Below are positions 1 to 64,000 of a stretch of 64,000 bases of DNA, piece by piece. Numbering within the stretch: position 1 is the first letter of the stretch; every line of letters starts with the position of its first letter. Location of the stretch: the IMG/VR virus record IMGVR_UViG_3300044701_002494, positions 1 through 64,000 of that record. One strand, 5' to 3'. The translations under genes were made by a program, and so were the position numbers. A model generated the notes under the pieces. It did not search any database and was not told where the DNA came from. It saw only the letters and a program-made list of their open reading frames with translations. This DNA comes from a virus.

Positions 1-50
1 GTGCTCTTTCGATTATCAGTCGAATGCTTTACCAACTAAGCTATGTTTCC
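1..50 (-). tRNA. tRNA-Ile (GAT), 3' part cut by the window edge
   Basis: The minus strand reads GGAAACATAGC at its 5' end, followed by a D arm and a TTCGA/TCGAA anticodon stem around loop CTGATAA, giving anticodon GAT. The T arm and 3' acceptor strand lie beyond position 1. Confidence 0.85.
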
Positions 51-53
51 AAG

Positions 54-127
54 TCCAGATGAAAGGATTTGAACCTCCGACAACTCCGCCCCAAACGGAG
101 GGCTCTACCAAACTGAGCTACATCTGG
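54..127 (-). tRNA. tRNA-Pro (TGG)
   Basis: The 7-bp acceptor stem CCAGATG/CATCTGG closes a full cloverleaf on the minus strand. The anticodon stem CTCCG/CGGAG holds loop TTTGGGG, anticodon TGG. The T loop TTCAAAT is standard. Confidence 0.93.
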
Positions 128-131
128 TTGG

Positions 132-203
132 TATTCCTGAAGGGATTTGAACCCTCGTTTCCGCCTTGAAAGGGCAGCGTCCTAACCATTAGACGACAGG
201 AAC
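132..203 (-). tRNA. tRNA-Glu (TTC)
   Basis: The acceptor stem GTTCCTG/CAGGAAT has one G-T pair. The anticodon loop CTTTCAA gives anticodon TTC. The T loop TTCAAAT and the D arm are intact. It lies only 4 nt from tRNA-Pro, so the two are probably processed from one transcript. Confidence 0.93.
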
Positions 204-207
204 TTAT

Positions 208-252
208 TTGCTACAACCACCAAGGAGGGACACTCCATCGGCAGCGTAGCAA
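208..252. repeat. tRNA-stem-like inverted repeat between tRNA-Glu and tRNA-Asp
   Basis: The 49-nt spacer between two tRNA genes is bounded by a perfect 7-bp inverted repeat, TTGCTAC (208-214) and GTAGCAA (246-252). The size resembles an acceptor stem, but the interior is too short for a tRNA. It could be a processing element or a decayed tRNA. Confidence 0.35.
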
Positions 253-326
253 CGACGATGAGGGGATTTGAACCCCCGACTTCTTCCGTGACAGGGAAGC
301 ACTCTAGACCACTGAGTTACATCGTC
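253..326 (-). tRNA. tRNA-Asp (GTC)
   Basis: The acceptor stem GACGATG/CATCGTC is perfect. The anticodon stem CTTCC/GGAAG holds loop CTGTCAC, anticodon GTC. The discriminator base is G, as is usual for Asp. Confidence 0.93.
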
Positions 327-330
327 AAGG

Positions 331-412
331 TGGGAGGAGCAGGATTCGAACCTGCGAAGGCAGAGCCGTCTAATTTACAGTCAGATTCCTTTAACCACTC
401 GGAAATCCTCCC
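331..412 (-). tRNA. tRNA-Tyr (GTA), class II with long variable arm
   Basis: The acceptor stem GGGAGGA/TCCTCCC is perfect. The anticodon loop CTGTAAA gives GTA. The 82-nt length and extra paired variable arm are those expected of bacterial tRNA-Tyr. Confidence 0.92.
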
Positions 413-416
413 ACGA

Positions 417-489
417 TGGGTTTGGTGGGACTCGAACCCACGGTACGCTGGTTAAAAGCCAGATGCATTTGCCGCTATGCTACAAACCC
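417..489 (-). tRNA. tRNA-Lys (TTT)
   Basis: The acceptor stem GGGTTTG/CAAACCC is perfect. The anticodon loop CTTTTAA gives TTT. The outermost pair of the anticodon stem is a T-C mismatch; the other four pairs are intact. The T loop TTCGAGT is standard. Confidence 0.9.
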
Positions 490-524
490 AAATAATGTGG
501 TAAATATTCAGTTGTCAAGGTGCT

Positions 525-558
525 GGTGGTATCTCAACCACCCTTTAAGAATACCACC
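525..558. repeat. hairpin in the tRNA spacer
   Basis: An 8-bp perfect inverted repeat, GGTGGTAT (525-532) and ATACCACC (551-558), lies downstream of the terminator at 616-649 in the minus direction. No gene was found between 490 and 612. Confidence 0.4.
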
Positions 559-615
559 ATTTGGACTCTGGAGGGAGATTGGTGGACGCTTAGGAGACTG
601 TCACAAGCAACAAAA

Positions 616-649
616 AAAGGGGAGGAAACTTTTGGTTTCTCTCCCCTTT
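616..649 (-). terminator. rho-independent terminator of the 33-aa gene
   Basis: A strong stem (AAAGGGGAG.GAAAC against GTTTCTCTCCCCTTT, one bulge) is followed on the minus strand by a T7 run at 612-618. It closes the unit that starts at the late promoter at 797-804. Confidence 0.75.
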
Positions 650-673
650 CTCTTTGCTTTTATGGATTACATC

Positions 674-775
674 TTACATATGTCTATCCATATCCACAAA
701 CAGGGGAGTACCCTCAATATGCCAATAGCGGCAATCAAGGTTACTAATCTGTTTGGTGGGCATTTGGAAAGACAT
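674..775 (-). CDS. tiny late gene product, 33 aa, inside the tRNA cluster
   Basis: No function is recognised. The ORF starts ATG TCT TTC CAA and ends with TAA at 674-676. It is kept because it has its own late-type promoter 22 nt upstream (797-804) and its own terminator downstream (616-649), so it forms a complete short transcription unit between tRNA-Lys and tRNA-Arg. An AGG 11-13 nt before the ATG is a weak ribosome binding site. The alternative is that the unit makes a structured RNA rather than a protein. Confidence 0.45.
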   Translation of the reverse strand: MSFQMPTKQISNLDCRYWHIEGTPLFVDMDRHM

Positions 776-796
776 TGTTTTCGACCTAAGTGTTTT

Positions 797-804
797 TATT
801 TATA
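797..804 (-). promoter_or_regulatory. late promoter TATAAATA for the 33-aa gene
   Basis: A perfect TATAAATA on the minus strand lies 22 nt before the ATG at 775, the same distance seen at other late genes in this window. Confidence 0.65.
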
Positions 805-827
805 AGACTTTTTTGTTAAAAAGTCAA

Positions 828-901
828 CAGGTTAGGAGGGACTCGAACCCCCGACCAACTCATTAGAAGTGAGTGGCTCTATCCATCTGAGCTACTAACC
901 C
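828..901 (-). tRNA. tRNA-Arg (TCT)
   Basis: The acceptor stem is GGGTTAG/CTAACCT. The anticodon stem ACTCA/TGAGT holds loop CTTCTAA, anticodon TCT. It is the first tRNA downstream of the sigma70-like promoter at 988-1017 and is separated from the other six by a 338-nt spacer holding a small late transcription unit. Confidence 0.93.
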
Positions 902-934
902 AAGAGACCTCCAGGTTTGTGCATCGTTGAGAGG

Positions 935-982
935 CATAGGAGGGGTAGGTCTTACACGGAGTTTGGACCCCCGCCGCCTATG
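935..982. repeat. inverted repeat downstream of the tRNA promoter
   Basis: CATAGG (935-940) and CCTATG (977-982) are the ends of an imperfect hairpin whose inner arms are G-rich and C-rich. It lies just downstream of the promoter at 988-1017 and upstream of tRNA-Arg, so it would form in the leader of the tRNA transcript. Its role is unknown. Confidence 0.35.
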
Positions 983-987
983 AGAGT

Positions 988-1017
988 ATTATAGGAGAAG
1001 GGGGGACATTTCGTCAA
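988..1017 (-). promoter_or_regulatory. sigma70-like promoter of the tRNA cluster
   Basis: The minus strand has TTGACG (1012-1017), an 18-nt spacer and a perfect TATAAT (988-993), pointing toward tRNA-Arg and the tRNA cluster. The -35 region overlaps a G-run/C-run hairpin that may end the lysozyme transcript. Confidence 0.7.
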
Positions 1018-1044
1018 GCCCCCCCCCAGACATATTTTATTGTA

Positions 1045-1695
1045 TCAAACTTCTACCGTAATCAGTTTGTTAGCATATTCGTAGGCATAATGTGTTCGGG
1101 CACCATGAATACCCCAACCAATCCAACTATATGCATAGTTCATGTAGCGATCTATTGATTTACCAGGAGTTTTCATTTTCTCCTCAATTCTTTGCCACTG
1201 AACCTCATTTGTTAGATAACGAAGTTGCGTTTGAAGTGCTGATGGATCTCCACCATACTTCTTAGCAAAATCACCCAATCCATAATATCGATCGGCAGAT
1301 GTCCATTGGATTAGTCCGTAACCACGCCAGCAGCCACGGTAACTAGTCCTACTACCACCTTCACAAATATTAGGCACGAACATAGATTCTTGCTTAATAT
1401 TTCCAAGAATAGTAGCAAGGGCGTTTCTGTCTTTTATACCATAATCCTGGAGAAATGCCAGGGTGGCATTTTCATTCTCATTACACCCTTTACAAATTAG
1501 CCTTTTCTCTTTAGGCTTTGGTGGTGCAACCTCTAGGATTGCTGTCTTCTCGGGTTCAAACTCTTTAATAACGGAATAAGGTTTATCCACCGGAGGGGGA
1601 GGACCTTGCAGTTTATAACTAGAGAAAGGCAGTGATGCCGTATTGGTTGTAACCATTGCAACAAGAGGAACGGCTACAGTAAAGAAGTTTAGCAT
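1045..1695 (-). CDS. phage lysozyme-type peptidoglycan hydrolase with N-terminal hydrophobic segment
   Basis: The C-terminal 140 residues follow the phage tail-lysozyme pattern: FLQDYGIKDRNALATILGNI, QES, then GYGLIQWTSADRYYGLGDFA and a TQLRYL segment. This family cleaves peptidoglycan. The first 20 or so residues are hydrophobic (MLNFFTVAVPLVAMV), which suggests export or membrane anchoring. They are followed by a proline-rich linker (residues about 30-65) and CKGC. The gene is a single unit between the tRNA cluster and the divergent plus-strand operon. A 24-nt inverted repeat (1725-1748) lies in its leader. It is probably one of several wall enzymes used at lysis or entry. Confidence 0.75.
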   Translation of the reverse strand: MLNFFTVAVPLVAMVTTNTASLPFSSYKLQGPPPPVDKPYSVIKEFEPEKTAILEVAPPKPKEKRLICKGCNENENATLAFLQDYGIKDRNALATILGNIKQESMFVPNICEGGSRTSYRGCWRGYGLIQWTSADRYYGLGDFAKKYGGDPSALQTQLRYLTNEVQWQRIEEKMKTPGKSIDRYMNYAYSWIGWGIHGARTHYAYEYANKLITVEV

Positions 1696-1724
1696 TAAAA
1701 TTGATTGAACTCTACATCCGTATA

Positions 1725-1748
1725 GAGAAAGGGGTACACCTCTTTCTC
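1725..1748. repeat. hairpin in the lysozyme leader
   Basis: GAGAAAG at 1725-1731 pairs with CTTTCTC at 1742-1748, giving a long stem with a small loop 30 nt upstream of the lysozyme ATG. No T-run follows, so it is more likely a leader structure than a terminator. Confidence 0.45.
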
Positions 1749-1800
1749 AAGAGGCAATCTCCACGGCTCTAAATCACATTCAAATTCTCATAATAAAAAA

Positions 1801-1817
1801 CCCTGCTCATAACAGGG
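1801..1817 (-). terminator. terminator-like hairpin between divergent units
   Basis: CCCTG (1801-1805) and CAGGG (1813-1817) form a short stem followed on the minus strand by T6 (1795-1800). It lies between a minus-strand CTAAATA box (1838-1844) and the lysozyme gene, so it could attenuate lysozyme transcription. Confidence 0.5.
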
Positions 1818-1881
1818 ATTTTAGCATTATAAGTTTTTATTTAGGATTTGTCAAACAAATAGTTAAAAACCAAATTTTTTA

Positions 1882-1888
1882 CTAAATA
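1882..1888 (+). promoter_or_regulatory. late-like promoter CTAAATA of the exported-protein operon
   Basis: CTAAATA, a one-base variant of the late box, lies 27 nt before the ATG at 1915 on the plus strand. Confidence 0.5.
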
Positions 1889-1914
1889 CCTACAGTGTTT
1901 ATCACAACAAGAAA

Positions 1915-2406
1915 ATGAAAAGACTTCTATTAGCCTTTTCGTTATTCTTTACCATTCCAGTTAATGCTGCTGAAATTACATCAAGAATTACTGATTCTGT
2001 CCAATTAAAAGTTGATGGTGCTGCGATTCAATCTACAAGAATTGGTAGTTCATACTCAGCGTCAGGAACGAATATTAAAGTAACTACACTCGGTGGAGTT
2101 GGTTCTGGCTCTGCAACAACTCCAGCATCCATCACTGATGGAACTTATGAAATCAATACTGATGGACAAGCATTCACATTTTCAGAAACTGCTGCCATCG
2201 GTGATGTACCAGTAACCTCTCAAACTGTTACTAATGGTGTTGTTGGTTCGCCAAATCTTTATGGTGATAGTATCACTCAACCAGGTGGAGATAAAGGTTC
2301 ACTCGCAGGAACTCTCTCTGCCACAGGTGTTCCTACTGTTACTGCTGGTGGTGCTGGTACTACTGCTACAGGACAACGTAGTATTGAACTGAGCGTATTC
2401 AAATGA
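1915..2406 (+). CDS. exported protein of unknown function, first of four in a plus-strand operon
   Basis: Residues 1-18 are a clear Sec signal peptide (MKRLLLAFSLFF, then VNAAE). The mature part is rich in Thr, Ser, Gly and Ala with few charges, as in beta-rich surface proteins. It shares a motif with the next gene: SYSASGTNIKV here and SYTVTGTNINI there, then a FSET block and a Ser/Val-rich C-terminus, so the two are tandem paralogues. No family is recognised. The next gene starts 4 bases before this stop (ATGA). A phage protein sent to the periplasm or cell surface could remodel the envelope or block other phages; that is inference. Confidence 0.75.
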   Translation: MKRLLLAFSLFFTIPVNAAEITSRITDSVQLKVDGAAIQSTRIGSSYSASGTNIKVTTLGGVGSGSATTPASITDGTYEINTDGQAFTFSETAAIGDVPVTSQTVTNGVVGSPNLYGDSITQPGGDKGSLAGTLSATGVPTVTAGGAGTTATGQRSIELSVFK

Positions 2407-2762
2407 AAAATATCCTAGCAGGGTTGTTCCTGCTAGGGTTTTCTTGTCCTGCCCTAGCTGAAAGTGTTGTGCCTAATTTTACTAGGGGTACAATCAATGC
2501 AACCACAGAATCAACTACAAAAGTAATAGAAACAATTCGTCAAGTTGAATATACAACTGGCGAATCGTATACTGTAACTGGAACAAACATCAACATACCT
2601 AGCATCCCGCAACGTGGTGCTAATTATACAATTATGGAACAAGGTGCCTCATTTCAGTTCAGTGAAACCTATCTTGGCCCTGGAGTGGCAAAAGAGACAT
2701 GGATAGATCGCACCACAGAAACTCAATCAACCACTACATCAATCTCTGTCTTTACGCAATAA
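2403..2762 (+). CDS. exported protein of unknown function, paralogue of the preceding gene
   Basis: It starts with a signal peptide (MKNILAGLFLLGFSCPALAE, likely cut after ALA). The mature 100 residues are Thr/Ser-rich and contain SYTVTGTNINIPS and ASFQFSET, which match SYSASGTNIKVTT and AFTFSET in the upstream gene. The ATGA overlap shows translational coupling with that gene. No enzymatic motif is seen, so function is unknown. Confidence 0.75.
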   Translation: MKNILAGLFLLGFSCPALAESVVPNFTRGTINATTESTTKVIETIRQVEYTTGESYTVTGTNINIPSIPQRGANYTIMEQGASFQFSETYLGPGVAKETWIDRTTETQSTTTSISVFTQ

Positions 2763-3268
2763 TTTCAACAGGGACTGCATTCGCACAAAGTGCTCCAGCA
2801 CCATCCAATACAAACATAGCAGGACCATCAGCATCTGCTACTGGTAACGTAACGAACCAGGCAGTTCAGGTATTACAAGGTCCTTATGCTTTAAATACTT
2901 ATGGTGGTGGAGTTAGTTGTCAAGGAGCAACATTTTCAATATCACCATTTCTATTAAAGAATGGCAACCAAAGCGATGATCCAGAAACATATCCCTCAAG
3001 AAATCATAATTGGGGGATATCTGCTGGGTTTAATATTCCTTTAGATGGTGGTTTGATGGAATTATGTAAATCAAGAGCAAAAGTAGAAATTGCTAGGCAA
3101 CAGGCAGAAACAGATAAAGCAAGATTAGATTTTGAATTAGTTAGATTATTAAAATGCGGTGAAGCAATTAAAACAGGAATTACATTTCATCCCGATAGTC
3201 CATACTATAAAATCTGTGCTGACGTAGTTGTGAGGTATCCAAATGGAACCAATACAACAACTAAGTAG
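2699..3268 (+). CDS. exported protein of unknown function, third in the plus-strand operon
   Basis: The segment LCLYAIISTGTAFAQ near residues 16-30 looks like a signal-peptide core and cleavage site, so translation probably starts at or near 2699 even though this overlaps the previous gene by 64 nt. The mature part has a Gly/Asn-rich first half with three cysteines in all, and a charged helical stretch (AKVEIARQQAETDKARLDFE). No family is recognised. The operon position suggests it works with its exported neighbours. Confidence 0.65.
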   Translation: MDRSHHRNSINHYINLCLYAIISTGTAFAQSAPAPSNTNIAGPSASATGNVTNQAVQVLQGPYALNTYGGGVSCQGATFSISPFLLKNGNQSDDPETYPSRNHNWGISAGFNIPLDGGLMELCKSRAKVEIARQQAETDKARLDFELVRLLKCGEAIKTGITFHPDSPYYKICADVVVRYPNGTNTTTK

Positions 3269-4100
3269 TACTAATATAGCACCAATAAAGTCCGAAATAC
3301 CAAAAATTGGTATTAATGGTCCAAGTATTATTCCAAAAATAGAACCACCTATAACACAAAGTATAGATTCTCCAGTAACTAAGGGATTGGCATTACCAAT
3401 ATTTGAGATGCCAAGTCCAAAAATTCCTTATCCTATAATTAACGTACCAACCCAAGAAGAATTTGATGCTGCTGTAAAAGCAGATCGTGAAAAACAACAG
3501 CAAGAAGAAAAACCAAAAGAAAGAGGATTACCAGATACTAAACCACCAGAACTTCCACCTGCTGTTCAACAATTAACTCAACAACCACAAACTCCAATAG
3601 CAGAAATACCTGCGGATAAACCAACTACCCCCACATTTTCAGTTTATGGAGTCAATATTAATTTACCTGATCCTTCTCTTGTTGCTACGGCTGGTGCTGT
3701 CGCAGTAGTTACTACTGCTTCTACGATGGTGGCAACTACTACATTAAATGCACTTAAAAATGCAGCAGAACCATTAATTAAAGAAGCAACAAAAAATAAA
3801 TTTAAAATTAAAATAAAACAAGTTAAACCCGTTTTACACTATGTACTAACAGAAGGTGGTCACATTGATATCTTTGAATATTCTGCCGAAGGTACAAGAC
3901 TCATAGAGCAAGTAACTAATGTGGAACAATATATTCGAGATCAAGTCGAAATCAATGCTCTCTACGAGATTGACAATAAAATCATTATTGATGATGTAAT
4001 CAAAGATAAATTCACAAAAGAAGGCAAAGAAAGATTTAAGTCTCTCTTTGCCCCAGCTAAAAAGGTTGCTAAAAAATTATCTGCTAGATTATCAATTTAA
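3243..4100 (+). CDS. proline-rich protein with one membrane segment, fourth in the plus-strand operon
   Basis: The first 130 residues are rich in Pro and Ile, with a charged stretch at DREKQQQEEKPKERG. One hydrophobic segment (LVATAGAVAVVTTASTMVAT) near residue 150 could span a membrane. The C-terminal 100 residues are Lys-rich and end in a basic tail (KKVAKKLSARLSI). It overlaps the previous gene by 26 nt. A proline-rich periplasm-spanning linker is a plausible architecture, but the role is unknown. Its stop overlaps the convergent minus-strand gene by 4 nt. Confidence 0.65.
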   Translation: MEPIQQLSSTNIAPIKSEIPKIGINGPSIIPKIEPPITQSIDSPVTKGLALPIFEMPSPKIPYPIINVPTQEEFDAAVKADREKQQQEEKPKERGLPDTKPPELPPAVQQLTQQPQTPIAEIPADKPTTPTFSVYGVNINLPDPSLVATAGAVAVVTTASTMVATTTLNALKNAAEPLIKEATKNKFKIKIKQVKPVLHYVLTEGGHIDIFEYSAEGTRLIEQVTNVEQYIRDQVEINALYEIDNKIIIDDVIKDKFTKEGKERFKSLFAPAKKVAKKLSARLSI

Positions 4101-4231
4101 TCCCAATTAAACTTAGAGATAATCCACATAATAATCATAACTGGTAATTGAATCAAAACGTTAGAAAGAATTTCTAGAAAGATATTATCTTTCTCTTCCT
4201 TACGTTTATCCTTTGCTGGTGCCGTGGTCAT
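4097..4231 (-). CDS. small membrane protein, 44 aa
   Basis: The sequence starts MTTAPAKDKRKEEKD and continues into a hydrophobic helix (ILSNVLIQLPVMIIMWIIS). Its ATG lies inside the end of the upstream minus-strand gene and its stop touches the convergent plus-strand gene. It is the last of a chain of overlapping small genes running from 8652 down to 4097. A charged N-terminus with a single helix resembles small phage inner-membrane proteins; no function is assigned. Confidence 0.6.
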   Translation of the reverse strand: MTTAPAKDKRKEEKDNIFLEILSNVLIQLPVMIIMWIISKFNWD

Positions 4232-4439
4232 TTTGTAACACCTTAAACAAATCTTTACTATTTAATAAAGTTGTATCAAATTGTAACGATTTTTTACGAC
4301 CTCTTCGTGCGGGTCTCCTAACAAAACGAATCACCTCTGGTGGTTGTCTCTTGGGAATAGGTCTTCTATTCTCAAGCATTAGTCCATCATTCGTTAGTAA
4401 TCTTAGAACTATTAATACATCTAAGATGAGAAGTTTCAT
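4206..4439 (-). CDS. small basic protein with hydrophobic N-terminus, 77 aa
   Basis: An N-terminal hydrophobic stretch (MKLLILDVLIVLRLL) is followed by a very basic middle (RRPIPKRQPPEVIRFVRRPARRGRKK). It is coupled to the upstream gene by an ATGA overlap at 4436-4439. A plus-strand ORF covers the same bases but has no such coupling. Function unknown; it may lie at the membrane. Confidence 0.55.
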   Translation of the reverse strand: MKLLILDVLIVLRLLTNDGLMLENRRPIPKRQPPEVIRFVRRPARRGRKKSLQFDTTLLNSKDLFKVLQNDHGTSKG

Positions 4440-4636
4440 TTTTTATTCTTTAACTTAAAAGCAGCATCACCAAGAAAAGAACCGACTGCAAGCACAAGTA
4501 CTTTAGCATAAGCATCACGACTTGTACTTTCCAGTTCTACTTGCCCTTCTGTCCTAATCGCAACAGACTCAACAGCAGAAATCATAAATGCTGCCCAGAT
4601 AATAATGAATAATCTAACAAGGTTAAAATAAATCAT
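4436..4636 (-). CDS. small membrane protein, 66 aa
   Basis: A hydrophobic segment (LVRLFIIIWAAFMISAV) at residues 6-22 and a second moderately hydrophobic stretch (AKVLVLAVGSFLGDAAF) suggest a membrane protein with one or two helices. Its start overlaps the nuclease stop (ATGA, 4633-4636) and its stop overlaps the next start. Function unknown. Confidence 0.55.
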   Translation of the reverse strand: MIYFNLVRLFIIIWAAFMISAVESVAIRTEGQVELESTSRDAYAKVLVLAVGSFLGDAAFKLKNKK

Positions 4637-5064
4637 TTTTGTCTCCTTGATTCTAGTAAAGCAAAATCTTTCTTCTTGGTTCCACCATCATATTCCCAGG
4701 CATATCCTTCATCAATCATCATCTGATTAACAGATTTTTTCTTATTGACTGATGATACTTCCTTATCACCAATAAACAAATGTCCCAGAATTCTACCATA
4801 CTTTTCAGTAGAATCTGGGAGTTCTGTTTTAACAATAATATCAGTTTGACATTCTAACTTTTTCTTGAGCCATTCTTTAACTTCTAATCCTAATACTTTT
4901 TCTTTTGCATCAGTAGTACGACTTTCAGGAGTGTCAACCCCAGCAAGGCGAATGCGTTTAGTGAGAGAAATGTCAAACCCTAAATCTATCATTGCATCTA
5001 TGGTGTCCCCATCTACAACTTTTAGAACTTGTTTGATTCTGTAAATATAAGGATCTTTATCCAT
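4633..5064 (-). CDS. staphylococcal-nuclease-like (thermonuclease) protein
   Basis: The nuclease fold is visible from VVDGDTIDAMIDLGF through RIRLAGVDTPESR to EKYGRILGHL. These hold the Asp, Arg and Glu residues expected for calcium-dependent phosphodiester cleavage in the SNase family. It has no signal peptide, so it probably acts inside the cell, for example in host DNA degradation; that role is inference. A late-like AATAAATA (5090-5097) lies 26 nt upstream, inside the preceding gene, and could give it separate late expression. Confidence 0.8.
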   Translation of the reverse strand: MDKDPYIYRIKQVLKVVDGDTIDAMIDLGFDISLTKRIRLAGVDTPESRTTDAKEKVLGLEVKEWLKKKLECQTDIIVKTELPDSTEKYGRILGHLFIGDKEVSSVNKKKSVNQMMIDEGYAWEYDGGTKKKDFALLESRRQK

Positions 5065-5276
5065 TAGAATGGTAATTTGAACTTCTCAGTATTTATTTTA
5101 GGAATGGGTAGTTTTTCAAATGCTTTGGTGACTTGTTTTTCTACTACAGCACCAACAAATTCCTCTGGATTATCCAAAATCTTTTGTGCTTTCTGATAAG
5201 TGATGTATGCTCCTACACCAATCGCAGCACTAATGCTTAGACTTGTGATTGATAGTATCAGACTTAAATTTTTCAT
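5064..5276 (-). CDS. small anchored protein, 70 aa
   Basis: A single N-terminal helix (LSLILSITSLSISAAIGVGAYI) is followed by a short soluble domain (QKAQKILDNPEEFVGAVVEK, then PIPKINTEKFKLPF). This layout fits an inner-membrane anchored protein such as the larger member of a spanin pair, but no spanin family match is claimed. Its start lies inside the 50-aa gene at 5230-5382. Confidence 0.6.
   Translation of the reverse strand: MKNLSLILSITSLSISAAIGVGAYITYQKAQKILDNPEEFVGAVVEKQVTKAFEKLPIPKINTEKFKLPF
5090..5097 (-). promoter_or_regulatory. possible internal late promoter AATAAATA before the nuclease
   Basis: AATAAATA on the minus strand lies 26 nt before the nuclease start and inside the 3' end of the preceding gene. 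The A/T-rich context makes chance occurrence possible. Confidence 0.35.
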
Positions 5277-5382
5277 CGTTCATCTCCTCGTGTGCTAACT
5301 TTAATATGTAGTAAATGATGTATGCGGTGAAAGCAAGTCCGCAGGATAATATTATAACAACACCCCAAGGGAACTGATCCAT
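5230..5382 (-). CDS. small membrane protein, 50 aa, overlapping its neighbour
   Basis: The sequence MDQFPWGVVIILSCGLAFTA continues as a helix to YIIYYILKLA, then a charged tail HEEMNDEKFK. The ATG overlaps the stop of the metallopeptidase gene (TGATG at 5380-5384). Its last 47 nt are read in another frame as the start of the 70-aa gene, a heavy overlap for this phage. A holin or spanin partner role is possible but unproven. Confidence 0.6.
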   Translation of the reverse strand: MDQFPWGVVIILSCGLAFTAYIIYYILKLAHEEMNDEKFKSDTINHKSKH

Positions 5383-6128
5383 CAATACTTACCTTCTGTA
5401 CAATACTGGACTTTCTTATTTGGATAATAAGGATACAAACCATTTTGGGGTTTCATCCATCCACATCCAATCAACCATTCTTTTGTGAGTGGAGTTGGAG
5501 TAACCTGTTCCCACAAAGGTTTCTCTGCTGCCATTTCAAGATATCTAGCAGTCTGATTAGATTGTTCTTCTGCCCAGTTTGCATCTGCTTCCCAAGGAAC
5601 AGCACGACTTTGCATCATAGATTCATAAGTAAGTTTAGTTTGCTTCATAACCCAAGCAGGTATTTCACTATCTTGATGAACCTGTGCCATAAATGCAGTA
5701 TGTAGTCCACCACCCATAGCGTCTTGAACAACGTGCCAACCTTCGTGTCTTAAAGTTCCAAGAAACTCCCTTTCATCTTGAAGAAGAGTTTCGTTAATAA
5801 AGAAACGATTATAGTTTGGTTTATAAAGTCCTACAGTTCTTGGAGTAAAATATCTAGATGGAGCAACATAAACAGGAACTTCAAGTTTATTCAGAGCATT
5901 TACAATTCTAACTATTTCTTCTCTAAATGGATCAAAGTCTGGACTTTTTAAAAACTCAGATTCTGCTGATAATTTTTCGATACCCTCCGTACATTCCAAA
6001 AGTATCATACAACCCATTGCTTCAAGGCTATATGGTTTTACAGTTGGTTGTTTAGGTTCCAATGAACTTGCAATTGCTGGAACTGCTAATGTTAATGATA
6101 ATCCGATTGCTGTGAGGAATTTTTTCAT
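5382..6128 (-). CDS. exported HExxH metallopeptidase-like protein
   Basis: Residues 1-20 form a signal peptide (MKKFLTAIGLSLTLAVPAIA). Near residue 130 there is TLRHEGWHVVQDAMGGG, an HExxH zinc motif, and about 50 residues later EADANWAEE, which could supply the third zinc-binding glutamate. This arrangement is that of a zincin-type metalloprotease, but no named family is claimed. The export signal places it in the periplasm, where it could act on wall peptides or envelope proteins. It sits in the same transcription unit as the lysozyme and peptidase genes. Confidence 0.7.
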   Translation of the reverse strand: MKKFLTAIGLSLTLAVPAIASSLEPKQPTVKPYSLEAMGCMILLECTEGIEKLSAESEFLKSPDFDPFREEIVRIVNALNKLEVPVYVAPSRYFTPRTVGLYKPNYNRFFINETLLQDEREFLGTLRHEGWHVVQDAMGGGLHTAFMAQVHQDSEIPAWVMKQTKLTYESMMQSRAVPWEADANWAEEQSNQTARYLEMAAEKPLWEQVTPTPLTKEWLIGCGWMKPQNGLYPYYPNKKVQYCTEGKY

Positions 6129-6325
6129 TCATCCCACCATCCTTCTTGTTTATGAATCCAGACTTTCAAATCTTTTACATACTTTCTCAAGATCTGGGCC
6201 TGTTCTTCATGCCAAAAATCACCCGTCTCCATATGAAGGCGGGTGTGATTATCTATTGCTTTCAGAATGTTGTGGATTGGTCCGTTCCAACACTCTCTCT
6301 TGGGAGTATTCCATTCTCTGGGCAT
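6125..6325 (-). CDS. conserved-looking small protein, 66 aa, function unknown
   Basis: It is rich in Trp and His (MPREWNTPKRECWNGPIHNI and later WIHKQEGWWDE) and has no membrane segment. Its stop overlaps the metallopeptidase start by ATGA. It overlaps the end of the 54-aa gene upstream by 64 nt, so the true start may be an internal Met. Confidence 0.55.
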   Translation of the reverse strand: MPREWNTPKRECWNGPIHNILKAIDNHTRLHMETGDFWHEEQAQILRKYVKDLKVWIHKQEGWWDE

Positions 6326-6426
6326 TTGTATTCAACCGTGTAAAGTTGTCCATTATGAATGTAATCAACTTTGCATAAATTGGGTCCAATTATAACATTA
6401 CCAGCAATTAAAATTTCTAGTAACAT
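6262..6426 (-). CDS. small protein, 54 aa, function unknown
   Basis: The ORF begins MLLEILIAGNVIIGPNLC and continues YIHNGQLYTVEYKCPENG. Its ATG overlaps the stop of the upstream lysine-rich gene in a TAATG junction (6424-6428), which supports translation. Two cysteines and a short beta-like pattern are visible, but no family. Confidence 0.55.
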   Translation of the reverse strand: MLLEILIAGNVIIGPNLCKVDYIHNGQLYTVEYKCPENGILPRESVGTDQSTTF

Positions 6427-6536
6427 TACTTTTTCTTACCTCCATTTTTTGCCTTTTTGGCAGTAGCATTACCTTGATTTTGCTTTTTATTACCAGCAGA
6501 ACCTTTTTTACCTTTATTTGGTGATTTAGACATCAT
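6426..6536 (-). CDS. tiny lysine/asparagine-rich protein, 36 aa
   Basis: The product is almost only Lys, Gly, Asn, Ser, Ala and Gln (SPNKGKKGSAGNKKQNQGNA and then KKAKNGGKKK). It starts in an ATGATG sequence that overlaps the upstream stop and ends in TAATG with the next gene. A DNA- or RNA-binding role is possible from the charge alone. Confidence 0.5.
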   Translation of the reverse strand: MMSKSPNKGKKGSAGNKKQNQGNATAKKAKNGGKKK

Positions 6537-6916
6537 AGATCTCCTCTTTGGAATGGTTTTTCTTCATCAACTTTTGCTTCGAGTGCTTCAACTCTTTCTT
6601 CAAGAGAAGAATCTGACGCTTCAGAATATCCAGTATCAACTAAAGGTAGTTCTTCAGTTCTTGTTTGAACTGGTTCTTCCCAAACTGGTTCTGGTGGTGT
6701 AGGAGGAGTTTCTACAAACTCTTCTCTTTTTGGTTCTGCTTTTTTCTCATCATCATCGTCACCTTTCTTCATGGTATTAATACCAAAAGTAGCAGCGGAT
6801 GCTGTAAAAACAGTCGCAATAAATGTTGGGTCCATCTTAGATAAAGCACCTGCATAACTTGCAGTCAGAAGAGCAGCAGCCCAACCAAGAATAGCAACAC
6901 GGATCACTGTGTTCAT
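6533..6916 (-). CDS. holin-like membrane protein with acidic C-terminal tail
   Basis: Two hydrophobic segments near the N-terminus (VAILGWAAALLTASYAGAL and FIATVFTASAATFGI) are separated by a short turn, then KKGDDDDEKK starts a long Pro/Glu-rich tail ending in a coiled-coil-like ERVEALEAKVDEE. This layout and the position directly after the lysozyme fit a holin. The start at 6916 is chosen because AGGGA lies just upstream; an ATG at 6949 would add 11 residues. Confidence 0.55.
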   Translation of the reverse strand: MNTVIRVAILGWAAALLTASYAGALSKMDPTFIATVFTASAATFGINTMKKGDDDDEKKAEPKREEFVETPPTPPEPVWEEPVQTRTEELPLVDTGYSEASDSSLEERVEALEAKVDEEKPFQRGDL

Positions 6917-6967
6917 ACAAGTTTCCCTTTTTTTAGTTTTGTTGTCCATTTTAGGTAGTAAGTGAAG

Positions 6968-7423
6968 TTAACCTTTTTTCCAAGATTCACCTTCTGCTTT
7001 TCTCCTACGTGCAAGTCCTGCTTCTACATTTGAACCAGGATTTCTGTATAGGTATAAAGCATCGGGAACTAAGTCCCATTCTTTATTCTTCAGGCGTTTA
7101 GTAATAGTATTAAAGTTATCACCACCGTAAAAACCGGCACCAAGATTATAAGCAAAGCTGAGCAGAGCGCCTCTTTTTCCATCTGACATTTCATTCCAAT
7201 GTGGGATTTTACGGAGTGCAGGAAGGAATTGATTCTTGCACTGACTGATTAATAATTCGTCTGCTTCTTGCTGGGTAATCTTATCACCCATTTGGAATGG
7301 TTGCCCATTCTTATTTCGGGTAGAACCCCAACCGATTGTAATTGGAAGTCCACCAGTTAAGGGATCAGGATATGCTGATAAATGACATCCTTCAAATTCC
7401 TTGATTAATTTGATACCCATCAT
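6968..7423 (-). CDS. GH24 (T4-type) lysozyme domain, probably translated by -1 frameshift from the gene at 7480-7704
   Basis: IKEFEGCHLSAYPDPLTGG and ITIGWGST carry the Glu, Asp and Thr expected for GH24 muramidases, which cut the MurNAc-GlcNAc bond. LSFAYNLGAGFY and AGLARRRKAEGESW are also typical. The ATG at 7423 has no good ribosome binding site. The frame stays open upstream to a GGGAAAG slippery site at 7483-7489 and encodes a Gly/Ala/Ser/Pro linker, so the main product may be a 245-aa fusion with the module encoded at 7480-7704. Independent initiation at 7423 is the alternative. Confidence 0.85.
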   Translation of the reverse strand: MMGIKLIKEFEGCHLSAYPDPLTGGLPITIGWGSTRNKNGQPFQMGDKITQQEADELLISQCKNQFLPALRKIPHWNEMSDGKRGALLSFAYNLGAGFYGGDNFNTITKRLKNKEWDLVPDALYLYRNPGSNVEAGLARRRKAEGESWKKG

Positions 7424-7445
7424 AGGGACATCATCACCACCACTT

Positions 7446-7489
7446 GCGACAGCAGGAGCAGAAGCACCGCCGCCGCTAGTTACTTTCCC
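7446..7489 (-). promoter_or_regulatory. programmed -1 ribosomal frameshift signal
   Basis: On the minus strand the zero frame reads CTG GGA AAG TAA, so the heptamer G_GGA_AAG (7483-7489) is in X_XXY_YYZ register and directly abuts the stop. After a 6-nt spacer (TAACTA) comes a 10-bp stem: arms at 7467-7476 and 7446-7455, with an 11-nt loop. A -1 slip continues as GGG AAA GTA ACT into the lysozyme frame. The same heptamer drives the known lambda G/GT frameshift. Confidence 0.8.
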
Positions 7490-7704
7490 AGAGATTTACC
7501 ACAATGTGGACATACATCTCCAGCAGGAGCAGAAGCACCAGCAGATGATCCACCACCCTTACCTCTATAAATTTCCGCCCAGTCTGCGTTATCTTCAAGA
7601 TAATCATTAGGAAGATTATCTTCTAACCACTGAACTGCTTTAATATGACTTGGGTTTCTATCGTCATAAAATTTAAAAAAGTTATGTAAATCAACTCTTG
7701 CCAT
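7480..7704 (-). CDS. small cell-wall-hydrolase N-terminal module with zinc-ribbon-like end
   Basis: The product begins MARVDLHNFFKFYDDRNPSH and continues with AVQWLEDNLP, a module repeated at the start of the peptidase encoded at 7803-8474. A Gly/Ser/Ala linker leads to CPHCGKSLGK, a half zinc ribbon, and the stop. The start at 7704 is preceded by GGAGGAAACG, a strong ribosome binding site. A -1 slip at the last two codons would bypass the stop and join this module to the GH24 lysozyme. The module may direct the enzyme to the wall or virion; that is inferred from its reuse. Confidence 0.8.
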   Translation of the reverse strand: MARVDLHNFFKFYDDRNPSHIKAVQWLEDNLPNDYLEDNADWAEIYRGKGGGSSAGASAPAGDVCPHCGKSLGK

Positions 7705-7831
7705 CGTTTCCTCCGAAATACTTTTGATAGAGTTCGTTTGCTTCCTTATGCTTTCCGTTATCAGCAAGATCCTTAATTACCTTAAGCATCTTAGCTTTAA
7801 AATTAGTCGAAGATCCTTCCCCACCCATCAT
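7691..7831 (-). CDS. small helical protein, 46 aa, function unknown
   Basis: The ORF has a GGAGG ribosome binding site and starts ATGATG inside the 3' end of the peptidase gene. It ends just inside the next gene. The product is charged and helical (FKAKMLKVIKDLADNGKHKE, then ANELYQKYFGGNDGKS). Codons for GGNDG near its end supply the GGAGG and ATG of the following gene, and the same arrangement occurs at the end of the peptidase gene. Confidence 0.55.
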   Translation of the reverse strand: MMGGEGSSTNFKAKMLKVIKDLADNGKHKEANELYQKYFGGNDGKS

Positions 7832-8474
7832 TGCCTCCTGGACACCAACGGTGCTTAAGAACTGCTTTGGTGTAAATGGTCTTCTTACCGTTAGTTACAG
7901 GACCTGAATAATTATCATTTAAAGAACCATAAGGATCATTTACATAATATCCCTTCCCATCTGGTGTCTTACCGATTACAACACACATATGCCCACCAGT
8001 AGGTGCAGATAAAGAACCCCTGTGCAGAATACCAATAACAACAGGTTTGCCTCTATCAAGGCTTTTATCAATATCAGCAAAAGAAAGATTGTAGCTAAAG
8101 TGTGACTTAACTCCATAACCCGCCAAAACTTTTGTCTGTACGGAGTGATCAGTCGTATCACCAATTGCGAATACTTTTTTAACGTATTCATCATCACCTT
8201 TAATGCTTCCTGGCTTGAGGAATGCAAGGCACATAGCGCACGATGAAGAGTTGCAAGTTCTATGTGCATCTCTATAATTGTCTACCTGATTAAAATAAGG
8301 AACATCTAAAACTGCAGGTGTTGGTGGAGCAGTTCTAAAAATACTTACCCAATCAGATTCAGAATCATCTAAAAATTTTTCTGGTAGGTTATCTTCTAAC
8401 CACTGAACTGCTGCAACATGGTTGGGGTTTTTATCATCATAATACTTAAAAAAGTTATGAAGATCTAGGGTCAT
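7803..8474 (-). CDS. C39-like cysteine peptidase with shared N-terminal module
   Basis: Residues 1-40 (LDLHNFFKYYDDKNP, AVQWLEDNLPEKFL) repeat the module of the lysozyme fusion. The rest resembles C39-like peptidases: a Cys-rich start (TCNSSSCAMCLAFL), then GKPVVIGILHRG, GGHMCVVIGKT with the likely catalytic His, and YYVNDPYGS with the Asp. These enzymes are papain-like; in phages they are proposed to cut peptidoglycan cross-bridges or other peptides. No signal peptide is seen. It overlaps the upstream 65-aa gene by 20 nt. Confidence 0.75.
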   Translation of the reverse strand: MTLDLHNFFKYYDDKNPNHVAAVQWLEDNLPEKFLDDSESDWVSIFRTAPPTPAVLDVPYFNQVDNYRDAHRTCNSSSCAMCLAFLKPGSIKGDDEYVKKVFAIGDTTDHSVQTKVLAGYGVKSHFSYNLSFADIDKSLDRGKPVVIGILHRGSLSAPTGGHMCVVIGKTPDGKGYYVNDPYGSLNDNYSGPVTNGKKTIYTKAVLKHRWCPGGNDGWGRIFD

Positions 8475-8652
8475 CTTCCTCTCCTATAAATTCTAATGAG
8501 AAAATATCATGCTCTAGAATATCAGGATTCAACCATTCACCAAATTCAGATTGAATCGCATGGGCATCTTCAATATTTTCTTCAGAGAGAGTATGAATAC
8601 GATCAATTGCCCAATCGTAAGACTCTTGAATTGTTGTTTCAAGTGTAGTCAT
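8455..8652 (-). CDS. small acidic protein, 65 aa, function unknown
   Basis: The ORF starts MTTLETTIQESYDWAIDRI and is acidic and helical to its end (IFSLEFIGEEDDPRSS). An ATG further upstream would give a much longer product whose extra part is antisense to the GIY-YIG gene, so that start is rejected. It is the first gene of the minus-strand chain running to 4097. A CTAAATA box lies only 3 nt before the ATG, too close for a normal leader. Confidence 0.5.
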   Translation of the reverse strand: MTTLETTIQESYDWAIDRIHTLSEENIEDAHAIQSEFGEWLNPDILEHDIFSLEFIGEEDDPRSS

Positions 8653-8711
8653 AGTATTTAGAAGATTCGTTATTTTTTTAACTCTACCATGTTTGGGATT
8701 TGAAGCCAAGT

Positions 8712-8719
8712 CTAAATAA
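8712..8719 (+). promoter_or_regulatory. late-like promoter CTAAATAA of the GIY-YIG gene
   Basis: CTAAATAA on the plus strand lies 18 nt before the ATG at 8737 in the only divergent gap of this region. Confidence 0.45.
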
Positions 8720-8736
8720 TTAAATAAAGAATTATT

Positions 8737-9162
8737 ATGGATTGGCAATATAATGGAGAAGTCTTTACCGATGTTCCCAAAGGAATGGAAGGGTTTGTTT
8801 ACATAATTACAAATCTTACGAATAACAAAAAATATATTGGTAAAAAACATTTTTGGACTAGACAAAAGAATAAAAAAACAGGAAGAAGAAAGACAGAAGA
8901 ATCTGATTGGAAAAATTACTTTGGTTCTTGTGATGAACTCAATGAAGATGTAAAAAAAATAGGTAAAGAACATTTCCTTAGAGAAATTCTTTACCTATGT
9001 CCTCATAAGAAATCTATGAGTTATTATGAAACTTATGAACAATTTAATCGTAATGTATTATTAAGTGAAGAATATTATAATACCAATATTGGTGGAACCT
9101 TTTATATGAGTGAATCTGAAAGAATTTATGGTGTGGTTCTTAAGTCTTCTAAGATTAGCTAA
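8737..9162 (+). CDS. GIY-YIG-type endonuclease
   Basis: The N-terminal part contains GFVYIITNLTNNKKYIGKKH, the beta-strand pair of the GIY-YIG fold (here VYI and YIG), followed by a charged DNA-contact region and SDWKNYFGS. The later SYYETYEQF segment is shared by a phage group of this family. It may act as a free-standing homing or host-DNA endonuclease. It is the only plus-strand gene in this part of the window, which suggests recent insertion. It shares a terminator with the convergent gene. Confidence 0.7.
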   Translation: MDWQYNGEVFTDVPKGMEGFVYIITNLTNNKKYIGKKHFWTRQKNKKTGRRKTEESDWKNYFGSCDELNEDVKKIGKEHFLREILYLCPHKKSMSYYETYEQFNRNVLLSEEYYNTNIGGTFYMSESERIYGVVLKSSKIS

Positions 9163-9203
9163 AGCCTCATCTTCAACCAGAACAAAGGTATTCTAGCAAT
9201 AAA

Positions 9204-9226
9204 AAAGGGTCTTGTCAAGACCCTTT
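9204..9226. terminator. bidirectional terminator between convergent genes
   Basis: A perfect 10-bp stem (AAAGGGTCTT/AAGACCCTTT) with a 3-nt loop, flanked by an A-run on the left, gives T6 after the stem on the minus strand. It ends both the gene at 8737-9162 and the gene at 9249-11201. Confidence 0.85.
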
Positions 9227-9248
9227 AAGTGTGTTATGATTCTTTATA

Positions 9249-11201
9249 TCAGACACCTTGTATCATAGATCCTGGGGATTGCTTCAGATTAGGAAGATCA
9301 ACCCCAGCAGCTTTTTTCTTTTGAAGTTCAATTGCCTTTTGACCCAATTGAGCAGCTGCAGATGGTGTTAATGCACCTGCTCCTGTAGATCTTTTAATTT
9401 GAAAACTTGGATCACCTTCAACAATACTTTGAATACACGTGGCATCCATTTCCATCATCACATAAAGTGCTTCCTCTAAAGTATCTACGTGTCCCTGTGA
9501 AAAAAGATATTCAAGGACAATATCGTAAGATTCCATCTTAACTGGTTTTATGCCTTCTTTTTCAATACGCTCTCTTGTTGCCTTTAACTCTTTTGCCTGA
9601 GAAACTAGACTTTCTCTTTTTTTAAGTGTTTCCGGTTTTAGAGAAGGAGTTGGAGAAGTTGCAGCAATTTTATTAGACTTAGCAACATCAACTGCTGCTT
9701 TTATACCTGCCTCACCCCCACCAGCTTTCTTAGATGCTGCCATTTCAGCAGAAGTGGGAGTTCTTCTTTCATAAGAAGTTCCAGTAGCAGTCACATTTTT
9801 GGACTGAATAGTTGATGGTTGGGGTTTTGGTGTAGAAACAACTGGTTTTGGAGAAATTCTAGGTGTAGTTGCGGCAGGTTGTGCAAATGTTCTTGTATTT
9901 TTACGAGCACCTGCAAATTCATCACCAGGTGGTTGATTTACCCCATATTTTCTATCAATTGCAGCATCAGCAGCAGCATCTCTTCTTGCCTTATCCTTCA
10001 TTGCACGATTTGCAAGATTGTCAATTTGTAATTGATCACGACCACGAACAGTTACATATCTATCAATGTTCTGCCTTCTGAAGGCATCAGAACCTGGCGC
10101 ATATCTTTGCCAGGTTTTTGGTTTTCCTGGTTCCATAGTTCCAACTATACCACCTCTTGGTGCAATTACACCAGTTGCACGAGATTGATCCTTTGCTGAT
10201 GGATTATATGTTCTTCCAGTATTAGGATTATATGATGCACCAGAACCAGTGGCAGTTGATTTTACCTTTTCTACTTCTTTTTCTCTTTTTGTCATAAAGA
10301 CGCCAGCAGGATCCCACCAAGCACGCTCTTGAATAATGTTGTTAATATTTTCACTATTCATTTCCATCATCACATAAAGTGCTTCCTCTAAAGTATCTAC
10401 GTGTCCCTGTGAAAAAAGATATTCAAGGACAATATCATAGGCATCATACTGTTCTTTAAATCCAAGAATGTTTTTAGTTCTTTGAGACATTAGTTTAGTA
10501 GCAGACGAAGAATAAGGACCGCCAGAAAGTTTTGACTGTGCTTGAGGAGCAGTAGGAGTTGGAGGACCAGAATATCCTGATTTTTCATTACCTGGTGCTT
10601 GAGGTGCAGGTCTTAAAGCACGAAGTTGGGCAGATTGTTTTGCCATTTCACTCTGACCGGTTCCAAGTTGCTGACCAGTTGGACTTACTTTTTTAGCAAG
10701 AGTATCCTTATACTTTGCTTTCCAAATATCCATACCCATATCCCTTACCTTTGCCATCTCAGTGGGATCTCCACTCTTTCTAGCAGCAGATGCAGCTGCC
10801 ATATACTTAGAAACCTGATCGGATGCTTTTATTGTTGCTGTTGGTAAAGCAGAAGGTCTCTGTACTTGTGGTTTTTGTACTTGTGGTTTTTGTACTTGTG
10901 GTTTTTGTACTTCGGGAGGTTGTACTTGTGGTTTTTGTGTTCCGGAAGTACCAACTCCCTTTAATCTTTGTTTTTCTGCGTCAATTTGTGCTTGTCTATC
11001 TTTATTTCTTTTTTCCGCAGCAGCAAATTTAGCAGGGTCTAAGTATTTTAATGCTTTTTCTGGAACTTCTGCCTTTGGAACCCAAGTATCTGGAATTGGT
11101 TTTCCAGTTTTTGGGTCAATCATAACAGCCCCTATTTCACCTTTTCTACGAGCAATTACTGGTTTCGGTTTACTTTGTTCTATTATATTATCAGAAGCCA
11201 T
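9249..11201 (-). CDS. large low-complexity late protein with duplicated helical motif, probably virion-associated
   Basis: The 650-aa product is rich in Pro, Gln, Ala and Lys. A KPQVQ repeat lies near residue 95. The helical motif YDIVLEYLFSQGHVDTLEEA occurs twice, at about residues 254 and 558, encoded by two identical 78-bp stretches. Similar motifs occur in the proteins at 11279, 39944 and 40673. The N-terminus DNIIEQ contains an I-x-E that fits the T4 gp21 protease consensus. A late promoter lies 21 nt upstream. A role as an internal or scaffold-associated head protein is inferred. Confidence 0.65.
   Translation of the reverse strand: MASDNIIEQSKPKPVIARRKGEIGAVMIDPKTGKPIPDTWVPKAEVPEKALKYLDPAKFAAAEKRNKDRQAQIDAEKQRLKGVGTSGTQKPQVQPPEVQKPQVQKPQVQKPQVQRPSALPTATIKASDQVSKYMAAASAARKSGDPTEMAKVRDMGMDIWKAKYKDTLAKKVSPTGQQLGTGQSEMAKQSAQLRALRPAPQAPGNEKSGYSGPPTPTAPQAQSKLSGGPYSSSATKLMSQRTKNILGFKEQYDAYDIVLEYLFSQGHVDTLEEALYVMMEMNSENINNIIQERAWWDPAGVFMTKREKEVEKVKSTATGSGASYNPNTGRTYNPSAKDQSRATGVIAPRGGIVGTMEPGKPKTWQRYAPGSDAFRRQNIDRYVTVRGRDQLQIDNLANRAMKDKARRDAAADAAIDRKYGVNQPPGDEFAGARKNTRTFAQPAATTPRISPKPVVSTPKPQPSTIQSKNVTATGTSYERRTPTSAEMAASKKAGGGEAGIKAAVDVAKSNKIAATSPTPSLKPETLKKRESLVSQAKELKATRERIEKEGIKPVKMESYDIVLEYLFSQGHVDTLEEALYVMMEMDATCIQSIVEGDPSFQIKRSTGAGALTPSAAAQLGQKAIELQKKKAAGVDLPNLKQSPGSMIQGV
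9447..9524. repeat. 78-bp direct repeat, copy 1
   Basis: It is identical to 10359-10436 over all 78 bases. Both copies encode the same helical motif in the same frame of one gene. Perfect identity at third codon positions indicates recent duplication or gene conversion. Confidence 0.9.
10359..10436. repeat. 78-bp direct repeat, copy 2
   Basis: It is identical to 9447-9524, about 900 bp away in the same gene. Confidence 0.9.
10861..10939. repeat. 15-bp tandem repeat coding for KPQVQ
   Basis: The unit TGTACTTGTGGTTTT is repeated three times without interruption and once more after a variant unit. It is in frame with the gene and gives a Pro/Gln linker. This is a typical slippage-prone coding repeat. 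Confidence 0.85.
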
Positions 11202-11221
11202 TTTTACTTTGATTTTTTAGT

Positions 11222-11229
11222 TATTTATA
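11222..11229 (-). promoter_or_regulatory. late promoter TATAAATA
   Basis: A perfect box 21 nt before the start at 11201. It is joined directly to the T-run of the terminator at 11234-11255. Confidence 0.8.
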
Positions 11230-11233
11230 AAAA

Positions 11234-11255
11234 AAGAGGGTAGTTATACCCTCTT
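11234..11255 (-). terminator. terminator fused to a late promoter
   Basis: A 9-bp stem (AAGAGGGTA/TACCCTCTT) is followed by a T-run that continues into TATAAATA. It ends the gene at 11279-12238. Confidence 0.85.
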
Positions 11256-11278
11256 GAGTGACGATTTTGAAAGTAATA

Positions 11279-12238
11279 TTAAACTCCTTTTACACCAGAA
11301 GCATTAGGAAATCCATTTGGGTAAGGCTTTAGTTTATCTAAAGTCTTTCTAGTTTTATTAAGGTCATCTGCCATTCCGTGAGAACCTTTTCTTTGATCAT
11401 CTACAACAGAAGCGGCTCTTTGTGCAATAGCACTCTGCTCAATAATACTCTCTCTCCACTCTTCACTCATATTTACCATAATCTTGAGTGCTGCTTCTTC
11501 TGTATCGGCATAACCTTCATCAAGAAGATGACCTTTGACTAAATCAAAGAGGTCTACTGATTGCAACTGAGCCCAAGCATTCTTCTTTTCATCTTCTGGT
11601 TTAGGTTGGGGGGGTTTTTTAGTTGTTGGTGTTGTCAATGCTTGACCAGCTTTTTGAAGTCTACCAGCAGTTTCCCCAGCAGCTGCACCAGGATCTTGTT
11701 TCGCACTCCACCCAAGAAGTTCTGAACCTTTTTGTAAAGCGAATTGTGTTGGACTTTGTGGCAATGCTCTCGAAAGTTCCATACCAGTCAGAACAAGACC
11801 AGCTTTTTTTAATGGTTGTCCTGGTTTGGTTATAACATCTTTTAAAGCACCGGGTATTTTGGGAATATTTTTCACCACTTTACCAGCAACTTCCGCACCA
11901 CCACCAATTGCTCTTTTAGTTAATTGGGATGCAATATTAGAACCTGCAGGAAGATTAGCACCTGTTCTGAAACGTTGAGCTACATATGATAAAGCTGGTT
12001 GTGCAACTTGCTTTGCTCTCTGCATTCTAGAAAGTAGAGAAGTAACCTGAACCGGATTCTCAGTCAAACAAAATTCATAAAAATCAACTTGATCATCTTC
12101 ATTGATATCATACCCCTCTTCAATAAAAACATCCATCAAAATCTGTGCAAGTTTTCTTGCATTTTCTTCAATATTTTTTTCCAAATAAATTGAATTATAT
12201 GCCTCTAATAATTCCGCTGTTACTTTATTGGATATCAT
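11279..12238 (-). CDS. late protein with shared helical motif, probably virion-associated
   Basis: The product starts MISNKVTAELLEAYNSIYLE, where L-L-E fits the gp21 cleavage consensus. Near residue 232 it has LFDLVKGHLLDEGYADTEEA then MVNMSEEWRESIIEQ, the motif also present at 39944-40645 and, in a variant form, at 9249-11201. The middle is Ala/Gly/Lys-rich with possible amphipathic helices. The ATG at 12238 replaces a TTG start 12 nt upstream. A late promoter lies 29 nt upstream. Function unknown; packaging in the head is suggested. Confidence 0.6.
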   Translation of the reverse strand: MISNKVTAELLEAYNSIYLEKNIEENARKLAQILMDVFIEEGYDINEDDQVDFYEFCLTENPVQVTSLLSRMQRAKQVAQPALSYVAQRFRTGANLPAGSNIASQLTKRAIGGGAEVAGKVVKNIPKIPGALKDVITKPGQPLKKAGLVLTGMELSRALPQSPTQFALQKGSELLGWSAKQDPGAAAGETAGRLQKAGQALTTPTTKKPPQPKPEDEKKNAWAQLQSVDLFDLVKGHLLDEGYADTEEAALKIMVNMSEEWRESIIEQSAIAQRAASVVDDQRKGSHGMADDLNKTRKTLDKLKPYPNGFPNASGVKGV

Positions 12239-12266
12239 TTTAAAAAACAAAAATCTTATTTAAAAA

Positions 12267-12274
12267 TATTTATA
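12267..12274 (-). promoter_or_regulatory. late promoter TATAAATA
   Basis: A perfect box 29 nt before the ATG at 12238. Confidence 0.75.
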
Positions 12275-12310
12275 ATCATTTTATATTAAAGGTTTTACTA
12301 AAATATATTA

Positions 12311-12652
12311 TCAATTATATCCAGATAAGTATTTTTCCGCAGGATTCATTTTACTAAATTCTTTCTTCGCTCTTTCTTTTCTTTGTTGAGCAGCCCAATT
12401 TGAAAATGGTTGATAAGCAGATGCTCCAATAGTTACAGGGTTATATGGAGCAACGGTTCCCAAAGCACCAGATAATCTGTTTGCTGGTGTTTCTTTTGGA
12501 TCTAATGCTTGTGTTGCATAAAGACCCCTAGTAAGTAATCCACCCACTCTTTTCACTATTGGATTTTGAGTTACTTTTTTTACTAGAGGATTTGAAATTT
12601 GAAACTCATTTATCTGATATGCTTCCACACAAAATTGCTTAAAAGTTTTCAT
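12311..12652 (-). CDS. small late protein with capsid-targeting-like N-terminus
   Basis: The 113-aa product begins MKTFKQFCVEAYQINEF, close to the T4 internal-protein targeting peptide (MKTYQEFIAE). The rest is basic with small hydrophobic stretches (VGGLLTRGLYATQAL) and ends KKEFSKMNPAEKYL. The start at 12652 follows AAGGAGG and overlaps the upstream stop (ATGA). It is coexpressed with the glycine-zipper protein at 12649-13689. A packaged, ejected role is inferred. Confidence 0.6.
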   Translation of the reverse strand: MKTFKQFCVEAYQINEFQISNPLVKKVTQNPIVKRVGGLLTRGLYATQALDPKETPANRLSGALGTVAPYNPVTIGASAYQPFSNWAAQQRKERAKKEFSKMNPAEKYLSGYN

Positions 12653-13689
12653 TTGTTTCCTCCTTGTTGAGATTTCTGCCAATTGCCATAGACTTTACCT
12701 GCCTGAGCAACAAAATCTCTATATGATTTCCTAACTTCAGAAGGAATTTGTTTTCTTATTTCATAAGGAACTGTCTTTCTTACATTTGAAAGAACATCTT
12801 TAGTTGTTAACTTTTTACCATAATCACCTCTAATTGCCTTTGCCGCCGCTTCCCCTGCTTTAGAACCCAGAGTATATCCAGCAACACTACCACCAATCGC
12901 CCCAGGAATACCAAGAACACCCCCCACAGCGCCCCCCAGAGCGCCACCAGCAAGTGCTCCAGCAGATTTAAGAGCAGCAACACCAGCAGCAGTCTTTTTG
13001 CTTGCCCCTGCTGATCTTGCTGTATCATATCCAGTCTTTGCTTCTAATCCAGCACCAATAATTCCTGCAGTTTTACCAAGATTGCCTAAGGTTTTTTTAG
13101 CACTTGAAGCAAATGCTGCTCGTTGTGCAGATTTTGCTGCTTGATTAGTTTTTAATATATCCTTTAATGCATCGGCAGACGATTGAGTTCTTGATGCTGC
13201 TGATACTTTTTCTACACTGGTGGAAAGTTTTGTAGGTCCTTGCCATGCTTGAGTTCTATTGGAGGATGTTACTTTTGGTTTAGATAATGTAGAAACAGGT
13301 GCTGGTAATGATTTTGGAGTAGTAGAAGTAGATTGAGATATAGAAGTTGTTTGGGTTTTTACAGGAGTTTTTACAATCCTAGTTTTAATTGACTTTTTAG
13401 GTTTACTTTTAATCTCTAATCTAGAAATTATTTCCTCCGGAGTTGTGGATCCTTTTGGCATATTAGTTATAATTATTGACTCTGGAGTCTTAATTGCTTT
13501 TACTTTTGCTTTTTTTCTAGCAACTTCTTTTTCATAAGCAGCAGTTGCTTCAGGATTTTGTGCTCTCATTTCATCATCAGAAAGCACGGGGGTTTGTGCA
13601 AGTTTTTTTCTTGCTGCTTCTACATCTATCTTTTGCTTCTCCAAAAACTCTTTTCTACCTTCGTTTATAAATTTCCTAAAACTTTTCAT
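12649..13689 (-). CDS. late protein with capsid-targeting-like N-terminus and glycine-zipper segment
   Basis: It begins MKSFRKFINEGRKEF, in which I-N-E at residues 8-10 matches both the targeting pattern and the gp21 cleavage consensus. A long Ser/Thr/Pro/Lys-rich middle leads to a glycine-zipper region at about residues 235-270 (AGALAGGALGGAVGGVLGIP, then GAIGGSVAGYTLGSKAGEAA). Such segments insert into membranes in other proteins. A late promoter lies 18 nt upstream. It could be ejected with the DNA and reach the host membrane; that is inference. Confidence 0.6.
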   Translation of the reverse strand: MKSFRKFINEGRKEFLEKQKIDVEAARKKLAQTPVLSDDEMRAQNPEATAAYEKEVARKKAKVKAIKTPESIIITNMPKGSTTPEEIISRLEIKSKPKKSIKTRIVKTPVKTQTTSISQSTSTTPKSLPAPVSTLSKPKVTSSNRTQAWQGPTKLSTSVEKVSAASRTQSSADALKDILKTNQAAKSAQRAAFASSAKKTLGNLGKTAGIIGAGLEAKTGYDTARSAGASKKTAAGVAALKSAGALAGGALGGAVGGVLGIPGAIGGSVAGYTLGSKAGEAAAKAIRGDYGKKLTTKDVLSNVRKTVPYEIRKQIPSEVRKSYRDFVAQAGKVYGNWQKSQQGGNK

Positions 13690-13706
13690 CTTACAGATTT
13701 TTTAGG

Positions 13707-13714
13707 TATTTATA
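13707..13714 (-). promoter_or_regulatory. late promoter TATAAATA
   Basis: A perfect box 18 nt before the ATG at 13689, continuous with the T-run of the terminator at 13721-13739. Confidence 0.8.
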
Positions 13715-13720
13715 AAAAAA

Positions 13721-13739
13721 GAGGGGATCAAGTCCCCTC
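13721..13739 (-). terminator. terminator of the nrdA-nrdB operon, fused to a late promoter
   Basis: A 7-bp stem (GAGGGGA/TCCCCTC) and T7 run directly into TATAAATA. The stop of the 50-aa gene lies in the loop. Confidence 0.85.
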
Positions 13740-13880
13740 ATTACCTAACCATTCTTTTTTATAATCATAATCACCAAACAGAAATTCATCACTTTCTGCT
13801 GCTTCTTTGTATGCGTTCAGGATTTCCTGTTCGCACCATTCATCATAGTTGGAATCCTGAGAAAGTATCTTTGGTAACAT
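13728..13880 (-). CDS. small acidic protein after nrdB, 50 aa
   Basis: The ORF reads MLPKILSQDSNYDEWCEQEI and ends DYKKEWLGNEGT. It starts 38 nt inside nrdB in another frame and ends in the terminator loop. Glutaredoxin genes often follow nrdB in phages, but no CxxC is present here, so it is not one. Function unknown. Confidence 0.5.
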   Translation of the reverse strand: MLPKILSQDSNYDEWCEQEILNAYKEAAESDEFLFGDYDYKKEWLGNEGT

Positions 13881-15024
13881 CTTGCTTAATCCCACCTACT
13901 ATGTAGGACTCAACTTCCGTTTCCTGGGGTGCCACTTGAAGTCCTTTAGAAGAAATCCAATGATCCGTCCAAGGAAGTGGATTATTCTTCGCAGGAATAT
14001 CATAAAGTGGGCGAAGACCAATTGCCTTCATTCTACGATTTGCAATCCATTCAACATATTGCTGAAGAAGTTTATCATTCAGTCCAATCATTGATCCATC
14101 TTTAAATAGATACTCTGCCCAAAGTTTTTCCTGATTGACTGCAGTTTCAAAAGTCTTGTAAACCCATTGCTCTTCTTCTTTAGAAATCTTTGCCATCTCA
14201 GGGTCATCACCTTCTTTCCACTTATTCAGGATATTTTGAGTGATGACCAAGTGCTGATTCTCATCTCTAGCAATCAGAGAGATGATTTTTGCACTTCCTT
14301 CCATAAGTTTGAGTTCGCCAAAAGCAAAACTGCAAGCGAAACTGACATAAAAGCGAATACCTTCAAGAATATTAACGTTTGCAACTGCTCGGAACAGTTT
14401 ACGTTTGAGTTCATATCTTGCCTCTTGTGCATAAGGGACTTGTTCTAATGCATGAACCCACTCATTTGAATTGTCATAACGATGAGCACTATTGATGAAG
14501 TCGTTGTATGCCTGAGTTACACTCACGGCACGTTCTAAAATACGGTCATCTCTGAGAATAGTATCAAAAACTTCAGATGGGTCTGAATAAACGTTTTTGA
14601 TGATATATGTGTATGAGCGACTATGAATCATCTCCATAAATTCCCATACCTTCATACACGCTTCCAGTTCGGGAAGGGAGCAGTATGGAGAAAATGCCAT
14701 ACCGGGACCTCTTCCCTGAACAGAATCCAACATAACCTGATATTTTAGGTTGCTGGTAAAGATATGTTTTTGCTCTGGGCGTAGCATATGATAGTCGCTA
14801 CGATCTTTTTGAAGAGAAACCTCTTCTGGTCTCCAGAAATAACCAAGTTGCTGTGTTGTTAGTTTATCGAAGATTGGATATTTGTAAGAATCATATCTTT
14901 GAATTCCTAATGGTTGTCCAAAAAACATTGGTTGCTTTTTAGTGTCTACTTCTTTGGAATTAAAAACGGTCATAGAATCAACCATTTTCTTATCCTGTGA
15001 ATTGGTTTTGAAACTAAATGTCAT
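13843..15024 (-). CDS. nrdB: class I ribonucleotide reductase, beta subunit
   Basis: The 393-aa product carries the di-iron and radical motifs of R2 proteins: Asp in LDSVQGRGP, Glu and His in WEFMEMIHSRSYTYI with the expected radical tyrosine, Glu in NILEGIRFYVSF, and Glu/His in IARDENQHL. It supplies the tyrosyl radical for NrdA to make deoxynucleotides. It lies 42 nt downstream of nrdA and is presumably cotranscribed with it and the primase. Confidence 0.95.
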   Translation of the reverse strand: MTFSFKTNSQDKKMVDSMTVFNSKEVDTKKQPMFFGQPLGIQRYDSYKYPIFDKLTTQQLGYFWRPEEVSLQKDRSDYHMLRPEQKHIFTSNLKYQVMLDSVQGRGPGMAFSPYCSLPELEACMKVWEFMEMIHSRSYTYIIKNVYSDPSEVFDTILRDDRILERAVSVTQAYNDFINSAHRYDNSNEWVHALEQVPYAQEARYELKRKLFRAVANVNILEGIRFYVSFACSFAFGELKLMEGSAKIISLIARDENQHLVITQNILNKWKEGDDPEMAKISKEEEQWVYKTFETAVNQEKLWAEYLFKDGSMIGLNDKLLQQYVEWIANRRMKAIGLRPLYDIPAKNNPLPWTDHWISSKGLQVAPQETEVESYIVGGIKQDVTKDTFSGFQL

Positions 15025-15066
15025 AATTTTTCTACTAAACTATCTCAACTGTTATATTTAACGGGA

Positions 15067-17367
15067 TTAGATTTTGCAACTTTCACAGTCGTCCTCTTCG
15101 GCACTCATAATATCATCAAGAAGAGATTCAAGTTTTTGCTTTTTCTCTTCAACGACTTCATCAGTTTTATTATCATAAGTATTTTGATAGTATGCTGTTT
15201 TCCATCCCATCTTCCAGCACATAAGAAGGTCCTGCGCCATTACTGAAGTCGGGACTTCATTATCTGGATAATTTTCTGGATTATAAGACCAGTTTCCAGA
15301 AATTGCTTGGTCAAAGAACTTTTGCATTACAGCAACCACATTGATATAACCACGATTGCTAGGCATATCCCACAGAAGCGTATAATTGTTCTTAAGTGTT
15401 TGATACTGGGGAACAATCTGCTTAAGTGGTCCTTTCTTCGATTTTTTAATGGACAAGTATCCTCTAGGTGGTTCGATTCCATTAGTTGCATTTGACACAA
15501 CGGAACTGCTCTCCGAAGGCATCTGTGCGGACAGTGTTGAGTTCCTAACTCCGTACTGTTTAACCAATACTCTAAGTGCTTCCCAATCATACTTCAATTC
15601 GTTTGGTACAATTTCATCAACATCCTTTTTGTATGTATCGATTGGGAGAATACCCTGAGCATACTTAGTGCGATGCGAATATTCACAGGCACCTTTCTCT
15701 TTCGCAAGATTTACGGTTGCTTGAATCAGGTAATATTGAAATGCCTCAGTAAGATTATGGACTAGTTTCCAAGCACCAGGATCATCATAATGCTCACCAT
15801 GCTTAGCAAGATAGTGAGCAAGACCAATATAACCTACACCAAGCGAACGGCGTGCTCTGGTGGCAATTTCTGCTGCTTTAACTGGGTATCCTTGAAAATC
15901 AATGAGTTCATCAAGAGAGCGAACAGAAAGATCGCAGAGAACTTCAAGATCTTCAAGGTCTCTGAGTTTTCCGACATTAATTGCACTAAGGATGCACAAA
16001 GCGATTTCACCATCAGTATCATCAATGTGCTGAAGTGGTTTAGTTGGCAAAGTAATCTCTTGGCAGAGGTTACTCATTTCAACCTTATCAAGGAATGATG
16101 AGTGAGAATTGCAGTGGTCGATATTCATAATATAAAGACGACCAGTTTCTGCTCGTTCTTTCAGGAGATCCAGAAAGAGTTCTTGAGCACCGATAGTTTT
16201 TCTTGGAATAGACTCATCTCGTTCATAACGAACATATAAGTCGTCAAATCCATCAGTGCCAAAAGCATCATACAGACCAGGAACGGAGTGGGGAGAGAAG
16301 AGAGAAATTTCTTCGTTACGGATGAATCGTTCATAGAAGAGTTTAGAGATTTGGATAGAATAGTCTAACTTACGAACGCGATTATCTTCGGTTCCTTTGT
16401 TGTTTTTTAATACTAGGATATCTTCTATTTCTTGGTGCCAGATTGGGAAGTGGACTGTCGCGGATCCACCTCGTATGCCATTTTGCGTGCAACATCTGAC
16501 AGTTGCTTCAAACTTCTTGAGAAATGGTACAACACCCGTGTGTTGAACTTCTCCACCTCTGATTTTGCTGTTGATGCCACGGATTCGACCAGCGTTGATG
16601 CCGATTCCCGCCCTCTGTGCAACGTATCTGCCAATAGCCATATCACTAGTAAAGATACTATCGAGGGTGTCATCAACATCAACAAGAACACAACTAGCAT
16701 ATTGTCTAAGCGGTGTTCGCACTCCTGCCATGATTGGTGTTGGAATGTTGATTTTGTGTTTGGAGATTGCGTCATAATACCTCTTAACGTAATCTAGGCG
16801 TGTTTCCTTTGGATATTTTGAGAAAATAGTTGCAGCAATCAATAAGTACATGAACTGTGGTGTTTCATAAAGTTCTCCAGTACTTCTATCTTGCACTAGG
16901 TACTTATCAACGACTTGACGTAGACCTGCATAAGTGAACATATAATCACGACTATGATCAATGAACGACTCAAGTTTATCAAACTCTTCGTCAGTATACA
17001 TGTCAAGAATTTCTGAATCATAGACACCTCTACCAACGGCAAGAAGTACATGCTGCTTAACAGTAGGACAATCGTGCATACGACCAAACAACTGCTTGCG
17101 AAGAGCGAAAAGAAGCAAGCGAGCAGCGACGAACTGATAGTTGGGATGCTCCAAATCAATAAGATCAGAAGCAGAACGAATTAAAATCTCCTGAATTTCT
17201 GCAGTTGTAATACCATCATAAAATTGGATACCTGATTGCATCTCTACTTGAGATGCCGATACACCTGCCAAGTCTTTGCAGGATTCTTCCACCATAACGT
17301 GGAGTTTATTTAGATCGAGGGGTTCAGTTTTACCATTTCGTTTAATAACTTTTGTTCCGTTACTCAT
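15067..17367 (-). CDS. nrdA: class I ribonucleotide reductase, alpha subunit
   Basis: The 766-aa product has an N-terminal ATP-cone (VIKRNGKTEPLDLNKL), the substrate cysteines (QYASCVLVDV and DGEIALCILS), the NLCQEITLPT active-site motif and a C-terminal CESCKI tail for thioredoxin or glutaredoxin reduction. It reduces ribonucleotides with NrdB. The start at 17367 is chosen because ATGA overlaps the primase stop; an ATG 12 nt earlier would add four residues. Confidence 0.95.
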   Translation of the reverse strand: MSNGTKVIKRNGKTEPLDLNKLHVMVEESCKDLAGVSASQVEMQSGIQFYDGITTAEIQEILIRSASDLIDLEHPNYQFVAARLLLFALRKQLFGRMHDCPTVKQHVLLAVGRGVYDSEILDMYTDEEFDKLESFIDHSRDYMFTYAGLRQVVDKYLVQDRSTGELYETPQFMYLLIAATIFSKYPKETRLDYVKRYYDAISKHKINIPTPIMAGVRTPLRQYASCVLVDVDDTLDSIFTSDMAIGRYVAQRAGIGINAGRIRGINSKIRGGEVQHTGVVPFLKKFEATVRCCTQNGIRGGSATVHFPIWHQEIEDILVLKNNKGTEDNRVRKLDYSIQISKLFYERFIRNEEISLFSPHSVPGLYDAFGTDGFDDLYVRYERDESIPRKTIGAQELFLDLLKERAETGRLYIMNIDHCNSHSSFLDKVEMSNLCQEITLPTKPLQHIDDTDGEIALCILSAINVGKLRDLEDLEVLCDLSVRSLDELIDFQGYPVKAAEIATRARRSLGVGYIGLAHYLAKHGEHYDDPGAWKLVHNLTEAFQYYLIQATVNLAKEKGACEYSHRTKYAQGILPIDTYKKDVDEIVPNELKYDWEALRVLVKQYGVRNSTLSAQMPSESSSVVSNATNGIEPPRGYLSIKKSKKGPLKQIVPQYQTLKNNYTLLWDMPSNRGYINVVAVMQKFFDQAISGNWSYNPENYPDNEVPTSVMAQDLLMCWKMGWKTAYYQNTYDNKTDEVVEEKKQKLESLLDDIMSAEEDDCESCKI

Positions 17368-18335
17368 ACTTTTTTCCAATTGTTAAACTTAATTTTTGCT
17401 TTTAAACCTGAATAGATATTTGATTGTAACACATCCATAACATTAAGTCCAGAGAGCACCATATCATTAATATCTTTTTGCTCAATGAATGATGGCCAAA
17501 TAATCACCTTATCACCTCTGTTGATTGTTTTTGATATTCGATTGACGATTTCTCGATTACGTGGTTCGTTATCAAAAACGTAAATATAATCGCTCCAACC
17601 AAACGACCTAATATCAACATCGGACCCACACATAGCAACAGCATTTTGTACAAACGTGGAGTCGAAGGGTCCTTCAACGATGTAAATGGATTTCGAAGTA
17701 TCGATTTGGTCCAACCCATAAATCTTCGGTGCGTCATCAGAAAGCATCACAGTAATATATTTAACAGAATTTGGACCTAATGCTCTTCCTTGAAACCCGA
17801 TTAAGTTTGAGTCAGTATCGTACATTGGTATAATAATGCGACTCTCATCTCTATCAATATTATCAAAAGTGTGTTTTTGAGTATTAGTCCACTCTTTAAA
17901 TTTATCAGCAAAGTAAAACTTTTCTGGATTCAGTTTCCTTTTTTCCAGGTATTCTCTAGCAGCAGGATTTTTAGATGCCTTTACCAAATCTAACTTCCTC
18001 TTGAAAGTTGGTTTGGTAAATTCAAACTTCGGTTCTTCCACTACAAAGTTTTTACCTGTATGTCCTTCCTTAAATTTCTCCAGAGTATATTGCTTATGAA
18101 GAACTGGATCTAATTCTTTAAGGAAGTTATTGAAAGATAAACTAGCACCACAGTTATGACACTTGAAGTTGGTGTTATTCTTGACAGGATAGATATATCC
18201 TCTTGTTTTATTTTTATTTTTTTGAGAGTCACCACATAGTGGACATCGGAAGTTGTAGAGATCTGCCTTGACTCTCTTGAATTTTTGTAGTCGTGATGAA
18301 ACGAGTCCAATATACTTGGAGTCAATCAAATCCAT
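17364..18335 (-). CDS. gp61: DNA primase, T4 gp61-type
   Basis: An N-terminal zinc-binding domain (CPLCGDSQ and CHNC) is followed by a TOPRIM-like core with SIYIVEGPFDSTFVQ and YIYVFDNEPRN, supplying the acidic metal ligands. It makes RNA primers for lagging-strand synthesis with the gp41 helicase, encoded 7 kb away. Its stop overlaps nrdA by ATGA. Confidence 0.9.
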   Translation of the reverse strand: MDLIDSKYIGLVSSRLQKFKRVKADLYNFRCPLCGDSQKNKNKTRGYIYPVKNNTNFKCHNCGASLSFNNFLKELDPVLHKQYTLEKFKEGHTGKNFVVEEPKFEFTKPTFKRKLDLVKASKNPAAREYLEKRKLNPEKFYFADKFKEWTNTQKHTFDNIDRDESRIIIPMYDTDSNLIGFQGRALGPNSVKYITVMLSDDAPKIYGLDQIDTSKSIYIVEGPFDSTFVQNAVAMCGSDVDIRSFGWSDYIYVFDNEPRNREIVNRISKTINRGDKVIIWPSFIEQKDINDMVLSGLNVMDVLQSNIYSGLKAKIKFNNWKKV

Positions 18336-18348
18336 TCTAAAGAGTTTA

Positions 18349-18705
18349 TTAGTTCGTTCTCTCTATTGTAGCAGGAGTTGGAGATGGAGTCAATAACCTT
18401 GGAACAAATGCGTTTATGATACCAATTAAAGCGACTATGACAGCAAGAACTCCACCTGCTTGCCAACGAAACTTATATAATCCATCAACCTTTAATTCAA
18501 TATTATCAACTTTTTTACAAATATCTTCATCTGCTTTCGCTTGAACACTTATTCTTTCATCATGAACAGCAAGCATTTTGCAAATATTTTGGTTTGTTTC
18601 ACTCAAAGTTTGAATAGCAGTATCAACTTTATCAATAATTTGTTCGTGTGCTTTAAATCGTTCTTGGAGTACAGCTAATTGAATTTGAGAATTATTGCCA
18701 AACAT
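18349..18705 (-). CDS. coiled-coil protein with C-terminal membrane segment
   Basis: Starting MFGNNSQIQLAVLQERFKAH, the first 80 residues are a heptad-rich helix. They are followed by a membrane span (WQAGGVLAVIVALIGIINAF) and a short tail. This layout resembles XhlA-like or other phage membrane proteins with a cytoplasmic coiled coil. A start at 18735 would add ten residues; 18705 is chosen because it lies just after the upstream stop. Function unknown. Confidence 0.6.
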   Translation of the reverse strand: MFGNNSQIQLAVLQERFKAHEQIIDKVDTAIQTLSETNQNICKMLAVHDERISVQAKADEDICKKVDNIELKVDGLYKFRWQAGGVLAVIVALIGIINAFVPRLLTPSPTPATIERTN

Positions 18706-18707
18706 CT

Positions 18708-18944
18708 TTATATCTGCGGAGGGTTTCTCATCCAACGTTTTCTAGATCCTATACCAAGATATATATTTTTTTTCTTTTTCTTAAAAACTGGTGGTGTTTC
18801 GGTTTGCGGATCAAACCCCAATCCTGCAGCATTTGCAACATTAATTGGTCCAGAAGAAATAACACCTTCTTCTTTCAAATTCCGAATAAGTTGAATTAAT
18901 TTATCTAATTTATCCATTAAATTGATTGCAACTGCATTAGGCAT
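18708..18944 (-). CDS. small protein, 78 aa, function unknown
   Basis: A helical N-terminal part (LMDKLDKLIQLIRNLKEEGV) leads to a Pro/Lys-rich tail (FKKKKKNIYLGIGSRKRW). GGAAG eight bases before the ATG at 18944 supports this start; an internal ATG at 18917 overlaps the upstream stop as TAATG and is the alternative. Confidence 0.55.
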   Translation of the reverse strand: MPNAVAINLMDKLDKLIQLIRNLKEEGVISSGPINVANAAGLGFDPQTETPPVFKKKKKNIYLGIGSRKRWMRNPPQI

Positions 18945-19288
18945 TGTTTATCTTCCAAAATATCATGAATTTGAGTTTTTGGATATTCTGGAAGACGATT
19001 TAAAAATATTAAAAAACTTTTTACAGATGGCCACAAATCCTTTTCAAGATTGTAAAAAAGTAAAGGAACTGTGGCATCATTAAAAACATTAAAGAGTATA
19101 ATTAAATGATTTAAAATTAAATGGGTTTTCAGTTCACCTGTATTTTTATATCTTTTTAATAATTTTTTAACATAACGAATTCTTTTCAAATCAACCTCAA
19201 AGTCATCCATTGTCAATGCTTGAGGATTATCATAGAATTTTATAGCAAATAACAAATAGTTATCTTCATTCAACTCATCAAATCTCAT
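18917..19288 (-). CDS. helical protein, 123 aa, function unknown
   Basis: The product is all-helical by appearance (MRFDELNEDNYLLFAIKFYD to IHDILEDKQCLMQLQS), with a hydrophobic centre (HLIILFNVFNDATVPLLFYN) that is probably buried rather than membrane-spanning. It follows the decoration-like protein gene by 9 nt and so shares its late promoter. Proteins of this size and position are frequent in cyanophages but unnamed. Confidence 0.6.
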   Translation of the reverse strand: MRFDELNEDNYLLFAIKFYDNPQALTMDDFEVDLKRIRYVKKLLKRYKNTGELKTHLILNHLIILFNVFNDATVPLLFYNLEKDLWPSVKSFLIFLNRLPEYPKTQIHDILEDKQCLMQLQSI

Positions 19289-19297
19289 ATCATATTA

Positions 19298-20068
19298 TCA
19301 GCTATCTGGGAATCTTGCGTCGTCACTAGCATCGGTTGTTGTTGAAATTCCACCGGCAACCAATACTTCACTCTTTACTCTCAGATTTCCATGAGTATCA
19401 ATATAAGTCATAATTCCTACCCATCCACTGTGAGCGACAGCATATTTAGTTGTTCTAGCAACACCAACTTCAATTTGGTCTACACCAAAAACATCTCTAA
19501 AATACCCATCTGTCCTTCTTGTAAATTGAACAGTATCTCCAGTAGCAATACCGACAGAAATTGTTGAGGCAAGACTTACGGTAGTTGCACCAATTGTCGA
19601 AATAACAAGATTGCTTCCACCATTTACAATTGCATCTCCTACAATTACATCTTTAGTTCCAATAACAACTGGAATAATATTAGTACCAATACCAGCATTA
19701 GTGGTAGCAGTTCCAGTTACTCCCAAATTAGCAAATGATGAACTAACATCATTTCTATTATTAAAAGTACTATCAAATAAAGTGTAAATTGGTTGTTGAT
19801 TGATATTATATACTGCTGCAGGAATGGTAGAGATTGCAACAAATGTTTCAGTACTAGCAATTGAAATTGTAGTAGATGTGAATCCAGTAATAACAGCCTG
19901 ACCGTAAGTTCCACCAGTTCCTACAGTTATAATATCTCCAGTTTTAATTCCAGCACTGGTAAAATTTGCAGAAATTGGACCTGGATCGGCAGTTACTGTC
20001 TTAGTTCCCAGATTAACGGAAACTAATCCCATTGAATAAACCGAATCGTTATTGCCCCAAAGAGCCAT
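19298..20068 (-). CDS. beta-rich virion-type structural protein
   Basis: The 256-aa sequence begins MALWGNNDSVYSMGLVSVN and is dominated by short Thr/Val/Ile/Gly strands (GDIITVGTGGTYGQAVITGF), as in phage head-decoration or tail adhesin domains. The C-terminal 60 residues (KYAVAHSGWVGIMTYIDTHG) look like a separate small fold. A late promoter lies 32 nt upstream. It is probably a virion protein; its position in the particle is not known. Confidence 0.6.
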   Translation of the reverse strand: MALWGNNDSVYSMGLVSVNLGTKTVTADPGPISANFTSAGIKTGDIITVGTGGTYGQAVITGFTSTTISIASTETFVAISTIPAAVYNINQQPIYTLFDSTFNNRNDVSSSFANLGVTGTATTNAGIGTNIIPVVIGTKDVIVGDAIVNGGSNLVISTIGATTVSLASTISVGIATGDTVQFTRRTDGYFRDVFGVDQIEVGVARTTKYAVAHSGWVGIMTYIDTHGNLRVKSEVLVAGGISTTTDASDDARFPDS

Positions 20069-20099
20069 GTTCCCTTACCTATAAATTCTTTTCTAGAGA

Positions 20100-20107
20100 T
20101 ATTTATA
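20100..20107 (-). promoter_or_regulatory. late promoter TATAAATA
   Basis: A perfect box 32 nt before the start at 20068, continuous with the T8 run of the upstream terminator. Confidence 0.8.
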
Positions 20108-20114
20108 AAAAAAA

Positions 20115-20136
20115 GAGACCTTTACTTTTTAGTCTC
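20115..20136 (-). terminator. terminator fused to a late promoter
   Basis: A GAGAC/GTCTC stem is followed by a T8 run that runs into TATAAATA. It overlaps the last codons of the 54-aa gene. Confidence 0.7.
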
Positions 20137-20286
20137 CTTTCGTAACACAATTTTTAGAAAATGTGTAATGAGGTCAAGCAATCCATTCTCTTCAAATCTT
20201 TTTGTTTTTGCTAACCACTCAGATGCAGTTAGTAATAGACCAAGAGCAATGGTTACTCCCCAGTTAGTTGCAAAACACGTAATCAT
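20122..20286 (-). CDS. small membrane protein, 54 aa
   Basis: The ORF reads MITCFATNWGVTIALGLLLT, then ASEWLAKTKRFEENGLLDLI. One hydrophobic helix lies at residues 8-22. The start overlaps the preceding stop (ATGA). No function is assigned; a minor membrane role is possible. Confidence 0.6.
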   Translation of the reverse strand: MITCFATNWGVTIALGLLLTASEWLAKTKRFEENGLLDLITHFLKIVLRKETKK

Positions 20287-20456
20287 ACTTGTGGTTTAAA
20301 GAGAAGTTCTTTAACAACCTTAAGAATTTCATTATCAATACTGTTATCTGTAGAATCTACATACTTCTCAAGAAGAGAAATAACAAGATTCTTAACTGCT
20401 GGATGTGTAGCAATATGTAGAAGAATTGGCTTTACAACTGTTACTACTGCTCCCAT
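20283..20456 (-). CDS. small helical protein, 57 aa
   Basis: The ORF reads MGAVVTVVKPILLHIATHPA and continues VKNLVISLLEKYVDSTDNSI. It has a GGAGG ribosome binding site seven bases upstream and is coupled to the next small gene by ATGA. The helix is amphipathic. Function unknown. Confidence 0.6.
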   Translation of the reverse strand: MGAVVTVVKPILLHIATHPAVKNLVISLLEKYVDSTDNSIDNEILKVVKELLFKPQV

Positions 20457-20495
20457 GATGTCCTCCGTGTGAAGAGTATCCTGGGATATTTAGTG

Positions 20496-21974
20496 TCAGT
20501 CAAACCTTGAACTTTGCATATCCTGCGATCTTTGAGCAGCAGCACGTCGAGCAGCAACTTTTTGAGCAGGGGATCTTGGTCCACCATATTCACCAGCAGT
20601 GGGTGGTTTTTTGCCAGGAACTTTTTTACGCTGCCCTTCTGGTTTACCTTGCATTCCACGAATGGTTTTCTTTACTGCACGATATGCTAAATCCGAACTT
20701 CCACCACTTTCTTTACCCTGCTCCCTTTCAAGACGATTTAACTCGTCAAGTTGGTCGCCATCTGGTTCATAAGAAGATGCCATAACAATAGGATTTTTAG
20801 CACCCATTGCCCTTAATTTATTCTTCACTAAATTTATTTTAGCATAATCGCCACGAGTGTCTCTTTCATTTTCTTTATCACTACCTTTATCATCACAACC
20901 ACATTCTGCTGCCTCTCCCACATTTTCAGGAAGACCTTTGTGCTTTGTTTTAGCAAATTTCTTTGCTTCTTTTTTAGTTATACCCTTTGCAGCTGCTGCC
21001 ACCTCAGGAGATGCTGGATCTTCACCTTTCTTAGCAGCATAAACCATTCCCATAAAACGTTGCTGAGCCTTACTTACCGCCTTTTCAACAATAACTTTAC
21101 CTTCCAATTCAGTATGTGCTACCTGAAGACCTGGATATCTTTTTGAACTTCCACTACCAGGAATTTCGGGAGCAATAACTATTTTATTTTTTCCCTTCAT
21201 AGGTTTAATTTGAGAATTATTTGAATCCTCCGTTTTGACCTCACCAATAAATTCCTCACCTAATCCTTTTCTTTTTGCAATTTCAGAACCACGAACCTTT
21301 CTACGATTTAATAGATACTTATCAGTTTTATCATGATCACCATCATTATCAATATCCTTATCTTCTTTTCCTACTGGGTCTAATGATTTTCCTGCCTTTG
21401 CTCTTGCAGTCATTTCACCCTTGTTTTTTTCACCTTCATAAGGTTCGCCATATCCAGTCATTTCAACAGACTCAATGTTTGGATTTGCACGAAGAGAGCT
21501 AATTTTATCACGGGTTGCATATCTTACATATGATCTACCACTCTTATCAACGACCTTAACTTTATACTTTCTATGCTCTGCAGTTTCTAACTTTTCCATA
21601 TAAGTTAGACGGATTGGTTCTTCAACCTTAATATTTTCTACAAAAACTTTATATAATGCATTTGCTAAATTATCAGAAGCAAAATCTCCAATATTAAAAT
21701 CTTCCGCTTGCATTCCACCCTTACCAAAAAGTTTTGCCTTTACCATTGTTTTTTCCTGTCCACTCATACTACTGTTTTGCATATATTGAGAATACGCTTG
21801 GCGAAGAGGGATTTCTTCTCTTCTTGCCCTATAACGAATGTCATAAATTGCTTGCTTTACTCTTTTTTCGGGAGACTTCCCACCTTCTTCATGACCAAGT
21901 TTTCCACCTTTAGAAGCATCTGCAGCTTGTGGGAACTTTCTTGCAGGAAGTTCCTCAGCAATATGTTTTTTCAT
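20496..21974 (-). CDS. late multidomain protein with DUF3008-like segment, probably virion-associated
   Basis: The 492-aa product starts MKKHIAEELPARKF, where I-A-E matches the gp21 cleavage consensus. Recognisable parts are KDIDNDGDHDKTDKYL, a calcium-loop-like segment at about 210, and QQRFMGMVYAAKKG through KGITKKEAKKFAKTKHKGLP at about 310-350, which resembles DUF3008. CGCDDKGSDK and a Lys/Arg-rich tail follow. A late promoter lies 35 nt upstream. A packaged or structural role is inferred. Confidence 0.6.
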   Translation of the reverse strand: MKKHIAEELPARKFPQAADASKGGKLGHEEGGKSPEKRVKQAIYDIRYRARREEIPLRQAYSQYMQNSSMSGQEKTMVKAKLFGKGGMQAEDFNIGDFASDNLANALYKVFVENIKVEEPIRLTYMEKLETAEHRKYKVKVVDKSGRSYVRYATRDKISSLRANPNIESVEMTGYGEPYEGEKNKGEMTARAKAGKSLDPVGKEDKDIDNDGDHDKTDKYLLNRRKVRGSEIAKRKGLGEEFIGEVKTEDSNNSQIKPMKGKNKIVIAPEIPGSGSSKRYPGLQVAHTELEGKVIVEKAVSKAQQRFMGMVYAAKKGEDPASPEVAAAAKGITKKEAKKFAKTKHKGLPENVGEAAECGCDDKGSDKENERDTRGDYAKINLVKNKLRAMGAKNPIVMASSYEPDGDQLDELNRLEREQGKESGGSSDLAYRAVKKTIRGMQGKPEGQRKKVPGKKPPTAGEYGGPRSPAQKVAARRAAAQRSQDMQSSRFD

Positions 21975-21982
21975 GAGAAAAT

Positions 21983-23290
21983 TTACTTTTTACTCTTTTT
22001 TCTATACTTATTTATGAATTTTATACCATACGCTATAGCGCCTGGTTGAAGATTTTTACTACCAACACCAATTGCTCCAGGAGTCATGTCTGAAAAATGT
22101 TTAAATGCCCCTAAAGTTCCCACTAAAGTATTTGGATGAATAGCATCTCGCATTCTTCTATCCATTCTAACTTCACTATATTCTCTCAAATCTTTAATCC
22201 AAGATTTAAACATTTGCCCAGACTCAGTTACACATATAAGATAATTTGTTCCTCTACGAATAATATTACCAACCAATCCGGTATTTAAATTTTCAACTTT
22301 TTCACCAATTCTAAAAATTGATTCTGCAAGATAATTTTCTCGAAGATTTTGATAATCAAATTTGGGAGCAATTTCCCATAAATTCCAACCTTCTTTAATA
22401 CTCATCGAACCACGAAGAATATCAAATAATTCTTTTGCTTCTGAACGTTTTACTTCTGGAGGAAGACCAGATCTAAAAGTTTTAAAGTCATTCTCTGCTG
22501 CAGCAAGCCTCATTCTTGAAGCAGACATTCCTTCTACGCCAGTCGCATCAGGGTCTCTGTCTCCTGCAGAAACTACTTCAATATTATCAAACTGATACAA
22601 CTTTCCATTATAGTTGTTAGAAAGTTTTTCAAACTCTTTAACTCTGTCAGCACCGCCAATAATTCTTACATTTGTATATCCATCATTGTGTGCCATTCTT
22701 AAGACATCAAAGATGGTTTTAGTATTAGGATCATTTACAATATTACCAGAGTGAGAGGGATAAAACCTCTGCATATATGCAATCTTAGTATCAGGGTCTA
22801 ATGGATTCTTTTTCTTATCTTGACTTCTTGATGGGAATATTAAATATTGACCATCCTCATCTTGTGATGCTGATTGTGCAGCAACATCCATCAGTTGCTG
22901 GTGTCCAATTGTAGGTGGATTAAATCTACCAAAAGCAATAGTCAATGTGCCTTTAGTTTTTTCAACAGGTGGAGGTCCTACTTGTTGAGGAGGTTCTTGT
23001 GCTGCTGCTTGCTGCTCTGGTGCAGGTGCCTGTTGTTGTGTCGCTTGCTGTTTTAACTCTGGATCATTATATCCAGGAGAAGCGATAGTTTTTTCCTTTT
23101 CAGTCTGCTTTGGATCTTTTGCACCAACTCTTTGACGCTTATTGTAAAACTTTAATTTCCCACCTTCCGTTTTAGCAACAAACTCACCTTGACGATCATA
23201 CCAACCACCGTGCCCATCACCAACGAGTCCAAGACGCTGTGCTTGTTGGGATGCAGACGCTTCTGTTAGGAATTGGAAAAAACTTTTCAT
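21983..23290 (-). CDS. nucleotidyltransferase-domain protein with capsid-targeting-like N-terminus
   Basis: Residues 1-11 (MKSFFQFLTEA) match the T4 capsid-targeting peptide pattern, with L-T-E at the cleavage position. Residues 115-260 form a cytidylyltransferase/NMNAT-type domain: GRFNPPTIGH (121-130) carries the (H/T)xGH motif, RIIGGADRV is a core strand, and GMSASRMR matches the ISxxxxR-type motif. Family members join a nucleotide to NMN, pantetheine-phosphate or similar substrates; the substrate here is unknown. A late promoter lies 42 nt upstream. Late timing suggests the enzyme is packaged and ejected. Confidence 0.75.
   Translation of the reverse strand: MKSFFQFLTEASASQQAQRLGLVGDGHGGWYDRQGEFVAKTEGGKLKFYNKRQRVGAKDPKQTEKEKTIASPGYNDPELKQQATQQQAPAPEQQAAAQEPPQQVGPPPVEKTKGTLTIAFGRFNPPTIGHQQLMDVAAQSASQDEDGQYLIFPSRSQDKKKNPLDPDTKIAYMQRFYPSHSGNIVNDPNTKTIFDVLRMAHNDGYTNVRIIGGADRVKEFEKLSNNYNGKLYQFDNIEVVSAGDRDPDATGVEGMSASRMRLAAAENDFKTFRSGLPPEVKRSEAKELFDILRGSMSIKEGWNLWEIAPKFDYQNLRENYLAESIFRIGEKVENLNTGLVGNIIRRGTNYLICVTESGQMFKSWIKDLREYSEVRMDRRMRDAIHPNTLVGTLGAFKHFSDMTPGAIGVGSKNLQPGAIAYGIKFINKYRKKSKK
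22009..22016 (-). promoter_or_regulatory. late promoter CATAAATA
   Basis: One-base variant of the late box, 35 nt before the ATG at 21974 and inside the end of the upstream gene. Confidence 0.6.
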
Positions 23291-23331
23291 TATTTACTTT
23301 AAATTATTTCGCTTAATGCTCTTATATAATG

Positions 23332-23339
23332 TATTTATT
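23332..23339 (-). promoter_or_regulatory. late promoter AATAAATA
   Basis: One-base variant, 42 nt before the ATG at 23290, at the junction with the upstream gene's end. Confidence 0.55.
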
Positions 23340-24263
23340 CTAAACAAATCTTGAGACAGTTCTTCCTCCAATAGGATTGATTGTAATCCTAGCACCCTTT
23401 ATTCCATGATCACTCCTATCTCCTTTATATACTGCTAAAAAAATAGGTTCATAAGATCCAGTTATCCTATCACCATTATAGAGTTTGTGTCCAGAAGAAG
23501 TTAATTCATAATATGTCCCCCTTGACTGTATATCTAAAATTCCTTGCATAGTGACATCTACATTGTTTTCACTATAAGGACCACCATAGTCCTTACCATA
23601 AACTGCTAGTTTTTTTAGATTTTCATCTTGAATTTTTCTCCCAACTGTTGTTGTTGGTGGCATACCATTAGGAAACATATCCCTTAGAGTGTTTATAAAT
23701 GCTTGAGTTTCTGGATGTTCATATATTGTAGGCTCTACTCTTTGAGAAGTTCCAGACCATTGCTGAAATCCTCGTGGACCTTGTCCAGCTTTATGAGAAA
23801 CGTGACCAACATAACCTCCCATACCCAAAAAATGAAAATCACATTTTGGGGTTCCTGGCGTACTCTCACAAAGACCAGTTTGATATGTATTTTTTCCCAC
23901 TTTTAATGGTATAAAATCTTTACCCAACTTATCCATTATTTTTTTTAATTTCTCATTTATTCTTATAACTTCAGCATCTTCTTTTGCAGTAGTTGCTTGC
24001 GTCCTTCCGGAAAACTCAGAGTCTTTATACAATTCAGTCAATCTTATATTTTGCCCATTTTCGGTCAATAAAATTATCGACTGCCCCTGTTTAAATTTAT
24101 TAAAATTCGATATAGAAGTTAAATCTTTTAAAATATTTTTATTTAATTTAACACCTTGCCCGTTACCATTGTCTATCTTAAATTCTTTACCATTACGAAT
24201 TCTAGATATAAAAATATTAAAATTATTCCTCTTCGCAAGTTCAGATATTGATAGAGAAGCCAT
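23340..24263 (-). CDS. late protein of unknown function, 307 aa
   Basis: It starts MASLSISELAKRNNFNIFIS, with I-S-E at residues 6-8, a gp21-type site. The mature part is mixed alpha/beta. It has FHFLGMGGYVGHVSHKAGQG near residue 145, which could be a His/Gly-rich active or metal site, and a C-terminal strand-rich part (ARITINPIGGRTVSRFV). No family is recognised with confidence. A CTAAATA box lies 11 nt upstream. Confidence 0.6.
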   Translation of the reverse strand: MASLSISELAKRNNFNIFISRIRNGKEFKIDNGNGQGVKLNKNILKDLTSISNFNKFKQGQSIILLTENGQNIRLTELYKDSEFSGRTQATTAKEDAEVIRINEKLKKIMDKLGKDFIPLKVGKNTYQTGLCESTPGTPKCDFHFLGMGGYVGHVSHKAGQGPRGFQQWSGTSQRVEPTIYEHPETQAFINTLRDMFPNGMPPTTTVGRKIQDENLKKLAVYGKDYGGPYSENNVDVTMQGILDIQSRGTYYELTSSGHKLYNGDRITGSYEPIFLAVYKGDRSDHGIKGARITINPIGGRTVSRFV

Positions 24264-24273
24264 TTTTTATTTT

Positions 24274-24280
24274 TATTTAG
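24274..24280 (-). promoter_or_regulatory. late-like promoter CTAAATA
   Basis: A variant box between tRNA-Ala and the gene at 23340-24263, only 11 nt before the ATG. Confidence 0.4.
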
Positions 24281-24283
24281 AAT

Positions 24284-24354
24284 GGAAGCATCGAGTCTCG
24301 AACTCGAAACCTCTTGAATGCAAATCAAGTGCTCTACCAATTGAGCTATGCCCC
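24284..24354 (-). tRNA. tRNA-Ala (TGC), isolated
   Basis: A complete minus-strand cloverleaf: acceptor GGGGCAT/ATGCTTC with two G-T pairs, D arm GCTC/GAGC, anticodon stem CTTGA/TCAAG with loop TTTGCAT (anticodon TGC), and T loop TTCGAGA. It sits 23 kb from the main tRNA cluster, between a small gene after mazG and a late gene. A hairpin with a T5 run lies immediately upstream of its 5' end. Confidence 0.92.
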
Positions 24355-24356
24355 AA

Positions 24357-24373
24357 AAACCCCCGAAGGGTTT
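24357..24373 (-). terminator. terminator before tRNA-Ala
   Basis: AAACCC/GGGTTT with a 5-nt loop and T5. It ends the mazG-side operon immediately 5' of the tRNA-Ala gene. Confidence 0.6.
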
Positions 24374-24378
24374 AATAT

Positions 24379-24564
24379 TTAGACTCCAAATACTGTAGCG
24401 ATGTTATCATCGATATCTTGAATTACATTTCGAATATCAGTAATACGAGGAGGCACACTCACTTCATCATAAGTGTATCCTTTCTGCGATTCGAAAAGAA
24501 TTTGACGCACTGCTGCGGCACAGCGAGCATCCATTTTTATTGTTACTTGTTTTTCTTTAGTCAT
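24379..24564 (-). CDS. small protein after mazG, 61 aa
   Basis: The product starts MTKEKQVTIKMDARCAAAVR and continues to YTYDEVSVPPRITDIRNVIQ. Its start overlaps the mazG stop (ATGA). No motif is recognised. It ends next to the terminator in front of tRNA-Ala. Confidence 0.6.
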   Translation of the reverse strand: MTKEKQVTIKMDARCAAAVRQILFESQKGYTYDEVSVPPRITDIRNVIQDIDDNIATVFGV

Positions 24565-24977
24565 CGGTCATCAGCAGCACGGTTTTCGGAGAAGTAAACA
24601 TCAAAAGCACCTTCAGGATAACGCTTCAAGAGTTTTTGAACGTTACGAGCAACGACATCATCCAGAGTTACATCAAGTGCCATACATGCTTGAGCAACAT
24701 ACCACATAATATCTCCTAATTCAATGATCAGGTGCTCACGATTATCTTCATTATAAGGTTTTCCTTGAAATACCATTTTCTTAACAATTTCCATAAACTC
24801 ACCACCTTCGGCATTGATACCAACAGCGGCAGTCAGAAGACGTTCAATGTTTGCACCCTTTTCATCAAGAGCAACCAAACGATCAGAAAGAGCAAGAAAG
24901 TCTTTGGATGCATCAGAAGTTACGGCATCCACAAACTCGGCATACTTATCAAAATTAACGTGTTTTGCAGTTTCCAT
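24561..24977 (-). CDS. mazG: MazG-like nucleotide pyrophosphohydrolase
   Basis: The MazG pattern is present: EGGEFMEIVKKMVF in the first helix and LIIELGDIMWYVAQACMALD in the second, supplying the acidic magnesium ligands. Such enzymes hydrolyse (d)NTPs or alarmones. Cyanophage MazG has been proposed to alter host (p)ppGpp, but biochemical work has favoured dNTP substrates. It overlaps gp41 by TAATG. Confidence 0.85.
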   Translation of the reverse strand: METAKHVNFDKYAEFVDAVTSDASKDFLALSDRLVALDEKGANIERLLTAAVGINAEGGEFMEIVKKMVFQGKPYNEDNREHLIIELGDIMWYVAQACMALDVTLDDVVARNVQKLLKRYPEGAFDVYFSENRAADDR

Positions 24978-26356
24978 TAAAATTTAAATCCTTCAAACGA
25001 CTTTTTGGGTTTTTTGTCTTCATTATCATTATACTCATCATCCTGCCCACTGTCAAGTATGTCATTCTGGGCAGTCTGCTCACAATCATAAAGACGCATT
25101 TTAGCACGGTCAATCCCAACAATAAATCTCTTGTAAATTGTTGGGTCATTATAACGGTTTTTCAATTGCTTTACCATAATTTGACCAAGTTGCTCTAACT
25201 CTTCCGTGCTAATCAGAGCAAACATAAGGTCGGCAGTAGCAGGCAAACCAAATGATTCGGAAGTATCAGTCAATTCCACATCAGAAGACCCAAAACCACT
25301 TCTTGTAGTTTGTGTCGCACTAACAATAGGCACATTGAATTCTACTGCCAAACCACGAAGTTCTTCGGCAATTGCCTTGATATAAGAATAAGAATTCACG
25401 GAAAGGTTTGACTTATACCTACTGGAAGCACATATATTAAGGTAATCAATGAAAATAATATCAGGTCTAAATGACTTCTTGAGAGAAAGTTCATTAAGAA
25501 GTGCCTTAAAGTGTCCTGAATGTGCAGAAGCAGTTGGATATTCTTTGATGACCAAAGAACCTTGTGTCTTCTTTGCAATATTATTTACTTTGTTCTCAAA
25601 CGTTGATCGTGGAAGATCAACCAGTTGCTGAATTGGGATATTGAGAAGATTTGCATCAATTCTTTCTGCAATTCGCTCTTCCGCCATTTCAAGAGTGATG
25701 TAGAGAACGTTCCTGCCTTGCAGTAAGACTGAAGAAGCAACATGGCACATAAAGAGACTTTTTCCAACACCCGTACCAGCAAGAGCGATATTGAGAGTCT
25801 TGCTAGGGAGACCACCTTTAGTGATTTTGTTGAAATATTCCAGATCAAATTCTATCTTATCTTCTTTTCTGTGATAAAACTCATAACGCTCTTCATAATT
25901 TTGTAAGTAATCGTGACCAATATTATTATCAAAACTTACAGAAAGAGCATCAGATAGAATACTAGGAATCGCATCACGATTCTTATTTTCATTATTGCCG
26001 TCTGCAATATGGATTGATTCCATAAGTGCCAAATAGATAGCACGATCTCTACACCACTTTTCAGTCGTATCAAGTAACCATTGCTTTTCTATAGGCGAAT
26101 CATCCAGAGACTTATTGATTTCTCTGACTTCTTTTACTTGCTCTTCAGTTAAATCTGTGCGATTTTCTACCTCAATATTGAGTGCTTCGATGGTGATTGC
26201 TGAACCATATTTGACAATGAATTGAACAATCTCCTCAAAAATGACCTTCTCGGATTTGCTCTCAAAATAATCTGGTTGAATGAAAGGAATGACTTTGCGG
26301 GAATAATCTTCATTGTATATTAAGTTTCTGAGAATTGTAGTCTCAATTCGTTCCAT
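24977..26356 (-). CDS. gp41: replicative DNA helicase, T4 gp41-type
   Basis: A DnaB-like protein with Walker A at LAGTGVGKSLFMCH and Walker B at DIIFIDYLNI, followed by VPIVSATQTTRSGFG. It unwinds DNA ahead of the fork and works with the gp61 primase. The start MERIETTILRNLIY at 26356 is preferred to one 30 nt upstream, because it gives a 14-nt overlap with uvsX. Confidence 0.93.
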   Translation of the reverse strand: MERIETTILRNLIYNEDYSRKVIPFIQPDYFESKSEKVIFEEIVQFIVKYGSAITIEALNIEVENRTDLTEEQVKEVREINKSLDDSPIEKQWLLDTTEKWCRDRAIYLALMESIHIADGNNENKNRDAIPSILSDALSVSFDNNIGHDYLQNYEERYEFYHRKEDKIEFDLEYFNKITKGGLPSKTLNIALAGTGVGKSLFMCHVASSVLLQGRNVLYITLEMAEERIAERIDANLLNIPIQQLVDLPRSTFENKVNNIAKKTQGSLVIKEYPTASAHSGHFKALLNELSLKKSFRPDIIFIDYLNICASSRYKSNLSVNSYSYIKAIAEELRGLAVEFNVPIVSATQTTRSGFGSSDVELTDTSESFGLPATADLMFALISTEELEQLGQIMVKQLKNRYNDPTIYKRFIVGIDRAKMRLYDCEQTAQNDILDSGQDDEYNDNEDKKPKKSFEGFKF

Positions 26357-27350
26357 AAGAGAATTGTTGTTTTGCGGCAGCATCAAGTTGCTGCATTACT
26401 TCTTCCGTAAAATACTGCTCTGGGTTTTTGAGAATTTCCTTACCGTAAATTTTCTTCCCATTGATTTCATATCGACCAGCGACATTCTTCCACATTCCTG
26501 CCTCTTCACCAAGTTCAAGAAGACCATAATACCGATCAAGTCCTCTTTCATCATAGAAAAGACGAATTTCCACATCTTGGTTTTCTTTACTCAAACGAGA
26601 CTTGGCAGTCTTTGCTTTAATAATATTTCCAACAATTTCAGTGCCGTCCTTTTCCTTTTTCTTTGAAAGGTGAATGATTGTAGAAGCAGCATACTTGAGT
26701 CCACTACCACCACCCATTTCTTTTGTGGGTACATAAGCACCAATAACATCATAAGTATGATTTGTCACAATCATTGGAATATTTGCTTGACCCAACTTAA
26801 GAGTAAGCATACGGAAAGCACCCTTAATCAATTGAGATTTAGTCATATCCCTAACTTCTTTATCATTCAAAGCATCATTAATCTCCTTACTTGTAGAAAG
26901 CATTCCTAGAGAATCTAACACAAACATACAAGGATTGCGTTCTCCTTCAGGTTTCTTCATATACAAATCAACTGCTTTTAGTGCCTTACCACGAAACTCT
27001 TCAACAGTAACTACATTAACAACAACTAAACGAGATGTATCAACACCACGACTTTCTAGAAGAGATTTAGTGATAGCAGCCTCAGTGTCAAAGTAGAGAC
27101 AGTAACCATTGGGATTAGAATCAAGAAAGTTCTTAACCACGGCGAGAGAGAAAAAAGTCTTTCCAGTAGAAGACTCTCCAGCAATAGCAGTAATCTTATT
27201 CCCAGATACACCGCCAAATACACTACCTGAAACCAGTGCATTAAGAATGTACGAACCTGTGTCAACATAACTCTCAGTCTCATCAATATCCGATGCTATT
27301 TTAGTATAGTCATCACCAATTTCTTTTACAATATCTTTAAGAAAGTCCAT
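26343..27350 (-). CDS. uvsX: RecA-like recombinase UvsX
   Basis: Walker A is AGESSTGKTFFSLAVV and Walker B is CMFVLDSLGML; MIVTNHTYDVIGAYVPTKEM is the loop following it. UvsX forms filaments for strand exchange and recombination-dependent replication with UvsY and UvsW, both in this window. The stop lies inside gp41. Confidence 0.95.
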   Translation of the reverse strand: MDFLKDIVKEIGDDYTKIASDIDETESYVDTGSYILNALVSGSVFGGVSGNKITAIAGESSTGKTFFSLAVVKNFLDSNPNGYCLYFDTEAAITKSLLESRGVDTSRLVVVNVVTVEEFRGKALKAVDLYMKKPEGERNPCMFVLDSLGMLSTSKEINDALNDKEVRDMTKSQLIKGAFRMLTLKLGQANIPMIVTNHTYDVIGAYVPTKEMGGGSGLKYAASTIIHLSKKKEKDGTEIVGNIIKAKTAKSRLSKENQDVEIRLFYDERGLDRYYGLLELGEEAGMWKNVAGRYEINGKKIYGKEILKNPEQYFTEEVMQQLDAAAKQQFSYGTN

Positions 27351-27477
27351 TATTTTTTTCCTTATTCAAGTAATTTAATTTATATGCCCAAAGTTTGGCG
27401 TGTAAACTAGGATTAGAATTCTTTAATAATAAAATAATTGATTCCAATTCTTGATCATTTATAGGAAGTTTTATCAT
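27337..27477 (-). CDS. small protein, 46 aa, paralogue of its upstream neighbour
   Basis: MIKLPINDQELESIILLLKN resembles MDLPINDEELKTIVNAMYLG in the upstream gene, so the pair arose by tandem duplication. Its start overlaps that stop (ATGA) and its stop lies 14 nt inside uvsX. Function unknown. Confidence 0.65.
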   Translation of the reverse strand: MIKLPINDQELESIILLLKNSNPSLHAKLWAYKLNYLNKEKNNGLS

Positions 27478-27638
27478 GCCACCATCCCATATTCTTCACG
27501 GAGAATTTTTTTATAGGGTAAATTTTTTTCCCTAAGTTCTTTTACAAGCTTAAGTTTTTGATAAAGTGCAGTATCTCCTCCCAAATACATGGCATTGACA
27601 ATTGTTTTCAGTTCTTCATCATTAATAGGCAAATCCAT
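27474..27638 (-). CDS. small protein after DNA polymerase, 54 aa
   Basis: The ORF begins MDLPINDEELKTIVNAMYLG and continues ALYQKLKLVKELREKNLPYK. Its ATG overlaps the gp43 stop in TAATG. It is the longer member of a paralogous pair placed between DNA polymerase and recombinase. Function unknown. Confidence 0.65.
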   Translation of the reverse strand: MDLPINDEELKTIVNAMYLGGDTALYQKLKLVKELREKNLPYKKILREEYGMVA

Positions 27639-30145
27639 TATGAAAAAAATGATTCAAGGTTTACAGTATGGTGAGTTTTCCATCCAATGGCATCAAGAAT
27701 AGATTTCAAAGGTTCCACGAAACTCTTTTCAAATTGTAATTCATAGTCAATGTATTTGTCAAGACCAAGTTCTTTTGGAAAATCTTGAATGAATGAGATA
27801 ATATTCTCTTGAATGATATTTGGTTTTTTCAAGTATATAAACTTAATTTTTTCACCATTACCAATCAAAGAATACTTATTAGTGAGTTTTTTCTCCTTTA
27901 TATAATGATTAAAAAGAAGTGCTCCACGAATATGAATCGGAGTTTTATGAGCATAGATTGTAGAGGATGATTGATACTTACGCACATCAGAAGCAGTTCT
28001 TGGGAAAGCAATTTGCTCTGGTGGAAGTTTTTTGAATTCTTTCCGACATTTATCGATGAAGTTAATCACATCTTCTTCAGTGCTACTCATCATCAACTTC
28101 AAACCATCTTTAATCATTTGGCGGCAAGGTGCTGGAGTAGAAGATTTAACTGCTTCAATACCCATCATTTTCAGTTTAGGTTCTTCATATCGAACACCCT
28201 CACTGTCCCACACATTAAGAATGTATCGTTTCTTTGCGGTCCAAATTCCACGCTCAGCAATGTTCTCACGCTTCATTTGCATCTTTTGATCATAGGCATT
28301 CACATACTCAGCCAATTCTTTGTAGCAACCTTCAATATACTTTTCAAGTTCCACCTTACAGACCTTATCAAGGAACGAAACAATGCCTTCAGTAGTTTTC
28401 TCTCTTCCTTTGTATATACATTCAACCAAAGGGCCCATATTAAGATAAACAGAATCAGTATCTGAAGCAATAACATAATCTTTACCATCCGTTTTTAGAA
28501 TTTTGTTAAGATATTGATTGAGTTTATTTTCAATCCAGCGAATTGCAACCTGTCCTGAAAGTGTAATTGCTTCAGCATTTGCTAATTTGTAATAACGAAA
28601 ATACTGATTACCAATGGCACCATAAGCAGAGTTAAGTTGAATCTTTCTTGCCATCTGAATATTATTACATCTGGCAATCTCTTTTTCTAATTCCTTAGTT
28701 TTTTTCTTTTCATATTCTTGCTTAGCAGCAAGCATTTTCTTTTTGTAAATTGTACGATCTTTATAGATCTTATCCATCAATTCTGGAAGAAATCCACGCA
28801 CATCCTTACGAAACATTGCCCCATTGGCACAGACAGAATAATCTTTGTAAAGTTCAAATGTAATTTCCTGATTGAGAATTTTATCAACAGTTACCGTTGG
28901 ATGTTTTTCTTCGACAAGAGTTTCTGGACTTACATTAAACTGCATAATCAAATGAGGATACAGAGAGTTTAAGTCAAAGTTGACAACCCAATCATACATT
29001 CCAGGAACAGGTTCTTTAACATAAGCACCCGCATATTTTGAATCCTTTTCAGACTTTTCTTTGGGAGGAATTACAATGTTTCTCTTTTTGAGATAATTGT
29101 AAATAATAGTATCCCACATTCTAACCTGAGAAAATACATCAACATAGTTTACCTTAGCATCATATGCCATCGTAATTGCCAACTCAATTAGTTTCATCTT
29201 GTCTTCCAAACGGTCAACAAGTTCCACGTCAATGATGTTATATTCTACAAACTTTTGCCAACCCCTTGTGTAGAAGTCTTTAAAGGTATCAAACTCAGAG
29301 TGGTCTAGTTTTTTCTGTCCTAACTCTACACTTGCGATGTAATCAAGTCGATAAGATTCTTGTGCTTTATAGGTAAATTTCTTGTAGAGATTAAGATAAT
29401 CGAGTTGAGTAATTCCGCCCACATCATATGAAATATGTTTGCGCCCAGCAATATATGTTTCCCTTTCAGTCACAAGACCCCAAGGAGACAACCGCTTCAT
29501 CAACTTTTCACCAAGAATTCTATCAATCCTACGTACAAGATATGGAATATCGTAAAGTTCACTATTCCATCCAGTCACAACTTCTGGAGTATTTGTTTCA
29601 ATCATCCACCAGTTAATAAAGTCATCAAGTAATTCACGCTCTGTCCGGAATCCTTTGTATATGACATTATTCTGTTTATTTGTGAATGGTCCTTTACCCC
29701 AAGTGCGAATTTGTTTTGTAGAATAATCCTGAATAGTAATCAACAATACTTCCTCTGATGCAGATTCTACATCAGGGAATCCATTTTCTGATGCAACCTC
29801 AATGTCCAAAGTCGAAATTTTAACCTTACTAGTGTCAAATTTAATTTCTTCTTCAGGATAGTTTTCTGAAATATATTGGTAAATATACCCAGTGTTTCCA
29901 TAGATTTTAAAGTTTTCTACACCCTCATACCTTTTAATGAATTCACGACAGTCTCTAACACACCCTGGTTGAACTGCTTCAACATATTCACCTTCTAGAG
30001 TTTGATATTTGGTTTTTTTATTAGAGGGAACAAAAAGAGTCGGGTCAAACTTCTCACGAGTCATGAAATGATTTCCATTTTCATAACCACGAACCAAGAA
30101 GTGGTCCCCGACCATTTGCACATTTGTGTAAAATCTTTGAGACAT
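27638..30145 (-). CDS. gp43: family B DNA polymerase, T4 gp43-type
   Basis: The 835-aa product is uninterrupted. Exonuclease motif I is STLDIEVASENGFPD. Polymerase motifs are VNFDLNSLYPHLIMQ (A), LNSAYGAIGNQYFRYY (B) and VIASDTDSVYLN (C). It replicates the phage genome with the gp45 clamp. No intron or intein is present, although this gene is a frequent insertion target in phages. Confidence 0.97.
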   Translation of the reverse strand: MSQRFYTNVQMVGDHFLVRGYENGNHFMTREKFDPTLFVPSNKKTKYQTLEGEYVEAVQPGCVRDCREFIKRYEGVENFKIYGNTGYIYQYISENYPEEEIKFDTSKVKISTLDIEVASENGFPDVESASEEVLLITIQDYSTKQIRTWGKGPFTNKQNNVIYKGFRTERELLDDFINWWMIETNTPEVVTGWNSELYDIPYLVRRIDRILGEKLMKRLSPWGLVTERETYIAGRKHISYDVGGITQLDYLNLYKKFTYKAQESYRLDYIASVELGQKKLDHSEFDTFKDFYTRGWQKFVEYNIIDVELVDRLEDKMKLIELAITMAYDAKVNYVDVFSQVRMWDTIIYNYLKKRNIVIPPKEKSEKDSKYAGAYVKEPVPGMYDWVVNFDLNSLYPHLIMQFNVSPETLVEEKHPTVTVDKILNQEITFELYKDYSVCANGAMFRKDVRGFLPELMDKIYKDRTIYKKKMLAAKQEYEKKKTKELEKEIARCNNIQMARKIQLNSAYGAIGNQYFRYYKLANAEAITLSGQVAIRWIENKLNQYLNKILKTDGKDYVIASDTDSVYLNMGPLVECIYKGREKTTEGIVSFLDKVCKVELEKYIEGCYKELAEYVNAYDQKMQMKRENIAERGIWTAKKRYILNVWDSEGVRYEEPKLKMMGIEAVKSSTPAPCRQMIKDGLKLMMSSTEEDVINFIDKCRKEFKKLPPEQIAFPRTASDVRKYQSSSTIYAHKTPIHIRGALLFNHYIKEKKLTNKYSLIGNGEKIKFIYLKKPNIIQENIISFIQDFPKELGLDKYIDYELQFEKSFVEPLKSILDAIGWKTHHTVNLESFFS

Positions 30146-30399
30146 CAGGCAGTTAATTCAAAATACTTTTCAATAATTTCTTCTTTAGGATCTACGATAG
30201 TAAGTATACTATCAGAATGAATCATCATTTCTCTTTGATCAGTAACATCTGGCCAAGGAGTTAGATTTCCTTCAACATCGATTTTGAATGGATTAATCAG
30301 TTTGCAGTCTGGTTCTCCAAGTTCTGATCCAATTTCAATAATCTCAGTAACAATTACATTATTAACTTTCAATAATAGACATTTGATTGCTTTGTCCAT
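30145..30399 (-). CDS. small conserved protein, Sm-like paralogue A, 84 aa
   Basis: It shares a pattern with the proteins at 30362 and 45633: an N-terminal Lys/Ile strand region, a conserved INPFKI (NP) block, LTPWPDV, then DSILTIVDP and EKYFE near the end. The fold may be Sm/Lsm-like, judged only from strand spacing. It is coupled to gp43 by TGATG, so it is made together with the polymerase. Function unknown. Confidence 0.6.
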   Translation of the reverse strand: MDKAIKCLLLKVNNVIVTEIIEIGSELGEPDCKLINPFKIDVEGNLTPWPDVTDQREMMIHSDSILTIVDPKEEIIEKYFELTA

Positions 30400-30691
30400 T
30401 TATTTTTTCCTCATACATTTGTTTAAGAGAACTAATTGGGTCTACTAAAGTTATAACCCAATCCATTGTTACTAACATTTGCTTGTCTTCTGTAAGGAGA
30501 ATCCAAGGGGTTAACGAAACCTCTACTTTTCCATCATATTCTGGTTCTTCAGATAGAAGAATGCCTTTTTCAGTTAATACTCTGTATGGGTTTTCAAAGA
30601 TATATCCACAAACTTTTTCTTCTGAAATTAGTTCCTTTATATTAGAAAGAACTGTTTCTCCAGATTTTAATAGTGCAAGTTTAATTGACAT
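30362..30691 (-). CDS. small conserved protein, Sm-like paralogue B, 109 aa
   Basis: The sequence shows LALLKSGETVLSNIKELISE, FENPYRVLTEKG, SLTPWILLTED, WVITLVDPISSLKQMYEEK. These blocks align with paralogues A and C in the same order. It is the first gene after the near-perfect sigma70 promoter at 30714-30742 and overlaps paralogue A by 38 nt. A nucleic-acid-binding or regulatory role is possible, with no direct evidence. Confidence 0.6.
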   Translation of the reverse strand: MSIKLALLKSGETVLSNIKELISEEKVCGYIFENPYRVLTEKGILLSEEPEYDGKVEVSLTPWILLTEDKQMLVTMDWVITLVDPISSLKQMYEEKINGQSNQMSIIES

Positions 30692-30713
30692 TTTTTAGTT
30701 TCTCCTTCAACTC

Positions 30714-30742
30714 ATTATACCCAAAAAAAGAGGAGGTGTCAA
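30714..30742 (-). promoter_or_regulatory. consensus sigma70 promoter of the gp43 operon
   Basis: TTGACA (30737-30742), a 17-nt spacer and TATAAT (30714-30719), a perfect consensus on the minus strand. The -35 box overlaps the terminator of hsp20. It should drive paralogues B and A, gp43 and uvsX early. Confidence 0.85.
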
Positions 30743-30764
30743 CTGGATTGTGCCAGTTACCTCC
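30732..30764 (-). terminator. terminator after hsp20
   Basis: The two-part stem GGAGGT...AACTGG/CCAGTT...ACCTCC with a 3-nt bulge is followed by T7. The bulge bases form part of the next promoter's TTGACA. Confidence 0.8.
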
Positions 30765-30837
30765 CCGTCTGCGCCGACGATACAAACTATATAGACAATT
30801 CTTTCTGATAGATTGCGGTCAAATTAGGTATTATTAT

Positions 30838-31278
30838 TTAGAGATAATCCTTACGAGCATGATGCTCTGGAACTATTTTCCCAAGTACGATCCGTAAAAG
30901 TCCGTCTTCGAATACAACCTCCCTGACTTCTGTGTCGTCGGATAAAGTCCACGCTCGTTTAAAACTTCTGCTAGCCACTCCCTTGTGGATAAACGTCCTA
31001 TCCGATTCGGTATCTGCTTTTTGTCCTTCGACAAAAAGTTTTCCATACTCTGTGTATACATTTACTTCTCCTTTTTTGAATCCTGCAAGTGCAAGTTCCA
31101 GATGGGATTCAACATTATTTATTTGAATAAGATTATATGGTGGATAATTTGTTGTAGTTTCGTGAAGATTGAATAGACGATCAAAATATTCATCCATTCC
31201 AATGCTATTGCGGGTGATTCGTTCCATCAGTGCAGGAAGATCAGACGCAGTAAACCGTGATGTTGCAAGGTTAGTCAT
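30838..31278 (-). CDS. hsp20: small heat-shock protein, Hsp20/alpha-crystallin type
   Basis: An alpha-crystallin domain spans residues 50-140: VESHLELALAGFKKGEVNVY, KLFVEGQK, FIHKGVASRSFKRAWTL, and the closing GLLRIVLGKIVPE. It would hold unfolded proteins during infection. Phage hsp20 is a hallmark of T4-like cyanophages. It stands alone between two terminators. Confidence 0.92.
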   Translation of the reverse strand: MTNLATSRFTASDLPALMERITRNSIGMDEYFDRLFNLHETTTNYPPYNLIQINNVESHLELALAGFKKGEVNVYTEYGKLFVEGQKADTESDRTFIHKGVASRSFKRAWTLSDDTEVREVVFEDGLLRIVLGKIVPEHHARKDYL

Positions 31279-31337
31279 TATGGTATCTCCTTTAAAAGCG
31301 AGTTATTTTTTGTGGACCCTTAGGGCATCCGTATATA

Positions 31338-31343
31338 ATTATA
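31338..31343 (-). promoter_or_regulatory. -10 box of the hsp20 promoter
   Basis: TATAAT on the minus strand 60 nt before hsp20, shortly after the upstream terminator's T8 run. No good -35 box is seen at 17 nt, so this may be a middle-type or extended promoter. Confidence 0.45.
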
Positions 31344-31361
31344 ATACTTCTTACAAAAAAA

Positions 31362-31380
31362 AGCGGGTGTAAAACCCGCT
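31362..31380 (-). terminator. terminator after regA
   Basis: A 7-bp stem AGCGGGT/ACCCGCT is followed by T8 on the minus strand. It ends the gp45-gp44-gp62-regA operon. Confidence 0.85.
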
Positions 31381-31385
31381 CTTTA

Positions 31386-31826
31386 TCATTCGGCATCCTC
31401 TACTCTTTTTTTCTTAGATCCAATATTATATTTACTTTCAAGAATCCAATCACCCTTATCTTTATAAGCAAGAACTTTAATTTGATTCAGAGGAGCGATG
31501 TCTTGAATTTTTTTAACATCCACAATCTCAATCAGACCCCAGTCTGCAAGAAGTTGGGCAATACGATTACGACGCTGAACATCATTCACGGTCAGGTTTG
31601 CGTGTTTGCCATCTAGAGCAAACAGTTCCTTAAAGTGAACGAGATAATACCTACCTTGCTTGTGCAGAATATGGCAAGACTGATAGATTTTCTTTTCCTT
31701 TCTTGAAGCAACTCCGATACGGGTCAAAGTCTCACGAACCTTCAAAAAATCGTCGGGTTCGTTGAGAATCACTTCCACCATTTGATCGGGCGTCCACTTC
31801 ACTTCAGGTTCTTGAACGACACTCAT
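31386..31826 (-). CDS. regA: translational repressor RegA
   Basis: The 146-aa product matches RegA over its length: DDFLKVRETLTRIGVASRKE, IYQSCHILHKQGRYYLVHFK, and QRRNRIAQLLADWGLIEIVD. RegA binds early mRNAs near their start codons and blocks translation. It is next to gp62, its T4 neighbour, with an ATGA overlap. Confidence 0.93.
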   Translation of the reverse strand: MSVVQEPEVKWTPDQMVEVILNEPDDFLKVRETLTRIGVASRKEKKIYQSCHILHKQGRYYLVHFKELFALDGKHANLTVNDVQRRNRIAQLLADWGLIEIVDVKKIQDIAPLNQIKVLAYKDKGDWILESKYNIGSKKKRVEDAE

Positions 31827-32203
31827 TTTGTTCCTCCAGTTTCAAATTTCGATTTTATAAAATTAAGTTGTTCTTTTGTAAGAATCCTCAAAGCTTGTTT
31901 TGCCTTTTCATTACTATAACCATAATAACGTTTGACATAATCAAGGTCTTTGATTTTATCTTGACGGAGCCAGGGAGAATATCTCTTCTTTTTCCTCAGA
32001 CTATTTATAAAAAAGTCATATTGCATCTTTTTTGGGAGGAAATGATATTGATTCATTTCATTCGCAAACATAATACAATCAATGTGCCCAGAGAGGCAAC
32101 GATTGATAATGTAAGGTGCATATTCCTTCTCAAGTGAAGGATCTTCGTCAATCAGATGTTGCTTCGTCTGATTGATCGAGTTTAACCAGTCCTTCAATTC
32201 CAT
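31823..32203 (-). CDS. gp62: clamp loader small subunit, T4 gp62-type
   Basis: It begins MELKDWLNSINQTKQHLID and contains YAPYIINRCLSGHIDCIMFA and KDLDYVKRYYGYSNEKAKQA, typical of gp62. It forms the clamp loader with gp44 and loads gp45. The start at 32203 is chosen from the family's usual N-terminus; a start 54 nt upstream is open but would overlap the methylase more. Here gp62 is separated from gp44 by three genes. Confidence 0.88.
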   Translation of the reverse strand: MELKDWLNSINQTKQHLIDEDPSLEKEYAPYIINRCLSGHIDCIMFANEMNQYHFLPKKMQYDFFINSLRKKKRYSPWLRQDKIKDLDYVKRYYGYSNEKAKQALRILTKEQLNFIKSKFETGGTK

Positions 32204-33026
32204 AATTAAAAAGCAGTAGTTCTTTACGTTGTTTTTGCTCACGCATATATTCACCAACGGAACGCATTGTATAAGTCAGATCAAACTCAGCAGCATTCCA
32301 GTTCTTAAACCGATCCTTTACAAGTTGATCAGAATTATAACTCACTAACTGATCCATATCGTTAGAATCGCAATCAGCAGCAAACTTATCGTGATCAAAT
32401 CCTTTGTGCATTGATCCCTTGTTCCCATAGAGATTATCCTTAATATCATAAGGAGGATCGAGATACACAAAGGCACCCATATTTCCATCCAACAAATAGT
32501 CGTAGGAATAATTAGTTATACGCCAATTTTTAATTAACGCAGAATATTCAGGCAACTTTTCAATCCCACGCATTGAGAAGTTGGAGACGGATGCCTGTTG
32601 CGAAAATGAAGAACTCTCTGTGAGACCACTGAAAGAACACTTATTGACAATATAGAAAGCCACAGCACGATCAATGCTTGGCAAATTTTTGTCATTGATA
32701 TGCTCCTTTGACTTGAGAAACAATTCTTTTGCCAAATCGGGAGTATTGTTTGCTGTCTTTAATTCTACCAGTTTATCTTTAAAATCAGTACCAAACATCT
32801 GGAGTTGTTGCCAGAAATTTACCAGTGGTTCGTATAAATCATTTACCCAAATATTTAACGATGGATACTTCTTAGTGATATAAATCGCAACACTTCCTCC
32901 ACCAATAAATGGTTCACGGAATTCATCATAGTTGCGAAGATCTGGAAAGTAGGGGTCCATTTTAGTAACCGCTCTACTCTTGCCACCAGGATATCTTAAA
33001 CAGGTTTTCAGGGACTTTGTGCTCAT
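32148..33026 (-). CDS. DNA adenine N6-methyltransferase (D12/Dam class)
   Basis: The SAM motif LRYPGGKSRAV, FREPFIGGGSVAIYI and the catalytic DPPY (FVYLDPPYDIKDN) are present in the order of the D12 class. It methylates adenine in DNA; the target is possibly GATC but is not shown by the sequence. It overlaps the upstream putative nuclease gene by ATGA (33023-33026). It could protect phage DNA against host or self cleavage. Confidence 0.92.
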   Translation of the reverse strand: MSTKSLKTCLRYPGGKSRAVTKMDPYFPDLRNYDEFREPFIGGGSVAIYITKKYPSLNIWVNDLYEPLVNFWQQLQMFGTDFKDKLVELKTANNTPDLAKELFLKSKEHINDKNLPSIDRAVAFYIVNKCSFSGLTESSSFSQQASVSNFSMRGIEKLPEYSALIKNWRITNYSYDYLLDGNMGAFVYLDPPYDIKDNLYGNKGSMHKGFDHDKFAADCDSNDMDQLVSYNSDQLVKDRFKNWNAAEFDLTYTMRSVGEYMREQKQRKELLLFNYGIEGLVKLDQSDEATSD

Positions 33027-33541
33027 ACCAATTCCTCAATCAATTCATAAAGTCTAACAGAAAAATCTTGCTTCTCTGTAGGAATAACATCTTTTGCCAA
33101 GAAAGTAATATCAGAATAGTCAACTCTAAAAGAAACGGTTGCATCCTTCATTACAGTATGCTTCATACAAGCATCCCAACTACAAATTCCAACTGTATAA
33201 TTTTTAGTATCCCAAAGAAACATATAATCAAAAGTTTTTTGAGGAAGACCTAAATTCTTACCTTGAAAATTTTTTAGTGTAATTTCTTTTGTATATGGGA
33301 CAGTTTTTTGAAACAATCCATCCATTCCTTTCGACTCATAAAAAAGATTATCAGTTAAACCATAAAAATCTTTACCATTTTCTTTATCTCCAATATATTT
33401 CAATTGCCCCCCACTATACTTGGCAATGGCAATTTCCTGTACTTCTGCTCGCAAAGGGCGAGTTTGATTTCTTTTAAGTCCTTCAGTAGATTTTATTACA
33501 CCAAAAATAGAAGGAAAGTCAAATAGTTCAGGATTGATCAT
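33023..33541 (-). CDS. putative PD-(D/E)XK restriction-type endonuclease
   Basis: The 172-aa protein has KDFYGLTDNLFYESKGMDGL near residues 58-77: an Asp followed after nine residues by E-S-K, the spacing of the PD-(D/E)XK nuclease core. A later WDTKNYTVGICSWDACMKH could complete the fold. It is directly upstream of and overlaps the adenine methylase, as in type II restriction-modification operons. No family is named; the nuclease call is inference from the motif and context. Confidence 0.45.
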   Translation of the reverse strand: MINPELFDFPSIFGVIKSTEGLKRNQTRPLRAEVQEIAIAKYSGGQLKYIGDKENGKDFYGLTDNLFYESKGMDGLFQKTVPYTKEITLKNFQGKNLGLPQKTFDYMFLWDTKNYTVGICSWDACMKHTVMKDATVSFRVDYSDITFLAKDVIPTEKQDFSVRLYELIEELV

Positions 33542-33737
33542 AATTAATAGGATGATACTTCAAATATTCTCTAAAAGTGAGTTTCATTTCTTTCTGCGTC
33601 ATACCACAATGCTTTGCGGCAGCAGGAAGAGTCATTTTAGCACGAAAGAGACCTTCATTTGCCTCTTTCACATTCTGTGGTGTTGTTTTGACTGGATACT
33701 CTACCAGTAACGCCTTGTTGATTTTATATGGATTCAT
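33528..33737 (-). CDS. small helix-turn-helix-like protein, 69 aa
   Basis: The segment LPAAAKHCGMTQKEMKLTFREY looks like a helix-turn-helix. The N-terminal part is NPYKINKALLVEYPVKTTPQ. It overlaps gp44 upstream (ATGA) and the putative nuclease downstream by 14 nt. It could be a regulator of the methylase-nuclease pair or an ordinary gp44-linked cyanophage gene. Confidence 0.55.
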   Translation of the reverse strand: MNPYKINKALLVEYPVKTTPQNVKEANEGLFRAKMTLPAAAKHCGMTQKEMKLTFREYLKYHPINYDQS

Positions 33738-34678
33738 TGAAATTCACACTCACACATAATTTCAGTTAAACAGGCAAGTATATTGATTTCTTGATCTGCT
33801 ACAAATGCTGACTGATACTGATACTTAGCAAGAACAAGCACAGCAGCAGGAATGCTATTGTTTTCAAGGGCATTATAAAGAGCATCGTAAATACGACGCA
33901 GAAGTACAGTGACATCATTATCAAGATTAGATACCACCCACTTACGGACTTCAGAAAAGTTCTTTTCCCTAAGGTTTTTGATAAGTTCATTTACAGATAC
34001 ATCAGAGAAAGTTGCAAGGATACCAGAGTCAATTTTACCACCCGTAGAATACCTCTGAATTTCGTTTAGAACTCTTCGGAAATCAGGGAAATGTTTTGAT
34101 ACCAGTTCCGCAACGACTTTTTGATCATACTCAATCTTTTCCGCATCCAAGATTTGCTGGAGTCGTTTGAAGAAACTTCCTGCAAGTTGTGCTTTTTGCT
34201 TTCCCTTAATTGTGAAGTCGATGACGGCACATCGTGAGTGGAGGGGTTCGATGATCTTGTTCTTGTAGTTGCAGGTGAAGATGAATCGGCAGTTGTTATA
34301 AAATGCCTCAATATTCGCCCGTAGTAGGAGTTGAACGTCGTTGCCTGTGTTATCTGCCTCATCGATGATGATGACTTTGTGTTTAGAAGATCCCGTAAGT
34401 GAGACGGTCGAAGCGAAGTTCTTCGCTTGGTTCCGTACAGTATCCAAGAAACGTCCTTCGTCGGATCCGTTGATGACATAATAATCTGCTCCTAATTCGT
34501 TACATAGTGCCTTTGCAATTGTAGTTTTACCAATACCAGGAGGTCCAGCAAGAAGAAGGTTTGGAATCTCCCCCTTCTCCACAAACTCCTTAAATGTTTT
34601 TTTAGTTTCATCAGGAAGAATACAATCGTCAATTACTTGAGGACGGTATTTTTCCGTGAGAAGAAATTCACTTGCCAT
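33734..34678 (-). CDS. gp44: clamp loader ATPase, T4 gp44-type
   Basis: An AAA+ protein with Walker A LLLAGPPGIGKTTIAKAL, Walker B KVIIIDEADNTG and the SRC arginine-finger motif (PLHSRCAVIDF). Four copies with gp62 open and load the gp45 clamp. Confidence 0.95.
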   Translation of the reverse strand: MASEFLLTEKYRPQVIDDCILPDETKKTFKEFVEKGEIPNLLLAGPPGIGKTTIAKALCNELGADYYVINGSDEGRFLDTVRNQAKNFASTVSLTGSSKHKVIIIDEADNTGNDVQLLLRANIEAFYNNCRFIFTCNYKNKIIEPLHSRCAVIDFTIKGKQKAQLAGSFFKRLQQILDAEKIEYDQKVVAELVSKHFPDFRRVLNEIQRYSTGGKIDSGILATFSDVSVNELIKNLREKNFSEVRKWVVSNLDNDVTVLLRRIYDALYNALENNSIPAAVLVLAKYQYQSAFVADQEINILACLTEIMCECEFQ

Positions 34679-34681
34679 AAT

Positions 34682-35197
34682 TTAATTTACCCATTCTGGT
34701 TTGCGTTGTGGCATACGAAGATAGTTATCAGACACCCAAGGTTTGGATGCAATGTACCTTTTGTATGCTTCAAATGTGTCAATAGTTTTGTCAAACTTCC
34801 ACTCCTCGGGCATAGCACGAGCAAATGGAGTCACTTCTGTAATCTTACCCTTGGGAAACAAATAGTATGCATCCACAAGAGTTTTATAACAGGAGTGAGT
34901 TTTATTATACCTCAGGCAGTATTCATCGGACAAGTTTAATCCCCACTTGATTAACCAGTAGGCATTATGGATACTCTCCATTGCCCACTTGGTGCAGGGA
35001 TGATTGCGGAATGCTCCTTTGTCTGTCTTGTAGGGGGTCCCATCTGCCTTAGGGAGAGTGCCGTACCCGTGTCCCCACTTCTCTGATGCCACGATAGAGA
35101 GCATTTGGCACGTTTCAACTGGCATCTTCACTATTAATTTGTCCGGAAGTACTATTGCACTTTCTGCCGGAAATTGATTTGTCACAAAAATGTTCAT
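34682..35197 (-). CDS. conserved protein of unknown function, 171 aa
   Basis: The sequence starts MNIFVTNQFPAESAIVLPDK and has VKMPVETCQMLSIVASEKWG, FRNHPCTKWAMESIHNAYWL and EYCLRYNKTHSCY. The conserved His, Cys and Tyr-rich blocks suggest a family shared by bacteria and phages, but the reaction is not known to me. It lies between the clamp and clamp-loader genes, so a DNA-metabolism role is plausible. Confidence 0.65.
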   Translation of the reverse strand: MNIFVTNQFPAESAIVLPDKLIVKMPVETCQMLSIVASEKWGHGYGTLPKADGTPYKTDKGAFRNHPCTKWAMESIHNAYWLIKWGLNLSDEYCLRYNKTHSCYKTLVDAYYLFPKGKITEVTPFARAMPEEWKFDKTIDTFEAYKRYIASKPWVSDNYLRMPQRKPEWVN

Positions 35198-35247
35198 AAT
35201 AAAAAAATTAAAGTTTAATTCAATTATATAATAGAATACTTTGGAAA

Positions 35248-35913
35248 TTATCCAAATTGACTATCTGGTTCTAATGCAATCCAATAGCACAAATCGTGGT
35301 TCTTAGATTGGAATCGTGACAGTAGTTTTTCTGACACAACCACGTCGTAAGAACCAGGAATAATCTTGATGTTTTCTACCTTGAAGTTGAAGGTAAATTC
35401 AGAATCAGTTTCACCAACAACGATGGCATACTCATTAGAAGTATCATTCTTCTTATCACGAACCACTAGTTTGATGACACCATTCTCACCAACAGCAGAG
35501 AGGTCGGGAAGTTGATACACTGCTGCTGCCTTGACCAGTTTTTCTAGAGAAGTACTGTCCAATTGGAAGCAAACATCTTGTGAAGGAAGTTGAATGTTCT
35601 TATCGGGAGGAGAGATAATCACATTGGGGTCGGCAAAGAAATATTTTACACGACGCTTACCTTCTTTAATACTGAGATGCGATTCTTCAGTAAAGTCAAG
35701 GTCGGGGTCTTGGTGAAGACTCAGACCATTGAGAAACTGATTGAGGTCATAAATCGCAAAGTCACGAGGAAATTCTTCACTAATTTCTGCTTCAGCTAGT
35801 ATATTTTTTGCCACAGAAATGGTACGAAGACGATTACCCTGCTTTACAAGAATGGAATTGTTAATGCCAGCAAAGTTCTTGAGAAGAGCAAGAGTATTAT
35901 CAGAGAGTTTCAT
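35248..35913 (-). CDS. gp45: sliding clamp, T4 gp45-type
   Basis: The start MKLSDNTLALLKNFAGIN at 35913 matches the T4 gp45 N-terminus; earlier in-frame starts add nine residues or fewer. The rest shows the gp45 pattern (IYDLNQFLNGLSL, RVKYFFADPN, DVVVSEKLLSRFQS). It is the processivity factor and, in T4, a late-transcription co-activator with gp55. Confidence 0.93.
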   Translation of the reverse strand: MKLSDNTLALLKNFAGINNSILVKQGNRLRTISVAKNILAEAEISEEFPRDFAIYDLNQFLNGLSLHQDPDLDFTEESHLSIKEGKRRVKYFFADPNVIISPPDKNIQLPSQDVCFQLDSTSLEKLVKAAAVYQLPDLSAVGENGVIKLVVRDKKNDTSNEYAIVVGETDSEFTFNFKVENIKIIPGSYDVVVSEKLLSRFQSKNHDLCYWIALEPDSQFG

Positions 35914-35936
35914 AGTTTTATCTTGGAGTTTCATAA

Positions 35937-36290
35937 TCAACGAAATTCAGAGAGACCATTATCTTTGCGGGAATAATGTTTGTCAAAGTGAAGCAATAGC
36001 ATAGCATAGTGAATGACTTTCATCAAATCACGCTTATTACGTCCATCCTTGTCTCCATAACGAGAACCATACTTTAGGATGTTTGCTTGACAAAAACCTG
36101 CTGCCAGTTTCTTTGCTGCCATCAGATCAATTGTTTGGATATCAGCATAATCTTCTTCATCACCACAATAGTGACCGTGATAGGTGCTGGTTACATAATC
36201 CTCAACATCTTTGAGGATTTTATCTTCGTTATATTTCCAAAGATGATTTGTTGTTTCACTCATAGTAATATTAAAAGTTGTTTCAGTCAT
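35937..36290 (-). CDS. DUF3310-like nucleotide-metabolism protein
   Basis: The C-terminal 75 residues fit the DUF3310 pattern: HYCGDEEDYADIQTIDLM, FCQANILKYGSRYGDKDG, RDLMKVIHYAMLLLHF. Members are found in many phages; some are linked to nucleotide kinase activity. Two ATGs, at 36290 and 36263, are each followed by near-identical codons (Thr/Ser-Glu-Thr-Thr), so the start is uncertain. Confidence 0.65.
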   Translation of the reverse strand: MTETTFNITMSETTNHLWKYNEDKILKDVEDYVTSTYHGHYCGDEEDYADIQTIDLMAAKKLAAGFCQANILKYGSRYGDKDGRNKRDLMKVIHYAMLLLHFDKHYSRKDNGLSEFR

Positions 36291-36295
36291 AAAAA

Positions 36296-36318
36296 GAGGA
36301 GGCACTTTTTACCTCCTT
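36296..36318 (-). terminator. terminator after cobS
   Basis: GGAGG/CCTCC stem followed by a T5 run on the minus strand, directly before the DUF3310-like gene. Confidence 0.7.
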
Positions 36319-36326
36319 ATATTCTA

Positions 36327-37454
36327 TCAGTTTGCTTGCTGCTCGTCAAGGTTATAAGTTACATGTTCGCCTTCTGGCATTTGGAAATCAGCATCCACTT
36401 TATCATACAATTCGAGGAATGCTTGCTTGGTTTCATCATCAAAGCGGTTTACACACACTTGGATTGCCTTTGCCTTATCTTGGAAAATGCTATAGGCACG
36501 GATGATGTGAACCAGACGGCGGGTGCTGATGATTTCTTCAATACCACCATCATAAAATGTTTTACGAATAATATCACTCCAATCAACCAAACTCTTGCAG
36601 AAATCACGATCCTCAACACCAAGATCCAGAGCAACGCCTTCAAGGATCTTCTGCTCGGTTGCAGGGGCAGGATACTGCTGCTCAAATGTCACAGGGAAAC
36701 GCTCCAGGAACGCCTCATTGAGCACGTTGGTGCCGATGAACCTACCGTCATCAGAACCCTTACCTTTAGTGTTTGCAGTGGCAATCACGTTGAAACCTTC
36801 ATCAGGTTTTACAAACTTACCAATCTTTTTCAAGAATACACCCTTACCCTCTAGCACGGATTGTAGGCAAAGGATTTTGTTGGAGGCAAGGTCAATCTCG
36901 TCAAGGAGCAGGATTGCTCCACGCTGGAGTGCTTCGATGACTGGACCATTGTGCCAGACAGTAGCACCATCCACAAGACGGAAACCGCCGATAAGATCAT
37001 CTTCATCAGTTTCAATCGTAATGTTTACACGAATTAGTTCACGCTTAAGTTGAGCACACGCTTGCTCCACCGAGAACGTTTTACCGTTACCCGAAAGACC
37101 CGTAATGAACGTAGGGTAAAAGAGACGGGACTGAATAATTTTTTTAATATCGTTAAAGTTACCAAACTTGACGAAGGTATCATCTTTTTCGGGGATAAGA
37201 TTTTGCTCAACTGCAGGGAGAACAGAAGGTGCTTGATAAGAACGCTCAATCTCTTCAACACGTTCTTGAGTCACTTCCAGATTCCAACGCCCACGAGCGG
37301 TCTTAAAAGATTCCAAGCGACGGGTCACGGTCTGATAGTTGAGACTACGAGAAGCACAGAAACCTTTCAGGTCACCAGAAGTAATTTTAGAACCGTACAG
37401 TTCTTTGATAGATTCGATCAATTGAGCGTCGTTCACAGAAGATTTGCGAGACAT
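36327..37454 (-). CDS. cobS: CobS/MoxR-like AAA+ ATPase
   Basis: The N-terminal 90 residues are a DNA-binding-like helical region (KITSGDLKGFCASRSLNYQT). The AAA+ core has Walker A FITGLSGNGKTFSVEQAC, Walker B GAILLLDEIDLASNK, and RFIGTNVLNEAFLERFPVTF. Cyanophages call it CobS after a cobaltochelatase subunit. MoxR ATPases work on VWA-domain partners, and such a partner is encoded next to it at 37715-39865, so a chaperone or chelatase-like pair is likely. Confidence 0.88.
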   Translation of the reverse strand: MSRKSSVNDAQLIESIKELYGSKITSGDLKGFCASRSLNYQTVTRRLESFKTARGRWNLEVTQERVEEIERSYQAPSVLPAVEQNLIPEKDDTFVKFGNFNDIKKIIQSRLFYPTFITGLSGNGKTFSVEQACAQLKRELIRVNITIETDEDDLIGGFRLVDGATVWHNGPVIEALQRGAILLLDEIDLASNKILCLQSVLEGKGVFLKKIGKFVKPDEGFNVIATANTKGKGSDDGRFIGTNVLNEAFLERFPVTFEQQYPAPATEQKILEGVALDLGVEDRDFCKSLVDWSDIIRKTFYDGGIEEIISTRRLVHIIRAYSIFQDKAKAIQVCVNRFDDETKQAFLELYDKVDADFQMPEGEHVTYNLDEQQAN

Positions 37455-37486
37455 AATGTAGTTAGGTGGTTTGTTTCAACAGACTT

Positions 37487-37492
37487 ATTATA
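37487..37492 (-). promoter_or_regulatory. -10 box of the cobS promoter
   Basis: TATAAT on the minus strand directly after the T-run of the terminator at 37502-37523, 33 nt before cobS. Confidence 0.5.
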
Positions 37493-37501
37493 CACACAAA
37501 A

Positions 37502-37523
37502 AAGGGGCAACCGAGTGCCCCTT
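37502..37523 (-). terminator. terminator between the 46-aa gene and cobS
   Basis: A perfect 8-bp stem AAGGGGCA/TGCCCCTT with T6 leads into the -10 box of the cobS promoter. Confidence 0.8.
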
Positions 37524-37543
37524 GTGACGGTTTGGAAAGTGGT

Positions 37544-37684
37544 TCAGGAGGACTTTTTCTTCTTGACTACTTTTACTGGTTTTTCATCAAAAACTTTCTC
37601 AACCTTGTCTGGTTGTGGTGCTACTTGTGGGACTGGTGCTACTTCAGGTGCAGTTTCCTGAAATAAATTGGTAAATCTACTCAT
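37544..37684 (-). CDS. small Pro/Val/Lys-rich protein between the VWA protein and CobS, 46 aa
   Basis: MSRFTNLFQETAPEVAPVPQ is followed by VAPQPDKVEKVFDEKPVKVV and KKKKSS. It lies 30 nt downstream of the VWA gene, in the same transcript. Disordered composition suggests a linker or binding peptide. Function unknown. Confidence 0.55.
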   Translation of the reverse strand: MSRFTNLFQETAPEVAPVPQVAPQPDKVEKVFDEKPVKVVKKKKSS

Positions 37685-37714
37685 TAGACCTAGTATAACT
37701 CTTTGAAGTATTTA

Positions 37715-39865
37715 TCAGGCAACCAATTCCACAAACTCACCCAGAATTTTCTTGTTCATTTTTTTAGTTTTAAGGCTCTTCACAAAGGCAGATTTGATTT
37801 GCGCCTTTGTTGCATCGTCAGCAACAGAAAACTCAGAATCCTGAGAAAGAGTGGTAGAAGACAGACCAAAATAGGAATGATACCCAGAGTTCTTGAGAGT
37901 AAATGCCTTCTGTTTCTTCCAAGCACCCATCACCTTATCATACTCAGAACCATAGAATCCACAATAACGGCGAATGAATTGACCGGCATCACGGGATTCA
38001 AGAACACGAATACCAATAAAATTGATATCAGTAAACTTGTCCCTCAGATTGTGAAGAAGAACCTCAGTAAATTCCTGCTTCTCAGAGTCACAAGAATAAG
38101 TCATTCCAGTCTTACGGTCACGGAGGAAGGCATTAAAACCAATGTGAGCGGTACCCATATATGGTTCATCTTCCCAACGACGCTGAACCTCATGATGATA
38201 TTTCACAAGGCATCCCTCACCATCAGTCAGAACCACACACTGAACTTTCTGAAGTTTGTTCTCCTTCTTGAACTTAGGCAAAATCTGATGAAGAGAAATC
38301 AGTGCCTCATTTAAGGGAGTTCCTGAAAGACCCATTCCAAGAGGAGCAGAATAATAGCAGTGAGAATTGTAACAGAAAGACTTAGCAAGACGGAAAATAT
38401 TCTTCATATGCTCCTCCAGAGTGTTCACATTCACTTTGCTGGTGAGAAGATTCATCATAGAGAACCATTCACCAACCTGAACAAGACCATCTTTCTTCTT
38501 ATAGGCAAGTTCACGAATGTTTGCCTTACCATCTTCACCATATTTCACCAGAGGATAATCAGTGGTGAAAGCATAAACCTCAAACGGAATTGAAACTTTC
38601 TTACAGAACCAAATCAGGTTGAAGAGTTGCTTGACCGTATCCAGCATCACATTAGACATAGAACCAGACCAGTCCAGAACAAATACCAGACCGTGATTTT
38701 TACCATCAGCAAAAGTCGTAACCTTCCTGAAGATATCTTCATTATACTTGTAGGTATGAAGTTTAGAACAATCCAATACACCAGTGCGGGAAGTTGTGGC
38801 ACGAGCATAGGAATCTGCTGCCTTGCGACATTCAAACTCTTTCACCAGATAGTTGACTTCCTTCTGAGCAGAACGCTTGAATTCCACATACTGCTTATCA
38901 ACTTCACCAAAGATATCCTCTTGCTTATATTCACGCTCGGAAAGAAAAAGTTCCCAACTGATTTTACACTTGGAATGAATCTCCGAATTAGGAACAATCA
39001 CCTTATCCAAGTCAAGTTGAGGCAGTTCAAGATAAACATTCTCAGAAGAATCATTACCTACAAGTTCTTTCAGTGCCTCTTCCAGAGACTCCATCGTCTT
39101 GACTTCAGGTTCTTCATCATTCTCACCACCTTCATTTGTAGGTTGCTGTTGCTGCTGAGAATTTTCATCAGAAGTAGCAGCACCATCAGAACCTTCAGAT
39201 TCAGGTTGCTCACTCTCACCTTGCTCCTGGTCAGTAAAATCAGAAGCGGGTTGATTATCATCACCACTCTGCTGCGACTCAAGATTGTCCAGAGAAGTCT
39301 TGGTTTCTTCCTGTTGCTTCTGCTTACAATACTTATAGAGTGCCTCTGCGGCAATCAGAACATCGGCAAAGGTCTCAGTATCGGCAATCAGATTGATGAT
39401 TTCAGTCTCTTCACCAGGTTCAACAGGAATATCTACATAATTACCAACCTTGAACCACAGGTTTGCACGGTCGGCAAGATTATAAGTTTCTACATTATCA
39501 TCTTTGATTTGAAAGAAGTCATCATCAACAAGTTCCTTATAACCGTTATAGAAGGTCTTGGCGAGACCAGCATAACGACGCTTCATCAGTTTCTCAATAC
39601 GAGCATCCTCAACCACATTCACAAACTGCGGCGGGATCTTGTGTTGCTTCAACCAGTCCTCATCAGGCGTATAGAGAGCGTGACCGACCTCGTGACCCAC
39701 CAGAAGGTCATACACAGTGTTGCTTGCCTTCTCCCACATAGGAAGCGTGAGCACACGGGTATGAACGTTAAAGCAGGCAGTCTCCACTTTCTTGTGCTCA
39801 ACCACAAGGTCTTCGGTAGCAAGAAGTTTGGCGAGTTGAGACTTGATTTCGTGGCGGACAGGCAT
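37715..39865 (-). CDS. VWA-domain protein with zincin-like HExxH motif (CobT-like)
   Basis: The 716-aa product has LLVGHEVGHALYT near residue 60, an HExxH zinc motif, then an acidic Gln/Glu-rich linker at about 190-260. A C-terminal VWA domain carries a MIDAS motif (FVLDWSGSMSNV) and VVLTDGEG. VWA proteins of this kind pair with MoxR/CobS ATPases, as here. The HEVGH motif suggests a peptidase or metal-binding function beyond cobaltochelatase. ATG 39865 is used because an upstream TTG would overlap the -10 box. Confidence 0.82.
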   Translation of the reverse strand: MPVRHEIKSQLAKLLATEDLVVEHKKVETACFNVHTRVLTLPMWEKASNTVYDLLVGHEVGHALYTPDEDWLKQHKIPPQFVNVVEDARIEKLMKRRYAGLAKTFYNGYKELVDDDFFQIKDDNVETYNLADRANLWFKVGNYVDIPVEPGEETEIINLIADTETFADVLIAAEALYKYCKQKQQEETKTSLDNLESQQSGDDNQPASDFTDQEQGESEQPESEGSDGAATSDENSQQQQQPTNEGGENDEEPEVKTMESLEEALKELVGNDSSENVYLELPQLDLDKVIVPNSEIHSKCKISWELFLSEREYKQEDIFGEVDKQYVEFKRSAQKEVNYLVKEFECRKAADSYARATTSRTGVLDCSKLHTYKYNEDIFRKVTTFADGKNHGLVFVLDWSGSMSNVMLDTVKQLFNLIWFCKKVSIPFEVYAFTTDYPLVKYGEDGKANIRELAYKKKDGLVQVGEWFSMMNLLTSKVNVNTLEEHMKNIFRLAKSFCYNSHCYYSAPLGMGLSGTPLNEALISLHQILPKFKKENKLQKVQCVVLTDGEGCLVKYHHEVQRRWEDEPYMGTAHIGFNAFLRDRKTGMTYSCDSEKQEFTEVLLHNLRDKFTDINFIGIRVLESRDAGQFIRRYCGFYGSEYDKVMGAWKKQKAFTLKNSGYHSYFGLSSTTLSQDSEFSVADDATKAQIKSAFVKSLKTKKMNKKILGEFVELVA

Positions 39866-39886
39866 AGATTTGTTGCGTATGAAGTC

Positions 39887-39892
39887 ATTATA
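39887..39892 (-). promoter_or_regulatory. -10 box of the VWA-gene promoter
   Basis: TATAAT on the minus strand just after the T7 run of the terminator at 39901-39918 and 22 nt before the ATG at 39865. Confidence 0.55.
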
Positions 39893-39900
39893 CAAAAAAA

Positions 39901-39918
39901 GGAGGTCTTGCGACCTCC
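39901..39918 (-). terminator. terminator fused to the VWA-gene promoter
   Basis: A perfect 7-bp stem GGAGGTC/GACCTCC with a GCAA-type loop and T7, ending in TATAAT. It closes the late gene at 39944-40645. Confidence 0.85.
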
Positions 39919-39943
39919 CAGTGGACAGTTTGGAAAGTGGTTT

Positions 39944-40645
39944 CTAGTCGTGCTCACCCATTGCTTTTTGCTTACGGAGTTTCTTAGGATTCTTGGTTAC
40001 ACCACCAGAACCCTCTGAAGGATAATCGTGGTCTTGACGAGTACCTACACCATGAGCAGCACCTGCTCTTGCTCTTTCTCTATCGTCAGCAGTCAAACCC
40101 TTTCTTGGTGAATCATCTGGAGTTCTATTAGCAGGATTAGTTCTACTCTTCATTGCCTTAAGAAAAGGCTTTCTCTTTGCAGTCATCTTGGTTTTTGATG
40201 CTGCACTGTATGCCTTCGGTGTAGCACCATATGAACCTTCTGCTTCATCTAGAACTTCTTCAACAATACTCTGCTTCCACTCTTCACTCATATTCGCCAT
40301 AATAGCAAGAGCTGCCTTATTGGTGTCTGCGTAACCTTCGGCAACTAGGTGCTCCAAAATATGCTCAAACATATCTTTTCCACCCTTTTGCGGAACTTTT
40401 CCCCTATCTCTGAGTCTTTCACGACCACCTTCGGATCTCTCTTCTTTAGAAGCACTTGGACTAAACTTACCTAGCATTAATCTGCCATGTGTTTCAGCCT
40501 TAGTTTCTGGTCTTCCTCTTTTCTTATCCGCTTCACGCTGTTGAGATTCCCGAGAAAGAGCACTCAAACTAGTTCTTCTACCTTCATCAAGTTGATAAAC
40601 CTGATTATATGCTTCTTGTAAATTGCGAATTTCTTTTGCGTCCAT
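39944..40645 (-). CDS. late basic protein with shared helical motif
   Basis: It begins MDAKEIRNLQEAYNQVYQLDEG, with L-D-E as a possible gp21 site. A motif at about 95-130 (MFEHILEHLVAEGYADTNKA, MANMSEEWKQSIVEEVLDEA) is clearly related to that in the protein at 11279-12238. The remainder is Lys/Arg/Ser-rich and ends ...KKLRKQKAMGEHD. Late promoter boxes lie 25 nt upstream. A packaged DNA-associated protein is likely. Confidence 0.6.
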   Translation of the reverse strand: MDAKEIRNLQEAYNQVYQLDEGRRTSLSALSRESQQREADKKRGRPETKAETHGRLMLGKFSPSASKEERSEGGRERLRDRGKVPQKGGKDMFEHILEHLVAEGYADTNKAALAIMANMSEEWKQSIVEEVLDEAEGSYGATPKAYSAASKTKMTAKRKPFLKAMKSRTNPANRTPDDSPRKGLTADDRERARAGAAHGVGTRQDHDYPSEGSGGVTKNPKKLRKQKAMGEHD

Positions 40646-40669
40646 TTTTATGAATACTTTTTTTTTATT

Positions 40670-40677
40670 TATTTATG
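40670..40677 (-). promoter_or_regulatory. late promoter CATAAATA (overlapping AATAAATA)
   Basis: Two overlapping variant boxes at 40666-40677, about 25 nt before the ATG at 40645 and across the end of the upstream gene. Confidence 0.55.
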
Positions 40678-41683
40678 CATAATCCCCCTCTGTTGGAGAT
40701 CCATATTTCTTCAACCAGATCTTATTTCCAAGTTCTTTTGCTTTTGCAGGATCCTTAGTTCTTAGTTCTTGATATCTTTTAATATCAGGATCAACTGATT
40801 TAGTTTTTGTTGCAACTGTTTTTGAAGTATCTTTTATAACTGGATTTGGTTTAACTTTTTTTACAGTATCTTTTGTAACTGTATTTTGTGTAGGTTTTTT
40901 CGCTTTTTGAGGGGTTGGAAGTTTAGGTGCAGGTAAAGCAACGTCTCCACGCTTCATTGCAGCAGTTAAAGTTCCATCAGCAGTTGGTCTTGGTGCCATA
41001 ACAGCAGCTGCAGCGCCAGCAGGAGTAAGATTTCTTAGAGTAGCGATAGTAGATGCAGTCTTGGCAACAGGTTCTGCAATTTTTCTTCCTTGGTCAGCAA
41101 ATCTTGCAAGTTCTGGAAATTTATCAAGATTCGGACCAGTTGCTCTAAGTGTAGCACCAGGTCTATATGGATTTGGTTTAGTTGTAGTTGGTTTTGCTGC
41201 TGGAGAAGAAACTTTTGTAACTTTTGGTGTTGGTGGTTTTGGTGCCTTTACTTCTACTGGTTTATTGGGATAAAGCATTTTTCTCAAACCCTGTGCAAAT
41301 ACTTGCGTGGGATGTGGTTTATCAAGACCAAGAATATTAGCAATACCACGAGCAACAACTTCTTGCGGATGCATTCCTTGCTCCACAACATAAGTCATAA
41401 TGTAATTTGACTCTTCTACTGTACATCCCTCATTTAAAAGAAAATTAAAAACTTCATCATAAACATCTTCAATAACAACTTCACCCTCTGGTTCATAATG
41501 TGCTTTTTGAATATTTGCACTTTTAGTTGGTTTTAAAGGAACTACTTTTCCCCCACCATACTTCGGATTACTGTCTATTATTTTTTGAAGGGTTTCATCA
41601 GGATTATCAGTAGGAACTCCCATTCTTTGTTCCAAAATTATATTATATGCATCTCGTAACGATTTATATTCTTTAAAATTCAT
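40673..41683 (-). CDS. late Pro/Lys/Ala-rich protein, probably virion-associated
   Basis: It starts MNFKEYKSLRDAYNIILEQR, with I-L-E as a possible gp21 site and the same AYN pattern as the proteins at 39944 and 11279. VYDEVFNFLLNEGCTVEESN at about residue 75 is a distant version of the shared helical motif. A long Thr/Lys/Pro-rich tail follows. A late promoter lies 22 nt upstream, fused to a terminator. Function unknown. Confidence 0.6.
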   Translation of the reverse strand: MNFKEYKSLRDAYNIILEQRMGVPTDNPDETLQKIIDSNPKYGGGKVVPLKPTKSANIQKAHYEPEGEVVIEDVYDEVFNFLLNEGCTVEESNYIMTYVVEQGMHPQEVVARGIANILGLDKPHPTQVFAQGLRKMLYPNKPVEVKAPKPPTPKVTKVSSPAAKPTTTKPNPYRPGATLRATGPNLDKFPELARFADQGRKIAEPVAKTASTIATLRNLTPAGAAAAVMAPRPTADGTLTAAMKRGDVALPAPKLPTPQKAKKPTQNTVTKDTVKKVKPNPVIKDTSKTVATKTKSVDPDIKRYQELRTKDPAKAKELGNKIWLKKYGSPTEGDYA

Positions 41684-41699
41684 TTCTAAAAAAATCTTT

Positions 41700-41843
41700 T
41701 TAGGTATTTATAAAAAAAGAAGCACCTCCAGAGAGGCGCTTCTTGAGTGCTTGGCGACGTGCCTTTGCTTGTCGGAGTGCTTGCGGTTTTAGTTTCCGCT
41801 TCTGCTCCTTTTTAGAGTGGTGTTGCCAATTTGGAAGTTTCAT
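41700..41843 (-). CDS. tiny basic protein, 47 aa
   Basis: MKLPNWQHHSKKEQKRKLKP continues QALRQAKARRQALKKRLSGG. It is a highly charged helix; its last codons overlap the terminator and late promoter of the next gene. Its ATG overlaps the upstream stop (TAATG, 41841-41845). It may bind nucleic acid. Its size and charge suggest a core or DNA-packaging protein, unproven. Confidence 0.6.
   Translation of the reverse strand: MKLPNWQHHSKKEQKRKLKPQALRQAKARRQALKKRLSGGASFFINT
41705..41712 (-). promoter_or_regulatory. late promoter TATAAATA
   Basis: A perfect box 22 nt before the ATG at 41683, inside the last codons of the 47-aa gene and continuous with the terminator T-run. Confidence 0.8.
41719..41742 (-). 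terminator. terminator fused to a late promoter
   Basis: Stem GAAGC-ACCTC/GAGG-GCTTC with T7 running into TATAAATA. It lies within the coding end of the 47-aa gene. Confidence 0.75.
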
Positions 41844-41977
41844 TAGTCTTGTGTTGATGGGGACAGATTACTATCTATATTTGCAGAAGTCAAGGAGTCC
41901 AGTTGAGAAAGTGTCCCTGTTCTTATTTTTTTCATAATATCACTTCTTCTTTTTCTTTCATTATCACTTATATTCAA
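41843..41977 (-). CDS. small protein, 44 aa, probable TTG start
   Basis: The open frame reads (M)NISDNERKRRSDIMKKIRT, then GTLSQLDSLTSANIDSNLSP. The TTG at 41977 lies 26 nt after a perfect late promoter, the usual spacing, and the stop overlaps the next ATG. An internal ATG would give only 30 residues. Function unknown. Confidence 0.4.
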   Translation of the reverse strand: MNISDNERKRRSDIMKKIRTGTLSQLDSLTSANIDSNLSPSTQD

Positions 41978-42002
41978 TTTTGTTCCAACTTCTAGTCTAA
42001 AC

Positions 42003-42010
42003 TATTTATA
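42003..42010 (-). promoter_or_regulatory. late promoter TATAAATA after gp46
   Basis: A perfect box overlapping the gp46 stop codon. It gives the two small basic genes downstream late expression. Confidence 0.7.
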
Positions 42011-43721
42011 TCGGTTTAATTCTAGAAAATCCTTTTATTTTTTCAAATGAAATAACATTATCAAATTTATCCTGTAAGTCTGTTTTATGAGAAATTACAA
42101 AAACATTTGTGTCTTTTACAACATACTTAATAATTTTTAAAAACTCATCAGCACCAAATCCATCAAGAGAAGAGTCAAAAACTTCATCAAATAAAAGAAT
42201 ATTACAATTTACAGAATTTTTGACTCTTGCCACTTCACGCCAGGCAAACAACAGGGCAAGGTCAATTCTTGCCTTTTCACCTTCAGAAAATGAAGAGTAT
42301 GAGAAATCTTCGTGAATAGGTGATTTAACATTCTCATTGAATTCAGAATCCAATTCAAAATTGATATAAAAGTCCATCATCTGAAGATAACGATTCACCT
42401 GCTGATTTATGAAAGGAAGATACTTTTTAATAATCTTCGTTTTTACACCATCATCCTTGAGTAATGAATAGGCAAAATCATAATAAACGATTTCTTCTTT
42501 TTTCTTTGAAAGGTCTTCAAATGTTTTTTGGAGATTTTCTTTAAATTCTTCTAGTTTCTCATGCTCAGTATTTCTGTTTTTAAGTTTCTCGGTAATTGTT
42601 TGAATTTCAGTTTCAAGATCTCGGATTTGTCTCTGGTTGAGGGAAATCCTAGTATTGTTTTGAGAAATCTCATGGTTGAGTTTTGTAATCTCCTTAGATA
42701 GAGCAATGAATTGACGCTCTCGTTCTTGTTCTATCTTTATAGTCTCTTCCAGGTCTTCATAACCCTTCTTGAGTTCCTTTGCTTTATTTTGAGCGTCTGT
42801 AATTCTATTTAACCGAAACTCTTCCTCAATTGTCTGAGTACAAGTAGGGCACACCGTATTTTCAGTGAAAAACTTATGCTCTTTCGTAATGACAGATACT
42901 TTCTGGGAGATTTTACCTCTGAGATTGTTTAGTTTTACTAACTTTTCACTGGCACCAACAACTTCTTCCTGCTCCTTTGTATATTGAACAATACCCTCTT
43001 CAGTCTTAGCATTTTCAATCATATAAATGCCAACTTCTTTGTCTAAATTGGCAATCTTTTCTTTATTGGCATTTATATTGGCATTTCCACGATTCTCAAG
43101 TTCTTCGATGAAGTTTTTCTGCATCTTCATCTTCTCTTTCAAATTCTCCTTACGCAACTCAAGAGATTTCACTTGGTCTTTCTGTGTGCGAATTCTATCC
43201 TTGATGAGATTATTCATCGCAGAGAAAATACGAATATCCAAAAGATCTTCAATAACTTCCCGACGATGTGCCGTTGGAAGTTGCATAAAAGGCACAAAGG
43301 TACTACTACCCAGAATAACAATCTGAGTAAAAGACTTATAATTTACCTTGAGAATGTTCTCCTCTAGAATTCTCTGATTGGCACGGTCGTCTGCTTCCTT
43401 GTGCAGAGGACTGCCATTTACCTCAATATCAAATACATTTGGTTTAATTCCACGACGGACAAGATAATCTCTACTATTCGTTGAGAATTCAATTTCAACT
43501 AAACAATCTTTTTCGTTTGTAGTATTGACTAATTGTGGTTTATTGATTTTCCGAAACGGTTTATTGAAAAGAGCAAAGGTAAGAGCATCCAATACCGTTG
43601 ACTTTCCAGCACCGTTTGTACCGATGATTAGATTGGTATGATTTTTTTCAAAGTCAATCTCAGTAAATTGATTCCCCGATGAAAGGAAATTCTTGTATCT
43701 AATCTTGTGAAATACTAGCAT
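42006..43721 (-). CDS. gp46: recombination nuclease ATPase subunit, T4 gp46-type
   Basis: A Rad50/SbcC-like protein: Walker A NLIIGTNGAGKSTVLDAL, a long coiled coil with the zinc hook CPTCTQT near residue 290, and the ABC signature FSEGEKARIDLALLFAWR. With gp47 it resects DNA ends for recombination-dependent replication and host DNA breakdown. Confidence 0.95.
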   Translation of the reverse strand: MLVFHKIRYKNFLSSGNQFTEIDFEKNHTNLIIGTNGAGKSTVLDALTFALFNKPFRKINKPQLVNTTNEKDCLVEIEFSTNSRDYLVRRGIKPNVFDIEVNGSPLHKEADDRANQRILEENILKVNYKSFTQIVILGSSTFVPFMQLPTAHRREVIEDLLDIRIFSAMNNLIKDRIRTQKDQVKSLELRKENLKEKMKMQKNFIEELENRGNANINANKEKIANLDKEVGIYMIENAKTEEGIVQYTKEQEEVVGASEKLVKLNNLRGKISQKVSVITKEHKFFTENTVCPTCTQTIEEEFRLNRITDAQNKAKELKKGYEDLEETIKIEQERERQFIALSKEITKLNHEISQNNTRISLNQRQIRDLETEIQTITEKLKNRNTEHEKLEEFKENLQKTFEDLSKKKEEIVYYDFAYSLLKDDGVKTKIIKKYLPFINQQVNRYLQMMDFYINFELDSEFNENVKSPIHEDFSYSSFSEGEKARIDLALLFAWREVARVKNSVNCNILLFDEVFDSSLDGFGADEFLKIIKYVVKDTNVFVISHKTDLQDKFDNVISFEKIKGFSRIKPI

Positions 43722-43974
43722 TTTTAGGAGGAATTACGATATCGTCAGGAGTGATCACAGCATACTTGTAATTATACAATTTACAAGTCTTTATGGCAAG
43801 GTCGTCGTCAACTTCAACAACATCCATTTCTTGGTCTTCTTGGTCTTCAAGCATCAAAGCATATCGAGTAGCATCATCTTCTTCTTCAAAGAGAAATAAA
43901 ACTTTATGTCCATATTGGTCTTGGACAGCATAAGCACCATCGTCTTTTCTATCTTTGAGCGTGAGAAGAAACAT
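43699..43974 (-). CDS. DUF3110-like protein between gp46 and gp47
   Basis: The 91-aa product shows FLLTLKDRKDDGAYAVQDQ, VLFLFEEEDDATRYALMLED and YKYAVITPDDIVIPPKN, the pattern of the cyanobacterial DUF3110 family. It abuts gp47 and overlaps gp46 by 23 nt. Its placement in a recombination operon suggests an accessory role. It supports a cyanobacterial host. Confidence 0.75.
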   Translation of the reverse strand: MFLLTLKDRKDDGAYAVQDQYGHKVLFLFEEEDDATRYALMLEDQEDQEMDVVEVDDDLAIKTCKLYNYKYAVITPDDIVIPPKNASISQD

Positions 43975-45009
43975 TTACTCTACCTCGCAAGCTTGTCGAT
44001 AAAGATCTTGAAAAATACCTTTGATGATGTTTTTATCAAATTCAAACTCTGCTTCGTCAATATAACGATTTAGAATTGACATTGTATTTTCTTCTTCATC
44101 AATCTCAAAATCTTCGTTTTCCTGAATATCAAAGTTTTCTACAATCTTGAGATCTTGGATTCCTGCCGTGTAAAGTTTGTCGATAAACTTCTCAAAATCT
44201 TTTTGTTTAGATTTTTTACGAACGATTACTTTGACAATCTTGTTTTCATATTCGGTAGTGTCGAATAGTTGGTAAGGAGTATCCTCATAATAAATGTTAT
44301 AGAATAATTTATAAGGATTGTTGATTGGAGTATGCTCTAATGTTTCCGTATCAAAAATATGAAATCCCCGAGTATCGTTCACATCAGTCCAATACATCTC
44401 ATAAGGATTACCTAGATAGAAAACTTTTCCGTTATTTGATCGAGTGTGATAGTGTCCCGAGTAGACCCTATCGAACTTCTCAAATAGTTTGCTCTCCAAA
44501 CCATGCTCCATGATGAGTTGTCGATTAACTCTAAATCCTTGGAGTTCAAGATGCCCCATCGCACATTTGCTAGTCGTCTTTTCAATAATTTTAAGAGTTT
44601 TTGTTTCATTTTCTTGATTAATCCATGGTAAAAATAAAATCTTTAATCCACCAATATTAACTTCAGTCGGGTCACTATAAGTCTTTATATTAGAATACGT
44701 CTGAAGGAGAAGTTCTGGAGAATTTACACTATTGGTATTCTTATAGTAAGTATCGTGATTACCAATAATCATATGGACTTCATACTTTTTAAGAGGGTCA
44801 AATACAACCCTCTTTGCCCATTCAAGACTTTGATAGTCAATCGACTTCCGACTATCAAAGGCATCTCCCATATGAATCACTGCCTCTACATTATTTTCTT
44901 CAAGGGCAGGAAAAAATACATTCTTGTAAAAAAGTTCGAAATAATCGTGGAGATGTTTAGACCCTTTTTTGGCACCATAGTGACTATCGGTGATAATTGC
45001 TACCTTCAT
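43975..45009 (-). CDS. gp47: recombination nuclease subunit, T4 gp47-type
   Basis: An SbcD/Mre11-like phosphoesterase with the metal motifs ITDSHYGAK, IHMGDAFDSRK, MIIGNHDTYYK, and YSGHYHTRSN. It is the nuclease partner of gp46. It overlaps gp55 by ATGA. Confidence 0.95.
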   Translation of the reverse strand: MKVAIITDSHYGAKKGSKHLHDYFELFYKNVFFPALEENNVEAVIHMGDAFDSRKSIDYQSLEWAKRVVFDPLKKYEVHMIIGNHDTYYKNTNSVNSPELLLQTYSNIKTYSDPTEVNIGGLKILFLPWINQENETKTLKIIEKTTSKCAMGHLELQGFRVNRQLIMEHGLESKLFEKFDRVYSGHYHTRSNNGKVFYLGNPYEMYWTDVNDTRGFHIFDTETLEHTPINNPYKLFYNIYYEDTPYQLFDTTEYENKIVKVIVRKKSKQKDFEKFIDKLYTAGIQDLKIVENFDIQENEDFEIDEEENTMSILNRYIDEAEFEFDKNIIKGIFQDLYRQACEVE

Positions 45010-45521
45010 TTGTTGCGGTATTGAATAGCATCTTTAATCCCATTATACTCTGAACTGTGCCCAGAAAGCAAGCTATCATCAACAACCATAACCTCATCAA
45101 ACCCAGTGCGTTCAATGATCTTGGTCTTAATATCCAGTTGCTTCTTTTCCTTTTGAATTCTTCTCAGGAATGCGTAGTGAATAATCTGAGTGAAATAAGC
45201 GAAAGGATTCTTAGACTTTTCTGGATCAAAGTTATGAATGTACTGAACACAGTTTTCAATGCCATCAGAAATCATATCCTCACGGAACATATAATTCACA
45301 AAGTTTGGTTTATATGAAAGGTGAGTGGCAATCTTCAGAAAACACTCTCCAAGATAATTCGGAATGGGTGGTTTACCTTCCCAATGCTTGCCTCTATCTT
45401 CTTTAGTGGGGTTTCTATCGAACTTCTCATTGAATGACTTTTCGACCTTGGATCGATACACAATCATTGCTTCTAGAAGTTCTTTGTTGTTTACATAATG
45501 TTCTGTCTTTTTCTTAGGCAT
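45006..45521 (-). CDS. gp55: late sigma factor, T4 gp55-type
   Basis: The 171-aa sequence matches gp55: NYLGECFLKIATHLSYKPNF, REDMISDGIENCVQYIHNFD, KNPFAYFTQIIHYAFLRRIQ. It recognises TATAAATA and redirects host RNA polymerase to late genes with gp45. Many TATAAATA boxes in this window are its expected targets. Confidence 0.93.
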   Translation of the reverse strand: MPKKKTEHYVNNKELLEAMIVYRSKVEKSFNEKFDRNPTKEDRGKHWEGKPPIPNYLGECFLKIATHLSYKPNFVNYMFREDMISDGIENCVQYIHNFDPEKSKNPFAYFTQIIHYAFLRRIQKEKKQLDIKTKIIERTGFDEVMVVDDSLLSGHSSEYNGIKDAIQYRNK

Positions 45522-45553
45522 AGCATTGGACTTATATAATATAGGTTATGCTT

Positions 45554-45583
45554 ATTATACCACAACATAGGGGGGCTTGACAA
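45554..45583 (-). promoter_or_regulatory. sigma70-like promoter of gp55
   Basis: TTGTCA (45578-45583), an 18-nt spacer and a perfect TATAAT (45554-45559), pointing at gp55 and the gp47-gp46 operon. Confidence 0.7.
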
Positions 45584-45632
45584 GTTATAATATTGTGTGT
45601 AGAATACCTTTGTTCTGGTTGAAGATGAGAGT

Positions 45633-46040
45633 TTAGCTTTCTTTAAGACCTTTGAATATTCTTTCAAGTCTTTTGCGGGCATCTTCAACGGAAGAGAGAT
45701 ATCCCATCTTAGGAGACGGTTTTACTTGACCTGAAGGATTGTAAACATCAATACTATCATCATCTTCAATGTAGTTATTGTAAATATCAATCATTCTTTT
45801 ATCTGTAGTTTCAGTCATAGTAATAATCTTATCAAGTTTTATAATAAAGAAATCATCATTAGATAATTCTATCCAAGGTTTAACCTTAAGGTAAGTTCCA
45901 TGTTGATTACTATAAGATTTCATAGTTACTGGATTTTGAAGCACTAAGACTGGATCTCCATCATTCTCATCAATTAAGACTAACGATAGAATTTCTTCAC
46001 CAGATATTAGTTTTATAATTGCGTAAAATTCATCTCCCAT
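45633..46040 (-). CDS. small conserved protein, Sm-like paralogue C, 135 aa
   Basis: The blocks IKLISGEEILSLVLIDEN, LQNPVTMK, YLKVKPWIELSNDDFFIIKL, DKIITMTETTDKRMIDIYNN follow the same order as in paralogues A and B near gp43. It has an extra C-terminal helix (DARKRLERIFKGLKES). It is coupled to uvsW by a one-base overlap (46040). Conserved placement near replication genes suggests a DNA or RNA role. Confidence 0.6.
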   Translation of the reverse strand: MGDEFYAIIKLISGEEILSLVLIDENDGDPVLVLQNPVTMKSYSNQHGTYLKVKPWIELSNDDFFIIKLDKIITMTETTDKRMIDIYNNYIEDDDSIDVYNPSGQVKPSPKMGYLSSVEDARKRLERIFKGLKES

Positions 46041-47503
46041 TAGTTTTTAAACGGTATATTTACAATATCATAATTAAAGTTTTCTTCATTATAGACTTTG
46101 ATCCTTTCAATTAAGTGATTGAGGGTATAGTTCTTTCTTGACTTATAGCTGATATCATCGGCAATGTCATATAGAGTTGCTTTTGTCTTATTATTTCCTT
46201 TTCTTAAAACTCTACCAATTGACTGGAGATTACGGATTCTAGATTTCGAAGGTGATGCAAAAATAACATTATGTAAATTCTTAATGTTAATTCCTGTACT
46301 AAACGTTCCATAGGATGCCACAATAATTGCATTATTTTCTTTTTCAGTAATTTCACGTACTTTTTCTCTATCTTCAGTATCAACACCACCATGCACAAAG
46401 AATACATGGCGATCATCACTGATACTTTTATTTATTAATTCGTATAAGGGTTGTCCGTGACCTTCAACACGGGCAAAGAGAATTAGAGTGTTTCCTTTTA
46501 AATCGAGAGCAAGATTCTTAATAAATTTATTTCTTTTTTCATGATTAATAATATATTGAACTTCATCTTCAAATGTTTCAAAACGGTTGGGTGGGTGTTT
46601 CAATAGAAGAATGTTAATGTCTAATGTAGCAACATGACCTTTCTTCATTAACTCATCAGTTTTAATAATCTTATAAGAAGGACCAAATAATCCCTCTAAA
46701 ACCCATTTATGAGTTTGTGATCCATCTAAAGTTCCAGTAAATCCAAATCTATATTTGCAGTCAGAAAGTTTTGTCATTATAGATACTAATGACTTTGATT
46801 TAAACTGGTGTGCTTCATCTCCTACTACCACATTAAATCGTGAGAAATATTGTCGGGGAAGTTTGTAGATGGACTGCCAGGTAGTGATAATTACCTGAGA
46901 GTTTGTTTCTCTTTCTTTTCCAGCATATATTTTGTGGCAGTATGATCCCACATCAAACCCATAATCTTCAAAATCTTTATACATCTGTTCTACAAGGGAT
47001 GTCGTTGGGACAACTACGAGAATACTTTGTCCTTTCTCAACGTAATATCTCACAATTGAATATATCATCAACGACTTTCCAGAGGCAGTTGGAGATATCA
47101 ACAACTTTCGATTATGTTTTAAAGCGTCGTATACTCCCTCAACTTGGTACTCACGGGGAGCGTACTTGCAAATAGAAGTCATATAGTCTTTCACACCTTC
47201 CTTTGAGATGTGCTCATTTACCTCAAAAGGAAGACCATAATACTTATTGTTTCGAAACTCATAAGTGTATTCGTGCTGCTCACAGAATCTTATGAGTTTA
47301 TCTAATAGACCAACGTATATTTCTCTCGTATTAACGTTAAACAAATAAATGTAACCATCCCACCACTTATTTTTGTAGGCTGGTGCAAATTTAGCATTTG
47401 GAACTTCAAATTGAAATGCGTCTCTTAACTCATAGTAGACGTGTGGATCTGCTTCAACTTGAAGAAATACCTCGTTCTTCTTTGAAATAATCAAATGTGA
47501 CAT
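46040..47503 (-). CDS. uvsW: UvsW helicase
   Basis: A superfamily 2 helicase with Walker A LISPTASGKSLMIYS, the DEAH box VVVGDEAHQFKSKS, FGFTGTLDG, and C-terminal IVASYGTFSTGINIKNLHNV and SIGRVLRKG. UvsW unwinds R-loops and branched DNA and drives the switch from origin to recombination replication. Confidence 0.94.
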   Translation of the reverse strand: MSHLIISKKNEVFLQVEADPHVYYELRDAFQFEVPNAKFAPAYKNKWWDGYIYLFNVNTREIYVGLLDKLIRFCEQHEYTYEFRNNKYYGLPFEVNEHISKEGVKDYMTSICKYAPREYQVEGVYDALKHNRKLLISPTASGKSLMIYSIVRYYVEKGQSILVVVPTTSLVEQMYKDFEDYGFDVGSYCHKIYAGKERETNSQVIITTWQSIYKLPRQYFSRFNVVVGDEAHQFKSKSLVSIMTKLSDCKYRFGFTGTLDGSQTHKWVLEGLFGPSYKIIKTDELMKKGHVATLDINILLLKHPPNRFETFEDEVQYIINHEKRNKFIKNLALDLKGNTLILFARVEGHGQPLYELINKSISDDRHVFFVHGGVDTEDREKVREITEKENNAIIVASYGTFSTGINIKNLHNVIFASPSKSRIRNLQSIGRVLRKGNNKTKATLYDIADDISYKSRKNYTLNHLIERIKVYNEENFNYDIVNIPFKN

Positions 47504-47524
47504 TCATAACATATCAGTTATGAT

Positions 47525-47532
47525 TATTTATT
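47525..47532 (-). promoter_or_regulatory. late-like promoter AATAAATA before uvsW
   Basis: A one-base variant box between uvsY and uvsW, 22 nt before the uvsW start. UvsW is made late in T4, which is consistent. Confidence 0.6.
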
Positions 47533-47536
47533 TCTG

Positions 47537-47974
47537 TTAATTAAACCCTGCTTGGAAACGGTTCCATTCAATTGCGTTCTTGATTTGAAAAGTTCTATTA
47601 GAAACTGTCTTGATAATCTCCTCAAGAAACTTCAACATAATGTCATAGTATCTGATTTTAAGATCTATTTTATTCAGTCTCTCATCAGCATCCAGATGCC
47701 TCTGTAACGCCTCTTTGTCTCTAACTTTATATGGGAATGGTTCTTCAACATAAACCTCTGCTGGTGCCTTTCCTGTGTAGTAGTTGTATCTTTCTAATTT
47801 GGCCCTACTATAAGTTTCTCTTGCCTTTTCTCTCAGGAGAGTGATTGTATTGTATATGGTATAATATTTGGAATGAAGTTGTGGAATTTTTAAAGATTCA
47901 TCGTGCAAGTTATCAGGATCAATGACAGAATCTTTCTGCCACATTTCCTGAAGTTTTTCCAAATCAATTGACAT
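47537..47974 (-). CDS. uvsY: recombination mediator UvsY
   Basis: The 145-aa product is charged and helical: MSIDLEKLQEMWQKDSVIDP, LREKARETYSRAKLERYNYY, FLEEIIKTVSNRTFQIKNAI. UvsY helps UvsX displace single-strand binding protein. Its first codons overlap the end of a homing endonuclease gene by 11 nt. Confidence 0.92.
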   Translation of the reverse strand: MSIDLEKLQEMWQKDSVIDPDNLHDESLKIPQLHSKYYTIYNTITLLREKARETYSRAKLERYNYYTGKAPAEVYVEEPFPYKVRDKEALQRHLDADERLNKIDLKIRYYDIMLKFLEEIIKTVSNRTFQIKNAIEWNRFQAGFN

Positions 47975-48644
47975 TTAATAATTTCCCCAAACACCATTCT
48001 TCTCCTGGACATTCTACATTTCTTTTGTTTATTTGTCCATTATTCCACCATTTTGTTCCTTTTTGTGAGGGTGGATAATGTTTTTTATCTTTATGTGCTC
48101 TACTTATTTTATCTTTGGTTTTTTGACTGCAAGTACCTTTTTTAATACCTATGTGAGATTCAGTTAATTTTTTCTTATGTTCTTCTGTGAGTTTTTTTCC
48201 TTTATGTGCTTTACTTATTTTATCTTTAGTTTCTTGTGTGTGAGGTTTTCCTCTTTTATTACCTCTCATAATTTGGGATAATTTTTTCCTACCCTCTTCA
48301 CTTATTACAGGACCATTTCTTCCCTTCATTTTTTCACTTTGTTTCTTTTTTTGATTTTCTGTTGCTATTCTTCCAGAAGATCCATCCCCACCATTAGTTC
48401 TGTTATGAAGAATACCTGTTTCTAAATCTTTTCTACCAAAAACAGCAATCATATAGATCTCGTGTTTGAATGCTTGTTCTTCTGTAAGATTTTTCTTTAA
48501 AAATAAAATTCTATTTTTTGGTGGGACATATACATTATTATGGTTTTTATTATATGCTCTAGATTTCTCACCTTTTCCAACATAGTACGGAGTACCGTTT
48601 TTACGCAAATATGCGTAGGTATAGAACCTTTTTTGGTCTTTCAT
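47964..48644 (-). CDS. GIY-YIG homing endonuclease with NUMOD3-type repeats
   Basis: The N-terminal fold is FYTYAYLRKNGTPYYVGKG, followed by a conserved RTNGGDGSSG. Repeats of the type KISKAHKGKKLTEEHKKK occur at least three times, typical of NUMOD3 DNA-binding segments. It lies between a late gene and uvsY, overlapping uvsY by 11 nt, as for a free-standing homing gene. Two late promoter boxes and a terminator lie upstream. Confidence 0.85.
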   Translation of the reverse strand: MKDQKRFYTYAYLRKNGTPYYVGKGEKSRAYNKNHNNVYVPPKNRILFLKKNLTEEQAFKHEIYMIAVFGRKDLETGILHNRTNGGDGSSGRIATENQKKKQSEKMKGRNGPVISEEGRKKLSQIMRGNKRGKPHTQETKDKISKAHKGKKLTEEHKKKLTESHIGIKKGTCSQKTKDKISRAHKDKKHYPPSQKGTKWWNNGQINKRNVECPGEEWCLGKLLNVN

Positions 48645-48669
48645 CTGCTTCTATTTTGGTTGGCATTAC

Positions 48670-48677
48670 TATTTATA
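48670..48677 (-). promoter_or_regulatory. late promoter TATAAATA before the GIY-YIG gene
   Basis: A perfect box 26 nt before the ATG at 48644, downstream of the terminator. Confidence 0.7.
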
Positions 48678-48685
48678 ATAAAATA

Positions 48686-48703
48686 GGGTAGATTTCTCTA
48701 CCC
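48686..48703 (-). terminator. terminator upstream of the GIY-YIG gene
   Basis: A perfect 7-bp stem GGGTAGA/TCTACCC followed by a T-rich TATTTTAT and then TATAAATA. Confidence 0.65.
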
Positions 48704-48737
48704 ATCTCTAAAAAGCGCCAACCAATTAGAGCAAAAT

Positions 48738-48745
48738 TATTTATA
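48738..48745 (-). promoter_or_regulatory. second TATAAATA box after the gp3-like gene
   Basis: A perfect box 6 nt past the stop of the gp3-like gene and just upstream of the terminator, so it would make a very short RNA unless the terminator is read through. Confidence 0.5.
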
Positions 48746-48750
48746 AAGAT

Positions 48751-49296
48751 TCATAAAGGATTTCCATCAGTTCCTAGAATATTATATACAGTATACTTGA
48801 AAGTTACCTCTGCTGTAAAGTATTGAATGTCAGTTTGTGTTGCATCAAATTCTAAAGATGATAAAGAAAAGGGAAATAAATCTTTAAATTTTATAATTGA
48901 TATTGTATTGAAATTACTATTTAAAATGTAAAGACTTCCGTCACTAAATGCTTCTTTTGAATCTTGAACTCCATTTTCTGTAATTAAATCTCTATATTGC
49001 TGTGTTGTTTCTGGGAAACCCAAACCAGTAATCCAATTATGTATTGACACATAATTTTCCATATTTTCATCAACTAAAAATCTAATGTTCAAATCACCAT
49101 AAGTTGGTTTTGTTCCTGGAACATCAAGATCCTTAAGGTATGATGGTTGAATAACAGATGTTAAAGAAATCTCTGGAATTCTAGCTGAATTGCAAAAAAA
49201 TCCAACCTTAGGATATTTTGCAATGGTAAGTTTAAATCCTACAGGAGAAAGAAAATTTCTATTTGCAATTTGATTTGGAAAATTACAATTCGCCAT
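48751..49296 (-). CDS. gp3: gp3-like tail completion or tail-tube-fold protein
   Basis: The 181-aa sequence contains YPKVGFFCNSARIPEISLTS, DLDVPGTKPTYGDLNIRFLV and HNWITGLGFPETTQQYRD, a tail-tube-like beta pattern. In cyanophages the gene after gp23 in this position is usually gp3, the tail terminator. The gp3 name rests on position and size; another tail-tube-related role is possible. TAATG couples it to the RlpA-like gene. Confidence 0.55.
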   Translation of the reverse strand: MANCNFPNQIANRNFLSPVGFKLTIAKYPKVGFFCNSARIPEISLTSVIQPSYLKDLDVPGTKPTYGDLNIRFLVDENMENYVSIHNWITGLGFPETTQQYRDLITENGVQDSKEAFSDGSLYILNSNFNTISIIKFKDLFPFSLSSLEFDATQTDIQYFTAEVTFKYTVYNILGTDGNPL

Positions 49297-49718
49297 TATT
49301 TTTTCTTAGTTGGAACTATTTTTGGAATATTCATATTCACTTTAACTCCTAAATCAGGAATTTTTGGTTTTGGTTTTTCTTTTGGTATTGGTGTAACATC
49401 AAGATCTCTTACACCAAACTGTTTATAATCTTTATATCCAAGATCTTTTGTTGTTTGTGTAGTTAAGTCAAATTTACGATCTCCGTGATATGGACCCCTA
49501 TCAACAACAGGTGCAACAACAGATCTGCCGCTTTTAGGATCGGTAATTTTTACTTTGCTTCCCAATGGCAATGTTTTATGAGCAACTCCCCTAGTTGTGG
49601 GTGATAATTTTATACCAGAAGCAGTTGGATTTCCATATAATCCTGGACCATAAGAACTTGTTGATACTATTGCACCAAAAGGAATTGCTTCTTTTAAAAA
49701 TTCCTTAAAAGTTTTCAT
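49296..49718 (-). CDS. RlpA-like double-psi beta-barrel protein with capsid-targeting-like N-terminus
   Basis: It starts MKTFKEFLKEAIPFGAIV, matching the T4 targeting peptide with L-K-E at the cleavage position. The following 90 residues carry the RlpA/DPBB signature: SSYGPGLYGNPTASGIKLSP, AHKTLPLGSKVKITDP, GRSVVAPVVDRGPYHGDRKF with the conserved Asp. RlpA domains bind or cut peptidoglycan glycans. The tail is Pro/Lys-rich. Late expression and the targeting peptide suggest it is carried in the head. Confidence 0.75.
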   Translation of the reverse strand: MKTFKEFLKEAIPFGAIVSTSSYGPGLYGNPTASGIKLSPTTRGVAHKTLPLGSKVKITDPKSGRSVVAPVVDRGPYHGDRKFDLTTQTTKDLGYKDYKQFGVRDLDVTPIPKEKPKPKIPDLGVKVNMNIPKIVPTKKK

Positions 49719-49731
49719 TCTTTTTTATTTC

Positions 49732-49738
49732 TATTTAG
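49732..49738 (-). promoter_or_regulatory. late-like promoter CTAAATA before the RlpA-like gene
   Basis: A variant box 14 nt before the ATG at 49718 and 8 nt after the gp23 terminator T-run. Confidence 0.5.
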
Positions 49739-49746
49739 ATAAAAAA

Positions 49747-49768
49747 AGACCCTCCCAAAGGAGGGTCT
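49747..49768 (-). terminator. terminator after gp23
   Basis: An 8-bp stem AGACCCTC/GAGGGTCT with T7, the strongest terminator in the head module. It is placed to limit read-through from gp23. Confidence 0.9.
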
Positions 49769-49788
49769 GATGAGTGTGTGAATTTAAA

Positions 49789-51174
49789 TCACATAAGGTT
49801 AGCAACCTTAACTCTTCTGTAGTAAACGTTAGCGTTGGTGGTAAGAGCACCTACACCAGCGTCAATACCCTGAGCGAATGGGTTAGCAACCATACCATAA
49901 CGAGTCTTAAATCCGATCTTGGGCTGGAAGGTGTTCTCTCCAACTGCACGAACCATCTGCAGAGGAACATATGGGCAGTAGAAAATACCTGCATCATATG
50001 GGCTAGAACCCTTATATCCAACAACGTAGAACTGGTTAGCAGCAACGTTTGCAGAATATGGATCAATATAAACGCGATACTTACCTTGGAGAACACCAGC
50101 AAAGGTGTTACCAGTGTCATCAACGTTCAGGTTAGCGTTGAGAGCTGGGGTGTAATCGAGAACACCAGCCATTGCAAGTGCTGAAGCAACGTCAGCAGAG
50201 CAAAGGATAGTGTTGCCCTTTCCTCTACGAGTTTGCTGTGCAATTGCGTTTGCATCACGCTCGATTTGGAAAATAAGACCCTTGAACTTCTCAACAGACC
50301 AACGACCGTTAGAGTCAACGTCGAGGTCAAAAGTTCCTGCGGTAGCAGTATTTACTTGAGCACCAGGCTTAGCAACCTTATAGATTGTTCTGATAACTTC
50401 ACGGTTAATTTCAGCAAGAATTTCAGTGCTGAGGATGTTAGCAAGCTCAGCTTCTGCATTCAGACCATGAATTGCTTTCAGATCCTGAGCAAGCTCAAGG
50501 CTGTATTCTGCTTTCAGAGCACGACTCTTAGCAGTAACAGTAACCTTCTCGATTGAGAAAGCCATCTGGTTGAACTGATCAGATTCGCCAAGCGATTCTG
50601 CATTGTCAGTTCTCATACCCTGACCAACATTATATGCTTGTTGGTTGGCGTTGGTAGCATCAAGGATTGAAGGGTTGCTGCCAGCTTGTGCAGTAGTACC
50701 CATACCAACAGTGCCATTTGTCCATCCTTCGGTTTGATCGAACGATGCACTCTGACCAGAGAATGCCGAATCTACTTCATTGTAGAAGGTTTCGGTTCCA
50801 GACTGGTTGGTATAACGTGAACGCATTGCGAAGATCAGTCCGGTAGGACCGTTCATTGGTTGAACGCCACAAAGATCGTAAGCGATCAGATTGGGCATTG
50901 AGCGGCGAATTAAGGAAATTAGAACAGGGTCGAAACCTTGCATTGCGCCAGTTGAAGCACCACTTAGACCTGTACCAGATCCAGTTGAAGTACTGGTGAA
51001 GTTGGTTGGTGCCTCGTAAAGAAACTCACGCTCTTCGCGGAGTGCTCTCTCTTGGTTTTCGAGCAGAATAGCGGTTACAGCTCTACGATGAGAATCTTTG
51101 ATTGAATCAAGACCTTCATAGTCAAGGAGCGGTGCCCACTTCTCCTGCAGTTGTTCGGTATTGAACATTTGCAT
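49789..51174 (-). CDS. gp23: major capsid protein, T4 gp23-type
   Basis: The 461-aa product contains GPTGLIFAMRSRY, the helical spine and a C-terminal GFKTRYGMVANPFAQG. The sequence FLYEAPTNF at residues 51-59 fits L-x-E cleavage by gp21 after Glu54, removing the N-terminal scaffold-contact part. AGAGGT precedes the start. It builds the prolate head and lies downstream of gp22 and gp21 in T4 order. Confidence 0.96.
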   Translation of the reverse strand: MQMFNTEQLQEKWAPLLDYEGLDSIKDSHRRAVTAILLENQERALREEREFLYEAPTNFTSTSTGSGTGLSGASTGAMQGFDPVLISLIRRSMPNLIAYDLCGVQPMNGPTGLIFAMRSRYTNQSGTETFYNEVDSAFSGQSASFDQTEGWTNGTVGMGTTAQAGSNPSILDATNANQQAYNVGQGMRTDNAESLGESDQFNQMAFSIEKVTVTAKSRALKAEYSLELAQDLKAIHGLNAEAELANILSTEILAEINREVIRTIYKVAKPGAQVNTATAGTFDLDVDSNGRWSVEKFKGLIFQIERDANAIAQQTRRGKGNTILCSADVASALAMAGVLDYTPALNANLNVDDTGNTFAGVLQGKYRVYIDPYSANVAANQFYVVGYKGSSPYDAGIFYCPYVPLQMVRAVGENTFQPKIGFKTRYGMVANPFAQGIDAGVGALTTNANVYYRRVKVANLM

Positions 51175-51221
51175 TTGATTTTACCTCTTTAAAAATTTAA
51201 GTTTGACCTATGATTTAAAAA

Positions 51222-52394
51222 TCACTTTTTAGAAGCTCTGCTGAGAACTGATAGATATGCCCCCATTGAACCCTCAATTGGTTGAGGATTTAATGTAGTT
51301 TCCTCAGAAAGATTTTCAGCAGTATTTCTTTGAGTACCAGCAGTTCTGGTTGGGAAATATGATTCCCTTAGAGTTACTAGTTTCTCACGATAGTTCTCTT
51401 CACCATCAAACTCAACATTTTCAGCAAGAGAAGCGAGTTTGTCCTTCTGAGAAAGTGCAAGACCCTCAGCGACATCTGCAAAGATTACATCAGCAACAGA
51501 CTCTGCTAATCTTCTATTTAGAGCAACGTTTCTTTCGATTTGCTCGTTGAGTTTTTCTTCCATTTCATCAAGTTTATCTACCATACTCTCGATTACATCA
51601 TATCTATCTTCAGGGATTGTTACATAATGATCTTCAAAAAGTTGCTTCATTCCATTGAGGAATGACTCAGTCATTTCAGTCTTAAGACCGTGCTCAACTG
51701 CAAGTGCATTCTCTTGAATCCACTCATCAGCAACATACTCAAGGTATGCATCAACACGATCAGTTAAACTTTCTTTAATATCTTGTAGTTCTTCTACAAG
51801 AGCAACAGCATATGATTCTTCAAGTTGCTCTTTGATTTCCGAAACTTTTGAGCGAATTGCTGCTTCAAAAATAGTGCGTGCTTTCTCTTGGAATTCCTCG
51901 GAAAGATCTTCACCGGCAAGAAGAGCATTTACATCTTCTTCGATGTCAAAGTTTTCTTTAACTTCTTTCTCATCCTCTTCATCCTCATCCTCTTCCTCCT
52001 CATCCTCTTCCTCTTCTTCTTTCTTTTTAGCTTCTGCTACAACCTCTTCCCCATCCTCAGAAACTTCATCTTCAGAAACTTCGTCTTCGACAAGTTCATC
52101 TTCGTCTTCGACTTCTTCTTTAGCAAGAGTATGCATTGGTTCAGCAGCAGATGCCTTAGCATTAACAACATCTCTTACTTGAGCAAGAGTTGCTCCAGGA
52201 GTTTTTAATTCTGCTGAAGAATCATCTGGACGATAATTTTCTGGAGTAGGACCACCTAAATCTTCCCAACCACCAGTTTGTCCTGGAGTAGCAACTCCAG
52301 AAGCATTTTGGGCAATGTTATGCATTGGTTCGGCAGGTGCAGCCCCTTTGGTTACTACGTTTTCCATTTCTTGTAAATTTCTACCAACGGACAT
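51222..52394 (-). CDS. gp22: prohead scaffold protein, T4 gp22-type
   Basis: The 390-aa protein is acidic and helical, with a run of Glu/Asp/Lys at about residues 115-150 (VVAEAKKKEEEEEDEEEEDE). It continues as coiled coil (EKLNEQIERNVALNRRLAES). LQEM near the N-terminus is one possible gp21 site among several. It forms the prohead core and is degraded by gp21. Two overlapping late boxes lie 33 nt upstream. Confidence 0.9.
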   Translation of the reverse strand: MSVGRNLQEMENVVTKGAAPAEPMHNIAQNASGVATPGQTGGWEDLGGPTPENYRPDDSSAELKTPGATLAQVRDVVNAKASAAEPMHTLAKEEVEDEDELVEDEVSEDEVSEDGEEVVAEAKKKEEEEEDEEEEDEDEEDEKEVKENFDIEEDVNALLAGEDLSEEFQEKARTIFEAAIRSKVSEIKEQLEESYAVALVEELQDIKESLTDRVDAYLEYVADEWIQENALAVEHGLKTEMTESFLNGMKQLFEDHYVTIPEDRYDVIESMVDKLDEMEEKLNEQIERNVALNRRLAESVADVIFADVAEGLALSQKDKLASLAENVEFDGEENYREKLVTLRESYFPTRTAGTQRNTAENLSEETTLNPQPIEGSMGAYLSVLSRASKK

Positions 52395-52426
52395 TTGTTT
52401 TAGATTGTGAATATTTAATCTATATT

Positions 52427-52434
52427 TATTTATA
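52427..52434 (-). promoter_or_regulatory. late promoter TATAAATA of gp22-gp23
   Basis: TATAAATA at 52427-52434 overlaps AATAAATA at 52423-52430, about 33 nt before gp22. It should drive gp22 and gp23. Confidence 0.8.
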
Positions 52435-52436
52435 AA

Positions 52437-53087
52437 TTATAGATTTGAAAGAAATTCTTGGAACAATTGAACTTTATGTTCTTGAAGAATTCTTTCATCA
52501 ACTAGAGTATTAATTCTACGCTTTGTTGACTCTACAAATTGCTCACGGAGAATTCCGCCATCCCAAATCCATTCCTTTCCTTCCATAATTCCCTGAACAA
52601 ATGCATCAGGAGCAGAAGGATCGGCAACAATATCAGCAGCAGTTGCTAACATAAAATCTTCACCAACGATCTTATGACCTTCATTGGTTATTTTAAGTGA
52701 GCCTACACCACGAGAAGAAACACCAAGACAAACTCCTTCACTGATAAGAGATTTTGCAATCTTACCCATTGGTGTTTCAAGAAGTTTTGCTTTTCCAATA
52801 AAGTTGTTACCATCTCTATAAAGCTCACAAATTTTATGTGAAACACGATCAAGATTTACGGTAGGTCCATCAGGGTGTCCAAGTTCTCCAAGAGCACGAC
52901 CTTTTACAACAAAATTTTCATTATAACGATTTACTTCTCTTTCCATAACAGAAAGAGGATACATTCTACCATTTCTGTTAACTTGTTCTGCTTGCAAGAA
53001 AATGCCTTTGATATAGCACTGTTTATTAGTGCCTTTACCTTCGGTAATAAATTCTACTTTTTGAATTTCTTCTGTGATGAGTTTCAT
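52437..53087 (-). CDS. gp21: prohead core protease, T4 gp21-type
   Basis: The 216-aa serine protease shows the family's motifs: RALGELGHPDGPTVNLDRVS with the catalytic His, and GVCLGVSSRGVGSL with the Ser. It cleaves head proteins after [L/I]xE. The many late proteins with such sites at their N-termini in this window are its likely substrates. Confidence 0.93.
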   Translation of the reverse strand: MKLITEEIQKVEFITEGKGTNKQCYIKGIFLQAEQVNRNGRMYPLSVMEREVNRYNENFVVKGRALGELGHPDGPTVNLDRVSHKICELYRDGNNFIGKAKLLETPMGKIAKSLISEGVCLGVSSRGVGSLKITNEGHKIVGEDFMLATAADIVADPSAPDAFVQGIMEGKEWIWDGGILREQFVESTKRRINTLVDERILQEHKVQLFQEFLSNL

Positions 53088-53089
53088 TT

Positions 53090-53617
53090 TTATTCGGAAA
53101 CTAATTGAACTACTTCTGATATACTTATACTTGTTGCAGTGCTTGCTGCAAGTGCAGCAACTTTTACACTTCTAGATACTGTTGCACCAGTTACTGTAAT
53201 GACACCAACTACCGATGAGGTATTTGCTGCGATTGTTATTGAAGAATCAGTTGCGGATGTAATTTCTTGGTGAACTGTATTAATTCCAGAAGGTTGTGCA
53301 TTTTCAATGGTAACATAATCACCAATCAAGAAAGGATTTCCTGCATTGTTTGAAAAAGTAATTACTGTGCTTGTTCCAGTTGTAATTCCAGAAATTTGTT
53401 GCCTAGCAATTCTTTCTTTTATAACTTCAGCATTATATGGCGGTATATGAAAAGAATCTGATGTTACTGTAGGATTTGAACCAATATCTACATAAACTGA
53501 TGTTAATCCTGTAGAAACTCTAATATATCCACTTTTTAATGCAATAGGATTACTAGTCGCAGCTACAGATACTGTGGGAGAAATTGCACCTACATTTTGA
53601 ACTATTTTAATTGCCAT
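53090..53617 (-). CDS. head-module protein of unknown function, 175 aa
   Basis: It is beta-rich and low in charge (MAIKIVQNVGAISPTVSVAA, YIRVSTGLTSVYVDIGSNPT, later TSISISEVVQLVSE). It lies between the gp67-like gene (TAATG overlap) and gp21, where T4 has gp68. Its sequence does not resemble T4 gp68, so it is described only as a probable structural protein. Confidence 0.6.
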   Translation of the reverse strand: MAIKIVQNVGAISPTVSVAATSNPIALKSGYIRVSTGLTSVYVDIGSNPTVTSDSFHIPPYNAEVIKERIARQQISGITTGTSTVITFSNNAGNPFLIGDYVTIENAQPSGINTVHQEITSATDSSITIAANTSSVVGVITVTGATVSRSVKVAALAASTATSISISEVVQLVSE

Positions 53618-53784
53618 TATTCAGCATCTCCTTCGTTTGAATTATCTCCAAACATAATATTTGCAACCTCTGGACGAAGATAATTAATTCTATCTGCCGC
53701 TTTAGCAAATAAAATATTTTTAATGCCGTCAGAAATTTCTGAGGCACTACTGTCAGTTGCAATCAAATCGATAAGATCTTCCAT
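53617..53784 (-). CDS. gp67: prohead core protein, T4 gp67-like, 55 aa
   Basis: The ORF reads MEDLIDLIATDSSASEISDG then IKNILFAKAADRINYLRPEV and an acidic end (FGDNSNEGDAE). Its size, helical start (compare T4 gp67 MEGLIEAIKS) and location between portal and protease genes fit gp67. It has its own late promoter at 53809. Confidence 0.65.
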   Translation of the reverse strand: MEDLIDLIATDSSASEISDGIKNILFAKAADRINYLRPEVANIMFGDNSNEGDAE

Positions 53785-53808
53785 AAATTATTTTTACAAA
53801 TATGAAAC

Positions 53809-53816
53809 TATTTATA
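53809..53816 (-). promoter_or_regulatory. late promoter TATAAATA of the gp67-gp21 unit
   Basis: A perfect box overlapping the gp20 stop, 25 nt before the ATG at 53784. Confidence 0.75.
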
Positions 53817-55509
53817 TTTTGCCACCTTTAGGTTCTGGCAACTCTACTTGAGATACATCTACAGATGGTTCTATAGGAACTTCTCCACCAGCACCTTGCT
53901 CTATTGCTTGACCTGCACCTTCTCCACCACCGGGAGGTAATGGATTACCCATTTCATCTACTGGGGCATTTGGATCTGGAAGTATTCCTTTTGAAATTTC
54001 ATCTTCAATTTGCCCATCAATGTCAATGATTTCAGAGTCAGTTTGGCGAAGAATTTTCTTACGAACGTATTCAGTTGAAAAATATTTTCCAATGTATGGT
54101 TCAGCAGTTGTCAAAAGCGTCAATCGGTTTGTAAGAATTTCTGCTTCTTTAAGTTCAGAAAAATGATTATCATACAGAAAATCATATTGAATATGATCTT
54201 CCATTTTTTCCCAATCATCTGGAGAAACAATATTCTTCAAAATAAGTTGAGTTCTTAACATATCGTTAAACATCAACGCAAATCTTTTTCTAAGTCTCCC
54301 AACAAATTTGGAAAATTTTAATTCATCTCTTAGAATTTCTGACGATCTTCCAAGATTAAATCCATCTCCACCACCAGCAATTCTTGTTTCAGGAACACCT
54401 AATGCACGATATAATTTTTTTTGAAAATATTCAATATCAGCAAGTTCTCCTAGATTTTGACCTCCTGGGAGAGTTGTGATCTCTGTTCCTCTACCACCCT
54501 CTCTTCTGGGCAGCCAAAAATCTTCAAGCATAGACATATATTTTCTATCATCACGAATTTCTCCAGTATTTGCGTCATAAACTAATTTGTTACGATAACG
54601 ACTCATAACTTCTTTCAAATATTGTTCTGCCTTTACTTTAGGTAGATTTCCAACATCAATGTAAAAAATACGACGCTCTGGTGCTCTAGATAATCTATAA
54701 ATTACAAGAGAGTCTTCAATCATTCTTAATTGATTGAGAGCTTTAATTGCCTTGTGGAGATATGAAAGGACCGTTCCTTTATTTCTATCAACTAATCCGG
54801 AAGTGCAATATGTTATAGAGTCTTTAGCAATCTTAATGGAACCTTTTGAAGAACCACTCAAAGAACCCATTGGATAATTTGGTGCTGGTGAGTAAATAAA
54901 ATACTCTTCAATTTCCGAATAAGATAAATCTGTATTTGTCGAATTAATATTATTTGGTAGTTTACTTCCAATGATATTATTACCCTTATCGTTCGACCTA
55001 ATTTCTTGTCGAACGTGTTTCATTTTCATTGGATCAATATATCTCAACTCCTTTATCCCTTCTTCAGGTTTTTTAGTGTCAATTACCTTTAGATAGTATA
55101 ACCTTCCATCAATATACCAATTTCTAAAAATTTCGTGCGATTTTCTATCAAAGTCTAACATTTCTTTGATAGATCTAAACTCATTTCTAATAATTGTTTT
55201 GAGTTTTTCACTAGCATTTAAATTAGTTAATTCAATTTCAACAGGAGAGTCATATAAGTCACTTACAATTGCTTCATTTACAACGTCTTCAATTGCACCA
55301 TCACACTCTGGGTGTAAAGCCATTTCACGGTAGCGGCGCATTAAATCAAACTCAGTTCTATAGACACCTTCAATATCTACATATTGTCCATAAAATCCAG
55401 ATTGAATATAATAATCAACCCCGTCCTCATCTGATGGTGGAACGGGGGAAATTATAGATTTGGATTTTTCTTCTTTATTTTCAATCGAAAAACCAAAGAG
55501 TCTCGCCAT
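53812..55509 (-). CDS. gp20: portal vertex protein, T4 gp20-type
   Basis: The 565-aa sequence matches portal proteins: DYYIQSGFYGQYVDIEGVYR, CDGAIEDVVNEAIVSDLYD, RIFYIDVGNLPKVKAEQYL, and the ETRIAGGGDGFNLGRSSEI region. It forms the 12-fold portal through which gp17 pumps DNA. Confidence 0.95.
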   Translation of the reverse strand: MARLFGFSIENKEEKSKSIISPVPPSDEDGVDYYIQSGFYGQYVDIEGVYRTEFDLMRRYREMALHPECDGAIEDVVNEAIVSDLYDSPVEIELTNLNASEKLKTIIRNEFRSIKEMLDFDRKSHEIFRNWYIDGRLYYLKVIDTKKPEEGIKELRYIDPMKMKHVRQEIRSNDKGNNIIGSKLPNNINSTNTDLSYSEIEEYFIYSPAPNYPMGSLSGSSKGSIKIAKDSITYCTSGLVDRNKGTVLSYLHKAIKALNQLRMIEDSLVIYRLSRAPERRIFYIDVGNLPKVKAEQYLKEVMSRYRNKLVYDANTGEIRDDRKYMSMLEDFWLPRREGGRGTEITTLPGGQNLGELADIEYFQKKLYRALGVPETRIAGGGDGFNLGRSSEILRDELKFSKFVGRLRKRFALMFNDMLRTQLILKNIVSPDDWEKMEDHIQYDFLYDNHFSELKEAEILTNRLTLLTTAEPYIGKYFSTEYVRKKILRQTDSEIIDIDGQIEDEISKGILPDPNAPVDEMGNPLPPGGGEGAGQAIEQGAGGEVPIEPSVDVSQVELPEPKGGKI

Positions 55510-55536
55510 TTTATAATTCTAGTTTGTTATGATATA

Positions 55537-55544
55537 TTATTTAG
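55537..55544 (-). promoter_or_regulatory. late-like promoter CTAAATAA of gp20
   Basis: A one-base variant box 28 nt before gp20, at the gp19 stop. Confidence 0.6.
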
Positions 55545-56131
55545 TTAATGTCTGCACCACCAGCATTTGCAGCATTACCTTTAATCGCTTCCCACCAGTG
55601 AACTTGTAGTTCAACAGGAAACTCTTGAATACTTTCATTTCCATAATCAAGAGGAATACTTCCAACACTAGTTGGAAAAACATCATAGAAATGATATGCT
55701 CTTAGAGTTTCTCCAGTACGATCTAATTGATAAACAAAAGCATCTGCTTGGTAAGCGGCTGGATCCGTAACACCTGTATTATCGGAAAGGCGATTAATTT
55801 TATTCATCCAATTTTCAAAAGCAGAACGAATTGAAAAATCGGTGTCATTAATGATTGTAATAGTCCAAGTTTCAAAAGTTCTATCTCCAGCAACTTTAAG
55901 AGTTCTACCTCTAAATGCAACTTCAATTGAAGATACATTTGATGCTGGAAGAGCAGCTGCTTTGACTAGAAATCTTGATTTGTCAAGAATTTCGGAATCA
56001 ACTTTTGCAATGTCTGGAAATGAGAGAACAACTTCAAAAAGATTGCTTCTTGTACCTCCACCAGTTAGCTTACTTTTGAAGTCAGTAATCTTTCTTAAAG
56101 GTGGTGGATTGATTTGATTTCTGGTTGCCAT
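55541..56131 (-). CDS. gp19: tail tube protein, T4 gp19-type
   Basis: The 196-aa protein has RSNLFEVVLSFPDIAKVDSE, TWTITIINDTDFSIRSAFEN and YHFYDVFPTSVGSIPLDYGN, the tail-tube pattern. It lies 19 nt after gp18 with only a weak ribosome binding site (AGAGG) and no promoter, so it is cotranscribed with the sheath gene. Confidence 0.95.
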   Translation of the reverse strand: MATRNQINPPPLRKITDFKSKLTGGGTRSNLFEVVLSFPDIAKVDSEILDKSRFLVKAAALPASNVSSIEVAFRGRTLKVAGDRTFETWTITIINDTDFSIRSAFENWMNKINRLSDNTGVTDPAAYQADAFVYQLDRTGETLRAYHFYDVFPTSVGSIPLDYGNESIQEFPVELQVHWWEAIKGNAANAGGADIN

Positions 56132-56150
56132 AGTTCTTTAAACCTCTAAA

Positions 56151-58313
56151 TTAAAAGTTGCCGATTACTTCTTGGAAATCAACACCAGTCTTAGTGGCGA
56201 TGAAGGTTAGACCGATAAAGTTAATCGATCTGGATGGTTTAATATAAATGTCAGCAACAAACTCATTAGCATCAATAACTGCTGCAGTGTTGTTTGTTTC
56301 GTCGCAAACCACAACATAATCAAAAATTCCTCTCTTTGCCTGAACATCACGAAGGAAAGGTTCAATTGTGTTTACAAAATTAGTTCTAGTAATCTCATCA
56401 TTAAATTCGAAGAGTTGATCTTTTGCTGCTTGTGAAATTGCTTCCTCAAGGTATAAGAACAAACGACGAACATTAATTCGGTCAAACGCCGATGATTTTC
56501 CATAACCTGTTCTATCACCAAATAGAATAATTCCAGCGCCAGGTGAGAAGATAACTGGATTAATTCTATTTGTATATAAACGATCTCTTTGAGATTTGGA
56601 AGGATTGTATGGAAGTTTTACTGCGTTTAAGATTGCTCCTCTTGCAGTTCCGGCTGGGGAGAACCAGGGGAAATTATTAATGTCGGTTCTAGCGCAAAGA
56701 CCCGCAATATCACCATTCAATGGAACATATCTGAAGGTATTGCTAAATCTATCATACATATACTTATAACCGGAGTCAAATACTGCATAAGTAGTTGATG
56801 CAACGGAAGCAAAGAAACTTAAAACATTCGTTGTTGTAGTTTCTGCAGAATTAATATTTACTGCTGTTTGTGATGATGTATCTGTCAATGCAGAACCTCT
56901 ATAAGGTGAAATAAATGCAACTGCATCTTTCCTCAACTCCGCTACAGAAATAATTTTATTCGCAAGTTCTTGAGCAGTTTCTTTTGTATATGCTGCAGAA
57001 CCCATTAATAAGAAATCAATCTGGAAGTTTTCAGTATTCTCGAATAAATCATATCCAGACTTCAGTGAAGTAAGAGTAGCAGTTAATGCTCCAGTTGAAG
57101 TAATTCCAGTTTTTCCACCATAATTTAGACCATCATTTAATTTGTAGGTAGGAGCGCCTACAGAACCAAATATAATTCCTTCAGTTGCTTGATCCCACCC
57201 ATTATCAGTTGTTAAATCAAACTCCCCAGCATCAAATCCAGTTGTCGTTAATCCTGTTGGAGCACCTCCACCAAATACATAAAGCGAATTCTCTGCCAGA
57301 TACTTTCTCCAATAAGATGTAGAACCTACTGAATATTCTGCATCAGTTCCTTTAGAAAGATTTAGATGCTTTTCTAAAATTGTTCCAGCATTTCCTGTAA
57401 CTGTTCCTAAGTCATCAATTACAACAACATGAACTTCATCAAATCTTGAACCTCTTGATTCTGCAAATGCTGAGGTTACTGGTTTTGGAGCGAGATTATT
57501 CCAATTAATAGTAGAATTTGTTAACGTAATTGTTTGTTGGTCAAACCAATCAGTTTCTGATGTGTAACTAGTTACTCCATAGGAAACTGATTGTCCACTA
57601 GTATGAATTGCTACACTTCCAGTTTCAGTGAAACAATATACACCATTCTTCTGATAGTCAACATTAACTTCTGTTCCTTCTGCAGAAACTCTACTTAAAA
57701 TCTTTACATCAATTAAACTTACACCAATTCCTGTAACAACTCCTTTTAAGAAATAATCTGTAAGTGCTAATCCAACTCCAGTAGTAGAGTCTATTTTTCC
57801 ACTTAAAGATTGAGTTACTCCATATCCAACATAAATTCCTGTTGTAGTAATTCCACCAATAGTTTGATCTGCTTTACCATCAATGATTGCAACCTTTATA
57901 CCATTTGCCCAAGTTCCAGGATTTCTTGCAACAAAAGTTACATCAGGAATAATGTTTTCATCATAACCTAACTGATTATAATGATCTAAACTCTTTATTT
58001 TTACACTTGAAGCTGCTCCAACAAAAGCATTTTTTAGATCAGAGTCATCCGATCTAATTACTCTTAAATTTCCACCATAAGCAAGGTATGATGATGCAGT
58101 CAACCAAGTTTCATACTGCTTATCTGTTGTATAAGATTGTCCGAAAACTTGCAGTAAATCATTTTCATTTTCTACTAAGGTTGGCGAATCTACAGGGCCC
58201 TTAGCAAAAGGACCAACAATTGCTCCAGTAATATTTGCAGAGGGTCCAACTCTACCAATAGTTAGGTCAATTTCCTTTACTACAATTCCAGGAGATGCTA
58301 AATTTAGCGGCAT
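56151..58313 (-). CDS. gp18: contractile tail sheath protein, T4 gp18-type
   Basis: The 720-aa protein shows the conserved N-terminus (LASPGIVVKEIDLTIGRVGP) and C-terminus (SAFDRINVRRLFLYLEEAIS, DIYIKPSRSINFIGLTF). It surrounds the gp19 tube and contracts to drive it into the host. A variable beta-rich middle is present. Confidence 0.96.
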   Translation of the reverse strand: MPLNLASPGIVVKEIDLTIGRVGPSANITGAIVGPFAKGPVDSPTLVENENDLLQVFGQSYTTDKQYETWLTASSYLAYGGNLRVIRSDDSDLKNAFVGAASSVKIKSLDHYNQLGYDENIIPDVTFVARNPGTWANGIKVAIIDGKADQTIGGITTTGIYVGYGVTQSLSGKIDSTTGVGLALTDYFLKGVVTGIGVSLIDVKILSRVSAEGTEVNVDYQKNGVYCFTETGSVAIHTSGQSVSYGVTSYTSETDWFDQQTITLTNSTINWNNLAPKPVTSAFAESRGSRFDEVHVVVIDDLGTVTGNAGTILEKHLNLSKGTDAEYSVGSTSYWRKYLAENSLYVFGGGAPTGLTTTGFDAGEFDLTTDNGWDQATEGIIFGSVGAPTYKLNDGLNYGGKTGITSTGALTATLTSLKSGYDLFENTENFQIDFLLMGSAAYTKETAQELANKIISVAELRKDAVAFISPYRGSALTDTSSQTAVNINSAETTTTNVLSFFASVASTTYAVFDSGYKYMYDRFSNTFRYVPLNGDIAGLCARTDINNFPWFSPAGTARGAILNAVKLPYNPSKSQRDRLYTNRINPVIFSPGAGIILFGDRTGYGKSSAFDRINVRRLFLYLEEAISQAAKDQLFEFNDEITRTNFVNTIEPFLRDVQAKRGIFDYVVVCDETNNTAAVIDANEFVADIYIKPSRSINFIGLTFIATKTGVDFQEVIGNF

Positions 58314-58347
58314 CTTTACTCTCCGTTATCCCGAATTATTCTAAAAG

Positions 58348-58355
58348 TATTTATT
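58348..58355 (-). promoter_or_regulatory. late promoter AATAAATA of gp18-gp19
   Basis: A one-base variant 35 nt before the gp18 start. Confidence 0.6.
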
Positions 58356-58396
58356 AAAATGATTATTTTAAACGGGGAAACAATACGTGAACAAAT

Positions 58397-58633
58397 TTAC
58401 CAATCCGGATATTGCCATTCTGAAATAACTACACCCTTCTTGTTAGATCTATTTCTTATAATTCTTTTCATAGTACACTGTTTACATTCATATGAATATG
58501 ATGATGGATATCCTTTTCTATCCTTGTGAGTCAAATAGAAGTCATTAATAAGATCTTTAGTTTTTCCACAAACCCTACATTTTCTTTCAGTGAATAGTAA
58601 ATGCTCCAGATCTATCTGATCTTCAAAGTCCAT
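58397..58633 (-). CDS. small zinc-finger protein between gp17 and gp18, 78 aa
   Basis: Two CxxC pairs (CRVCGKTKDL and CKQCTMKRIIRN) about 29 residues apart form a treble-clef-like zinc site of the HNH/endonuclease VII type, but the catalytic His/Asn residues are not visible. ATG 58633 overlaps the gp17 stop in TAATG. It may help terminase or packaging, inferred from position. Confidence 0.65.
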   Translation of the reverse strand: MDFEDQIDLEHLLFTERKCRVCGKTKDLINDFYLTHKDRKGYPSSYSYECKQCTMKRIIRNRSNKKGVVISEWQYPDW

Positions 58634-60330
58634 TACATATAATCCCACATGTAGGAACGGTCACCATATTCATCTAAATTCCAAACCTCTAGAGGGTTAT
58701 TTTGATTTTTTAAGTCTGCAGACAACCATCTATCTCCGGTTTTATGTTCAAAAAATGTATCAATATCATCAAAACCATCTGAAACAAATCCAAAAGGTGC
58801 CATATCCTGTTCAATTTGGTTTTTTTGCTCTTCATATATTCTTTTACGGACATCATTGTCCGTCATTTCTTTAAAGTATGGTTGTGCTACTAACCAAGAA
58901 AAAATAACCAAGCACATTGCCAAATCATCGTTACAACCCTCTTCAGCCTCAAAAGAATTGTGCCTTTGTGAAAATGTTGTAAGTTCTGATATAATGTCAT
59001 AATCGACAGTTAGTAACTTATCATCTTCCAATAAAGTTTTTAGATTAGAACATCCTAATTTTTTAACTGCGGCAGTCATTCTAACTCCAAGTTGAGATTT
59101 CTTTCCACTAAACCCAGAACCAACTAACTGACCAGCACGACCACGCATAGCACACATTAAAACATTGTCATACTCTAAATCAAAGTGAAGAATATTTGCT
59201 ACCTGGTCCCCAATATCATTAACTTCAATCAATAACCAAGAGTTATTGTATCCTCTTGCCACTTCGTTAATTATATTTGGAAATAACATTGGTTTTATTT
59301 CATTATTTTTATATTTTGCTACAATCCTATAAGGAAAATTAGTTATGTCGAAAACAACAAATGCAGAATAATCATTGCCAAGTCCCCTTGCAACGTCGAC
59401 AGTCATTAAGTAATTGTGATCTTCTTTGGGATGTTCGTAAACATCTAATCCAGCGTTCCTCTTTATTGGATCATCATATACAAGATTTTTAAGTTTTGCT
59501 GGATTAATAAGAGTGTTAATGGATCCTAAAAATTCACAATTAAACTCCACATTAAACTGCTGTTCGGAAGTATTAGCAATAGTCTGTGCCTTCCAATTTT
59601 CATCTCTACCTGGAACTTCAGACCAATGAACATCAGTGGGAATATATTCATTTCTACCACGCTCAGCATCGTGCCACATACGGTAGAAGTGGTTCATACC
59701 ACGTGGGGTAGAAACAATAATTACTTTCGTGCTTTGTCCAGAAGAAATAGTAGGATAAACAGAGGCAAAGAAGTCATCAGCAATGTGATTCGGGATGAAA
59801 GCGAACTCGTCAAGAAAGATAACATTATAGGATCCGCCTCGGACAGCAGATGAAGAAGTAGAGTTAGATGAAATCTTGGAGCCATTTTCTAATTCTAGAC
59901 TACCTTTATTCCAGGATATAATACCCTGTTGCATCCATTTAGGCAAGTTTTCGTAAGCAAGTTGCAATCTTCCAAGAAGGTCTCTTGCAGTAGATGCTTT
60001 GTTTGCCAGAATAGCGATATTTACATTATCGTTGAATACCGCATAATGTAAAAGATATGAAACAACAGTTGTAGACTTACCCGTCTGGCGGGGCATCTTA
60101 CAAATGTTGAAACGATTGTCATGGAAGTTTTGAATTAACCTTTCTTGGAATGGATACATCTCGAAAGGAACTAGACCATGATCAAGAGAAACAATCTTAA
60201 TGTAGTTTCTAGCAAAATAAACAGGATCTTCTTTACACCTTAAAAACTCAATAATTTGTTCTTCTGTAAACTCAATTTGCGTATTCGCTTTTTTGAGTAG
60301 AGGATTGCCAAGATATACATCACTAGACAT
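58633..60330 (-). CDS. gp17: terminase large subunit, T4 gp17-type
   Basis: The 565-aa protein has Walker A NICKMPRQTGKSTTVVSY, Walker B NVIFLDEFAFIP and a C-terminal RNase H-like nuclease with LMTVDVARGLGNDYSA and the later acidic DLAMCLVIFSWL. It pumps and cuts DNA at the portal. It has no late box of its own and is downstream of the homing endonuclease gene, which overlaps its start by 8 nt. Confidence 0.96.
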   Translation of the reverse strand: MSSDVYLGNPLLKKANTQIEFTEEQIIEFLRCKEDPVYFARNYIKIVSLDHGLVPFEMYPFQERLIQNFHDNRFNICKMPRQTGKSTTVVSYLLHYAVFNDNVNIAILANKASTARDLLGRLQLAYENLPKWMQQGIISWNKGSLELENGSKISSNSTSSSAVRGGSYNVIFLDEFAFIPNHIADDFFASVYPTISSGQSTKVIIVSTPRGMNHFYRMWHDAERGRNEYIPTDVHWSEVPGRDENWKAQTIANTSEQQFNVEFNCEFLGSINTLINPAKLKNLVYDDPIKRNAGLDVYEHPKEDHNYLMTVDVARGLGNDYSAFVVFDITNFPYRIVAKYKNNEIKPMLFPNIINEVARGYNNSWLLIEVNDIGDQVANILHFDLEYDNVLMCAMRGRAGQLVGSGFSGKKSQLGVRMTAAVKKLGCSNLKTLLEDDKLLTVDYDIISELTTFSQRHNSFEAEEGCNDDLAMCLVIFSWLVAQPYFKEMTDNDVRKRIYEEQKNQIEQDMAPFGFVSDGFDDIDTFFEHKTGDRWLSADLKNQNNPLEVWNLDEYGDRSYMWDYM

Positions 60331-60808
60331 ATTCGTACCCCCTTTCTGGACCCCAATGTTTCATTCTGTATGATAATCCCTGTATAGTTATTCCCACATC
60401 ATCTGCTGCTTCTTGTTGAGAAACATAAACCTTTCCATTTACAGAAACTTTTTTACTATTAGGATGTTTTTCTCCACCCTCATACTTATGACCAAAAGAA
60501 CGACCTTTTAATGCTTCACTCTTTTTCTTACAAGTTTCTTTGCTGTGCTTTCTACCTATATTTTTTTGAGTTGCCTTATTTAAATTTTCCATAAACCAAG
60601 CATCACTATGCCACCCATACTTATGTATTTCTCTACTACAAACATATAAATGCTCTGGAATATCTTTACCACCTTCGCATCTTGGTGGGAAGTGATGGGC
60701 ATCCATTCCTTTCATTTGTTCCCAAGTTAATCCCCAATTCTTACGGGCAATATTTCTTACCACCTTTGGAGATAATCTTTTGTCTGGAACTTTGATAATT
60801 GCGGGCAC
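60323..60808 (-). CDS. HNH-type homing endonuclease with NUMOD repeats
   Basis: The segment MDAHHFPPRCEGGKDIPEHL carries an HNH-like His pair and the following NLYVCS-type region, here HLYVCSREIHKYGWHSD. NUMOD3-like KHSKETCKKKSEALKGRSFG and a C-terminal NUMOD1-like helix-turn-helix (VYVSQQEAADDVGITIQG) bind DNA. It lies directly upstream of gp17 and overlaps it by 8 nt, a classic free-standing homing position. Confidence 0.8.
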   Translation of the reverse strand: MPAIIKVPDKRLSPKVVRNIARKNWGLTWEQMKGMDAHHFPPRCEGGKDIPEHLYVCSREIHKYGWHSDAWFMENLNKATQKNIGRKHSKETCKKKSEALKGRSFGHKYEGGEKHPNSKKVSVNGKVYVSQQEAADDVGITIQGLSYRMKHWGPERGYEYV

Positions 60809-60829
60809 ATTTCAATCCCAATCTAAAAA

Positions 60830-60837
60830 TATTTATA
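60830..60837 (-). promoter_or_regulatory. late promoter TATAAATA of the HNH-gp17 unit
   Basis: A perfect box 22 nt before the HNH gene. It is the only late box before gp17, so terminase expression passes through the homing gene. Confidence 0.75.
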
Positions 60838-60865
60838 TAAGATAAATGTTATCACTCATAATAAG

Positions 60866-62140
60866 TTACCTTTGCTCAATCCAGTTCAATACTGCAAGTG
60901 ATTTTTTATTAGTATTGGGACTTGCACAAACAAGTGTATAAGTGTCACTAATTGTTCCAATGCCACTTCTACCTAACTGAAGTGCTGCTTTAATATCAAG
61001 ATCAACTAACGCACCACTACCATTAATTACAAAACCACTCAAAAGATCACTTCCACCAGATACTGCAGTTTGAGTGATATTATACTGCATAAAAGAGTTT
61101 GGATCGGGATGATCTACCCAAGTTCCTCCAGTCAGTGTTGCATTTTGTAGAAGTTGCCAATAAACATTCGTATTGTCATCAGTTGCTGCCTGTAATGATC
61201 TCAAGAGCATTACACCAGTTAGATTATTGGATTTTAAACGAATGCTTATAATCGGATAGAATGTATTTGCTGATGTCATTGTTGTCCCTGTGATGGGATT
61301 TGATATGCTCAAAAGAGTTCCGAGTTTTTCTGGTTCTCCTTCCTGAATAAGAGAATTAGAACCCTGATACATGTAATGAGTTCCTGCAACACCAGTTACA
61401 TTTTCTATCTCAAGTCTAATAGGCAAGAAAGGAGTGGAACACCAAACTCCTGGGTTGGTATTTGCATTATCAAAAGTATGAGATGCAACAGTCTCATTCT
61501 TCATTAACCAAGCAAATTGAATTATACCTGCACCATACCATTCATAATTGATGGAAATCATTTGTTGTTTTGTTGGATCTGCAGTTACTCCAGTCCAACC
61601 ATTTCCATCAAACTTTTCACCATTCCAATCATCTCTGTATACTCTTGTTTCCGTAACAATTCCAGTTACACTACTGCGAATTACATAAGAATATGTTCCC
61701 CCATCATCCTCAAAATAAACACCATTATTTTCATCGAACAATCCAAATCTTCTACGAATACCTACTTTTGGTTGTTCTAGACGAACTGCAAATGCAAGAG
61801 TTGCACCCCTACCAGGAATGTATCTCATTACATTCTTGGTTTGACGAATTACTTTGCTTCCTGTAGTAGAACCAACTTGCATTATAATATTACTGGCATT
61901 TGCATTAAATGTTGCAGTCCCTACTCCAACTATTCTTTCATCCCATACATCAGTCTCTTTACCATACTGGAAGGTGTTGAAGAATACTGTTTGGAACGGA
62001 GATATTTTAAATCTGTTGTTGTTGGTGAATTGAGGTCTCCAGTCCGTCTGGTTTCCCCAGTGATCTGCGATATTGAAAACTTCAAATAAAGTTCTTTCTT
62101 GATTTAGAAAGTCTTGGTCATTCTTATTCCATTGTGCCAT
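60866..62140 (-). CDS. virion structural protein of unknown position, 424 aa
   Basis: The product begins MAQWNKNDQDFLNQERTLFE and is rich in Asn/Thr/Gly and aromatic strands (ATLAFAVRLEQPKVGIRRRF, WLMKNETVASHTFDNANT), as in beta-sandwich virion proteins. It lies upstream of gp17 in the late module. Similar proteins are detected in cyanophage particles, from general knowledge; the exact role is unknown. Confidence 0.65.
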   Translation of the reverse strand: MAQWNKNDQDFLNQERTLFEVFNIADHWGNQTDWRPQFTNNNRFKISPFQTVFFNTFQYGKETDVWDERIVGVGTATFNANASNIIMQVGSTTGSKVIRQTKNVMRYIPGRGATLAFAVRLEQPKVGIRRRFGLFDENNGVYFEDDGGTYSYVIRSSVTGIVTETRVYRDDWNGEKFDGNGWTGVTADPTKQQMISINYEWYGAGIIQFAWLMKNETVASHTFDNANTNPGVWCSTPFLPIRLEIENVTGVAGTHYMYQGSNSLIQEGEPEKLGTLLSISNPITGTTMTSANTFYPIISIRLKSNNLTGVMLLRSLQAATDDNTNVYWQLLQNATLTGGTWVDHPDPNSFMQYNITQTAVSGGSDLLSGFVINGSGALVDLDIKAALQLGRSGIGTISDTYTLVCASPNTNKKSLAVLNWIEQR

Positions 62141-62143
62141 TAA

Positions 62144-62452
62144 TCAATCACTCCACGATAGTCTTTCTGGTCTGTATCTTTGTGCGTTTTTAACTGTTAC
62201 TGAATTTGATGTTGAAGGGTAAATATTATGAACAATTGCTCCAGGATACTCTCCTTGTAGTTGTTCAGCAAGTTCATTTTTGCTCATCATTTTCCCTTCA
62301 AGTTCCATACGATATAATCTTCCTTGCCAGACTACATCTGCAAGAAAAGATTCGGTTGCTGTCTCTGGTTGGGATGCATTCATATAAAGATTTCCATTGA
62401 AATCTCCGGCAATATTGATGCTTTCGGAAATAAACTGTTGAAAGGATTTCAT
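62144..62452 (-). CDS. small late protein with capsid-targeting-like N-terminus
   Basis: The 102-aa product starts MKSFQQFISESINIAGDF, an excellent match to the T4 internal-protein targeting pattern with I-S-E at residues 8-10. The mature part is a small alpha/beta domain (FLADVVWQGRLYRMELEGKM, NELAEQLQGEYPGAIVHNIY). It lies 1 nt after the stop of the 477-aa gene upstream. Packaging in the head is inferred. Confidence 0.65.
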   Translation of the reverse strand: MKSFQQFISESINIAGDFNGNLYMNASQPETATESFLADVVWQGRLYRMELEGKMMSKNELAEQLQGEYPGAIVHNIYPSTSNSVTVKNAQRYRPERLSWSD

Positions 62453-62453
62453 T

Positions 62454-63887
62454 TTAGTTACAGTTCCAACGACGAAGTGCTTTGTTTATTCTTGAATCTG
62501 GATCTCTTGCAGTTTTTGTAGAAGTAAGTTTTGATTTCATTCCGGACATACGACGACAGAATGAAGCACGACGTTTTGCTCTTTTACCTTTTGGTTTCTT
62601 TTCAGTTACTGCAGTTTGTAATTTTGAACCAGGATTCTCACGCCGATAAGCATTAACTGCTTTTTGACTTAATCCATCAGTTTTATCTTGGCGATTAACT
62701 TTTTGCCAATCTTCAGACAATCCAAAATCTGCTCTCCAGTTTGAATATTCTTCGGTTTTCATCTCACCACTGTCGATATAATCTGCAGCAGAATCTAAAT
62801 AATCTGCGGCTTTTGTAATTTTTGATTGAACCCACGCTTCAATATTACCTTCACCCTTCATTTTTTTACGAAGTCTTTTTGCTGCGGAAATAATAGTAGA
62901 GATTTCCGAGCGAGCCATTGAATATTCATGGTCTTTCTCTTCGTTTGCGGGGTGTACCTGAGCAATATTAAATTTCATTTGATTTGAAGTAAGTGCTGGA
63001 GGTATTGAGAACATATCCCAAAACTTTGGTCCATACTTACACTCACTTCTAGTTTCATCTTTTTGACACTTTGGACAATATCTAATCATATCCACCGCTT
63101 CAGATTTTGTTCCCCAATTATCTGCACCAACTTTACGACACTTAACCAATGCTCCAGATGCATATGCACTTGGCCAAACATCATATCTTGACTTTACTTT
63201 ATGATAGCAAGCATCTTTTTTACCACTACCTTTTCCAGGTTTGTCTTTTATTTCTTGTAAATCCATTTCTTCTGTTCTAACATTAGTTGGCTTTGCACCA
63301 CCAGTTTTTTCTGGTTGATTTGGATCTAAACGATTTTTTCTTCTTCTTGCCGCCTCTTCTTCATCTTTGGAAAGTGCTCTTTTCATTTTAGAACTTCCAC
63401 ATTTTGGTGTTGAAGTTTGACCTGGTTGACGAGCACAAGGTTTACCTGCCCATTTACCACCTAATTGAACCCACCCTGCTTTTCCATCCGATGATTTAGA
63501 TTTTCCAAACCAATCATGAAGTCCTTCATCTCCAGATCTGGTTTCTTCTTTCACATCCTTAAATTTTTTATGATGCTTTTTGGCATCAGACTCCATTTTT
63601 TTTAGGCGAGTGTAATAATCTGGAATTTCATCAAGATGCTGAAGAGCAATTTCTCTTGCCAATTCACGATTTTTGGTGTGTTCATGTTCAATGGGTTCAC
63701 CCATTTGAAGTTGCTTTTCAATGAAAGAAACATCTAAACGATGCTTCTTTGCAATTTGCTCGGCGGTTTTAAATGCCTTTAATTGCTCTTTTAATTTTTT
63801 AATCTTACCTTGACAATGAGCTCTTTGAGAAAATCCCTTTGGATTGTCGCAATCAATTAACTTTTTATATTTTTCCGACCAACCCAT
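62454..63887 (-). CDS. late multidomain basic protein, 477 aa
   Basis: It starts MGWSEKYKKLIDCDNPKGFS. Distinct small modules are visible: EGLHDWFGKSKSSDGKAGWV with KPCARQPGQ (DUF5872-like), a four-Cys block (MIRYCPKCQKDETRSECKYG), and a C-terminal basic Cys module (KRAKRRASFCRRMSGMKSKL, NKALRRWNCN; DUF6321-like). DUF names are from memory. The modules also occur in other phages' proteins. It may bind DNA in the virion. A late-like box lies 24 nt upstream. Confidence 0.6.
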   Translation of the reverse strand: MGWSEKYKKLIDCDNPKGFSQRAHCQGKIKKLKEQLKAFKTAEQIAKKHRLDVSFIEKQLQMGEPIEHEHTKNRELAREIALQHLDEIPDYYTRLKKMESDAKKHHKKFKDVKEETRSGDEGLHDWFGKSKSSDGKAGWVQLGGKWAGKPCARQPGQTSTPKCGSSKMKRALSKDEEEAARRRKNRLDPNQPEKTGGAKPTNVRTEEMDLQEIKDKPGKGSGKKDACYHKVKSRYDVWPSAYASGALVKCRKVGADNWGTKSEAVDMIRYCPKCQKDETRSECKYGPKFWDMFSIPPALTSNQMKFNIAQVHPANEEKDHEYSMARSEISTIISAAKRLRKKMKGEGNIEAWVQSKITKAADYLDSAADYIDSGEMKTEEYSNWRADFGLSEDWQKVNRQDKTDGLSQKAVNAYRRENPGSKLQTAVTEKKPKGKRAKRRASFCRRMSGMKSKLTSTKTARDPDSRINKALRRWNCN

Positions 63888-63900
63888 TAGAATATTGACA

Positions 63901-63999
63901 TTACTCCTTATTATTTAGAAAACCTTTTTTTAGTAGTTTTGATAATTCTGAAGTAGATCCTACAAAAACAGCATTATTTGTCACGTTATTAGTCGTTTT
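63901..63999 (-). CDS. C-terminal end of an upstream gene, cut by the window edge
   Basis: An open frame enters from the right edge and ends in TAA at 63901-63903. The last residues read KTTNNVTNNAVFVGSTSELS then KLLKKGFLNNKE. Too little is present to name it. The late box of the next gene lies inside its last codons. Confidence 0.5.
   Translation of the reverse strand, partial: KTTNNVTNNAVFVGSTSELSKLLKKGFLNNKE
63911..63918 (-). promoter_or_regulatory. late-like promoter CTAAATAA of the 62-64 kb unit
   Basis: A one-base variant 24 nt before the ATG at 63887; it would serve the genes at 62454, 62144 and 60866, which have no other box. Confidence 0.55.
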
Positions 64000-64000
64000 A

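Follow-up and report, generated by a model that had tools for sequence, protein, structure and literature searches.

Conserved junctions point to a programmed -1 ribosomal frameshift that joins a small module to a GH24 lysozyme in cyanophages

A conserved programmed -1 ribosomal frameshift probably joins a small protein module to a GH24 lysozyme at the locus described here, a reading to which we assign a probability of about 0.92 from comparative sequence evidence. The locus lies within a stretch of 64,000 nucleotides (the window) that derives from a 96-kb IMG/VR virus record. Its features, in window positions, are as follows:

7480..7704, minus strand: zero-frame module gene, whose 74-aa translation comprises a 47-residue module, a flexible linker and the CxxC tail CPHCGKSLGK, and which ends CTG GGA AAG TAA
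7710..7714, minus strand: Shine-Dalgarno sequence GGAGG of the module gene (from the sequence and the anti-SD duplex, -9.5 kcal/mol)
7483..7489, minus strand: slippery heptamer G_GGA_AAG in X_XXY_YYZ register, invariant in 26/26 distinct junctions
7480..7482, minus strand: zero-frame stop TAA, which abuts the heptamer (TAA in 19 and TAG in 7 of the 26 distinct junctions)
7446..7476, minus strand: 3' stimulatory hairpin predicted by folding, after a spacer of 6 nt, with a hairpin in all 26 relatives
6968..7483, minus strand: -1 frame with a GTA codon, Gly/Ser/Ala/Pro linker and GH24 lysozyme (171 codons and a stop)
7433..7441, minus strand: Shine-Dalgarno-like GGTGGTGAT ahead of an internal ATG at 7423, a possible weak internal start judged by its duplex with the 16S tail
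7803..8474, minus strand: separate C39 endolysin gene that carries its own copy of the module

The sequence-only reading had placed G_GGA_AAG in register at the end of the 74-residue gene, touching the stop, had followed it with a 6-nt spacer and a 10-bp stem-loop, and had traced the -1 frame through the Gly/Ser/Ala/Pro linker into the lysozyme to give 245 residues. All of this was confirmed on the minus strand (heptamer at 7489-7483, hairpin at 7476-7446). The frame entered after the slip begins VTSGGGASAPAVASGGDDVPMMGIKLIKEFEG... and is open for 171 residues, and its lysozyme has the Glu-Asp-Thr motif region and matches the phage lysozyme family PF00959 (3e-22), as expected of a GH24 member. 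The closest named lysozymes are those of the Synechococcus phages DSL-LC02 and DSL-LC03 (Kyanoviridae), which are 92-93% identical to that of the window. The hairpin has a 10-bp outer helix and a folding energy of -20.1 kcal/mol, a stability only moderately above that of shuffled sequences (z -1.7). The heptamer GGGAAAG is also that of the lambda tail chaperone. As GGGAAAGTAR, found once in the window, occurs at least once in 26 of 100 shuffled windows, the heptamer by itself is weak evidence, and the case rests on conservation. The window has 123 open reading frames of 60 aa or longer, and the module gene alone combined an in-register heptamer close to its stop with an extended open -1 frame.

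In a scan of IMG/VR, the search pattern held the protein sequence CPHCGK-x-LGK constant and allowed any synonymous codon. The 37 contigs recovered, which come from many metagenomes, all read YTG GGA AAG TAR and are all open in the -1 frame to the lysozyme; this string was found in 26/26 distinct junctions, with synonyms permitted by the search. A control Gly-Lys dipeptide four codons upstream is encoded in these 26 junctions by GGT (14), GGC (6), GGA (5) or GGG (1) and by AAA (24) or AAG (2), and the codon usage of the window is 0.36 for GGA and 0.37 for AAG. The tail residues C, P, H, C, G, K, L, G and K are invariant in the 26 distinct homologues, with varying codons, and where unrelated phage proteins have a stretch resembling CxxCGKxxGK, it is encoded by other codons. 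Moreover, a hairpin lies 3-6 nt past the heptamer in 26/26 distinct junctions (mean z -2.3), and its stems vary yet stay paired through compensating changes (GGGCAG..CTGCCC, GGACAG..CTGTCC, GCGGCAG..CTGCCGC). The homologous junctions, 26/26 of which keep the heptamer, the adjacent stop and the hairpin, support the frameshift reading, and in none of them has the heptamer or the stem been lost while both reading frames persist, an outcome that would have spoken against it. As the contigs are related, these counts are not independent events and overstate the independent evidence.

The -1 frame is maintained as a coding sequence, and its phase does not vary. The distances from the stop to the lysozyme take six values, every one of them 2 mod 3, and the motifs EFEG and Y-D-TIGWG are retained in 25/25 lysozymes of the window's class. 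With a dN/dS of 0.07-0.15 (about 0.07 among relatives of the window's -1 frame), the lysozyme is, as judged by sequence comparison, under purifying selection. The lysozyme tree is poorly resolved, with 25 label changes in all and few supported forks, and suggests that the lysozyme has been shuffled between phages; because of the few supported forks and these signs of shuffling, we claim no number of independent gains.

The same lysozyme is also joined by a -1 shift arrangement to a module-C39 endolysin gene in related cyanophages, where the shift site is A_AAA_AAG, a U-run or C_CCA_AAG. This recurrence with other heptamers had been missed by the sequence-only reading. In a survey of the regions upstream of lysozymes, A_AAA_AAG was found in 34/36 distinct junctions of this C39 class and no ATG was present in the linker of 35/36; the hairpins there are of several sequence types unrelated to one another (mean z -2.9). 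A degenerate scan, made independently, returned 81/81 distinct junctions with G[CT]A AAA AAG and a stop, all open into the lysozyme, which nearly always lacks an ATG. Thus, gene S-PM2p156 of phage S-PM2, a module-C39 endolysin, ends GAT GCA AAA AAG TAA, and the -1 frame continues VTSSTSRSKYDIPVKGVELIKEFEG into a lysozyme without a start codon there; the arrangement is present in both sequenced genome records. In both genomes, the GenBank lysin starts at an internal ATG about 90 codons downstream. The annotated lysins of this kind, L201 (3193-3684 of NC_006820, S-PM2), L361, and L202 and L362 (S-CAM7), all have internal-ATG starts and lack the catalytic N-terminal portion of the lysozyme. On the frameshift reading, these annotations are truncated because the true N-terminus is reached only via the -1 shift from the C39 gene. 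The S-CAM7 junction reads GTT TTT TTT CCA CAG TAG, with a T8 run, as do those of L287 and L288. The C_CCA_AAG version was seen once, in L262, whose C39 gene ends CTC CCA AAG TAG and is followed after the stop by a potential hairpin, GCGGCAGTAG..CTGCTGCCGC by eye, with a GCGGCAG..CTGCCGC stem. The hairpin is modest at S-CAM7 and weak or absent at S-SRM01. The latter keeps A_AAA_AAG and also has an ATGA overlap; with that overlap and no clear hairpin, coupling is possible, and S-SRM01 may use it.

Natural single-frame fusions support the predicted fusion product. The module, linker and lysozyme are encoded in one frame in DSL-LC02, DSL-LC03 and about 70 distinct contig sequences from IMG/VR, and the fusion is therefore a common product of the family. 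ACG-2014f phages likewise encode module-C39-lysozyme in one frame. In support of the C39-class product, L315-L317 are natural in-frame module-C39-lysozyme fusions that differ from L329, a relative with the shift arrangement, by a single added A at the slippery run (GTA AAA AAA GTA GAA AAC TCT ACT CCT), and they encode in frame DVKKVENSTP, the very peptide that a -1 shift predicts for L329. Uninterrupted relatives had been named in advance as a sign of sequencing error at the window. They do exist, but the single-frame module-lysozyme relatives are another sequence type, without the CPHCGK[P/S]LGK tail and without the heptamer, and thus give no sign of such an error; as a refutation of the frameshift they were rejected. 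Every tail-bearing contig that was found has the -1 arrangement. A CxxCGKG variant occurs in frame in seven of the single-frame contig sequences.

The lysozyme could instead be an ordinary adjacent gene, translated from its internal ATG or by re-initiation after termination at the TAA, which we regard as improbable. An ATG is present near the lysozyme start in 24/26 junctions of the window's class, S-SRM01 has its ATGA overlap, and in some relatives the lysozyme has its own start and an N-terminal domain. The sequence-only reading had stated that the lysozyme's ATG lacks a ribosome binding site. This held only in part: GGTGGTGAT (7441-7433) can pair with the 16S tail, whereas its distance to the ATG at 7423 is long. 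With this Shine-Dalgarno-like sequence ahead of the ATG, phages of the window's class may make some free lysozyme. However, two adjacent genes would leave unexplained the invariant heptamer and hairpin, as well as the constant -1 phase over six linker lengths. Furthermore, the ATG is absent in 2/26 junctions of the window's class (L097/L183 and L113), where L097 with its copies and L113 read PASGLKLIKEFEG, and it is missing from 35/36 of the C39 class. The peptide DDVPMMGIK is also encoded within the single-frame fusion relatives, and since the ATG thus sits inside a fused peptide (MMGIK), that at 7423 need not be a start. In a set of relatives (L254, L276, L277, L330, L347), the same lysozyme has a start of its own and begins with another N-terminal domain (MSIKFIDAVKNYKDLPHQ...), the start mostly lying at an ATGA overlap with the C39 gene.

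Less probable still is a shift that is already present in the message, through a base inserted or skipped by RNA polymerase at the run, and is then read by the ribosomes. The T8 run at the junction of S-CAM7 and its relatives is long enough for such transcriptional slippage, but GGGAAAG and the runs of mostly six A are short for it, and the in-register heptamers that end in AAG, with hairpins a few nucleotides downstream, fit ribosomal slippage. A sequencing or assembly error or a decayed gene, which the existence of single-frame relatives might suggest, was rejected as next to impossible given the conservation of the junction and the lysozyme: the arrangement is repeated in 37 contigs from many metagenomes and, in its C39-class form, in two separate S-PM2 genome records, and the lysozyme has a dN/dS of 0.07-0.15 with its catalytic motifs retained.

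Programmed frameshifting is preferred, and it would proceed as follows. Most ribosomes would complete the zero frame and produce the bare 74-aa module with its CxxC tail. At G_GGA_AAG, with the 3' hairpin and perhaps also the neighbouring stop as stimulators, a fraction would slip by -1, the P- and A-site tRNAs moving in tandem from XXA AAG to XXX AAA; at the window, tRNA-Gly would move from GGA to GGG and tRNA-Lys from AAG to AAA. The shifted ribosomes would read the Gly/Ser/Ala/Pro linker and then the GH24 lysozyme, giving a module-lysozyme endolysin of 245 aa. In related T4-like cyanophages, the same event at A_AAA_AAG, the U-run or C_CCA_AAG would fuse module-C39 peptidase and lysozyme into an endolysin with two enzymes, the predicted products being module-C39 (about 232 aa) and module-C39-lysozyme. 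The conserved heptamers and hairpins, the conservation of both frames as protein and the lysozymes that lack a start codon are present in the sequences; slippage in vivo and its efficiency are inferred. The short and fused products may be made in a fixed ratio, as the sequence-only reading proposed. Both are presumably needed, because the shift and the stop have persisted although relatives demonstrate that a plain in-frame fusion can exist.

The tail-assembly chaperones of tailed phages (lambda G/GT type) also use a -1 frameshift (Xu et al. 2004, as cited in PMC3556154), and the heptamers in other phages are GGGAAAC or AAAAAAC (PMC3556154). As at the window, one message with an X_XXY_YYZ heptamer gives a short and a -1-extended product; in contrast to the chaperones, the gene here is that of a lysis enzyme, the extension is a whole catalytic domain, and the stop abuts the heptamer. 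Nor does the window gene have the position of a chaperone gene, just before the tape measure gene: it encodes a short module and, in the -1 frame, a GH24 lysozyme, and its neighbours are the C39 endolysin and small unassigned genes. Another close parallel is E. coli dnaX, where, according to PMC5009743, A_AAA_AAG is made shift-prone by the weak pairing of a tRNA-Lys(UUU)-type tRNA with AAG. As described there, dnaX shares with the cyanophage junctions A_AAA_AAG, one tRNA-Lys weakly paired with AAG, a 3' stem and two products per gene, whereas its shift shortens the protein and that of the cyanophages lengthens it. An upstream Shine-Dalgarno-like stimulator, unlike in dnaX, is not established at the cyanophage junctions.

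Endolysins made of two polypeptides from a single gene include CTP1L, LysIME-EF1, LysP7951 and others (PMC9430671, PMC4777826, PMC7098653). They too combine a long enzyme with a shorter non-catalytic or partial form, and theirs can assemble. In contrast to the products described here, which would arise by frameshift and have a common N-terminus, theirs arise from in-frame internal starts and have a common C-terminus; the second frame at the window is -1 and not an in-frame internal start with a ribosome binding site. PMC9430671 makes no mention of frameshifting. The short form may serve a separate function, such as that of a non-catalytic partner, and a mixed endolysin, as in the internal-start endolysins (PMC9430671, PMC4777826), is the leading idea. 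AlphaFold predicted the module with moderate confidence (pLDDT 71), a structure search returned no PDB fold match, its sequence had no significant PDB match, and among viral structures there was one weak match, to the S-N03 endolysin.

To our knowledge, most described cases of frameshifting in tailed phages concern tail chaperones and a few capsid genes, and most endolysin isoforms arise from internal starts. A conserved -1 shift that recurs on lysis enzymes connects these two themes. It would offer a new route to mixed endolysins in phages that abound in the sea and in fresh water, and it accounts for the S-PM2 and S-CAM7 lysins annotated as truncated and catalytically incomplete. In the literature searched, no conserved -1 endolysin frameshift of this kind was found, apart from one Lactococcus lysin (1994) that, like the genes here, has overlapping reading frames and that PRFect lists among genes known to contain a frameshift. 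No comparable endolysin is named in the searched part of the Atkins 2016 review, in GeneTack 2013 or in PRFect. The mechanism itself has precedents; what appears to be new is the class of gene and the repeated occurrence with different heptamers. More tentatively, and at somewhat less than even odds, frameshifting may be a general and repeatedly re-tooled device of T4-like cyanophages, in which the heptamer (GGGAAAG, AAAAAAG, CCCAAAG, U-run), the hairpin and the zero-frame partner (bare module or C39 peptidase) are exchanged and the shift is kept, and in which short and long products assemble with each other, for the window's class perhaps by means of the half zinc knuckle formed by the CxxC, and so determine the composition or the timing of lysis.

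Several further features of the window were observed. A 46-aa open reading frame (7691-7831, minus strand) lies between the C39 and module genes and overlaps the start of the latter, and DSL-LC02 has a small reading frame at the matching position, 128 aa as annotated. Downstream of the lysozyme, a 138-aa protein (6533-6949, minus strand) has a hydrophobic stretch and an acidic Pro-rich tail; it matches solely PHROGs that lack an assigned function, and that it is holin-like is our guess. The window also contains seven phage tRNA genes (53-902 and 24282-24356, both minus strand). One of them, at 415-490, is a tRNA-Lys(UUU), which reads AAG by wobble, is of the same kind as that behind the dnaX shift (PMC5009743) and could favour slippage to AAA.

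Follow-up and report, generated by a model that had tools for sequence, protein, structure and literature searches.

Programmed −1 frameshifting yields the tail-assembly chaperone of phage lambda (G/GT), whose heptamer, GGGAAAG, is also that of the locus described here. It likewise operates in dnaX and in insertion sequences, where the stem is spaced 5 to 8 nt from the heptamer (excerpts of PMC4066793). In a second kind of system, represented by excerpts of reports on LysIME-EF1 (PMC7098653), CTP1L (PMC4777826), and a further study (PMC9430671), a single endolysin gene gives rise to two polypeptides, namely, the complete enzyme and a truncated chain that lacks the catalytic part. The truncated chain is initiated internally and ends at the same stop codon, the phages infect Gram-positive hosts, and the chains assemble. 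A third is the MS2 lysis gene, which, by the titles of two papers, "depends on a frameshift" (1982) and is "activated by translation termination" (1987). In cyanophages, PHROG 3617 and PHROG 10051 (the latter named endolysin) combine a small module, a C39 peptidase, and a lysozyme in one profile, in the order module, C39, and lysozyme or lysozyme, module, and C39. The nearest isolates, DSL-LC02 and DSL-LC03 (Synechococcus isolates from Dishui Lake), have the same pair of genes as the locus below, one coding for module-C39 and the other for module-lysozyme, with the lysozyme fused in frame by a short linker devoid of a CPHCGK tail, heptamer, or stop.

Lakes and the sea commonly harbor T4-like cyanophages, and the virus studied here is apparently one of these. 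We analyzed a window of 64,000 nt (positions 1 to 64,000 of IMG/VR virus record IMGVR_UViG_3300044701_002494), in which two adjacent minus-strand genes, 98 nt apart, carry the following features.

7803 to 8474, minus strand: gene 1, an ORF of 223 aa consisting of the module (residues 1 to 49) and an in-frame C39-like (papain-fold) peptidase
8328 to 8474, minus strand: module copy 1, 49 aa (E = 4.7e-28)
7691 to 7831, minus strand: an ORF of 46 aa that overlaps the 3' end of gene 1 and the 5' end of gene 2 (weak match to PHROG 4698, E = 0.008)
7480 to 7704, minus strand: the 0-frame product of gene 2, an ORF of 74 aa kept in relatives, consisting of module copy 2, a Gly/Ser/Ala linker, CPHCGKSLGK, and a stop
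7558 to 7704, minus strand: module copy 2, 49 aa (E = 3.1e-28)
7483 to 7512, minus strand: the CPHCGKSLGK tail with a CxxC, zinc-knuckle-like in sequence and kept in relatives as CPHCGK[SP]LGK
7483 to 7489, minus strand: the slippery heptamer G GGA AAG, immediately 5' of TAA (7480 to 7482)
7446 to 7476, minus strand: a stem-loop predicted by RNA folding, 6 nt past the heptamer, with 10 bp and an inner 2-bp helix
6968 to 7483, minus strand: the −1 frame extension from the heptamer, an ORF with a linker, a GH24 lysozyme, and a stop

An earlier note on this DNA had claimed that one module opens both the peptidase and the lysozyme genes, joined directly in one and by a frameshift in the other. Both points hold: the two modules (~49 aa) are identical at 29 of 46 positions (63%; pairwise E = 4e-23) and are the only module matches at E ≤ 0.001 in the entire 96-kb virus record, and the C39 domain follows in frame, whereas the lysozyme lies in the −1 frame at a conserved G GGA AAG. 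Gene 1, with the N-terminal start MTLDLHNFFKYYDDKNPNHVAAVQWLEDNLP, reads into Peptidase_C39_2 (PF13529; E = 1.3e-14; 55.4 bits versus a gathering score of 24) and matches PHROG 3617/10051. Its residues C74, H162, and D180, which we take to be catalytic, are invariant across 38 alignment rows, and this Cys/His/Asp set together with the profile score qualifies the domain as a predicted C39-like peptidase. The structures closest to its predicted model are C39/papain-like, with 3erv at the top and the pseudomurein endoisopeptidase PeiR further down the list. Gene 2 starts with MARVDLHNFFKFYDDRNPSHIKAVQWLEDNLP and stops 25 residues past the module, at the end of CPHCGKSLGK, the CxxC of which is a candidate metal-binding part. 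The join reads CTG GGA AAG TAA, with the heptamer in a short overlap of the 0 and −1 frames, and thereby has the form of a putative −1 frameshift site, an X XXY YYZ heptamer at the end of the 0-frame ORF. Beyond it, the −1 frame matches PF00959 (6992 to 7402; E = 2e-22; 80.3 bits versus a gathering score of 22.3), by which it is a predicted GH24 phage lysozyme.

With lambda G/GT, dnaX, and insertion sequences, as far as the excerpts of the literature go, the locus shares the X XXY YYZ heptamer, the downstream stem-loop, and a −1 extension; unlike theirs, this extension is a lysis enzyme domain rather than a tail chaperone, polymerase subunit, or transposase. As in the excerpted accounts of two-polypeptide endolysins, a full-length enzyme and a shorter chain lacking the catalytic part would come from one gene. 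Here, however, the short chain is the N-terminal part, would arise without frameshifting, and belongs to a phage of a cyanobacterial host; moreover, the two ORFs differ in frame and stop, rather than being in frame with a common stop. The resemblance to MS2, going by those titles, is that expression of a phage lysis gene depends on the frame in which the upstream gene is read; MS2 is nevertheless an RNA phage, its lysis protein is no endolysin, and by the 1987 title it is expressed after termination, with no fusion. Relative to PHROG 3617/10051, the window has the set divided between two genes, each with its own module copy, and includes a frameshift, and relative to DSL-LC02 and DSL-LC03, it has an extra linker carrying the CPHCGK tail, the heptamer, and the stop. 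Among the matches listed from the open-licence literature (titles and starts of abstracts), we recognized no frameshift-made endolysin. The words endolysin, lysozyme, and cyanophage are absent from 300,000 of the 475,107 characters that make up a review of frameshifting from 2016 (PMC5009743), a portion in which "lysis" occurs in reference titles, MS2 among them; lysozyme and endolysin are absent from a frame-transition survey (PMC3711429), and two Listeria papers have "translational frameshift" in reference titles only. The separate elements thus appear to be of known kinds (−1 signals and two-product endolysin genes), and an endolysin produced via a frameshift is what we did not find described in these sources.

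To characterize the join in relatives, we used the best 80 of 550 relatives from a protein search of IMG/VR, and these comprised 32 early-stopped module ORFs and 48 in-frame module-lysozyme fusions. Every one of the 32 short ORFs ends in CPHCGK[SP]LGK, with GGGAAAG against TAA (19) or TAG (13) and the lysozyme behind it in the −1 frame. A search with the module alone (80 loci, on contigs partly shared with the first search) recovered nine module-only ORFs, all ending in GGGAAAG-stop. Several of the 32 contigs are near-copies; removal of identical 300-nt junctions gave 27 module>lysozyme junctions, including that of the window. Four of these (L100, L108, L127, and L128) were added by a DNA scan for the knuckle and heptamer and are hence not counted as support for the heptamer; the remaining 23, obtained independently of such a search, all have it. 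All 27, of which 10 are mutually divergent by shared 8-mers, have G GGA AAG against TAA or TAG and the lysozyme in the −1 frame. Their last codons are invariably CTG or TTG followed by GGA and AAG, while the Cys, Pro, His, and Gly codons upstream vary synonymously; GGA AAG encodes Gly-Lys at 27 of 27 junctions versus 5% of the 173 Gly-Lys pairs found elsewhere in these genes. Within window ORFs of at least 150 aa, an in-frame GGGAAAG occurs at 1 of 17,105 codon positions, and TAG is the stop of 4 of the 48 ORFs. In a lysozyme tree (158 rows, 149 columns), the GGGAAAG and in-frame forms are intermixed, with at least four changes forced by well-supported branches, indicating several losses, gains, or exchanges of the cassette. 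Many close relatives, including DSL-LC02 and DSL-LC03, have the plain in-frame fusion; hence, the frameshift is not indispensable. In some in-frame relatives (L040, L041, L042, L044, L050, L065, L067, and L077), the linker keeps C..CGKG or C..CGRG without a stop, and this retention of the knuckle suggests that the CxxC may matter apart from frameshifting.

A parallel break lies one gene earlier in other phages. The best 80 of 388 relatives from a search with divergent modules, together with isolates, supplied 53 deduplicated pairs in which a module-C39 gene is followed by a lysozyme without this module. The lysozyme domain begins no more than 150 nt from the C39 stop in 40 pairs, invariably in the −1 frame, and 31 of these junctions are divergent by shared 8-mers. 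An in-frame A AAA AAG is present in 38 of the 40, against the stop in 31 and one codon earlier in 7; of the exceptions, S-CAM7 has a run of eight T and L256 has neither. At the 31 stop-abutting junctions, A is the invariable third base of the codon 5' of AAA AAG, whether this codes for Val, Ala, Thr, or Ser, and Lys-Lys is always encoded by AAA AAG, versus 14% of 22 other Lys-Lys pairs. TAG terminates 32 of 36 heptamer-ended C39 ORFs versus 18 of 240 other C39 ORFs (counts with duplicates included). An in-frame AAAAAAG occurs at 3 of the 17,105 codon positions of the window ORFs of at least 150 aa. With both groups pooled, the downstream lysozyme is in the −1 frame at 67 of 67 junctions, in an ORF that reaches back beyond the 0-frame stop.

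These relatives bear directly on whether the break in frame arose from an indel in sequencing or assembly or marks a decayed gene, a reading to which we give next to no credence even though the window comes from a metagenome contig and the closest isolates are in-frame fusions. It predicts that relatives lack the break, and this prediction failed: the heptamer and stop are alike in all 32 stop-ended loci among the best 80 of 550 relatives, a long lysozyme frame is retained in 26 of the 27 deduplicated junctions (that of L028 is short, at 101 codons), and the S-PM2 isolate has the same module-C39/lysozyme junction in two records, in both of which the lysozyme is annotated as a 72-aa "putative lysin" starting well inside the frame seen here. 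Judged from these sequences, the break represents a −1 frameshift signal that has been conserved, and not an error.

The hairpin in the window has a predicted energy of −26.3 kcal/mol for 70 nt, with a z score of −1.85 taken alone. Across relatives, we evaluated three intervals running from just past the first bases of the stop to +55, +75, and +100. The mean z scores were −2.14, −3.10, and −2.64 for the GGGAAAG group (below −2 in 12, 26, and 20 of 27) and −2.69, −2.17, and −1.55 for the C39 group (below −2 in 28, 20, and 13 of 40), versus −0.84 to −1.25 for control linkers of in-frame module-lysozyme fusions (n = 80). When the intervals were anchored on the lysozyme, the GGGAAAG group gave −1.88 to −2.73 and the C39 group −0.59, −0.39, and −2.28, i.e., no excess structure in two of three, which indicates that in the C39 group only the stretch nearest the lysozyme is structured. 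The first predicted helix of at least 6 bp lies 5 to 7 nt downstream in 23 of the 27 GGGAAAG junctions (6 nt in 20), whereas its spacing varies in the C39 group (5 to 8 nt in 15 of 40, 9 nt in 4, 2 nt in 12, and elsewhere in 9). A stimulatory structure about 5 to 8 nt downstream, as expected of a frameshift site, is accordingly present by prediction.

The predicted stems also bear compensatory changes. The stems of the 31 A AAA AAG-stop junctions occupy three registers and contain compensatory pairs; for example, one pair of third positions is A-U in 12, G-C in 5, and G-U in 1. In the GGGAAAG group, pairing at columns +7 to +13 is seen in all 27 junctions, and at several of these columns G-C alternates with C-G (the partners being taken from predicted folds). 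Some of the compensatory pairs fall at synonymous positions, and pairing is better between native arms than between arms exchanged among unrelated loci in 767 of 916 and 427 of 540 comparisons. The stems are weak (−2.5 to −10.2 kcal/mol) at the loci where the lysozyme starts at an ATGA overlap (S-SRM01, L247, L256, L261, and L273), as would be expected if slippage were no longer needed there; some heptamer-stop loci (L006, L268, and L276) are equally weak, at −8.2 to −9.8 kcal/mol under the 45-nt span limit of this fold, which cuts the S-PM2 stem that is visible in the +55, +75, and +100 intervals. A search for a described RNA family at the junction found none, with one match at chance level.

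Homopolymer runs are known to serve polymerase slippage that produces mixed mRNAs. The six A of A AAA AAG and the eight T of S-CAM7 could be read in this way, as runs on which RNA polymerase rather than the ribosome slips, but GGGAAAG is free of long runs, and the stem predicted downstream, in many cases at 5 to 9 nt, fits a ribosomal stimulator (5 to 8 nt in excerpts of PMC4066793); we consider polymerase slippage very improbable.

Production of the lysozyme from its own start codon, by internal initiation or by reinitiation after the upstream stop and with an incidental heptamer, is an alternative that draws on the start codons present. An ATG lies between the stop and the lysozyme in 25 of the 27 GGGAAAG junctions (L022 has one only upstream of the stop, at 31 nt, and L038 has none), including the window, where ATG ATG lies 59 to 62 nt past the gene 2 stop, and internal initiation could thus contribute in this group; a Shine-Dalgarno-like motif was flagged before that ATG in 2 of the 25. 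The ATGA-overlap loci, with their start-stop overlap and weak predicted stems, likewise suggest that such a route seems to exist in some relatives. Against it, the lysozyme frame offers no ATG, GTG, or TTG upstream of the catalytic-Glu motif in 18 of the 40 C39 junctions, S-PM2 included, so that among those start codons frameshifting is the sole route seen there; only GTG or TTG is available in 16 more, leaving 6 with ATG, and nearly all of these junctions keep the heptamer and −1 frame. Own-start translation also leaves the codon choice and the compensatory stem changes unexplained. We regard it as quite unlikely to be the general explanation, and frameshifting as only the likelier route in the GGGAAAG group to which the window belongs.

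The earlier note had further named the linkage of the module to wall enzymes and its separateness from each catalytic fold as points on which its reading depends, and the searches bear out the first point in the loci examined. In the 80 loci of the divergent-module search (best 80 of 388 relatives), the module is always directly 5' of the C39 domain, in the architectures module-C39 (70), module-C39-lysozyme (9), and lysozyme-module-C39 (1), and in 81 loci from module-alignment searches, it occurs only with C39, lysozyme, or the CPHCGK tail. Isolates extend the range of partners to glucosaminidase-module-C39 (PSS2), module-C39-GH19-like (S-N03 and, likewise, contig L257), C39-module-GH19-like (S-B68), and lysozyme-module-C39 (S-CREM1), and the fosmid MedDCM S38-C3 has module-GH19-like without C39; the GH19-like label is based on matches to PHROG chitinases and endolysins, with Pfam giving either no match or one below its cut-off. 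Shorter look-alikes precede C39 in S-CBP2, S-CBS2, and S-CRES1, and a search with one of them gave 15 of 17 records annotated as wall enzymes. All 67 phage-record matches at E ≤ 0.5 are to Synechococcus phages; at an E limit of 10, 52 of 119 records were from non-Synechococcus phages, none of which is left at 0.5. The module had no family match in Pfam (best E for a window module, 0.22, below cut-off) and no solved relative among PDB sequences (best E, 0.21). On these sequences, it is, in the loci examined, a cyanophage wall-enzyme module of several cyanophage kinds.

A place within each catalytic fold was rejected, since the predicted models set three short helices before the enzyme, at residues 17 to 29, 32 to 35, and 41 to 45 in module-C39 and at residues 18 to 30, 33 to 38, and 40 to 46 in module-lysozyme, where residues 42 to 68 have pLDDT < 50. 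Means over 10-residue blocks of residues 1 to 50 are 55 to 82 and 42 to 67, respectively, so the module is predicted with moderate confidence to be a separate helical segment, in agreement with the second point. A host-cell domain was also considered and rejected: a scan of 84,980 species with one 8-residue pattern, which divergent forms of the module would escape, gave 189 pattern matches and one relative, on a contig that we take for phage DNA. We observed both tagged enzymes and, by eye, a ribonucleotide-reductase-like ORF on VGTM01000161.1 (L129), which is binned as a Euryarchaeota MAG and looks like cyanophage DNA in a mislabeled bin.

The export or virion address that the note had offered for the shared tag fared less well. 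The module is N-terminal in the window and most loci seen, as an export signal or virion-attachment tag might be, but it is internal in PSS2, S-CREM1, and S-B68, for which reason we do not take it for an export signal, and it is acidic (pI 4.4 to 4.8) and hydrophilic (GRAVY −0.65 and −0.97); we hold such a function in place of wall or partner binding to be unlikely. The idea of a two-enzyme set stands insofar as the module is common to a peptidase and a glycosidase, but the module is not specific to the gene pair, and some relatives have both enzymes in a single chain. The lysozyme is linked to the module in four ways: it is joined either to module-C39 or to a module copy of its own, in each case by direct fusion or by a frameshift. 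That it mostly ends up in a module-bearing chain, whatever the gene arrangement, is the best indication that the module is important to the lysozyme. We infer a binding or assembly part of lysis enzymes, with the wall and partner subunits being about equally plausible targets.

Taking the explanation as a whole, we consider it highly probable that the locus is a cyanophage lysis-enzyme set in which each wall hydrolase chain bears the same small helical module and the lysozyme is made by a programmed −1 frameshift. Ribosomes reaching G GGA AAG in gene 2 would be paused by the stem-loop 6 nt ahead, with the stop codon next; most would terminate, releasing the 74-aa module with its CxxC tail, and a fraction would re-pair on GGG AAA, slip one base back, and continue into the lysozyme, which in the window arrangement would acquire a module copy only upon this slip. 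The AAAAAAG relatives would slip one gene earlier, at the end of module-C39, giving module-C39 or module-C39-lysozyme. The slip rate would set the ratio of lysozyme-bearing to lysozyme-free chains, the surplus being module-C39 in the AAAAAAG group and the 74-aa module in the GGGAAAG group. That slippage occurs, how often, and that the enzymes act in lysis is what we infer from the conserved signal, frame, stem, and module partners. More tentatively, and with rather less than an even chance of being right, the frameshift may dose the lysozyme, such that module-only or module-peptidase chains and rarer lysozyme chains assemble via the module and CxxC tail into a mixed complex, with the slip rate setting the stoichiometry and perhaps the timing of lysis. 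If true, no programmed frameshift producing a phage endolysin would have been known before, and this one would have arisen with at least two, perhaps three, heptamers (GGGAAAG, AAAAAAG, and the T run of S-CAM7). Cyanophage lysis genes are poorly annotated, as the S-PM2 "putative lysin" illustrates; if the explanation is right, a lysis enzyme is under the control of a recurrent recoding signal, the lysozymes of this family are present in databases in truncated form, and wall enzymes in several cyanophage kinds are marked by a small uncharacterized module.

The other 13 of the 53 pairs, with 10 lysozymes starting at an ATGA overlap, have a different leader of ~47 aa (MTIKFIDAVK..HQ..AW.FLQA) on the lysozyme behind module-C39 (L242, L259, L222, and 10 other loci). 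These 13 lysozymes form one clade in the lysozyme tree. The leader looks like a divergent module and is possibly a far relative of it, the profile comparison being weak (probability, 35%).

We also noted several features of the neighboring genes. The 46-aa ORF between the two genes has an AGGAGG upstream, and similar DNA is found 3' of C39 in several relatives. Directly 3' of the lysozyme, a 138-aa protein (6533 to 6949, minus strand; PHROG 21865/721, a family without an assigned function) displays, by eye, two hydrophobic stretches near the N terminus and a charged tail and could be a holin. A 248-aa protein (5382 to 6128, minus strand; PHROG 591, likewise without an assigned function) has, by eye, a signal-peptide-like start and an HEGWH motif resembling a metalloprotease site. 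A GIY-YIG-like homing endonuclease (8737 to 9162, plus strand) adjoins the lysis genes on the opposite strand; its best PHROGs family is named "NAD synthetase," probably a wrong label, and the S-CAM7 record notes the same. Finally, a 650-aa protein (9249 to 11201, minus strand) contains an identical 27-residue stretch, YDIVLEYLFSQGHVDTLEEALYVMMEM, twice, and the next gene (11279 to 12250, minus strand) carries an apparent diverged copy of it, DLVKGHLLDEGYADTEEAALKIMVNM.
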